From the IMG/VR virus record IMGVR_UViG_3300030390_000790, positions 1 through 28,247 of that record: 28,247 bases of DNA, one strand, 5' to 3'. The stretch comes from a virus. Below the pieces are notes generated by a model. That model did not search any database. It saw only the letters and a list, made by a program, of their open reading frames with translations, and was not told where the DNA came from. Below are positions 1 through 28,247 of the stretch, piece after piece (the stretch's first letter is position 1; the number at the start of each line of letters is the position of its first letter). A program made the translations under genes and the position numbers.

Positions 1-101
1 TTGATTATAAAAAAATTGACACGCTTAAAGACGTTGATCTTGAGCAGTATCGAAAACCCGCATCAACTTACCAAAAAATTTCATACGAAAAGGAAATCTA
101 A
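1..101 (+). CDS. C-terminal end of an upstream gene (partial)
   Basis: One frame is open from base 3 to a TAA stop at 99-101, whose last base lies directly before the ssb start codon. The 32 visible residues are hydrophilic and Lys/Asp-rich (DYKKIDTLKDVDLEQYRK...) and end in YEKEI. The abutting stop and start matches the tight spacing used throughout this genome, which supports a real gene that begins outside the window. Its position before ssb suggests a replication or recombination role, but the fragment shows no recognisable motif. A 33-codon open stretch could also arise by chance. Confidence 0.55.
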   Translation, partial: DYKKIDTLKDVDLEQYRKPASTYQKISYEKEI

Positions 102-464
102 ATGACCGCAATGATTACAGTAACAGGCAATGTTGGGCGAATCGACGTAAAAGAATTGACAGACGGCAACAAAGTCGTGAATTTCGGGGTAGCCAGCAAT
201 CAAAAACGCAAAGACAAAGAGACAACGACTTGGGTAAATTGCGTAGCTTTTTCCCAACTTGCAGGAATGTTAGAGCAGCATTTGCGGCAGGGAGCAAAAG
301 TCCTAGTCATTGGAGATATGAAAAACCGAAGCTGGGAGAAAGACGGTGTGACTAATTATCGGACAGAATGCACAGTTAATCAGTTTGAGTTTTTATCTCC
401 GAAATCTGAAGAATCTAGCAAATTTGAAAATAAAGATTTTCAAGATGACGAAATGCCGTTTTGA
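102..464 (+). CDS. ssb: Single-stranded DNA-binding protein
   Basis: This 120-residue protein has the OB-fold pattern of bacterial SSB. It opens with an ITVTGNVGR strand (residues 5-13), followed by NFGVASNQ, then WVNCVAFSQLAGML (about 44-57) and the AKVLVIGDM strand (about 65-73). The C-terminal tail is acidic and ends in DDEMPF, the tip that recruits partner proteins in the SSB family. At 120 residues it is short, as phage SSBs often are, because the linker is reduced. It would coat single-stranded DNA during phage replication. The ATG at 102 has an AAGGAAA ribosome site just upstream; a second ATG three codons later is possible. The stop overlaps the TTG start of the next gene by four bases. 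Confidence 0.93.
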   Translation: MTAMITVTGNVGRIDVKELTDGNKVVNFGVASNQKRKDKETTTWVNCVAFSQLAGMLEQHLRQGAKVLVIGDMKNRSWEKDGVTNYRTECTVNQFEFLSPKSEESSKFENKDFQDDEMPF

Positions 465-640
465 TAGTTACTTTGTATTTGTTCACTGCGCTTGGAATAT
501 TTACTTGGGATCATTACTCGTCATTTATTGAGTGTAATAAGATTAAATCAGAGTTGTTTATTTTTCTAAAAGACCACGGCAATTCTGACGATCTTTTTTC
601 TATTGAATGTATTAATCTGCACAATAAAGAGGAGAAATAA
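461..640 (+). CDS. Small putative membrane protein, TTG start
   Basis: A 59-codon frame starts at TTG 461, overlapping the ssb stop as TTGA, and ends with TAA at 638-640, which overlaps the next ATG. The frame is closed by a TGA at 446-448, and no ATG or GTG lies between that stop and the TTG. The first roughly 17 residues are hydrophobic (IVTLYLFTALGIFTW) and suit one membrane segment or a signal anchor. The rest is polar, with Cys in the ECNK and IECIN segments and a charged HNKEEK end. There is no clear Shine-Dalgarno, so translation probably depends on coupling to ssb. No family was recognised. The overlaps on both sides are the main evidence that the gene is real. Confidence 0.6.
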   Translation: MIVTLYLFTALGIFTWDHYSSFIECNKIKSELFIFLKDHGNSDDLFSIECINLHNKEEK

Positions 641-807
641 TGCACCACTCTGTCAAAAAAGCTGACTGCACACCAGAGGAATGGCAAAAAGTATCCGCTA
701 TTCGCAGGGAGCAACAATATACCAGTCATCGTCATTTAGGGGACGAGGCTAATTTTTGGCTCCAAAAGCCGTGGGGCAAAGTTAAGAACCGCCCTTCCGA
801 AGACTAA
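640..807 (+). CDS. Small hypothetical protein (55 aa)
   Basis: The ATG at 640 overlaps the preceding TAA as TAATG and is preceded by a strong GAGGAG ribosome site at about 629-634. The 55-residue product is hydrophilic and basic, with three tryptophans and a histidine-rich middle (TSHRHLGDEANFW), and ends in KNRPSED. The amino-terminal TPEEWQKVSAIRREQQ segment looks helical. The strong ribosome site and coupled start make it very likely to be expressed. It lies in the early plus-strand block after ssb, so a small regulatory or host-takeover role is conceivable, but no motif supports one. Confidence 0.65.
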   Translation: MHHSVKKADCTPEEWQKVSAIRREQQYTSHRHLGDEANFWLQKPWGKVKNRPSED

Positions 808-819
808 TAAATTGAAGAA

Positions 820-835
820 TGTTTCATGTGAAACA
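820..835. promoter_or_regulatory. parS-like palindrome TGTTTCATGTGAAACA
   Basis: The 16-base site has perfect seven-base arms (TGTTTCA and TGAAACA) around a TG centre. It differs from the chromosomal ParB site TGTTTCACGTGAAACA at one central base. It lies in the 31-base gap between two small genes and ends three bases before the GTG start of the next gene, where a ribosome site would be expected. It could be a ParB-binding site, an operator for another dimeric regulator, or a small RNA hairpin that controls translation of the next gene. The resemblance is seen in the sequence; any ParB role is inference. Confidence 0.45.
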
Positions 836-838
836 TAA

Positions 839-1027
839 GTGATTAACAGATTATTATCTTGGTTTAAAAAAGACCCTGTATTCGTTTTACGAGACGAAGA
901 GATTTCTGATCCGTGGAAGGTAGAACTGCGAGATGCGTTAAACGCTAAAGACTCAAATAAAGCGGCTAATCTGATGCTGCTTGCTGAAGAAAAGCGAATA
1001 GCTGACGAATCTAGGCAGATACATTAG
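839..1027 (+). CDS. Small hypothetical protein (62 aa), GTG start
   Basis: The frame is closed immediately upstream by TAA at 836-838, so GTG 839 is the first usable start. No Shine-Dalgarno is visible because the parS-like palindrome fills that position. The product begins with an amphipathic basic segment (INRLLSWFKKDPVFVL), followed by charged helical sequence (EISDPWKVELRDALN, then AANLMLLAEEKRIADES). It is probably all alpha-helical and soluble. Its TAG stop overlaps the stop of the converging minus-strand gene by four bases (TTAG), marking the boundary between the early plus block and the late minus block. No family was recognised. The absence of a ribosome site keeps this call moderate. 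Confidence 0.55.
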   Translation: MINRLLSWFKKDPVFVLRDEEISDPWKVELRDALNAKDSNKAANLMLLAEEKRIADESRQIH

Positions 1028-3054
1028 GGGGCCATAGTTTGTTGTGCTGGCTGTTGTGCTGTTTGCCGCTTAGCGGCCCTTATAACTGATTCTTCAACGC
1101 CCCCCATAGGGTCGAGCAATCTAGCGTCTCTGCGTCGAGCAGAATAAGCCTCACCAACATCTTTAATATATTCCCCTAATAGCGGGAACTTAGTTATTAG
1201 TGGTGATCTAACTAGAGCTGTCAAAGCAAAGCTAGATGGGCCACGCCCAGAGCTTACCGCTTGATCTGGCGTTCTAATTGTCCCGATTTTGATCACATCA
1301 GTAATTAGTTTTCGTTCTTCTGCTGTAAACATTTGTTTGTACAAACCGCGCTGATCAAGTTTACCTACAGCGGTTCCCAATTTTACAGGATTAAATTCTG
1401 GCTCGCCGCCGCGAAGCGTTCTTTTGTTAAGTGACCCATCTAACAAATCTCTAAGGATATACGACTTAAAATTGTTAAACGATTGCCGTCCTTTTTGACC
1501 ACCGTTTTCTGACAACAAAAACTCTTTAACTTGTTTGAAACTTTCTTTGTCTGCGGATAGCAGTCTTTCTACCAATTTGTCCTCTGGAATCTTATTGTCA
1601 ATAATATTTCTTAACAATTCGCGTTTCCCAATGTCTCTCTTGTCCCTTTTATCTCGACTCATTACGTCTTCAAAAATTGATTTTTCTGCTCTTGCTTCTG
1701 CAAAAATATCTTTTCCAACAGCTCTTTCAACATCTTCATCTAACGCATTTTTTAACACTCGTATGAAGTTCCTTTGCTGCCCTCCTTCTGGCCCAGGCTT
1801 TGATGCCCCGCTTATTTGATTTAGTAATTTTCTAATATTTTCAGCTTCTCCTACTGAAAGCCTTTTATTAGCAATAACCATTTTTCCATTTTTGTTTTCT
1901 ATAATTACGCCTTGGTCTTCAAGAATGTTCTCAACGCGAGAAACTATCCCCCCAAGGTTCAAATCTGATTTTTTGTTAGAAATAACCGTTTGAGCAATAT
2001 TACCAGCAATTACTGGCCTGCCTTCTATCCCCGCTTGCTCTCGCGCCGCTCGGTAAGCATTATCAACTGCTAAATCAGACTTTTTAGTAAAATCATCAAT
2101 AGACTCAAATATTCGAGAGCCTATAACGTCCCTAGTCATAACTTGCCCGCCTACGTTATCATCAAGACGGTCTGCTTGGGTTTCTATAACTTTCCTAATT
2201 TGACGCTCTTGCGCCGCTACTGCGTCAACAACGCCGCCGCCGTCCGCACCTTGTTCTTTTATTGCTTCTCTTAGCTCTCTTTGATCCGATACATTGCGAG
2301 TTACATCTGGCCTCGTAGGCTCAACCCCGTAAGCCCTAAAAAGGTTATAACGCTCTGCCTGTTCTGGCGTTAACAAACTACTTACCTGTGGCTCAAGGTT
2401 ATTCTGCGAAATGGCCCTCATAGCATCTTGTGTAAGGCTGCCGTCAGACGCAAACACTTGAATATTTGGACTCTTTTTTGAAACTAGACTTTTTATTCTA
2501 GTTTTTGCTTTGTTTGCTATGATGGGGGCAGCTACCTGAGAGCCTCTGATACCAGACCTTATCGCTCCGGTTTCAGCCGCTAACAAAGGAATAACTGGCA
2601 GAGCCTCGGTTGCTTTAGCAATTGTCTCGATGTACTCCTGACCAGCTTCGCCTCTTGGCTCATAGGTAAACTGCCCTGCTCTTTCAAATGCAGTACGTTG
2701 AGCGTCATTAGCTCCCTCTGTCGTTCCAAATTTGCCTTCAGCAATAGATTCGCCAATACCCTCTATTGTTCCACCGATCATTCCAAGTGCGCCTCCAGTT
2801 GCTCCGGTTAGGGTTGTCAATGCAGCCTCTCCAACACCAGCCGCCATATCCCCAAAAGAACGATCCTCTGGCTTTTTAGGCGTTAAGTATGGGTCAGAAA
2901 GAATGCCATCTTCTTCTGTGTACAGACCATATTCAAACTCATCTGAGCCATCGCCTTGGCGGTTCTTTACCCTAGCTAATCTTCTTTGAAAAGCTGACGT
3001 TGATTGTTGTTTATTTTGTTCAATACGTTTAAGGCGATCTGAAAAAGCACTCAT
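1024..3054 (-). CDS. Putative DNA ejection protein (P22 gp16 position)
   Basis: This 676-residue protein is the last gene of the morphogenesis operon. The amino end is charged. A Gly/Ala-rich, weakly hydrophobic stretch follows at about 68-107 (MAAGVGEAALTTLTGATGG) and another at about 147-170 (EALPVIPLLAAETGAI), and both could insert into or cross membranes. The rest is long, charged, helix-prone sequence with many Arg, Glu and Lys. In P22 the last of three ejection proteins, gp16 (about 609 residues), occupies the same place after gp7 and gp20, and a long helical protein with amphipathic segments fits that role. The assignment rests on synteny and composition, not on a signature motif. The start overlaps the previous stop as ATGA. 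Confidence 0.6.
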   Translation of the reverse strand: MSAFSDRLKRIEQNKQQSTSAFQRRLARVKNRQGDGSDEFEYGLYTEEDGILSDPYLTPKKPEDRSFGDMAAGVGEAALTTLTGATGGALGMIGGTIEGIGESIAEGKFGTTEGANDAQRTAFERAGQFTYEPRGEAGQEYIETIAKATEALPVIPLLAAETGAIRSGIRGSQVAAPIIANKAKTRIKSLVSKKSPNIQVFASDGSLTQDAMRAISQNNLEPQVSSLLTPEQAERYNLFRAYGVEPTRPDVTRNVSDQRELREAIKEQGADGGGVVDAVAAQERQIRKVIETQADRLDDNVGGQVMTRDVIGSRIFESIDDFTKKSDLAVDNAYRAAREQAGIEGRPVIAGNIAQTVISNKKSDLNLGGIVSRVENILEDQGVIIENKNGKMVIANKRLSVGEAENIRKLLNQISGASKPGPEGGQQRNFIRVLKNALDEDVERAVGKDIFAEARAEKSIFEDVMSRDKRDKRDIGKRELLRNIIDNKIPEDKLVERLLSADKESFKQVKEFLLSENGGQKGRQSFNNFKSYILRDLLDGSLNKRTLRGGEPEFNPVKLGTAVGKLDQRGLYKQMFTAEERKLITDVIKIGTIRTPDQAVSSGRGPSSFALTALVRSPLITKFPLLGEYIKDVGEAYSARRRDARLLDPMGGVEESVIRAAKRQTAQQPAQQTMAP

Positions 3055-4592
3055 AGTGAATTCCTTAATTCCTCTATAGTAACTATCCCATCTTTAATAG
3101 CTTGGGCGGCTTCTTTTCTTTCTTCTTCTGGCAAAAAATCTAAGTTAGGCGCAGAGGTAAATTGCTTCGTATTCAATTCCGTAGCCTCTGATTCTAACGC
3201 TTCTTGCTCCTTAATGTATTTTTTAAGCAAACGCACGTTTGTCCTTTCATCTTTTCCAATACCAAAAACTGCCTTCTTTGCGCCCTCGACATCTTCATTG
3301 GTCGGCCTCACTTCACCCATCGCTTTAAGCATTTGTCGCGCTGCCACTTCCGCAAAAGCGTCAAGTTCTTCGTCAAATTGTCCTTGCGAAGTGTAAGCAC
3401 CAGGGATATAACTTGCCGCCGCCCTTCCTGCTCCACTGTCTACCTCATCGAGATTAAAATATTCTAAATCTTTTGTTTCTCCTTTAAATGCGCCTAAAAA
3501 CCTTTTTGCTTGTTCTAACGAAGATTTTCTTGACGCGCCGCCTTCTTGTAAATCAAGTCTGCGTTTAGCGTTTTTTTTAATTTCTTCTTTTTCTATAAAC
3601 GTAGGCTCAACAACTTCGCCTTTTGTTTTTTTGACTCTAGCTTTAGTATCTAGGCTTTTAAATCTTTCATTTGTTGTATTTCGGTTTCGATACTCATCCC
3701 GCTCATCTGGCGTTAAATACTCTAGCAACTCTAAATCCAACTGTCTTGCTGGCCGATTAGCCTGCTCTCTTGCCTGTCGTCTTTGTTCTGGAGTTGCCAG
3801 TGTCGTTCCTGCCCTACCGTCAACGCTCACATTATTAGGCAAAAAGTCGTTTATCATTTGCTCTTCTTGCGTTAACACTTTTGGAGCAGCCCCAAATCTA
3901 TTTGTTCCAGTATTAACCGTTGGAGAAACATTACTAGACGACGACTGCTCCACGTTCTGCACTGAAGCGGTTGGCATCCCAAGACCAGTAGTTATAGTTT
4001 GCCCAATCTGCGTACCGCTGTTTGGATCAATAAACCTGACTGTAGGGTTTCCTGCGGCATCAGTAACAGTCTCTTGAAGTAATATACTGCCATCACCCAT
4101 TTCAACTCTGTTTAATGCAGTTTTACTTTTTGGCCCAACTCCACTCATGTCAAAGTAATCAATCTTTTCCTTTGGCATCTTAAAGTTCATGCGTTCTCTA
4201 GCTTTTTGTAATTCTGCTTGGTTGCTAGGTACAGGAGGCGCACTGCCATAGGCTTTTGCTCCAGCAAATGTTGGATTCGCCATTTCTTGTTCAGCTATAG
4301 ACTTTTCAGCTATACGTTCCTGTCTGCCCAAGCGACCCTTGTTGATCATGCCGCCTAACAGATTGCCAATTTGACCGCCTAAATCACCGTAAACATCTTT
4401 ACCTTCAAAGCCTGGTATAACTTGCGGCCCTTCTCTAGTCATTACTGTGCGCCGACCAAACCTATCTTCCATGTAAGGTATGCTCGTCGTTGTGCCGTCA
4501 GCGTTAACTACATCCTGCATTCCTTTTTTGGGCGCATTCAACTGTTTGCCAGCGTTGGCGATTTGCATTATTTCGTCTAGTCTGTTCGCCAT
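3051..4592 (-). CDS. Putative DNA ejection protein (P22 gp20 position)
   Basis: The product has 513 residues and is hydrophilic, with low-complexity stretches and no membrane segment. A Gly-rich part at about 65-90 (YGDLGGQIGNLLGGMINKG) is followed by a Ser/Asn/Thr-rich section near 210-230, and then by long charged helices (for example GEVVEPTFIEKEEIKK). Gene order matches P22, where gp20 (about 471 residues) lies between gp7 and gp16 and is packaged for ejection into the host. The ATG at 4592 has an AGGA site and starts one base after the upstream gene. The stop overlaps the next ATG as ATGA. Homology to gp20 was not established from sequence. The alternative is another structural or internal virion protein. 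Confidence 0.55.
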   Translation of the reverse strand: MANRLDEIMQIANAGKQLNAPKKGMQDVVNADGTTTSIPYMEDRFGRRTVMTREGPQVIPGFEGKDVYGDLGGQIGNLLGGMINKGRLGRQERIAEKSIAEQEMANPTFAGAKAYGSAPPVPSNQAELQKARERMNFKMPKEKIDYFDMSGVGPKSKTALNRVEMGDGSILLQETVTDAAGNPTVRFIDPNSGTQIGQTITTGLGMPTASVQNVEQSSSSNVSPTVNTGTNRFGAAPKVLTQEEQMINDFLPNNVSVDGRAGTTLATPEQRRQAREQANRPARQLDLELLEYLTPDERDEYRNRNTTNERFKSLDTKARVKKTKGEVVEPTFIEKEEIKKNAKRRLDLQEGGASRKSSLEQAKRFLGAFKGETKDLEYFNLDEVDSGAGRAAASYIPGAYTSQGQFDEELDAFAEVAARQMLKAMGEVRPTNEDVEGAKKAVFGIGKDERTNVRLLKKYIKEQEALESEATELNTKQFTSAPNLDFLPEEERKEAAQAIKDGIVTIEELRNSL

Positions 4593-4593
4593 T

Positions 4594-7098
4594 TTAAAAT
4601 CCTAATGTTTTTTTAAGAATGTTATAGCCAGTATTAACTAGGCCAGTGTTTCTTTGTCTTTTGTTTAATTGTTCTCCGGCAGATATTCTTCCTAGCTCCT
4701 CGTAGATTGGCCTTCCCTGAGTGGAAAAGGTATCAGTGTTTCCTGTCAGACCTTCCGCGCCAGCTAACCCCATGTCTATCAACGGAGTCATTTGGTTAAA
4801 CAACTGAGTATTTCTGTTCTGAGCGTCTGTATTTGCTAGTACGCTTTGATCAAAGCGTTGACCAATATCTTTTTGTTGGCTGTTGAAACGTGCCAAGTCA
4901 CCTTCTAAGAACATGTCATCTTGACCTGCTTGAACGTCTGAAAGCGTACTTAACAAGTTAAGGTTTCGAGTGTAATCGTCTTGACCCTGCCCCAGTAGCT
5001 GCGAGTAAAACTGCTGGTCTGCTCCAAGCTGCGAGGCGTCTTGAACTCTACCAATGTCTGCTAAGTCTCCTGCGTATTGAGCCGCCGTACCTATGGCTTG
5101 ATTTTGAAGTTCTTGCAACGTGCCGCCAGAGTTTAAGCGGCCTTGAGCTGCTGCGGTTGATTCAATTGCTCTTCTGCCTTCGTCTTGCAAGAATCTTAAT
5201 GTAGGATCTTCGGGGTTAAACGGGTCAATCTGATTAACACTAGTTCTTATAGCATCTGGCGATGCACCGACATCGTAATTTGCCAGTAAATCAGCAACGT
5301 CAATTTGATTTAAGCCACTAGGGTCTACGGTATCAACTGATTGTATCAGCGGTAGAATATCAACTTCTGGCTGGATCTCATATTCATCACCTAGCTGTTG
5401 ATTGACCAAATCCCGCAGTTGATTAATTTGAAAATCAGCGCGGGTATTGTCTTCAATGATGTTGCCTTCAGCATCAGTAATCGGCAGACCTAAGTTTCTA
5501 AAAAGCTGAAACGTGTCTTGCCGTCCCATCAATTCGCGCAAAAACTCTAATTCTTTTGCTTGCGCTTTTTCTTGTGCGTCAACAGCGTATTTTTGAGATA
5601 AATAATCTTGAGCCGCTGCGCCTACAACGTCAGCCGCTTGTGGAATAAAGTTAGTTGTAACAGTGTTAAGAACGTCACCAATGCTAGACGTTGCGTCTGA
5701 CTCCGCATCAGATTCAGAGCTTGACTCGCCTTGCCCAAGTCCAATAGGTGTATTTACAAAAGGAGGGGTTCCAAAAGGGTAATCTGTATCGCGTCTGTCG
5801 CCTAGCAATAAGTCTAGCAAAAATTTTTCAAAGTCCATGCGCTCACCTCCGTCGTCATCTCTTCTGTCATCGTCTGGGTTTGGGTTTGGGTTTGGGTTTG
5901 GGGGGTTGTTATTTATATCTTCTGAGCCTGGAAGTTGACCGTTGTTGTCATTGTTTCCGTTGTTGTCATTGTTTGGATTTTCGTTAGGATTACCATCATT
6001 AGGATTGCCTTCGCTGGGATTACCTTCGTTAGGATTGCCTTCGTTAGGATTGCCTTCGTTAGGATTCTCCTCACTAGGTGGTAATTCACCCTCTCCAATT
6101 GGATCTTCATTTGGGTTTGTGGGGGGAACAAAATCAGGGTTTTCTGGATTTAGCGTTGGATTCTCTTCGTAAAAATCATCAACGCGAACACCAAATATCT
6201 TGAGTACATCGTCAAGTAATTGCGGCTCTGATCTTGCTCTCCATAAATTATCGCCAAAAACAGCACCCAAGATTCCAAGTATGCTTAAATTTAATCCAGC
6301 GTCACTGTCACGCCGGTCTATTAAAACCTTAGTAGCGTCCACATCAATTAGCGGAGAATCAGGAATAAAATCAGTAAATGATGACCCAGGTGGTGGCGGT
6401 GGCGGGTTGTTATCTATCTCACTTTCTGGCGGTAAATTAGAGGCTGGCGGGTTATTCCATGTTGAAGGGTCTTGATAATTAGCATCCCCAGCAACAGTCA
6501 CACCTCCATAATTAGCCCCATCACGCCGCTGTCGCATCGCGTCATAGTCATAAAATTCTTCGTTGCTAAAAACACCGTCACCGTCTGAATCTACCCCGCC
6601 ATCCTTTAATATCTCTGCAAGAGTGTTTTGGCTGTAGTTGTTATTGTTGTTGGGGTTTGTGCCGTATCTACCGTCTGTTGGCCTCCATGCTCCTAACTCT
6701 GCATCGTTTACAACACCATCGTTGTTAGTGTCGCCGCCATCACCGGCTGCAAATACTTTGTTTAGCTCGTTCTCTGTATAAGGCTGACCGCTTTCATTTA
6801 GACCCATCACTGAACGTAATTCAGTGACTGTCAAAGGAATGCCAAAAGTATCAATTAACCCTTGTGCGCCGTCTGACGCTGCTGCCCCTTGTAGGTTTAG
6901 CATTGAGCCAAGCATTGCCAAACCTTGATTTATATCGCCTTCTAAAAAGTAACGCCGAATTCTAATAGTGGGGTCAGGGTTGCCATGTCCGGCCATATCA
7001 CCTTCAAATGGATCTCTGCCCCCAGTATCTGACGGGTATGCAGGAGTATTATTTGCCGCTCGATCTCTTAAATCATTAAGCTGGTCTGCTGTAGCCAT
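4594..7098 (-). CDS. Putative ejection protein (P22 gp7 position) with two EF-hand loops
   Basis: This is an 834-residue mosaic. Residues 123-134 and 170-181 form two complete EF-hand calcium loops, each with acidic or Asn side chains at positions 1, 3 and 5, Gly at 6, a hydrophobic residue at 8 and Glu at 12. A proline run (about 233-238), NEGNP pentapeptide repeats (about 346-375), Asn/Gly and Asn-Pro repeats (to about 409) and an acidic Ser/Asp/Glu patch (about 459-472) follow. The C-terminal 350 residues are helical. They include a segment around AAAQGRLNSGGTLQELQNQ that resembles, from memory, DNA-transfer proteins of short-tailed phages (P22 gp7 class). P22 gp7 is about 229 residues, so the amino-terminal half here is an addition. 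The TGATG junction couples it to the preceding gene. Confidence 0.6.
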   Translation of the reverse strand: MATADQLNDLRDRAANNTPAYPSDTGGRDPFEGDMAGHGNPDPTIRIRRYFLEGDINQGLAMLGSMLNLQGAAASDGAQGLIDTFGIPLTVTELRSVMGLNESGQPYTENELNKVFAAGDGGDTNNDGVVNDAELGAWRPTDGRYGTNPNNNNNYSQNTLAEILKDGGVDSDGDGVFSNEEFYDYDAMRQRRDGANYGGVTVAGDANYQDPSTWNNPPASNLPPESEIDNNPPPPPPGSSFTDFIPDSPLIDVDATKVLIDRRDSDAGLNLSILGILGAVFGDNLWRARSEPQLLDDVLKIFGVRVDDFYEENPTLNPENPDFVPPTNPNEDPIGEGELPPSEENPNEGNPNEGNPNEGNPSEGNPNDGNPNENPNNDNNGNNDNNGQLPGSEDINNNPPNPNPNPNPDDDRRDDDGGERMDFEKFLLDLLLGDRRDTDYPFGTPPFVNTPIGLGQGESSSESDAESDATSSIGDVLNTVTTNFIPQAADVVGAAAQDYLSQKYAVDAQEKAQAKELEFLRELMGRQDTFQLFRNLGLPITDAEGNIIEDNTRADFQINQLRDLVNQQLGDEYEIQPEVDILPLIQSVDTVDPSGLNQIDVADLLANYDVGASPDAIRTSVNQIDPFNPEDPTLRFLQDEGRRAIESTAAAQGRLNSGGTLQELQNQAIGTAAQYAGDLADIGRVQDASQLGADQQFYSQLLGQGQDDYTRNLNLLSTLSDVQAGQDDMFLEGDLARFNSQQKDIGQRFDQSVLANTDAQNRNTQLFNQMTPLIDMGLAGAEGLTGNTDTFSTQGRPIYEELGRISAGEQLNKRQRNTGLVNTGYNILKKTLGF
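5876..5905 (+). repeat. Telomere-like (GGGTTT)4 tract ending in GGGGGG
   Basis: The plus strand reads four GGGTTT units followed by six G, giving five G-tracts with three-base loops. This fits the pattern of a potential G-quadruplex. On the minus strand the tract encodes the Asn-Pro repeat of the gp7-position protein. The G-rich strand is the template strand for that gene. Codon choice for Asn-Pro repeats is enough to explain it, so a structural role is only possible. Confidence 0.8.
5941..6073 (-). repeat. Coding tandem repeats: 15-base units and an 18-base duplication
   Basis: Six 15-base units at 5984-6073 (consensus on the plus strand TTAGGATTGCCTTCG) encode the NEGNP pentapeptide repeat. 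Two identical 16-base copies, GTTGTTGTCATTGTTT, begin at 5941 and 5959 and encode Asn/Asp/Gly-rich sequence. Units at 6029-6043 and 6044-6058 are identical and the others differ at one to four bases. This is typical of slippage expansion followed by drift. The unit length keeps the frame, so copy number can change without breaking the protein. The region acts as a flexible linker between the EF-hand part and the helical C-terminal part. Confidence 0.85.
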
Positions 7099-7475
7099 CA
7101 GATCACCACGTATTCGCCAGAGGCGTCTAAGTAAATTACGCGCAAGACATCGTATCGACTTGCAATGCTTTTAGTCGCACTGCCGTCGATTGTCTCTGCT
7201 CCTTCGGTGTCCACTGTCACTGCTCCTGCTCCCATCCGTTTCACAATAATTTGCTGACCATCTTTTGGGCTGATGTGTAACGACACTGTCACACTGTTGC
7301 CGCTATCAACTTCTACGATTTCTAACGCAGCCGCGCCCGTGGTGGTATACGCTGCTGTCTGCCGACTGTAAAACGGTTTGATGAGATCAAACATATCAAT
7401 AACGACTTGACGCAACGGCTCCACTTCAGCAACCACTTTGATTGCTTTTGGATCTCTCAGTATTCGGGTTGTCAT
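7098..7475 (-). CDS. Small beta-rich putative virion protein (125 aa)
   Basis: The amino half is charged and helical (KVVAEVEPLRQVVIDMFDLI). The carboxy half alternates short beta strands, with IIVKRMGAGAVTVDTEG, ETIDGSAT, then SRYDVLRVIYLD and a final GEYVVI. The pattern of an ETIDG turn followed by a strand and a terminal aromatic-x-VI resembles small beta domains seen in phage tail and head-fibre proteins. It is encoded between the membrane-associated small genes and the ejection proteins, so a minor virion component is likely. It overlaps the upstream gene as ATGA and the downstream gene as TGATG. No named family was assigned. Confidence 0.6.
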   Translation of the reverse strand: MTTRILRDPKAIKVVAEVEPLRQVVIDMFDLIKPFYSRQTAAYTTTGAAALEIVEVDSGNSVTVSLHISPKDGQQIIVKRMGAGAVTVDTEGAETIDGSATKSIASRYDVLRVIYLDASGEYVVI

Positions 7476-7687
7476 TTAAAAAGCTCAGTTCCTTCGCTAA
7501 CCATCTTGGGAATGCAATATGCCGATATGTTCTCTTGCCAAATATAAGACTGCTTGTTTGGCCCTAATTCACCACGCTCTATAGCTCTGGCAAACTGATT
7601 GCATCTGTACACATCCTCAAACAACATATCGTCAGTGCTTACTGTTTCCCCGTCAACAATGACAACAAGTAAAAATGCCATCAACAT
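7472..7687 (-). CDS. Small signal-peptide or single-TM protein (71 aa)
   Basis: The ATG at 7687 overlaps the preceding TAA as TAATG, the coupling style of its neighbours, so it was preferred over upstream ATGs at 7747 and 7711 that would overlap the previous gene by 61 and 25 bases. The product begins MLMAFLLVVIVDGETVS, a short hydrophobic segment that suits an export signal or an anchor. A 55-residue polar domain follows, with two Cys (YRCNQFARAIERGELG and SAYCIPK) that could form a disulfide outside the cytoplasm. It is the third of four small genes between the fibre chaperone and the ejection block. The function is unknown; a spanin-like or host-envelope role is possible but not shown. Confidence 0.6.
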   Translation of the reverse strand: MLMAFLLVVIVDGETVSTDDMLFEDVYRCNQFARAIERGELGPNKQSYIWQENISAYCIPKMVSEGTELFK

Positions 7688-8136
7688 TAGCCGCCCTGCC
7701 GATACATCCATATTCCCGCTACTAAAAAAATCATAAAGAAAACCCACGCAAACACTGCCGTTCCTACTAACTTCATCGTTTTCTTAAACTCAGCCCTTCG
7801 CTTTTTTAAGATCCGAAGTTCTTTCTCATGTGCGTAGCGGCTTTCCTCCATTCTAGCTTTGATGCTTTTATACAGGTCAAACTGTCCCTGCATCATACAA
7901 ATGTCTTTCAACTGTTGATCAAAATTAGCTAGTTGTCTCTTCGCACTCTCCATCTTCAAGGCATCTTTATAAGACATTGCCCCAGCTTTAGCTTTTTCTA
8001 CATCATTGTATTTTTCGTCAGCTTCTGCCCAAGATCCTAGTATTGTGTCTAAATTGCCCTTTCCTTCTTTGACCGTGGCTATGCCATCATTAAGTGCCTT
8101 TAAAGCACTAAGTACAGCAACAACTTCTCCGATCAT
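7687..8136 (-). CDS. Coiled-coil protein with C-terminal membrane anchor (149 aa)
   Basis: Residues 1-118 are helical and charged, with heptad-like spacing through DALKMESAKRQLANFDQQL and YAHEKELRILKKRRAEFKK. A single membrane segment at about 123-144 (GTAVFAWVFFMIFLVAGIW) is followed by a short MYRQGG tail. The shape suggests a long helical domain held at the inner membrane by its carboxy end. It is encoded next to a second helix-plus-TM protein (8136-8297), and both lie between the tail-fibre genes and the ejection genes. A virion role at the host membrane during DNA entry, or an accessory lysis role, would both fit. No family was recognised. Both ends overlap neighbours as TAATG. Confidence 0.65.
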   Translation of the reverse strand: MIGEVVAVLSALKALNDGIATVKEGKGNLDTILGSWAEADEKYNDVEKAKAGAMSYKDALKMESAKRQLANFDQQLKDICMMQGQFDLYKSIKARMEESRYAHEKELRILKKRRAEFKKTMKLVGTAVFAWVFFMIFLVAGIWMYRQGG

Positions 8137-8297
8137 TAGAGATCTTTAGACAGGAACACCGCACCCAGCATAAAAGGGTACATAGCCCATATGAGAGCTT
8201 CTAGCCTAACCATCCTAGAAGATCCTCGTTCTAAGCGTTCTTCAATAGATTTAAATCTTAGAGCGCATTCCGCTTCGTGCTTATCCAGGCCCTTCAT
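8136..8297 (-). CDS. XhlA/hemolysin-like small membrane protein (53 aa)
   Basis: The frame starts at ATG 8297, overlapping the previous TGA as TGATG, and stops with TAA that overlaps the next ATG as TAATG. The product begins MKGLDKHEAECALRFKSI, continues as a charged helix (EERLERGSSRMVRLEAL) and ends in one membrane segment (IWAMYPFMLGAVFL) with a short KDL tail. An amino-terminal coiled coil plus C-terminal TM in about 50-90 residues is the layout of XhlA-type proteins encoded near phage holins. Here the gene is 19 kb from the lysis cassette by position, so a lysis role is uncertain. The two coupled junctions support that it is a real gene. Confidence 0.6.
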   Translation of the reverse strand: MKGLDKHEAECALRFKSIEERLERGSSRMVRLEALIWAMYPFMLGAVFLSKDL

Positions 8298-8890
8298 CAA
8301 CTGGGTTCAGGCCAGTTCTGTGCGCCCATTACCGCAGCCAGAGCATCAACATCTGCTGCACCAGTAATTGCTGTTTTAAGTCTTTCGTATTCTGTAATAA
8401 CTGCTGCGCGGTAAGTAACGGCTGCGTCTGGTATAGCGACTTCACGCTCTGCCTTTCGTATCACCATCCAATCTGTGCCAGCTAATGCGGTGTTGGCCTG
8501 AGATTTGATCTGAGCTTTCATGGTGTGCTTTAGACCACGAGTGATTAGCTTATCGCTAGTGTCCACCATTGCGCCTTCACCGCCGTTTGCGGTTGCATCC
8601 CAGACTTGTACATACAACTGATTGCCATCTTTGTCTTTAGCGTCAACGTCTTCAATAGCCATAGCGGTGTTAGTGAAGCCTTGTGTAGCTACACCGTCCA
8701 CAAGCGTCACATCGCCTTGCGTGACCCAGTAATACTTACGATCTTTCTGCTCACCAAGAACAATGTCTTGTAGACCATTAACTGTCTTGAAGTCTGAGTC
8801 AGCTACTCCTGCTGGAAAGCTGGTGTTTGGGAACAACTGCCGGATGGTACCCGTTGCCGATATCGCCCCGTCTATAATTTGTGCGTACAT
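8297..8890 (-). CDS. Putative tail-fibre assembly chaperone
   Basis: This 197-residue protein follows the two large fibre genes, the usual place for a fibre chaperone. The amino half is beta-rich (YAQIIDGAISATGTIRQLFP, then a DVTLVDGVATQGFTNTA turn). The carboxy part contains TDWMVIRKAEREVAIPDAAV and then a helix (YRAAVITEYERLKTAI), which resembles the conserved TDW-x3-R-x2-E segment of tail-fibre assembly proteins and DUF4376-type chaperones. It would help the fibres fold or trimerise and may stay attached to the virion. The ATG at 8890 has a strong AGGAG site and a 12-base gap from the upstream stop. This is a rare non-overlapping junction in this operon and suggests independent translation at a higher level. 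Confidence 0.6.
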   Translation of the reverse strand: MYAQIIDGAISATGTIRQLFPNTSFPAGVADSDFKTVNGLQDIVLGEQKDRKYYWVTQGDVTLVDGVATQGFTNTAMAIEDVDAKDKDGNQLYVQVWDATANGGEGAMVDTSDKLITRGLKHTMKAQIKSQANTALAGTDWMVIRKAEREVAIPDAAVTYRAAVITEYERLKTAITGAADVDALAAVMGAQNWPEPS

Positions 8891-8902
8891 ATTATTCTCC
8901 TG

Positions 8903-11290
8903 TTATCGGGCGTTGGCTGTTTTAAAGGGTGACTCTGCAAAAGCCATGTAGAGGTAGACTCCATTGTTAGCGTTTCGGGAAGAATGGGTGTCTCTCATTT
9001 TAAAACCATTGCTGTTAATATCTAGCATGTTTGCAATGGTATACTCTGATACTGAGTTTTCTGCCAGAAGCACCTTATCTACAACATTAAAAGGGCTTCT
9101 TTTATTGTCAAACATAACCCACTCTGCGGCAGAGTCAGTTCTTTTAATCATCACCCAAGCAGGCTTGAAACCCGTAGAAATAAATGGCCCCGACGCATTT
9201 CCGTTGCCGGTGTAAATGCCAATTTTGCTGAAGCCCGGTTTTGAGGCGAAACAGTAAGCCACAACCGTTTGATTGTTAGAGTAGCTAGAATAAAAAATAG
9301 ATGAACTAGGGAGTGTTCCAGATGCGTTTGAGTTAGCCGCAGTCGTATTTAATACCAGATAATCGAGTGACCCATCTACTACATTGTGTACAAAGTACCA
9401 ATCACCTGACGCACTTCTGCTTTTTGTTATTACAACTTCAGGAATAACTCCAAGACCGTGTCCGTAAGTTGTCCATGAGCCAGTTCCTGTAAAACTAGCA
9501 ATGCTAAACCCAGCCGCTTGGTTTGCTGATACTGAAGAGGCTTGATTGCCATCATTATTTGTTGACCCTGCTCCGTTGGCTTTCCAGTTCCAAGAGACAT
9601 AGTTTTCGCTGCTTGCATTGAAGGCATCACCGACAGTTGTGGGGGATAGCCTAAAGCCGTCAGTTTGAAAGGGGCCGAAATACGCTTCATTATTAGCTTC
9701 AGCATAACTAAGGTCAGAATAAAGAGTCTTACCCGCACCTCTAACGGCATCGTTAAGTACATGTGAATCCGCTTGGCTTCTGTTTTTTATCCAAACAAAA
9801 TCAGGTTGAAACCCGACTCCGCTAATATCATGGTTCGTTGAGCCATCTCCTGTATACAAAACCGTATTAAACTGCGCTGACGGCAGGGGGATGGCTGGGG
9901 CTGGGAGGTTGGCGGTGCAGAGTGCTTTAAATCCAGAAGGAGGAGCGTAGTAGAAATCCCCAATGCCGTTTGTGTCTGCGTTTCCTTGGGCAGTTACAGC
10001 ACCGTTAAACGTGCCGTTCTGACCAAAGTTTATATCGGTTGGTTGTGATCCGCTTCCACCAGAAGCGTTTGAAAACGCTGCTGCATAAGAACCTGCTGTT
10101 ACGTCTTCAGAAACATATCCTTGATCTGTGTTGTTTAACTTGAACCCGACTTTCCTGTTGTCAGAATCATAGTAGCAAGAAATAATGTACGTTTGGCCGC
10201 TTGTGAACCAAGCTGTTCCGTAACTAGATTCAGTAGCATTAATGTTTTTTACTCCACCGGCATTGACGTAGCCGTACCCAAGACTTCCTGCGTATGACAT
10301 TCTAGGCAGCTCTCCTTTTGGAACTATGCCCATAATAAATCCAAGACCAGTATAGGTTTGCCGCATTTCCCAGTACCATTTTCCAGAACCGGCAGGCATA
10401 TCTATGGTTGAAACGGCTTGCTGCCCGTTTGTAATACTGGCCGATCGGAAAACACCGTGCAGATTTCCTTCAGATAATACCATTCCAGATGTTGCTGATA
10501 CTGCGGGATTCAAAGTAGCAAAGTTGTTCAAAGGCGTGTCGATTACAACGTCAGAGTTGGCTGTATTAACAGCGGTCAGATCGTTACCTTCTCCTGAACT
10601 ATCAGTGCCTATAGCACCGCTGGCAAACTTTAGATAGAACCCATTAGTTCCGTAACTACCGCCTGTGTATTCTTTGGGTATCCATTGCCCTGTGTCTGAG
10701 TTGGTTTCACCGAAGTCGCTTGCTGCTTTTGCAGCACCGTCGATAAAGTGTGTTTCTGCTAAATAGCCAATACTGTATGCAGTAGCATTTAACGCACCAA
10801 GATAAAATACATCAGTAGTGTTATTTACAGGAAGTTCTAAGTTTTGGCTTGGGTAAGTGTTTTGGCCGCTTTGGAACGAAGTTTGTTGCACTCCGTTAAT
10901 GTACATTTTTACTCGATTACTTGCTGTACTTTGTGTTGTATCAACTGCTAACACTATGTGATACCAAGCTGACATATCTCGAAATACGGCAGTAGTAGCC
11001 AGCCTTATTTGATGCCCCGCCGCAGTGTAATAACCAAGTTTTAAGGCTCTTTCATCAGAACCGGATTCAAACAAAAAATTTAGGTCTTGGGCAAAAATTG
11101 CAGAGATGGCATTCTCTGTTGCTCTTTTTATCCAACAACTAAGAGTAAATGTTCTACGGTTTCCAGCACTGCCGGGTGTGCGTTTAAGATGAGCGTTCCC
11201 AACGTCATCAAGTATCAACGACTGCTCTATCTCGAAGTCACCAGCAACAGCACCACTACCCATCATTACTTTTTTAGCAACTGTACTCAT
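8903..11290 (-). CDS. Tail-fibre or receptor-binding protein with LamG- and SPRY-like domains
   Basis: The 795-residue protein has a LamG/concanavalin-like domain at about 45-190 (FTLSCWIKR, AWYHIVLAVDT, VKMYINGVQQ). A SPRY-like domain follows at about 300-428 (KWYWEMRQ, SLGYGYVNAGG, RKVGFKLNN). The C-terminal third appears to be built from three divergent modules of roughly 95 residues. Modules 1 and 3 begin YTGDGS and YTGNGN and contain a GFxP-x3-V-x-IK strand; the middle one begins FTGTGS. The last module contains a GFKMRD strand near its end. These beta-sandwich domains commonly bind glycans, so the protein is a likely host-recognition component. It starts at a TAATG overlap with the TLTNKT-repeat fibre gene, and the pair probably assembles together. 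Confidence 0.75.
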   Translation of the reverse strand: MSTVAKKVMMGSGAVAGDFEIEQSLILDDVGNAHLKRTPGSAGNRRTFTLSCWIKRATENAISAIFAQDLNFLFESGSDERALKLGYYTAAGHQIRLATTAVFRDMSAWYHIVLAVDTTQSTASNRVKMYINGVQQTSFQSGQNTYPSQNLELPVNNTTDVFYLGALNATAYSIGYLAETHFIDGAAKAASDFGETNSDTGQWIPKEYTGGSYGTNGFYLKFASGAIGTDSSGEGNDLTAVNTANSDVVIDTPLNNFATLNPAVSATSGMVLSEGNLHGVFRSASITNGQQAVSTIDMPAGSGKWYWEMRQTYTGLGFIMGIVPKGELPRMSYAGSLGYGYVNAGGVKNINATESSYGTAWFTSGQTYIISCYYDSDNRKVGFKLNNTDQGYVSEDVTAGSYAAAFSNASGGSGSQPTDINFGQNGTFNGAVTAQGNADTNGIGDFYYAPPSGFKALCTANLPAPAIPLPSAQFNTVLYTGDGSTNHDISGVGFQPDFVWIKNRSQADSHVLNDAVRGAGKTLYSDLSYAEANNEAYFGPFQTDGFRLSPTTVGDAFNASSENYVSWNWKANGAGSTNNDGNQASSVSANQAAGFSIASFTGTGSWTTYGHGLGVIPEVVITKSRSASGDWYFVHNVVDGSLDYLVLNTTAANSNASGTLPSSSIFYSSYSNNQTVVAYCFASKPGFSKIGIYTGNGNASGPFISTGFKPAWVMIKRTDSAAEWVMFDNKRSPFNVVDKVLLAENSVSEYTIANMLDINSNGFKMRDTHSSRNANNGVYLYMAFAESPFKTANAR

Positions 11291-13494
11291 TAGCTCATTA
11301 CCTGACCGGCTGTAAATCCGTAATAATTTGTGCCACCGTCTACCGTGTAGAACACAAAAATGTCTACGTTATCGTTTCCGGTGCTAAGTGTTGGAGCGGT
11401 GTCTGCTGCCCACTTGATACTTGAGTTCCACGTTATAGTTCTAGCCGTAGATCCTTGTATGATTTTAAGTGTAGCCGCGCTTACCTTGCCAGACGCTGCT
11501 GGGTTGGTAAAAGATATAGTAGTGTTTTCCGTTAAATCATGACTGAAGTTACCAGCCGTTCTCAGGTTCAGTGAAACAACATTGGAGCTAGAAGTAACTG
11601 CCGCGTACTCTTCGCTGAACCCATTATCTAAAGTAACAACTCCGTTAGCATCTGCGGTAACTGCTTTGGAAGCTGCGGTTAGACCCAGTGTCGCTATATC
11701 TAGATAGTTAAGCTCTGCGCCCGTTGCTGTTACTGCTGTCCCTGCATAGTTAAAGTTACCTGCTGCTACATTAACTTCACCTGTGCCTTTTGGCGTAAGC
11801 GTCAGGTCTATGTTGTCATCACCACCGGATGTTCCGATAATTACCGCGCCGCCAGTTGCCGCGTTAGTTAACTCAAGCTCATTGACCGCACTGCTAGTGG
11901 TCTGCATCTTGATAAGCTCATTGCCATTTGCATCAGCAAGAAACCCACCGTCTACAATCTTGGCAGCGGTTAATGTCTTATTGGTAAACGTGGTTGTACT
12001 ACTAGCAGTTACACCAGACTGATTATTGTCAACGTAGGCTTTTATACTTTGCTGCGTTGCCAACTTAGTCGCAGAATTAGATGCCATGTTGTCTTCATCT
12101 AAGATTGCTGTACCGCTAACACCTGTATTTAACACTGCTGACGTTAAGGTCTTGTTTGTCAGAGTCTGAGTTGCGGTGTCGCCTACAAGATTGCTCGTTG
12201 TTGCCGGAAGAGTTAACGACACATTGCCGCTAAAAGCAGAGTGAGCAGGAGCTAACAGCCTTGCATAGTGCGCGTTTGAGCTTTCGCAATAGAAGTCAAC
12301 GTAAGACTGTGCGCCTCCGTTCTTTATCGCTATAGCACCTTGGCTGATAGCTACGCCATTTGACGAACCGCCACCGATACCCATTGATGTTACAACGTCA
12401 AGCGCGTGGGCTAACTTTGCGCTAGTTACTGCGTCATCAGCTAATTTAGCCGTTGTGATAGATCCGTCAGCTATTCCTGCTGAACTTACATTGACCCACG
12501 AAAGTACGCCTGATCCATTTGTCTGCAATACTTGATTGTTGTCGCCGTCATCGCCTGGCATTGTTAGTGTGTAGCTACTGCCTAAAGTAGCGGGTGCTTG
12601 CATTGCAACATACTCACCGCCAGATGAATCTTGTAACCTAAGATCGCCTTGCGCGGTAATATCTACTTGCGTAGCAACGACAGTGCTTGCTGTACTAGCA
12701 CCAATTGGCGTGTTGTTGATTGAGCCGCCCGTGACTACTGGTGCTGAAACTACTGGCGCGGTCAAGGTCTTATTTGTTAGCGTGTCCGTTGTTGCTTTAC
12801 CCACTAGGGTATCGGTTGCTGCTGGAAGTGTTACTGTAACGTCAGATGTCGCCGCGGGGCCGATCAAAGTAACTGCGTTAGTACCGTTGTCCGTATCCTC
12901 TTTAAATAAGATGCTTCCTGCTGCACTACTTGTGCCTGATAACACTGGAGCAGAAAGCAGCGGAGCCGTCAGAGTCTTGTTTGTTAATGTCTGGGTATGA
13001 GCCTCAAAAACAAAGCTGTCGTTGCCAGTTAACAAAGGCAAAGATACCGTTCTGTCTGCTGCGAGGTTAGCCGCTGCAAACACATACTGGTGATCTGCGC
13101 TGCTGTCGTTGATCTGTGGAGTTGTTAATACAGGGCTAGTCAACGTCTTGTTGGTCAGGGTTTGTGTCGCTGCTGTACCGACTGACTCGTACCAAGTCCC
13201 TAATGAACCGCCATCGTCTGCATTCCACCAAAGCTCATTAGACTCTGTAATCGCCAACTGACCGTATCTGATTTCGCCCGTTGCAGTTGTGTTTCTGACT
13301 GCGGAGATCAACACCGCCCTATCGGTTGACGGCGCGTTAGAGCTTGACGCTTGTAGCGCGTAAAAGCCTGACTTCTTTAAACTCGTTGCTGTCGTGTCAC
13401 TTGCATCACTAATTGAAGTGTTACCAGCGTTTGAGGCGTCAGAATCATCAAGAATGGTCTGAAGCTGCGTTGTTGTTTGCGTTAACTGGCCCAT
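11290..13494 (-). CDS. Tail fibre with TLTNKTLT repeats
   Basis: This 734-residue protein contains five copies of a TLTNKTLT motif, at about residues 110-119, 168-176, 237-245, 442-451 and 501-509. Several are followed by PV-rich strands. Between copies there are recurring TLPAATDTLVG-type segments, a DGSITTAKLADDAVTSAKLA stretch (about 343-362) and an ATKLATQQSIKAYVD motif, all familiar from phage fibre shafts. The C-terminal 100 residues form a beta-rich cap (TENTTISFTNPAASG, then NVDIFVFYTVDGG). Such proteins are usually trimeric shafts. The gene lies right after the gp10-like gene, where P22 encodes its needle and gp14, so it may attach at the tail hub. The ATG has an AGAGGA ribosome site. 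Confidence 0.75.
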   Translation of the reverse strand: MGQLTQTTTQLQTILDDSDASNAGNTSISDASDTTATSLKKSGFYALQASSSNAPSTDRAVLISAVRNTTATGEIRYGQLAITESNELWWNADDGGSLGTWYESVGTAATQTLTNKTLTSPVLTTPQINDSSADHQYVFAAANLAADRTVSLPLLTGNDSFVFEAHTQTLTNKTLTAPLLSAPVLSGTSSAAGSILFKEDTDNGTNAVTLIGPAATSDVTVTLPAATDTLVGKATTDTLTNKTLTAPVVSAPVVTGGSINNTPIGASTASTVVATQVDITAQGDLRLQDSSGGEYVAMQAPATLGSSYTLTMPGDDGDNNQVLQTNGSGVLSWVNVSSAGIADGSITTAKLADDAVTSAKLAHALDVVTSMGIGGGSSNGVAISQGAIAIKNGGAQSYVDFYCESSNAHYARLLAPAHSAFSGNVSLTLPATTSNLVGDTATQTLTNKTLTSAVLNTGVSGTAILDEDNMASNSATKLATQQSIKAYVDNNQSGVTASSTTTFTNKTLTAAKIVDGGFLADANGNELIKMQTTSSAVNELELTNAATGGAVIIGTSGGDDNIDLTLTPKGTGEVNVAAGNFNYAGTAVTATGAELNYLDIATLGLTAASKAVTADANGVVTLDNGFSEEYAAVTSSSNVVSLNLRTAGNFSHDLTENTTISFTNPAASGKVSAATLKIIQGSTARTITWNSSIKWAADTAPTLSTGNDNVDIFVFYTVDGGTNYYGFTAGQVMS

Positions 13495-13495
13495 A

Positions 13496-14920
13496 CTATC
13501 CTCTTAATATTTGTGCGTCGATTGCCGCATCAAGAATGTCTACCTTTGTGTTGCTAGTGGTTTCTACCCGCACAATAATCTCTCTGCTTTTGCCAATTGA
13601 GTTAATGTCAATTGTTTTGTTTCCATCAACGGTCATCGTGTTAATCGTAGAAAAGCTATTTAAATCCTTTGATACTTTCAACGCAACGCTTGAGCTTGCA
13701 GAAGCATCAATGTGCAACTTAACCTTATCTATCACCATCTCAGCACCGCCTACGTCCATTACTTCTGACGAAATTAATGGAAGGTCTTTGCGGCGCGTCA
13801 TATTTGCGCCGTCTTGCTGAAAGTTGGAAAAGTCTAATTTGTATATTTTCTTATTGGCAGAGTGCGCGGCTAAAACAAGATTGTAGCCATGAACAATAGA
13901 CGTAGTCATGAAGTCTTTTTCAAACCAAGTCTGTGACGTAACGTGATACGTCCAAATCTGACCTTGTTCGCTAAAAATAAAGTCAACAAAGGTTTCTTGG
14001 TGCAAGGAGTACGCCGTAACTCTTGCGGTAGCAAAGTCTGTTGCGCCAAACGATGCCCATTCTTCTCCGATAGCAGGAACAAACAACGGTTGAAAGTTTT
14101 CGCCTTGGATCATCCCAGGTCTACGATTACCGTCAATAAAGTAAATAATTCCGTCAATCGCATCTACAGCGTAAGTCCCGCATATACCCTGCGTTATAAC
14201 TGCTTGTCTGCTCAAGGGCGGTCTACCTGTACCGCTAGTAAACCATATCTCTGTCGTTGTCTCGCCAAAGAGATAAAGAAGCTGGTTAAGACTGAAAACT
14301 CTAAGAAGGTCATCAGGTAAAGACTCTGCTTGAGCAAAGTCCAAAGAGGCTATGCTTGTGCCGTCATTTAGAGCAGACACAACAAAAAACCCGTCCGGCT
14401 GCTGATAGATGAAACGGGAATCTAAGAAAGCAACGGAGCTTGTTAGCAGTAGATCGCCGTCACTGATTTCTGCTAAACCACCGGCAACGGTATAGATGTA
14501 AGCGTCAGGCGTCCCGCCAGTGGTTATTATTAACTGGTTAGCGTCTGTTGCCATTACAACGGGAGTAGGCGAGTTTCTTATTTCACCAATAAAAACAGCC
14601 GTTCCTGAGTTGTCAATCGAGTACAACGCAGATCCAGTGACTTGATACAACAGACCGTTTGGCCCGTTAGCAATCATACCTCTGTCTGCACCGCCTGGTG
14701 TTACTGACACATCAACCGTATCACCCGCTGCATCAGTTATTGCAGACGCGTTCGAATCTGTAAGAGTCTCGCCAGTTGCTTGAAACGATGCAAAGGTGAC
14801 GTGACCAGGAAACTGTCTATAACCTCTTAACGTATTAGGAAAAAGGTTGAGCGTCTGCTGTCGATTCGCGTCTAAGCGCGTTGATTGATAGCTAGACTCT
14901 AACGGTACGGAGGCTCTCAT
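13496..14920 (-). CDS. P22 gp10-like packaged-DNA stabilisation protein
   Basis: The product is 474 residues, almost the length of P22 gp10 (472), and lies just after the gp4-like gene as in P22. It is beta-rich with features of this family: an amino-terminal LDANRQQTLNLFPN region (residues 17-30), repeated short strands such as LLYQVTGSALYSI, and TEIWFTSGTGRPPLSRQAVI near 225-244, followed by CGTYAVDAIDGIIYFID. Gp10 proteins form the hexameric tail plug below the portal and gp4 ring, keep packaged DNA inside and carry the tail needle. The start overlaps the previous stop as ATGA. It was recognised by similarity to gp10-type sequences and by synteny. Confidence 0.8.
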   Translation of the reverse strand: MRASVPLESSYQSTRLDANRQQTLNLFPNTLRGYRQFPGHVTFASFQATGETLTDSNASAITDAAGDTVDVSVTPGGADRGMIANGPNGLLYQVTGSALYSIDNSGTAVFIGEIRNSPTPVVMATDANQLIITTGGTPDAYIYTVAGGLAEISDGDLLLTSSVAFLDSRFIYQQPDGFFVVSALNDGTSIASLDFAQAESLPDDLLRVFSLNQLLYLFGETTTEIWFTSGTGRPPLSRQAVITQGICGTYAVDAIDGIIYFIDGNRRPGMIQGENFQPLFVPAIGEEWASFGATDFATARVTAYSLHQETFVDFIFSEQGQIWTYHVTSQTWFEKDFMTTSIVHGYNLVLAAHSANKKIYKLDFSNFQQDGANMTRRKDLPLISSEVMDVGGAEMVIDKVKLHIDASASSSVALKVSKDLNSFSTINTMTVDGNKTIDINSIGKSREIIVRVETTSNTKVDILDAAIDAQILRG

Positions 14921-15321
14921 AAACTATCACTATTTATATTGTAGCGGCCTTGCGTCCATTTTAAATCAGAGTTGTTGACAGAAATATCAAAGGTAACGTC
15001 ACTTTCTAATCGGTCTTTGGTTTCTTTTGCTATTTCAAAAACCACTGGAGAAGGATCTATACCAAACTCAGCGGATACCTCTACTGCTAGGTTATAAGCC
15101 ATAGCTCTAACAGCACCGTCTGGAATATCTAACGTATCGCCGACGGCTGATGGCGCAGGAATGTTAAGCAGACCGTCTTCACCAAACTCGTTAATTAAAT
15201 TCTTGAGCGCAGTAAATACGTCTGTGTTTTTGTTTGAGTCATCAGTCGAAAAGGTTACGCCTGACGTTCTTACACGCAGAAGACTTGTCGCCTGATCTAT
15301 TATGTTTTGACTAGTTGCCAT
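14917..15321 (-). CDS. P22 gp4-like head-completion (tail accessory) protein
   Basis: The 134-residue protein begins MATSQNIIDQATSLLRV, followed by LKNLINEFGEDGLLN, a DGAVRAMAYNLAVEVSAEFG helix and EIAKETKDRL. The helical pattern is that of small connector proteins such as P22 gp4, which bind the portal after packaging and dock gp10. The coat gene immediately upstream and the gp10-like gene immediately downstream give the P22 order. The ATG at 15321 is preferred over an in-frame ATG at 15378, which would lie inside the coat coding end and put a transcription terminator hairpin into the reading frame. The ribosome site at 15321 is weak. Confidence 0.75.
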   Translation of the reverse strand: MATSQNIIDQATSLLRVRTSGVTFSTDDSNKNTDVFTALKNLINEFGEDGLLNIPAPSAVGDTLDIPDGAVRAMAYNLAVEVSAEFGIDPSPVVFEIAKETKDRLESDVTFDISVNNSDLKWTQGRYNINSDSL

Positions 15322-15330
15322 ATTTGCACC

Positions 15331-15358
15331 AAATAAAAATGGGGGCCGAAGCCCCCAA
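15331..15358 (-). terminator. Rho-independent terminator after the coat gene
   Basis: On the minus strand the sequence just after the coat stop reads TGGGGGC, TTCG, GCCCCCA and then TTTTTATTT. This is a seven-pair GC-rich stem closed by the very stable C(UUCG)G tetraloop and followed by a T-rich tract. It is a textbook intrinsic terminator. It lies inside the structural operon, nine to ten bases before the next start codon, so it must be leaky or overridden for the tail genes to be made. Confidence 0.88.
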
Positions 15359-15364
15359 ATGGTT

Positions 15365-16552
15365 CTAGTTGATGCCAACCCGACAAGCGATTTCTGGACG
15401 AATCGTCTTGAATCCGTATAAAATATCTATACGACATGGGAAGGTGTCAGCACTGATTGAGTAGTCACGAACGATTCTCATAGAGATACCGTCCATTACT
15501 TCTCTCGCAGTAAAGTCAACGCCTTCTGGCTTCACAAGGTCTGCTGTTGCAAAACAAAAAGCATCTTTGTGATAAGCCAAAGTATCAACCCAGTCAGCAC
15601 CGTTGCCGCCACCAACTTTTGATATCGCAGCGTTATCGGCAGGAACAGCACTTACGTTCTGAGTTCCACCCGTAGCAACTAAACCAGGAGAGATTGCCAA
15701 CGAAGTTGCTGACGTTCCTGAGTTTGCAGTAACAACAAAGTTCTGAAGAACTCCAGTGTCAGCTTTAGTCTCAGGATGCACACGGTTAACACCAGCAATA
15801 GTGACAATGTCACCAACTAAGAAGGTAGTTGTTCCACCGTCTACAGTCATACTTGTGCCTGACTGTGATGCACCGTTGATCAAATAGCCTGTTGTCGCTG
15901 CTGCTGTACCAGTAGTATGCGTAGGAACGAGAGTATTCTCGTAGTGATCGAAACCACTAATTCTTCCTAACATGCCTTCTTTGTACTGCTTGGCGATTTG
16001 CCCAGAGTCTTGGAAAAGACCCTTGGTGTCTGCAAGCATGTCAACAACTGACTGAGGATCGTGCATGTACTGCCGGTTGTCGTAAGGTGCAAGACCTAGC
16101 GTCAGTTCTTTCTGAGCTTTGGTGATATTTGAAAACGTGTTAGCAGAGCCGACTCCGTTTACAAAATTACTCACATCTTTTGACATGCTAAATGCGTCTG
16201 ACTCAATGTTAGAAGCAAGTACAGCCATTGCTGGCTCAATATACCGCTCCTTAAATTGGTCAATATGCAAAGACAGTTCTTCGCTTGAGAACGTGAAGTC
16301 AACACCCTTTTGCGTAGCCACTGAAAGCGTCACGCTATTTTCTGCAATGTCTTGGCTGCTTAGTGCCGCGCCAGTTCGTACAGTAAATTGGTTAGGGAGT
16401 CGGATTTTAAGATCGTTACCGATCTTCGCGCCTGACTTAGCGTATTGGTCATCATACTGCCGATTTATTGTTCCAACGAAATTCAGTTTCTGATGTAGTA
16501 CAGCCAAGGCTTCTTTGGTGATAATGCTCGGTGTGAGCAGTGAATTAGCCAT
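15365..16552 (-). CDS. Major capsid (coat) protein, P22 type with I-domain
   Basis: The 395-residue protein resembles P22 gp5 (430 residues). The amino arm (MANSLLTPSIITKEALAVLH) and the RQYDDQYAKSGAKIGNDLKI and IRLPNQFTVRTGA stretch at about 31-61 match coat proteins of this type. A beta-rich insertion at about 222-312 has FLVGDIVTIAGVNRVHPETK and LQNFVVTANSG, which corresponds to the I-domain of P22 coat that assists folding and shell assembly. The carboxy end has DILYGFKTIRPEIACRVG. It would form the icosahedral shell on the scaffold encoded just upstream. A strong terminator follows its stop, as expected for a gene whose product is needed in hundreds of copies. The assignment is well supported by sequence and neighbours. 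Confidence 0.9.
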   Translation of the reverse strand: MANSLLTPSIITKEALAVLHQKLNFVGTINRQYDDQYAKSGAKIGNDLKIRLPNQFTVRTGAALSSQDIAENSVTLSVATQKGVDFTFSSEELSLHIDQFKERYIEPAMAVLASNIESDAFSMSKDVSNFVNGVGSANTFSNITKAQKELTLGLAPYDNRQYMHDPQSVVDMLADTKGLFQDSGQIAKQYKEGMLGRISGFDHYENTLVPTHTTGTAAATTGYLINGASQSGTSMTVDGGTTTFLVGDIVTIAGVNRVHPETKADTGVLQNFVVTANSGTSATSLAISPGLVATGGTQNVSAVPADNAAISKVGGGNGADWVDTLAYHKDAFCFATADLVKPEGVDFTAREVMDGISMRIVRDYSISADTFPCRIDILYGFKTIRPEIACRVGIN

Positions 16553-16561
16553 TTTAATTAC

Positions 16562-17428
16562 CTATTTAGTATAGCCTCTATGCCTTCTATATTCGTCGGG
16601 CGACATCTTGTCAGGGTCTTTCGACACCTTTCCTCTTGGAGTCACCGTTCGACTAGGCGTTGGGGCATTAGTGGTATTAGCCGACTTCGTGCGAGAGTTA
16701 ATAGAAAGAGCCGTACTTATCTTCGTCAAATCAACTAGAGCTTCCCGATCACCTTTGCGATTAATTGCATTAGCAATGCTTGGGTTGTTACTCAAGTAAT
16801 AAGCAACCGCTGGGCCGTTATCCATATCCACAATTTCTCTTGCCACAAAGTCGCTCTGATGAAAATCAGGGCTGCTTAATCGCTGTTGAAAATCAGGATA
16901 ATCAATTGCAAAATCGTTAGCCTTCTCCACAAACACGCTTTGTGCGATATGTGCTTTCTGGCTTTGAAGTTGAGCAATTTGAGCCTGTTGTTGTTGCGTC
17001 ATTACCTGTTGAACATTCTGCTGATTCAACGAGGATGTATACTCTAGAACCGCTTGTTGATGCCTTCCTTCATCATAATCGTGATCTTCAAGCCTTGGAT
17101 ACGCTCTAGGCGTTTCTTGAGGCTGTTGATACTGCGATTCAAGGAAGGCAACTTGTTGCTCAAGCTGTTGCACTTTCGTATTAGCTTCGTTTTTCTGTCG
17201 TGCCAGTTGAGAGATCCTTTGCTGGACAGAGTTGCGCTTTTGCTGCTTCTCTTCTTCCTGCTTTTCGACTGTCTCCTCGTCGGATAGCTCTGCTGCTTCT
17301 TGTTCACCTTCTGGTGTCTCAATGGCTTCAGAGGTTTCGCCTTGCGGCTCTTGAGAATCTATAACGGCGTTCTCTATGTTTTCCGTAGGCAATAAATCGC
17401 CATCAGCGTTAGCTGCATCAGTTTCCAT
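16562..17428 (-). CDS. Scaffolding protein
   Basis: This protein has 288 residues from ATG 17428, compared with 303 in P22 gp8. The amino third is very acidic (GETSEAIETPEGEQEAAEL). The middle is Gln-rich coiled coil (KNEANTKVQQLEQQVAFLE, QQQQAQIAQLQSQKAHIAQ). The C-terminal end is short and basic (KVSKDPDKMSPDEYRRHRG). A basic helix at the very carboxy end is how P22 scaffold binds coat. The next gene is the coat gene, nine bases away, giving the standard order. Scaffold would template procapsid assembly and leave before packaging. A GGAG site lies nine bases before ATG 17428. An in-frame GTG at 17443 with an upstream AAGG is an alternative that adds five residues. Confidence 0.85.
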   Translation of the reverse strand: METDAANADGDLLPTENIENAVIDSQEPQGETSEAIETPEGEQEAAELSDEETVEKQEEEKQQKRNSVQQRISQLARQKNEANTKVQQLEQQVAFLESQYQQPQETPRAYPRLEDHDYDEGRHQQAVLEYTSSLNQQNVQQVMTQQQQAQIAQLQSQKAHIAQSVFVEKANDFAIDYPDFQQRLSSPDFHQSDFVAREIVDMDNGPAVAYYLSNNPSIANAINRKGDREALVDLTKISTALSINSRTKSANTTNAPTPSRTVTPRGKVSKDPDKMSPDEYRRHRGYTK

Positions 17429-17496
17429 GAGTTTCGTCTCCACGAATTTAACCTTGCTTTAAAGGGCAGCAAGTAGACCCACGCTTTTACGGTGCG

Positions 17497-19203
17497 CTAG
17501 ACCGGATTGTCTTCTTCGTAAAACGAGCTAGGGTTTAGCCCTGTTTCTTGACTAAGAAGTGCGGCGGCTGCTGGAATAGCAATGCCGTACTTTTTAGCTA
17601 TTGAAATTAGTCTGTCATCAAAGATAACGTAGTTATGTGACCCGCCGTCTTTGTTGCGGCTGAATCCATCTTTGTAACGAATGCCTTTGATGCCTTTTTT
17701 AGCTAAAGCGGCTGACGCTTCTGATGCGCCATCAAACCTTGAGCTTGAGTCAAATGGCGGCATATTTTCTACGCCTTGAATGTCTCGATAAATAACAGAA
17801 CCTTTCGGGTTTCTAGGCTCTTTTGGAAGCGGTACAGAAAGCCCTTCTTCTGGCCCATATAAGGCTTTTAAAAGAGCGTTATCGTATTCACTTACCTGTT
17901 CTGGAGTGGTTTTGTAGTCATAATCTTTTAAAACATTTCTAACTAATTCACTTTGTTCGGTCAGCGGAATATCGTAATCAAGGAACTCGTCAGGAGTAGC
18001 GTCTATACCTACTTCATACATATATCCTTTTTGCTTTTCTATTTTTATAGGATTGACTAAATCAAACGCTTGAACAATTGCTCTTCGAGTTCCATCATCA
18101 ATTACTGCAATGCCGTCTTCGTCATACTCATCTAAAATGTCATTATTGTTTTTGTAAAAATTTCGAGTATTGAGACGGTCAGATTGGCTGCTGCCTTCCA
18201 GCATTCCTAATGCAACTCTGTCTGCTGCATCTTCAGCAACAGAGGATTCAAAACCATTTTGCTCCAACTGTTTTTGAATTTTGTTTCTTGTCCGACTAAA
18301 TCCTGCATCACCTATTAATTTCCCGCTTTCTAAAAACTCCGCTGCTTCTGCCTCATTACGAAACGTAGGCATGTCAGTGTCTAAAAAACCGCTTTCTTTG
18401 TCGTACAATTTCCATTTATTATTTACGTCTCGACCAATCTCATAATCATCTTTTAAAGATGGATCAAAAAATTCTGTTCTCTCTTCTGAAAGATTATTTC
18501 TGTACCCTATTGCTACATCTTCATTGCCAGCAACGTATGCGCCATGCCCATAAGCCTGCGCTCCCTCGCCTGTACCCATTTTAGAGTTGTCAAAATGACC
18601 TTGTGGGAAATGCTCAATAAACTCATGGTTGTCAGGGCTATTCTGTACAACTGGATGATTTTTATAAGAGCCAAATCTATCAGTCTCAACGTAATACGTT
18701 TTCCCTGTTTCTTTGTTAACGATCATGTCTACAGGAGGAAAGTCGTGGGGTGAACCATGAAACGCTTTAATGCCTGGAACCTTTCGCACAAACGGTATCG
18801 CCATCATCACGCTTGAGCCGATCTCTCTTGCTGCGTCTTCACCAAACGTCTCTTGAATGCGCGGCACTACCGTGTTGTTTAAGTAGTTAACCGCTTCATC
18901 AACACCTAGCGCGTCCATGACCTTCATTACACCGTTGGTCAATGACTGTAGCCCTGCTTGCCCTTCCATCGTTCTAGGGTTGTAGGTCAAACTTTCAGAC
19001 ACTTCTTCTGCGCGTCTTACGCCTTCGCTGGGTAGTCCGGTCTTGTTTAGCTCTGTCATCCCTGCTGCGTAGGCTGGGATCTCTGCGAGAATGTTTGACC
19101 CTGCGGTCATTGCTGGTTCAACAACTCCTGCAAGTCGATTGCTGCCTCTGGGCATTGCTGGTGTCCGGTTCAGCCTTAAAAGATTTTCAAGCTGATTAGC
19201 CAC
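17497..19203 (-). CDS. Putative phage ADP-ribosyltransferase (ART-PolyVal type)
   Basis: The 568-residue protein has a helical amino part (about 1-145, with an AREIGSSVMMAIPFV segment) and then an ADP-ribosyltransferase-like domain. This begins at KAFHGSPHDF (146-155) and continues with MGTGEGAQAYGHGAYVAGNE (209-228). It ends near the carboxy terminus with KKGIKGIRYKDGFSR and HNYVIFDDRLISIAKKYG. Fold strands carrying His in FHGSP and Tyr in GHGAYVA match the first two motifs of the ART superfamily as found in phage polyvalent proteins. Such enzymes transfer ADP-ribose from NAD to a target. The gene lies between the portal group and scaffold, so the protein is likely virion-associated and possibly injected. 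It starts at GTG with a GTGGCTAA overlap. Enzyme activity is inferred. Confidence 0.65.
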   Translation of the reverse strand: MANQLENLLRLNRTPAMPRGSNRLAGVVEPAMTAGSNILAEIPAYAAGMTELNKTGLPSEGVRRAEEVSESLTYNPRTMEGQAGLQSLTNGVMKVMDALGVDEAVNYLNNTVVPRIQETFGEDAAREIGSSVMMAIPFVRKVPGIKAFHGSPHDFPPVDMIVNKETGKTYYVETDRFGSYKNHPVVQNSPDNHEFIEHFPQGHFDNSKMGTGEGAQAYGHGAYVAGNEDVAIGYRNNLSEERTEFFDPSLKDDYEIGRDVNNKWKLYDKESGFLDTDMPTFRNEAEAAEFLESGKLIGDAGFSRTRNKIQKQLEQNGFESSVAEDAADRVALGMLEGSSQSDRLNTRNFYKNNNDILDEYDEDGIAVIDDGTRRAIVQAFDLVNPIKIEKQKGYMYEVGIDATPDEFLDYDIPLTEQSELVRNVLKDYDYKTTPEQVSEYDNALLKALYGPEEGLSVPLPKEPRNPKGSVIYRDIQGVENMPPFDSSSRFDGASEASAALAKKGIKGIRYKDGFSRNKDGGSHNYVIFDDRLISIAKKYGIAIPAAAALLSQETGLNPSSFYEEDNPV

Positions 19204-19588
19204 GCGATGCTAAAAGACCTCTGAGCCTGTTCATCATCTCGCCGCCTTGTTGCTGACCTTGAGGCTGACCCATCTGAGCTATACGTCCCATACGGCCTTG
19301 CTGCATTCCCTGCTGCATTCCTTGGGGTTCACGGTAAGGAATAAACGTCTGCAAGCCAACCTTCGGATCTATCACGACCTGATACTTCTTTCCGTCTTTG
19401 CCCGTGACTAACTGCTGAGAGTTAGGCATCTCAGGCATTCCAGTCTGAGGCGTAGACGTAGGCAAAGCCATGTTCGGACGCTGACCCATCTGGTTTACTA
19501 GAGCTTGCGCTCCACCAGCACCAGTGCCAGGAGTCTCACGCCTAGCCATCAGCATGTTTTCGACAGGAGGTCTAGTTTGCATGTTCAT
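19196..19588 (-). CDS. Met/Gln/Gly-rich low-complexity protein (130 aa)
   Basis: The protein begins MNMQTRPPVENMLMARRETP, contains one ordered-looking segment (GKDGKKYQVVIDPKVGLQTF, about residues 63-82), and then becomes Gln/Gly/Met-rich (GMQQGMQQGRMGRIAQMGQP, then PQGQQQGGEMM) before a short RLRGLLASRG tail. It is probably disordered. Genes of this kind often lie between portal and scaffold in marine podophages and may encode capsid-internal or assembly proteins. No family was assigned. It overlaps the upstream 37-residue gene as ATGA and the ADP-ribosyltransferase gene by eight bases. Confidence 0.6.
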   Translation of the reverse strand: MNMQTRPPVENMLMARRETPGTGAGGAQALVNQMGQRPNMALPTSTPQTGMPEMPNSQQLVTGKDGKKYQVVIDPKVGLQTFIPYREPQGMQQGMQQGRMGRIAQMGQPQGQQQGGEMMNRLRGLLASRG

Positions 19589-19698
19589 TTGTTGTAACCG
19601 CCTTTCTTTTTAGCTTTAGGCTTTGCGTTTCTTGCTTTTGCCGCTGCTTTCATTCCTGATTTAGTGTATGAATATTTTTTACCGTTTACATTTGGCAT
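19585..19698 (-). CDS. Tiny Lys-rich basic protein (37 aa)
   Basis: ATG 19698 has an AGGA ribosome site and the TGA stop overlaps the next ATG as ATGA. The product begins MPNVNGKKYSYTKSGMKAAA and ends in a Lys-rich tail (AKPKAKKKGGYNK). About a third of the residues are Lys or Arg and there are no acidic residues. Small NVNGKKYxYTKKGM-type proteins next to phage portal genes are familiar, but their role is not known. With such a charge it probably contacts packaged DNA or an acidic partner such as the scaffold. Confidence 0.65.
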   Translation of the reverse strand: MPNVNGKKYSYTKSGMKAAAKARNAKPKAKKKGGYNK

Positions 19699-19706
19699 AT
19701 TTGTTC

Positions 19707-19883
19707 CTATTTGTCGTATTTAGATTTATTGGATTTTACTGACTGTTTTAAATCTTGTGCATGGAACAAAGGCACACTGTTTTTAGTGTGTGTTTTACCG
19801 CTGTGCAACGTGCCGTCAGCCATCTTGTGAGAATCGCCAGTGTGTAACGAACCGTTCCGTTTGTAGTGTTTTACGCCTTTCAT
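19707..19883 (-). CDS. Small basic protein with His-rich repeats (58 aa)
   Basis: The frame runs from ATG 19883 to TAG at 19707. It begins MKGVKHYKRNGSLHTGDSHK, then repeats the idea with MADGTLHSGKTHTKNS, and ends SVKSNKSKYDK. The pattern DGxLHxGKxHxxxS recurs in small phage proteins encoded near the portal, and I recognise the type but not a function. Six His and thirteen Lys/Arg give a strongly basic protein. An AGAG site lies six bases before the start. The gap to the next gene is only eight bases, in keeping with a co-translated cluster of four tiny basic proteins. Confidence 0.65.
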   Translation of the reverse strand: MKGVKHYKRNGSLHTGDSHKMADGTLHSGKTHTKNSVPLFHAQDLKQSVKSNKSKYDK

Positions 19884-19893
19884 AAATTACTCT

Positions 19894-20052
19894 CTATTTA
19901 TCGTAATTAGGTTTAGCGGTTTTTTTTGCTGCTTTAAAAGATCCGGCAGTCGGCGCACCTGCCGTTCCTACTTTACGCATTTTCTCGCCTGACCCAGATG
20001 CAATACGTCTACGCTTTGCATGAATGTTTGAATACAGTCCTCGTTTTGCCAT
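19894..20052 (-). CDS. Small basic phage protein, NIHAKRRRIASGSGEKMR type (52 aa)
   Basis: ATG 20052 overlaps the preceding TAA as TAATG and was chosen over an in-frame ATG at 20076 that would overlap the upstream gene by 25 bases. The product begins MAKRGLYSNIHAKRRRIASG, continues SGEKMRKVGTAGAPTAGSFK and ends KKTAKPNYDK. The NIHAKRxRIAxGSGEKMRxxGxxGAPT signature is widespread in podophage and myophage head gene clusters, next to the portal. Its role is not established. The strongly basic, Gly/Ala-containing composition suggests nucleic-acid contact or a disordered virion component. Confidence 0.75.
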   Translation of the reverse strand: MAKRGLYSNIHAKRRRIASGSGEKMRKVGTAGAPTAGSFKAAKKTAKPNYDK

Positions 20053-20336
20053 TACCACTTCACCTTGTCTGCCCAAAATGCTCCGCTCATATTACCTTTC
20101 GCAATGTTCGCGCCGTGTCTTGCTTTAAAAGACGAGCGTTTGTTTTTCATCGCTTGGCTTTCACCCGCCTTCGGCTTGCCTGATGTATTCGCGCCTTGTT
20201 GACCAAACCTGATGGTTTTTACCTTGTCACCGCTCTTTGCAACAACAACGTGGCTTTTAGTCGGGTGACTAGGCGTTCGCTTTGGTTTGTTAAACCCCGA
20301 AACTCCTGCTCTTGATAATCGCGGATCTTTTTTCAT
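20052..20336 (-). CDS. Basic phage protein, probable DUF6321 family (94 aa)
   Basis: The protein begins MKKDPRLSRAGVSGFNKPKR and has PSHPTKSHVVVAKSGDKVK, TIRFGQQGANTSGKPKAG, SSFKARHGANIAKG and a closing AFWADKVKW. The run HPTKSH...IRFGQQG...SFKARHxxNIxKG...YWxxKVKW is highly conserved in a small phage family that I recall as DUF6321; the number was not checked. The family is often encoded beside portal genes. The biochemical role is unknown. Conserved Lys, Arg and His suggest DNA or RNA contact. It overlaps the portal stop as ATGA and the following gene as TAATG, so it is co-translated with portal. Confidence 0.8.
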   Translation of the reverse strand: MKKDPRLSRAGVSGFNKPKRTPSHPTKSHVVVAKSGDKVKTIRFGQQGANTSGKPKAGESQAMKNKRSSFKARHGANIAKGNMSGAFWADKVKW

Positions 20337-22309
20337 ACGATAGGTAATCCTACTGATTGACGTAAACGCATTTCTGCAATTTGTTTAGTTTGCAAGTCTT
20401 GCTGAGCTTCAGCTAACTTTAATTGTTCTACTGCCGCTTTGACTGTGTTCATCGTAGCTTTTGACTCACGCTCTCTTGCTTCAGCGTTTTCAGTCGCCAC
20501 CTCTGCTTGTTTTAACGCAAGCTCTAACTGTGCCGCTTGAGCCTCCAATTGCTGAGCTTGTTGAATCTGCTGACTCATGGCCGCTGCTTCTTCTTCGTTT
20601 GGCTCAATTACTCCAGCCTTCACGCCAGCACTTCGTAACCGACTGATGACCTCATCACCGCCTACCAAATCCATGTTCTTAAACAGTACGTCACCAACAA
20701 GCTCACTCATTGCTGGATTCTGCGCGACAATGTTGCTCAGTTGTTCCGCTGTCTCTTGTTTCCTCGTGGTGTAGCTTGGGCCGCTAGATACCTTGATGTC
20801 ATAGTTACCCACGGCCAGATCCATTGTCTTAACAAACTGCCCTGTCGCACCGTCCATCAAAGTCTTGTTGACCGCAACGACTTCATCACGCTCATCTTCA
20901 CCAATAATCCTGATGGTTCTTTCTGTGTCGTACACTTGAGGGATCAGGTCTATCGCAATGCGTCCAGCTTGCTCCATCGCGTCAACTAGCTGGTCTTGAT
21001 ACTCGAAGTTTGCCATCTCGCCTTGGAACTGTCTGCGGTTGATCGCTACACCAGAAGTCTCGTTGCCTTGTGCGCCAGTGTTAGCGTCAAAGACACCCGT
21101 GGCAGATTTGATATCTTCCGCTGCAAGCTGCGCGTCCTGCATTAAGCCAGGCGAACCTTGCGCGGGTGCTTCTCTAAAAGGCTTTTGTCCGTTGTCAAAG
21201 TTGAAAAACATTACTGGGTCATTGCTGACAGCCATGTTCTTCCACTTGTTTTCGTGACCTTTGACCATGTTCGGAGTAACAAAATAAGGCTGTTTAGGCG
21301 TGAGTCCAGTAACCTCTACGCTAACGCTTCTTGAATAGTTATAAAGCCTTTGAGCGTCTTTAGCTTTGCGTACCAAGCCTCTGGTCACAAACCGTCCGTT
21401 GATGTTTGAGGTCTTGCCAAATACAGGCACGATAGGAATAAACTTACCGACACACTCAACTTCTTCTAGTATCTCAACGCCTGTAATCTTGAATCTTTCG
21501 AGCTTGTGACCTTGGACTTTTCTGGTCTTGCCAAGCGTAATACCCATTTGATTCAGCTCATCACGAACTGGGTCAATTTCTTTTAGGTCTACCACTCTGC
21601 CGTCTGACAACTGCACCAGCGTATGTTCTTCATTAACAATACGAAAGTAATCAGCAACACGGACAAATTCCTCACTCAACCATGTCTCGTTGTTTCCCGT
21701 ACTGGTGAAGTCACTATTGCCAGACGATGCTTCAGCCTTTGGATACAGTCGTTCAAACTCTTTGCGCTCCATGTCTTCAAACATAAAACCGTAACGCATT
21801 TCAGCTATATTCTGCGCTTGGATGATAGGATCAAGAAGCACACTGAAAGGATTTTTGATCTCTCTTATGAGAACGTCTTGATCTAATGAAACGTCATCAA
21901 TGTAATCGTGGTCAACAAGTAAACAGCCCCAACCGCCTTTGACTGCAAACTTAAACGCTGTCTTAAACGCTTGAATGCCACGCTGGTCTATCTGCTGTAT
22001 CAGCCCTTGAAAAACCTCTGCCGTGTCTTCATCACCCTCCTCTGATGCCCTTACCTTGATGGACGGCATGTTCGCCAGTTGCCCACCAACCACTCTATCG
22101 ACTGAAGCACTCAGCTTGTCGAACGTCAGGCAAGGTCTGTTGTGACGAGACTCTCTTGCACTGTCAGTCCATTGGCCGTCATCGCTGTCAACGAATTCAA
22201 CATCTTCAACCGACAGCTCGTAAATGTCGCTCCATGAATCAGACGCAGTCTCAAAGCGGTCAAGAGCTTCTGTGATGATGTCTTCTTTTTGTTTGTCTGA
22301 TCTCTGCAT
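20333..22309 (-). CDS. Portal protein, P22 type
   Basis: This protein has 658 residues from ATG 22309 (P22 portal has 725). The amino region reads DSWSDIYELSVEDVEFVDSD and then RPCLTFDKLSASVDRVVGGQ (about residues 60-79), a signature of P22-type portals. AFKFAVKGGWGCLLVDHDYI and GKTSNINGRFVTRGLVRKAK follow. The last 90 residues are Gln/Glu/Ala-rich helix (AQAAQLELALKQAEVATENA), which would form the barrel projecting into the capsid and may act as the headful sensor. It would form the dodecameric vertex through which TerL pumps DNA. An alternative TTG start at 22315 overlaps the upstream stop, but an AGG site nine bases before ATG 22309 favours the shorter form. Confidence 0.9.
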   Translation of the reverse strand: MQRSDKQKEDIITEALDRFETASDSWSDIYELSVEDVEFVDSDDGQWTDSARESRHNRPCLTFDKLSASVDRVVGGQLANMPSIKVRASEEGDEDTAEVFQGLIQQIDQRGIQAFKTAFKFAVKGGWGCLLVDHDYIDDVSLDQDVLIREIKNPFSVLLDPIIQAQNIAEMRYGFMFEDMERKEFERLYPKAEASSGNSDFTSTGNNETWLSEEFVRVADYFRIVNEEHTLVQLSDGRVVDLKEIDPVRDELNQMGITLGKTRKVQGHKLERFKITGVEILEEVECVGKFIPIVPVFGKTSNINGRFVTRGLVRKAKDAQRLYNYSRSVSVEVTGLTPKQPYFVTPNMVKGHENKWKNMAVSNDPVMFFNFDNGQKPFREAPAQGSPGLMQDAQLAAEDIKSATGVFDANTGAQGNETSGVAINRRQFQGEMANFEYQDQLVDAMEQAGRIAIDLIPQVYDTERTIRIIGEDERDEVVAVNKTLMDGATGQFVKTMDLAVGNYDIKVSSGPSYTTRKQETAEQLSNIVAQNPAMSELVGDVLFKNMDLVGGDEVISRLRSAGVKAGVIEPNEEEAAAMSQQIQQAQQLEAQAAQLELALKQAEVATENAEARERESKATMNTVKAAVEQLKLAEAQQDLQTKQIAEMRLRQSVGLPIV

Positions 22310-22311
22310 TG

Positions 22312-22647
22312 TCAATTGCCTAATAATTGCAAATCGCCATCAAACGATTTGTGTATATTAATGTCGTAATTTCTTAATTCTGGGTGCGTCTTTCGAGTAG
22401 GCCATTGTTTTTTTGATTGTATTGCTCTTTCAATTGATTCCTCCGTACTTAATTGTTTCCCATCCCATATTTGAGGAATTAAAGTTGGTTGTCCGTTATT
22501 TAGCCTTGAATCATTTACTTGAGCAGTAAAAACAGTTTGAACTCCATTGTTGTTTTCTGCAAAAGTTCCATTTATTAAATTATTTAAATGGTGTTCCGTA
22601 ATTGAGTTATCTGACTCCTGCAACCTTTCATATAGCAAATTAGCCAT
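22312..22647 (-). CDS. Hypothetical phage protein between TerL and portal (111 aa)
   Basis: The start is placed at ATG 22647, which overlaps the TerL stop as TAATG; an ATG at 22653 would overlap more. The amino part is polar and helical (NLLYERLQESDNSITEHHL). The carboxy part has a short fold: NNGQPTLIPQIWDGKQLSTE, then ESIERAIQSKKQWP, with THPELRNYDINIHKSFDGDL at the end. The pattern of TLIPQIWDGKxLSxEESI and a following helix resembles a small domain found in phage structural proteins, where LIPTVxxGxxxSxEEAI is common. The DNA looks more AT-rich than its neighbours, hinting at a later insertion between terminase and portal. Function is not known. Confidence 0.65.
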   Translation of the reverse strand: MANLLYERLQESDNSITEHHLNNLINGTFAENNNGVQTVFTAQVNDSRLNNGQPTLIPQIWDGKQLSTEESIERAIQSKKQWPTRKTHPELRNYDINIHKSFDGDLQLLGN

Positions 22648-23915
22648 TACCACTCACTCGCAAATTCTATATCAGGACTTGATACATCGTCCTCGTAACC
22701 TTGTGCAAACATCCTGAAAGCATCGCTCCCATTTGATGCCCAGTTGTGCAGCGGGACTTTCCGAAACGTCTGGTAGCTGTCATCATATTGGTACTGGTAG
22801 TTAGCTAGAGCGTCCAGCCCTTCAGCGCAGTTCTCTTTGTGAAACCAGCAACGCTTGAACACATCTCTGACCATCGCAATGCCGTCTTCAACACTACTAA
22901 TCCGTGGCACAGTAGTTATAGGATCAACTCCCATGCCTTCTAGGATTTCTCTTCTGCTTCTGTTGTTTGAACCTAGCGTCTTAACCTCAACATCGTGAGG
23001 CAGGTAGTGAGTACCGTACAAGTAACCTTTGTCCTTCAGCACCTTGGCGTAATGATCCAGATCAACAAGTCGGTGTTCGTAGTAGTCGATAAACCTATGT
23101 TCTTTGCCGATATGCTGGTGGAACCAGATTGCTGTACTGTCTGATCTTCCAAGGTCAAAAAAGGTATTTACTGGTACAGACTCCACTGGTATCCAGCACA
23201 CTCTGCCCTCTGCTCTAGCGTCCTTGAGTTGCTTCTGGTAGATCGAGCCGTCTGAGAACTGTTTAAGTTCACCTTCGTAGACATGCAGATATTCTTCTTC
23301 GTTTGAGTTTTTTAGACTCTGCATCTCTTCAGGAAGCGTAGTTTGGCTAAAATACGGGTTGTCCCTATAGCTAACCTTCTTGACCATCGCATTTTCTGGT
23401 GGATGCTCCACAAACCTTTGGTAAGCTGGGTCACTCTTTAGCTCTGGGTTGAAGCTAATCCATATTTCTGAATTGGGCTTTCTTATGCTTGGTATCAAAG
23501 TTCGCCAAGAGTTCTCAGAAACGCGATTGCCCTCTTCTATCCAGCAATAGTCAACGCCCTCAATCGACTTTACCGACTCAATATTCTGATGCAAACCAGA
23601 GAATATGATCTGAGTGCCGTTAATACCTCGGACTTCGTTGTTTGTTACCTCGTAGAAATGACTCAAACCTAGTGCTTTGATCCTGCTGGCTAGAAGACTG
23701 TGAACAGAGTCTTTGATTGATCGTTGGATCTCTCTGGCGCAAAGGATGCGCTTTGGCTCGTTCCCTGCTCCCAGAAGTAATAACGCTGATGCGAACTGGA
23801 CTGACTTCCCTGCGCCACGGCCCCCCCAGTAAACTTTGTATCGGTGCGGTTCAAATAGTTCTTTGAACGCAGTTGGAATACTAATCGTCGGGTTCGTCGC
23901 TGAATCTAATTTCAT
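22647..23915 (-). CDS. terL: Terminase large subunit
   Basis: The 422-residue protein has a packaging ATPase domain and a nuclease domain. Walker A is GGRGAGKS (31-38). The Walker B segment is DYCWIEE (122-128), with adjacent acidic catalytic residues. WISFNPELKSDPAYQ (152-166) carries the coupling SFNP motif. The nuclease half begins at NTFFDLGRSDSTAIWF with its first metal-binding Asp, and includes HYLPHDVEVKTLGSNN. This layout is that of Terminase_3 (PBSX/SPP1-like) enzymes. It cuts concatemeric DNA and drives it into the procapsid through the portal. It overlaps TerS by 35 bases, with no clear ribosome site, so coupling is likely. Confidence 0.95.
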   Translation of the reverse strand: MKLDSATNPTISIPTAFKELFEPHRYKVYWGGRGAGKSVQFASALLLLGAGNEPKRILCAREIQRSIKDSVHSLLASRIKALGLSHFYEVTNNEVRGINGTQIIFSGLHQNIESVKSIEGVDYCWIEEGNRVSENSWRTLIPSIRKPNSEIWISFNPELKSDPAYQRFVEHPPENAMVKKVSYRDNPYFSQTTLPEEMQSLKNSNEEEYLHVYEGELKQFSDGSIYQKQLKDARAEGRVCWIPVESVPVNTFFDLGRSDSTAIWFHQHIGKEHRFIDYYEHRLVDLDHYAKVLKDKGYLYGTHYLPHDVEVKTLGSNNRSRREILEGMGVDPITTVPRISSVEDGIAMVRDVFKRCWFHKENCAEGLDALANYQYQYDDSYQTFRKVPLHNWASNGSDAFRMFAQGYEDDVSSPDIEFASEW

Positions 23916-24171
23916 AGGCTGCTATGGCAATGGGGTTTTCATCATCGCCTGTAAGCTCAACGCTTTTGAGGCTAGGTAAATACTTATCGACTAACTTTAA
24001 ACGGCTATCTATCGCTGCTCTAATTCGTTGCACTTCAGTGCTGTCTAACTCAGTGTCCAGTTGCTCAAGTTTGTCAATACTATCAATAACGTGCTGAACA
24101 TGACCCTGACTACTCAGTTGCTCCCTCAATGCTTCCTGACGAACTTTCTTGTTCATCTGCGCCCTGGTCAT
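23881..24171 (-). CDS. Terminase small subunit
   Basis: The protein has 96 residues from ATG 24171. An AAAGG ribosome site sits six bases before this ATG but directly against the alternative ATG 24177, so the shorter form is preferred. The sequence is helical (RQEALREQLSSQGHVQHVID, then QLDTELDSTEVQRIRAAIDS) and continues into RLKLVDKYLPSLKSVELTGD. The RLKLxxKxLPxLKxVELTG segment is typical of small terminase proteins encoded directly before this type of TerL. It would bind the packaging site and load TerL. No separate helix-turn-helix is obvious, and the pac site was not located. Confidence 0.78.
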   Translation of the reverse strand: MTRAQMNKKVRQEALREQLSSQGHVQHVIDSIDKLEQLDTELDSTEVQRIRAAIDSRLKLVDKYLPSLKSVELTGDDENPIAIAAYEIRFSDEPDD

Positions 24172-24307
24172 CGCCATCCTTTAAATCCTGTATCGTGTTT
24201 AATGCTATTTGTAACTGGCCGCCAAGAATCACGTTTTGATTAAGCGCATCATTTCTTTGCTGTTCTAAGATATTGATACGGCCTTTCAGCTCTTCAGCCT
24301 CATCCAT
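24110..24307 (-). CDS. Small coiled-coil protein upstream of TerS (65 aa)
   Basis: ATG 24307 overlaps the preceding TGA as TGATG. The first 45 residues form a heptad-patterned helix (EELKGRINILEQQRNDALNQ, then NVILGGQLQIALNTIQDL), followed by an acidic and Ser-rich tail (KDGDDQGADEQESSSG). The gene runs 62 bases into the start of TerS in another frame. Small ELxxRIxxLEQQRNxALNxNVxLxGQ-type proteins occur beside phage terminases, and a partner role for TerS is plausible by position alone. No function is established. The long overlap is unusual, but the coupled start and coherent coiled coil support the gene. Confidence 0.62.
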   Translation of the reverse strand: MDEAEELKGRINILEQQRNDALNQNVILGGQLQIALNTIQDLKDGDDQGADEQESSSGSIEGATE

Positions 24308-24642
24308 CAGAAGTATCTACTGCTGACGGGGTTAGTGACTTTGACTTTAATAAACTGCGCGTCTTTCTTGCCGTCTGCGTAGGTTGCCGTGACTTTGACC
24401 GCTGAGTCGCCGCTATTGGCTGAACTAGCGTAAAAAGAGGCGACGTTACTGCTTACGCTCGGAGTTGTGACTGTAATGCCGTGTACACCTTTACTTTCTG
24501 CGCTCACGCTGCTGACTGATGTGCTGGCTGCGCTCGCTGATTTACTAAAATCAACCTTGTACAGCATATCTGTTGATACAGACTGCGAGTAAACGCGGTT
24601 CTGAGAGTCGTTACGATTTGGATTAATTAGAATTCTTCGCAT
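24307..24642 (-). CDS. Ig-like small phage protein (111 aa)
   Basis: First gene of the packaging and structural operon. It begins MRRILINPNRNDSQNRVYSQ, passes through a Ser/Ala-rich stretch (KSASAASTSVSSVSAESKG), and ends in strands typical of bacterial Ig-like folds (AVKVTATYADGKKDAQFIKV, then KVTNP). Small Ig-like proteins decorate phage heads or tails and can bind surface sugars. Its position before the terminase genes is unusual for a decoration protein, so this is only a likely role. The start is ATG 24642 with an AAGG site six bases upstream. It faces away from the plus-strand methyltransferase-like gene. Confidence 0.65.
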   Translation of the reverse strand: MRRILINPNRNDSQNRVYSQSVSTDMLYKVDFSKSASAASTSVSSVSAESKGVHGITVTTPSVSSNVASFYASSANSGDSAVKVTATYADGKKDAQFIKVKVTNPVSSRYF

Positions 24643-24730
24643 CTTGCGCCTTTTTAATGATGCCCAGCCCCGCCTGTACTAAGGAGTAAAAGGGGATCGC
24701 GCAGGGCCGGAACATCTACCTATCACCGTG

Positions 24731-24745
24731 GATAGCTATGCTATC
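24731..24745. promoter_or_regulatory. Inverted repeat GATAGC-TAT-GCTATC
   Basis: Six-base arms flank a three-base centre. A TATCACCGTGGATA sequence partly overlaps it at 24721-24734. It lies about 90 bases before the Ig-like gene on the minus strand and may be an operator. Nothing in the sequence identifies the binding protein. Confidence 0.4.
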
Positions 24746-24789
24746 TTGCCTAACGGAACATAAATAATTACGCACATCAAGCGTTTTCT

Positions 24790-24822
24790 CGCGCAAACAA
24801 TTACCACTTAATTAAGTGCGCG
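24790..24822. promoter_or_regulatory. Nested palindrome around CACTTAATTAAGTG
   Basis: CACTTAATTAAGTG at 24805-24818 is a perfect 14-base palindrome. An outer inverted repeat, CGCGCA (24790-24795) with TGCGCG (24817-24822), overlaps its right end, so two alternative pairings share the same TG. This could be a dimer-binding operator upstream of the plus-strand promoter, or a switchable hairpin if transcribed. The symmetry is clear; the role is inferred. Confidence 0.5.
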
Positions 24823-24865
24823 TACCTGTATTGAAAGATTTGTTTTCTGTACAGATTACCCTTGC

Positions 24866-24880
24866 ATTACATGTAATAAT
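24866..24880 (+). promoter_or_regulatory. Extended -10 promoter overlapping palindrome ATTACATGTAAT
   Basis: TGT followed by AATAAT at 24872-24880 fits an extended -10 element (TGn plus five of six bases of TATAAT). No good -35 lies 16-18 bases upstream, which extended -10 promoters can tolerate. The 12-base palindrome ATTACATGTAAT (24866-24877) covers it, so a bound dimer would block transcription. Initiation near 24887 would give a leader of about 48 bases before the methyltransferase-like gene. Confidence 0.45.
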
Positions 24881-24934
24881 GTGAATAATAGAACCCATAC
24901 CAACAATCAAACAACAACAAAGAGAGCAAGCGTA

Positions 24935-25624
24935 ATGAGCAAAGAATTGAAGATACTAGTAGCATGTGAGACGAGCGGAACGGTCAGAGATGCTTTTTTC
25001 TGGGCAGGACACGATGCTTGGTCTTGCGACATACTACCCAGTGACGAGCCCACTAACCGCCACATCCAGGCTGATGTTCGGGAAGTTTTAAAAATGGACT
25101 CTTGGGATATGTTAATCATAGCCCACCCGCCTTGCACCAGGCTTTGCAACTCCGGCGTTCGATGGTTGCATAAAGCACCTCCTGGTCGGAGCTTGGAGTC
25201 TATGTGGTCGGAACTCGATGAAGGCACTGCTTTGTTCCGCGAACTTATGGACGCTGACGTTCCAATGATTGCGGTAGAAAATCCAGTGATGCACAAACAC
25301 GCGAAGGTACGCATTTGGGGTAATGATTGGAAAAAGCTATCTAAGAATGATGGTGAGTTTGTTCAGACCACTGTGCAGCCTTACGAGTTTGCCGAAGGAA
25401 TCGACAGCGAGGACAACGTCACTAAGCGCACCTGCTTATGGCTCAAGGGTTTGCCTCCGTTAAACAAGACTAGCGATCTGACCCGCGAGACAGCCAGGGA
25501 CGATATCCACAAAGCTCCACCGTCAAAAGATCGGTGGAAGATCAGATCAAAATTCCACAAAGGTTTGGCCCAGGCTATGGCTGACCAGTGGGGTGGAATG
25601 TTTGCTACTGAGGAGGCAGCGTAA
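24935..25624 (+). CDS. C5-cytosine methyltransferase-like protein, compact phage type
   Basis: The 229-residue protein starts at ATG 24935 after a GAGAG site; an in-frame upstream GTG (24881) would add a low-complexity Asn/Thr-rich leader and is less likely. The first segment (KILVACETSGTVRDAFFWAG, residues 6-25) resembles the SAM-binding motif I of DNA C5-methyltransferases in degenerate form. AHPPCTRLCNSGVRW (63-77) corresponds to the catalytic Pro-Cys motif IV, and IAVENPV (112-118) to motif VI. The carboxy half (RTCLWLKGLPPLNK, then RKVHKAPPS-like HKAPPSKDRWKIRSK) lacks a normal target-recognition domain. It may modify phage DNA against host restriction or act on another substrate. It heads a two-gene plus-strand cassette set against the flanking minus-strand operons. 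Confidence 0.7.
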   Translation: MSKELKILVACETSGTVRDAFFWAGHDAWSCDILPSDEPTNRHIQADVREVLKMDSWDMLIIAHPPCTRLCNSGVRWLHKAPPGRSLESMWSELDEGTALFRELMDADVPMIAVENPVMHKHAKVRIWGNDWKKLSKNDGEFVQTTVQPYEFAEGIDSEDNVTKRTCLWLKGLPPLNKTSDLTRETARDDIHKAPPSKDRWKIRSKFHKGLAQAMADQWGGMFATEEAA

Positions 25625-25773
25625 TGAGCAACGATCATCTCAATCAGCTTAACCGTGAGCGTGTCCAGAGATTTAGAGACAAACAAAAGCAGTCTGGGCT
25701 AGTTAAAGTCGAGATTTGGGTAAAGCCTGAGTTGCGAGAACAACTGCTAGTCTACGCGAAAGAGTTGCGTTAA
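25624..25773 (+). CDS. Ribbon-helix-helix-like small protein (49 aa)
   Basis: ATG 25624 overlaps the preceding TAA as TAATG and has a strong GGAGG site seven bases upstream. The product starts with a charged helix (HLNQLNRERVQRFRDKQKQS). A strand follows (LVKVEIWVKPE), then an amphipathic helix (LREQLLVYAKELR). The strand-helix arrangement VxVxxxPELREQL is typical of ribbon-helix-helix DNA-binding proteins, whose dimers bind palindromes. The second helix of the fold would be short, as the protein ends there. Co-transcription with the methyltransferase-like gene and a palindrome over their promoter make autoregulation a reasonable idea. The stop overlaps the converging nuclease gene. Confidence 0.62.
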   Translation: MSNDHLNQLNRERVQRFRDKQKQSGLVKVEIWVKPELREQLLVYAKELR

Positions 25774-25783
25774 CTGGTTAACG
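25768..25783. repeat. Palindrome CGTTAAC-TG-GTTAACG at converging stops
   Basis: Seven-base perfect arms surround a TG centre. The left arm contains both stop codons of the converging genes (TAA at 25771-25773 on plus, and TAA at 25770-25772 on minus). The stem is AT-rich with a very short loop and no T-tract, so it would be a weak terminator. A protein-binding role is equally possible. Confidence 0.5.
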
Positions 25784-26252
25784 ACATTACTTCTTTGTAG
25801 TTTCTGGCGTGTTGCATCTCAAACCCATCTTTTGATCCACCTAAATATTCAATTGCATATTTATTATCAATCAGCCATTTGTTGACGTTAATAACATGCT
25901 CTCTGTCATGGCTTAAAAACATCGTGACTAACCAGCGTCCAAACTTTCCAGCTTTATCTTTGTGAGTGTTTACGATCAAAATATAACCAACGGCAAATGC
26001 TTCATTTATAAATTCGTGTAATTTTTCTTTTACCAGTTTGCCAAATTCTTTGTTTGATCCTCGAATCTCAGGCGTATCCAATCCGTACAATCTGCACTTT
26101 TGTTGCGTCATCAAGGTATTAAAACCAAGATCGATGTCTAAAGTAACACTGTCACCATCGTATAAATCGATCATCTGGGCTTTGTAAATGTAAGGCCAAT
26201 TGTCAAACACTTCTTTTATAACGTCATCTTCCATTACAAATTTCATTTCCAT
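25770..26252 (-). CDS. Staphylococcal-nuclease-like (thermonuclease) protein
   Basis: The 160-residue protein has the SNase core: AQMIDLYDGDSVTLDIDL (25-42) with the calcium-binding Asp pair, then CRLYGLDTPEIRG (53-65) carrying Arg54, Asp59 and Glu62, and DKAGKFGRWLVTM (99-111) with Arg106. These correspond to the Asp21, Arg35, Asp40, Glu43 and Arg87 set of the S. aureus enzyme, so activity is likely. There is no signal peptide, so it would act inside the cell, perhaps degrading host nucleic acid late in infection. It is the last gene of the lysis operon. ATG 26252 has a GGGAGA site; ATG 26246 would give an ATGA overlap and is the alternative. Confidence 0.85.
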   Translation of the reverse strand: MEMKFVMEDDVIKEVFDNWPYIYKAQMIDLYDGDSVTLDIDLGFNTLMTQQKCRLYGLDTPEIRGSNKEFGKLVKEKLHEFINEAFAVGYILIVNTHKDKAGKFGRWLVTMFLSHDREHVINVNKWLIDNKYAIEYLGGSKDGFEMQHARNYKEVMSLTS

Positions 26253-26659
26253 TTTTGTTCTCCCTGGTAATCTAATAGCGCAACAACCATGTCAAACGCT
26301 GCTGCTTTAAGTTCTCTGGCCTTAGTCACGCTTGTATGTATTTCTTTTGCTACGCGCTTGAGACTTCCGGTCTTGTAGTAGGCCCGCAACACATCTGGGT
26401 ACTTGCTGTTCACCTTGCCGATATTGGACACAATCTTGTCTATAAGAATCAAGTCGCTGTTGACTACATCCCTTGGTGGACTTCTCGTTTCTTTCGCAGA
26501 GATATAGTTTTTTAAGGGGTTTCGCTTACCGCCTTCCCCCAGGGCAAAGTTGCCATCTAGCATTGACGACGCTTTGTAAGGGTTAGAGCTTTCACGGTCT
26601 AACTCACGCACCCACAACTCTAGCAAACGGTCAGCTTTTTCAAGTGTATTCAAGCGCAA
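26243..26659 (-). CDS. Q-like antitermination or HTH regulatory protein
   Basis: The 138-residue protein starts with a helix containing DRLLELWVRELDRE and then a Gly/Arg-rich section. The carboxy half (NSDLILIDKIVSNIGKVNSK, then VLRAYYKTGSLKRVAKEIHT) ends in a helix-turn-helix-like unit with VTKARELKAAAFDMVVALLD. This matches the plan of phage antitermination Q proteins of the DLP12 type: an LExW start, an Asp-led helix, a YYxxG turn and HTH. Q proteins load on RNA polymerase and permit late transcription past terminators. The first available start is TTG 26659, with AAGG four bases upstream, overlapping the endolysin gene by 20 bases; later TTG or GTG starts are possible. The family call is by pattern only. 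Confidence 0.6.
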   Translation of the reverse strand: MRLNTLEKADRLLELWVRELDRESSNPYKASSMLDGNFALGEGGKRNPLKNYISAKETRSPPRDVVNSDLILIDKIVSNIGKVNSKYPDVLRAYYKTGSLKRVAKEIHTSVTKARELKAAAFDMVVALLDYQGEQKWK

Positions 26660-27125
26660 TCATCCTTCGTTGCAATCGGGCTGCGCGGTTAGGGGTTTGT
26701 TTTGCCCATCGGCTATCCATCATCTCAACTCCCGCCTCTACCCACTCTTTGCGTTCTATCGCAGAATTCATGTTCTTAAATTTTGACAACCCCCTTTGCC
26801 CTAGCTGAAAAGCCATGTTAATCAGAATGTGTTGAAGGTCTTTCGGTAGCTCTTCCCAGTTATCGTAGATATTCATGCAACCGCTAATGGCAATCTGCAC
26901 GTCTTCTTGGAACAGCACATAACAACGATGCTCAGTGATGTATTGATCTTTAGGCACTTCTTCCCAGTTGATACCGTAAATCTCTAAGTCCTTCTCAGGA
27001 TCAGTGTCTAAGATTTTGTGGCCGATTCCGATTGTTGCGTGTAGCTCACTACAAAGATAAGCGTGAAGCACTTTGCCCTCATCCGCTGATATCTCTTCGT
27101 ATAGCTCTTTGACGTCAACAGTCAT
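26640..27125 (-). CDS. Endolysin, glycoside hydrolase family 24 lysozyme
   Basis: The 161-residue protein has the phage lysozyme triad spacing E-x8-C-x5-T: Glu16 in ADEG, Cys25 in AYLCSE and Thr31 in TIGIGH. This is the known variant of the T4 and P22 active site in which Cys stands in for Asp. TIGIGH is followed by a long helical lobe containing LQHILINMAFQLGQRGLSKF and a QTPNRAARLQRRM end, which is typical of GH24 enzymes. There is no signal or signal-arrest-release segment, so it should accumulate in the cytoplasm and need the holin encoded directly upstream. ATG 27125 overlaps the holin stop as ATGA. It cleaves peptidoglycan sugar bonds. Confidence 0.9.
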   Translation of the reverse strand: MTVDVKELYEEISADEGKVLHAYLCSELHATIGIGHKILDTDPEKDLEIYGINWEEVPKDQYITEHRCYVLFQEDVQIAISGCMNIYDNWEELPKDLQHILINMAFQLGQRGLSKFKNMNSAIERKEWVEAGVEMMDSRWAKQTPNRAARLQRRMIALEYT

Positions 27126-27499
27126 TTTTCACGACTGACTTTTTGAATTTTTTCTGCGCTACGCATCGCGCCTAAACCTAGCATTCCCATTAACACTGTA
27201 GTCAACAAAGAGCTATCTACCGGCGGCACTGTGAACCAAATGCTTAAAATCGGGGAAAAGATAGTTGAGTAAACAAGGGCAAAACAACATGACCATCCAA
27301 CTGCTGGCCTCCATCCGGCAACGAACAAAGACTTTGACGCTGCTTCAATTTTGTTTACTTCTAACTGACCCTTCGATAACTCTTGAGCGTGACGCTCAGA
27401 CATAGTGGCTATCTGATGCGCCAGAGCATTCTTCTCGTCTTTGTCCTCGATAAATTTATCTAACAGTCCCGCTACTGGCCCGATCAACGACTCGATCAC
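27122..27499 (-). CDS. Holin, three-TM (Holin_3TMs) type
   Basis: The 125-residue protein shows the conserved layout of this family. The amino part is amphipathic and charged (LIGPVAGLLDKFIEDKDEKN, then ALAHQIATMSERHAQELSKG). The core is SLFVAGWRPAVGWSCCFALV, running into membrane sequence with FSPILSIWF. A carboxy LLTTVLMGMLGLGAMRSAEK segment ends in a basic KVSREK tail. The WRPxVGW motif is a hallmark of Holin_3TMs. It would form inner-membrane holes that release the downstream endolysin. The start is GTG 27499, overlapping the preceding TGA as GTGA. The gene order holin then endolysin is canonical. No antiholin or spanin was firmly identified, though the 44-residue protein upstream is a candidate partner. 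Confidence 0.9.
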   Translation of the reverse strand: MIESLIGPVAGLLDKFIEDKDEKNALAHQIATMSERHAQELSKGQLEVNKIEAASKSLFVAGWRPAVGWSCCFALVYSTIFSPILSIWFTVPPVDSSLLTTVLMGMLGLGAMRSAEKIQKVSREK

Positions 27500-27630
27500 G
27501 CAATAATAACCAGCAACAACGCACCTATTAATAGGACAATAGCTAGTGCTGCCGATCCTAGAACCGTTTTATTAACAATCTGCATTCTGCTCCAGATAGC
27601 CTCGCCAATCTTCGTTAAATACTTTTTCAT
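27496..27630 (-). CDS. Small single-TM protein before the holin (44 aa)
   Basis: ATG 27630 has a near-perfect AAGGAGG ribosome site at 27637-27643, which overlaps the stop of the NinG-like gene. The product has a basic amino part (MKKYLTKIGEAIWSRMQIVN) and one strong membrane segment (VLGSAALAIVLLIGALLLVI) at the carboxy end. The stop overlaps the GTG of the holin. A single-TM protein with a cytoplasmic amino end directly before a holin may be an antiholin, a pinholin-like accessory or a spanin piece, but none of these can be chosen from sequence. The strong ribosome site implies high expression. Confidence 0.7.
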   Translation of the reverse strand: MKKYLTKIGEAIWSRMQIVNKTVLGSAALAIVLLIGALLLVIIA

Positions 27631-27641
27631 GTTAAACCTCC

Positions 27642-28049
27642 TTAAAATTCTTTGTTAAGTTGTTTGTAATATCCAATCTTTGCTGCAAGCTCAACGCGAC
27701 TCCACTTCCACGGTTGTCTTGACTCTTCTTCCATCATCTCAACCGCATCGTCACCAATCTCAATGCAAAGATTGCGGCGAAATTCGTGCGGCATACCACT
27801 TCTGAAAGTGTTGCAGCCTGGACACTGTGGCCGACAATTTGATTCTGAATATCTTGTTGGACTTTGAGTTCTAGGCACATAGTGGCCGTTGTGCATATCT
27901 TTAATTGGTTTATTTAGCCCGCAGGTAAAACAGTCAACCGTTACACCGTCTACGCTGTAGTTACGCCTCATGTATTTAGAAAACTCTGCGTCTAACAAAC
28001 TTTTGAGCTTTCCAACTGACTTGTCTTTAAGCGGCACTCGTTTAGCCAC
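27642..28049 (-). CDS. ninG: NinG/Rap-like recombination protein
   Basis: This protein has 135 residues from GTG 28049. The sequence begins MAKRVPLKDKSVGKLKSLLD and has Cys40-x2-Cys43, the HNGHYVPR motif at 53-60, and NCRPQCPGC with Cys72, Cys76 and Cys79. That pattern matches NinG (Rap) proteins of lambda and P22 relatives, which process recombination intermediates and have a zinc-binding HNH-like centre. Longer in-frame starts would overlap the upstream gene by over 140 bases, whereas GTG gives an eight-base GTGGCTAA overlap, the same junction as at 19196-19203. In lambdoid phages the nin genes lie just before the late control region, and here it lies before the lysis genes. Confidence 0.82.
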   Translation of the reverse strand: MAKRVPLKDKSVGKLKSLLDAEFSKYMRRNYSVDGVTVDCFTCGLNKPIKDMHNGHYVPRTQSPTRYSESNCRPQCPGCNTFRSGMPHEFRRNLCIEIGDDAVEMMEEESRQPWKWSRVELAAKIGYYKQLNKEF

Positions 28050-28233
28050 GATTAATATTTCCGTTTCCAAAAGCCCAGTTGTCTTTACCGCGCTCTGCTG
28101 AGTCAGCAATTGTAATCTCACCGCCCTGCTGTAAAAACTTTTCAGTCTGTCTGGCAATCTCCAGAGACTCTTTTTGTTTGTCACTCAGAGGCGTGATTGC
28201 TTTCCGCAAACCTTCAATCTCTTTCTTTTTCAT
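28042..28233 (-). CDS. Hypothetical protein upstream of ninG (63 aa)
   Basis: A charged helical protein starting MKKKEIEGLRKAITPLSDKQ, continuing with KESLEIARQTEKFLQQGG and ending AERGKDNWAFGNGNINRG. It is probably soluble and nothing in it identifies a function. ATG 28233 has no clear ribosome site and the frame remains open to the window edge, so the true start could lie further upstream. Another frame ends in a TGA at 28232-28230 that would give an ATGA overlap with this start, suggesting an upstream gene cut by the window edge. Its stop overlaps the ninG GTG by eight bases. Confidence 0.6.
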   Translation of the reverse strand: MKKKEIEGLRKAITPLSDKQKESLEIARQTEKFLQQGGEITIADSAERGKDNWAFGNGNINRG

Positions 28234-28247
28234 GCGGCGTGATAACT

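What the first reader, a model, noticed from the sequence alone, without database searches (positions are those of the whole stretch)
17497..19203. ADP-ribosyltransferase encoded inside the head gene cluster
An ART-PolyVal-like domain (FHGSPHDF and a GTGEGAQAYGHG motif) is encoded between the portal group and scaffold. Its place in the structural operon suggests it is packaged and delivered at infection, as T4 Alt is, where it could modify host RNA polymerase, translation factors or RNA. The insert of about 50 residues between the first and second motifs and the N-terminal helical part may serve for capsid targeting.
Basis: partly seen in the sequence, partly recalled or inferred. Interest (0 to 1): 0.55.

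Follow-up and report, generated by a model that had tools for sequence, protein, structure and literature searches.

The report
Phage head-operon ADP-ribosyltransferase with swappable cassettes
A gene among the capsid genes of an uncultured short-tailed phage encodes an enzyme of the ADP-ribosyltransferase fold; in its relatives a constant catalytic core is kept while two internal segments are exchanged wholesale between phages, which suggests a phage-delivered enzyme whose host target can be swapped.

Summary
A 568-aa ORF (17497-19203, minus strand) lies between a P22-type portal and the scaffold/coat genes. Predicted structures have the ADP-ribosyltransferase (ART) fold (VIA Z 9-10 to tankyrase, ParT and the ART-fold part of a virion protein in the solved cyanophage A4 pre-ejectosome). 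Among 316 related domains, the motif I His is present in 294, the motif II Tyr in 316, and the motif III residue is Asn in 286 (gap in 26). That H-Y-N profile falls outside the published H-Y-[EDQ] clade and outside T4 Alt (R-S-E). Head packaging of phage ARTs is already proposed in print, so that part is an instance of a known idea and is inferred here, not shown. What I did not find in print: the domain is a mosaic of three constant blocks and two variable cassettes (V1, V2) that recombine independently. The window and contig L001 share blocks at 92-95% DNA identity inside otherwise unlike phages, yet V1 is unrelated. Of 79 pairs linked in V1 only 1 is linked in V2, against 36 of 51 and 28 of 57 in control genes. 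Best reading: a head-packaged, injected ART whose cassettes set its host target; packaging, activity and target remain untested.

The parts
17497..19203 (-). ART-fold protein, 568 aa, GTG start
18772..19203 (-). N-terminal helical extension (residues 1-144)
   Evidence: model helices 25-138; clearly homologous only to the L022 N-terminus among those compared
18739..18762 (-). motif I, FHGSPHDF (residues 148-155), His149
   Evidence: His in 294 of 316 domains
18601..18738 (-). about 46-residue insert between motifs I and II (NKETGKTYYV...), approximate limits
   Evidence: spacing 63 against median 17; long spacing (51-69) in 9 of 230
18541..18576 (-). motif II start, GTGEGAQAYGHG (residues 210-221), followed by Tyr223
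   Evidence: Tyr in 316 of 316, Glu of GEG in 314 of 316
18031..18499 (-). variable cassette V1 (swapped relative to L001)
   Evidence: no DNA similarity to L001 between two blocks of 92-95% identity; V1 14% aa identity
17935..18021 (-). constant block B (MYEV...EQSELVRN, residues 395-423)
17695..17934 (-). variable cassette V2 (residues 424-503); in this copy 99% aa identical to L001
17584..17694 (-). constant block C with motif III (GIKGIRY...SR...HNYVIFDD), Asn524 in the catalytic-acid position
   Evidence: Asn in 286 of 316, gap in 26
20333..22315 (-). P22-type portal protein
   Evidence: PF16510 E 1.4e-162
19196..19588 (-). small gene whose end overlaps the ART start; relatives in L022 and L070
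16562..17443 (-). head scaffolding protein
   Evidence: phrog_8865 E 1.5e-36
15365..16552 (-). P22-type coat protein
   Evidence: PF11651 E 4e-43
22647..23915 (-). terminase large subunit
   Evidence: PF04466 E 4.1e-41

Best explanation
The gene encodes an NAD-using ADP-ribosyltransferase of an H-Y-N subfamily related to ART-PolyVal. It is made with the head proteins, most likely packaged in the capsid and injected with the DNA, and then modifies a host macromolecule, probably a protein. The constant blocks A, B and C form the NAD-binding catalytic core. Two segments looped out of that core, V1 (between the helix after motif II and the next strand) and V2 (between blocks B and C), probably touch the target. 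Phages exchange V1 and V2 as cassettes by recombination in the constant blocks and so change or protect target recognition while keeping the catalyst. Shown: ART fold (by model), motif conservation, head-operon place, mosaic structure. Inferred: catalysis, packaging, injection, role of the cassettes.
For: Fold: AF2 models; for the L059 domain VIA Z 10.0 to 9k3a_B residues 1418-1605, 9.4 to tankyrase 2 and ParT, 8.8 to PARP-1; window model Z 11.6 to 9k3a_B. 9k3a_B is the 1717-aa protein A4L_27 of Anabaena phage A-4L, in an entry titled as the phage's pre-ejectosome. Motifs: H 294, Y 316, N 286 of 316. Context: portal - ART - scaffold - coat in the window; the same kind of place in phiGT1 and L022. 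Cassettes: window and L001 share DNA only inside the ART domain, 94.8% and 92.0%, with V1 unlike. Of 136 pairs with all blocks >= 75% identical in DNA, V1 aa identity is <= 0.3 in 118, >= 0.7 in 14 and between in 4. V1-linked pairs also linked in V2: 1 of 79, against 36 of 51 and 28 of 57 in control ORFs. Precedent: the poorly conserved helical part of AcrIF11 is proposed to set its target (PMC12421852, passages).
Against: No acid at motif III, so activity could be weak, altered or absent. Foldseek alone gave no significant PDB match for either model (best E 0.76, 0.05); the fold rests on VIA Z values and motifs. No virion proteomics was readable. The N-terminal extension does not strictly follow head-gene lineage (L070). 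Cassette function is inferred from variability alone. The sequence link to the A4 virion domain is weak (hhalign probability 5.3%).
Confidence: 0.6

Rival explanations
1. Made with the late genes but not packaged: it acts in the infected cell late, for example against a defence system, in the manner of AcrIF11.
For: AcrIF11 is a phage- and plasmid-encoded ART that acts from within the cell (PMC12421852); VIA Z 5.7 between the window model and 6kyf; one of 106 members hits the NCBIfam AcrIF11 model at E 0.0018.
Against: Place between portal and scaffold; the same domain type occurs in long polyvalent phage proteins, and an ART-fold domain lies in the A4 pre-ejectosome entry.
Confidence: 0.2
2. 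A pseudo-enzyme: an ART fold kept as a structural or assembly part of the head.
For: Asn instead of Glu/Asp at motif III; PARP13 is listed as an inactive ART (PMC7955679, table passage).
Against: His and Tyr of motifs I and II are almost invariant (294 and 316 of 316), which a structural role would not need; H-Y-I, H-Y-L and H-Y-Y PARPs are listed with mono-ART activity (PMC7955679); the domain also sits in unrelated long proteins.
Confidence: 0.12
3. An NAD hydrolase or phosphorylase rather than a transferase, depleting or remodelling host NAD at infection.
For: MbcT (Z 7.4) and NatT (Z 6.3), recalled as NAD-consuming toxins, are among the structural neighbours of the window model; no catalytic acid.
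Against: Tankyrase, ParT and PARP-1 are as close or closer to the domain model; a pure NADase would not be expected to need exchangeable cassettes.
Confidence: 0.12
4. The cassettes serve evasion (of a host sensor, inhibitor or eraser) rather than target choice.
For: Wholesale replacement of V1 and V2 with the core unchanged is also what escape from recognition would give.
Against: None tested; this differs from the best explanation only in what the cassettes contact.
Confidence: 0.25
5. The cassette mosaics are assembly chimeras of metagenomes.
For: Nearly all members compared are metagenome contigs; only 3 to 4 of 50,697 phage records hold a match.
Against: The compared types recur in separate metagenomes: L012 = L088 99.9%, L026 = L095 100%, L029 = L092 100%, L001 = L007 100%; control genes from the same contigs show much less discordance.
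Confidence: 0.04

Closest known systems
ART-PolyVal (Pfam PF18760; polyvalent-protein ART of Iyer et al. 2017)
   Same: Motif I and II region aligns (hhalign probability 95% over 54 columns to an ART-PolyVal domain); 97 of 106 relatives hit PF18760 at E <= 0.01; same phage contexts
   Different: Window copy has no Pfam hit; motif III is Asn, not Asp; two long variable cassettes; where seen, the Pfam match covers the first half
T4 Alt
   Same: Phage ART encoded with virion genes; proposed delivery with the DNA
   Different: Alt is R-S-E, Alt/VIP2 clade (PMC5512222); here H-Y-N
ART-fold domain of A4L_27 in the cyanophage A4 pre-ejectosome (PDB 9k3a)
   Same: Best structural neighbour of both models; in an entry of virion-internal proteins
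   Different: Little sequence similarity; part of a 1717-aa protein among tail genes, not a separate gene next to the portal
AcrIF11
   Same: ART fold, phage and plasmid encoded, variable helical part proposed to recognise the target
   Different: Key residues reported as H-F-H-D (PMC12421852); structural Z only 5.7
Exchangeable specificity modules such as HsdS target-recognition domains and phage tail-fibre tips (HsdS recalled; fibre tips discussed in PMC10386132)
   Same: Constant functional core with recombining recognition cassettes
   Different: Unrelated proteins; here the cassettes interrupt a single catalytic fold

Membership tests
ADP-ribosyltransferase superfamily (fold) | ART fold with His and Tyr motifs | tested here: met
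   (Z 8.6-10 to PARPs, ParT and 9k3a_B for the domain of L059); H 294 and Y 316 of 316
Pfam PF18760 ART-PolyVal | Window protein scores over the curated cut-off | tested here: not met
   No match at E <= 1
Pfam PF18760 ART-PolyVal | Close relatives match the model | tested here: met
   97 of 106 at E <= 0.01, best 1.8e-8; phiGT1 relative 30.0 bits against a cut-off of 31.2
Polyvalent ART (H-Y-D) of Iyer et al. 2017 | Asp in strand 5 | tested here: not met
   Asn in 286 of 316, gap in 26, other in 4; definition read
H-Y-[EDQ] clade of ARTs | Third residue Glu, Asp or Gln | tested here: not met
   clade definition read
T4 Alt (Alt/VIP2, R-S-E) | Arg-Ser-Glu active site | tested here: not met
   His149, Tyr223, Asn524
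T4 Alt-like virion ART (function) | Protein present in the virion and injected | not testable with these tools
   Only gene order; virion mass spectrometry of phiGT1 exists (PMC10386132, Table S3) but supplements could not be read
AcrIF11 | Sequence and fold relationship | tested here: inconclusive
   1 of 106 at E 0.0018; Z 5.7

The most novel reading that the evidence does not exclude
A phage ART family with an Asn-type active site (H-Y-N) whose target specificity is encoded in two independently exchangeable cassettes inside the catalytic fold, so that phages re-target a virion-delivered ADP-ribosyltransferase by recombination, comparable to swapping HsdS specificity domains or tail-fibre tips.
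Probability: 0.45. Interest if true: 0.8.

Novelty: new variant of a known kind. Interest (0 to 1): 0.6.

Why it matters
How ARTs choose their targets is named as an unanswered question in the AcrIF11 paper (PMC12421852, passage). A natural library of 246 non-redundant core-plus-cassette domains would make it directly testable: hold the catalyst constant, swap V1 or V2, and read which host protein is labelled. It would also show that phages diversify delivered effectors by intragenic recombination and not only receptor-binding proteins.

Tried and rejected
Foldseek against PDB gave no significant match for the whole window protein or for the L059 domain; the ART assignment rests on VIA alignment, motifs and the viral library. 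The profile search of PDB sequences gave only chance matches. NCBIfam named nothing for the window. PHROG naming ('endolysin', phrog_873, 104 of 106 members) was rejected as a name: in the window protein the match is to the C-terminal part of a 1277-position profile.

I first took the N-terminal extension for a clear capsid-targeting signal because of L022; L070 contradicts a strict link. Across 139 proteins, 326 of 619 pairs with alike N-termini share a neighbour gene against 683 of 8,972 pairs without, but relatedness confounds this, and for the window that script's N-terminus ran past motif I because of the insert.

The first cassette control was unfair because the ART set had been thinned of near-duplicates and the control only of exact ones (13 of 118 against 182 of 222 and 176 of 190); I repeated it with one thinning rule for both. 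A regex count of motif III mis-assigned several members that carry inserts; I use the aligned count, which includes redundant copies. A YegP-like mini-domain in V1 (2k8e, Z 4.3) was not pursued. Papers on the cassettes: the searches listed none that I recognised as describing them; most listed papers were seen only in the listing. Absence of other folds from the VIA lists is not evidence.

Full report
What is there. The ORF at 17497-19203 (minus strand, 568 aa) is real and lies in one co-directional row of late genes: TerL, P22-type portal, two small genes, this ORF, scaffold, P22-type coat, then head-tail adaptor and head-closure genes. It starts with GTG overlapping the stop of the preceding gene by 8 nt. 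The window is part of a virus record of 31,940 bases.

Family. Pfam gives the window protein no hit at E <= 1, and PHROGs only a weak C-terminal match. One related phage protein, in Sulfitobacter phage phiGT1, hits PF18760 at E 1e-6, 30.0 bits, just under the cut-off. A scan of viral contigs with a five-sequence profile found 555 related stretches, of which 80 were returned; further scans returned 56, 39 and 80 loci (the last of 157 relatives), and bacterial genome contigs 80 of 93. In 338 sequences (337 loci and the window) a three-block search found 316 domains in 311. Of 106 aligned members 97 hit PF18760 at E <= 0.01. In cultured phages it is rare: 3 and 4 of 50,697 records.

Fold and active site. 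The AF2 model of the window protein has mean pLDDT 74.9, with the ART strands mostly near or above 90; the domain of L059, one of the shortest members, gives 85.9. VIA alignment of the L059 domain lists ART structures: 9k3a_B Z 10.0 (rmsd 3.6, 136 aligned), tankyrase 2 Z 9.4, ParT Z 9.4, PARP-1 Z 8.8. The window model gives 9k3a_B Z 11.6 (rmsd 3.6, 151 aligned), MbcT 7.4, tankyrase 2 6.8, AcrIF11 5.7. Foldseek by itself was not significant against PDB but found phage proteins named ART-PolyVal-like at E down to 4e-13 in BFVD. Across the 316 domains the motif I column is His in 294, the motif II column Tyr in 316, and the motif III column Asn in 286, gap in 26 and other in 4. The literature divides ARTs into H-H-h, H-Y-[EDQ] and R-S-E clades (PMC9503650, passages) and describes polyvalent ARTs as H-Y-D (PMC5512222, section 9). 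This family is H-Y-N. The alignment to a classical ART-PolyVal domain covers motifs I and II and did not reach motif III, so placing the Asn at the catalytic-acid position is my reading of the motif and of its strand in the model (523-527).

Packaging. In phiGT1 the relative is likewise between portal and scaffold. L022, with coat 78% and portal 60% identical to the window, keeps the same order with an ART 33% identical. Around 25 other stand-alone members, 76 of the 100 nearest ORFs were scanned (the rest, mostly opposite-strand or repeated ones, were dropped); the commonest families are terminase and portal (25 of 67 families displayed). The best structural neighbour, 9k3a_B, is protein A4L_27 of Anabaena phage A-4L over its whole length, in an entry titled as the cyanophage A4 pre-ejectosome; the paper on it (Hou et al. 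2025) was seen only as a reference and is not held. Packaging of phage ARTs near head genes is an existing proposal: about 44% of phage ARTs in that survey lie in contexts suggestive of packaging (PMC9503650, passages). So here it is inference with good precedent. Virion mass spectrometry of phiGT1 is in print (PMC10386132; sections 19 and 40 and passages read), but its table was out of reach.

Cassettes. Window and contig L001 share DNA only in the ART gene: 94.8% over 18500-18766 and 92.0% over 17554-18030; none of the other 27 window ORFs compared has a tblastn match in L001. The shared part begins at the first strand of the fold and ends in the helix after the last strand. Nucleotides 18031-18499 between them, from the end of the helix after motif II to the next conserved strand, are unrelated. 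The same pattern runs through the family. I divided 246 non-redundant domains (of 286 with clear limits) into blocks A, B, C and segments V1 (median 85 aa) and V2 (median 60 aa). Among 136 pairs with A, B and C each at least 75% identical in DNA, V1 aa identity is <= 0.3 in 118, >= 0.7 in 14 and between in 4; V2 is <= 0.3 in 75, >= 0.7 in 36 and between in 25. Median identity at fourfold sites in the blocks of these pairs is 0.77, so the blocks are recently related and slow protein evolution alone does not explain their likeness. V1 and V2 exchange independently: L012 and L026 share A+V1 and C but not V2; L012 and L029 share V2 and C but not V1; L021 and L084 share all but V1; L029/L106 and L229/L256 all but V2. 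With both sets thinned alike, 79 pairs are linked in V1 at >= 60% identity and 1 of them in V2, while control segments of neighbouring ORFs linked in the first are linked in the second in 36 of 51 and 28 of 57. Assembly error is unlikely because types recur in separate metagenomes at 99.9-100% identity. Cassettes cross from shorter to longer proteins, e.g. L014 (494-aa ORF) and L021 (1013-aa ORF).

Mechanism. I take V1 and V2 to be target-contact segments of a delivered ART. The nearest precedent is AcrIF11, whose poorly conserved helical part is proposed to recognise its target (PMC12421852, passages). Evasion of a host sensor or inhibitor is the main alternative. The Asn may favour an acceptor that needs no activation, or NAD hydrolysis; this is speculation.

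Verdict. The finding is real. The 'ART in the head cluster' part is a new member of a known kind; the H-Y-N profile and the two-cassette mosaic make it a new variant.

Noticed in passing
L031, L048, L125, L134, L155, L158, L168, L173, L174, L176, L178, L216, L217, L224, L229: About 15 members carry a further long insert between the 'SR' of block C and the NYVvFD motif, i.e. just before motif III, a third possible cassette site.
   Followed up: partly
window 18601-18738; L001, L013, L017, L029, L031, L106, L109, L269: The insert between motifs I and II recurs in several members; a similar NKKTG stretch sits after motif II in L037, so it may be a mobile mini-domain.
   Followed up: partly
window 18031-18499 and L017: Window V1 contains a short W.LYDKE.G.L stretch also in the V1 of L017; VIA gave a weak match of this part to YegP (2k8e, Z 4.3).
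   Followed up: no
L012, L070 N-terminal extensions: A shared N-terminal segment (VGDVTGLAAD.DMY.RDPESRN..NYLL.AAGA) lies in front of ARTs of phages with unlike head genes, so the N-terminus is itself exchangeable.
   Followed up: partly
Viral contigs against phages collection: The family is common in uncultured virus contigs (555 related stretches from one scan) but nearly absent from cultured phage records (3-4 of 50,697).
   Followed up: no
L005 (Tunturiibacter phage Tunturi_5) 2349-6818: One 1489-aa protein holds NUDIX, GNAT, classical ART-PolyVal domains and an H-Y-N ART side by side.
   Followed up: no
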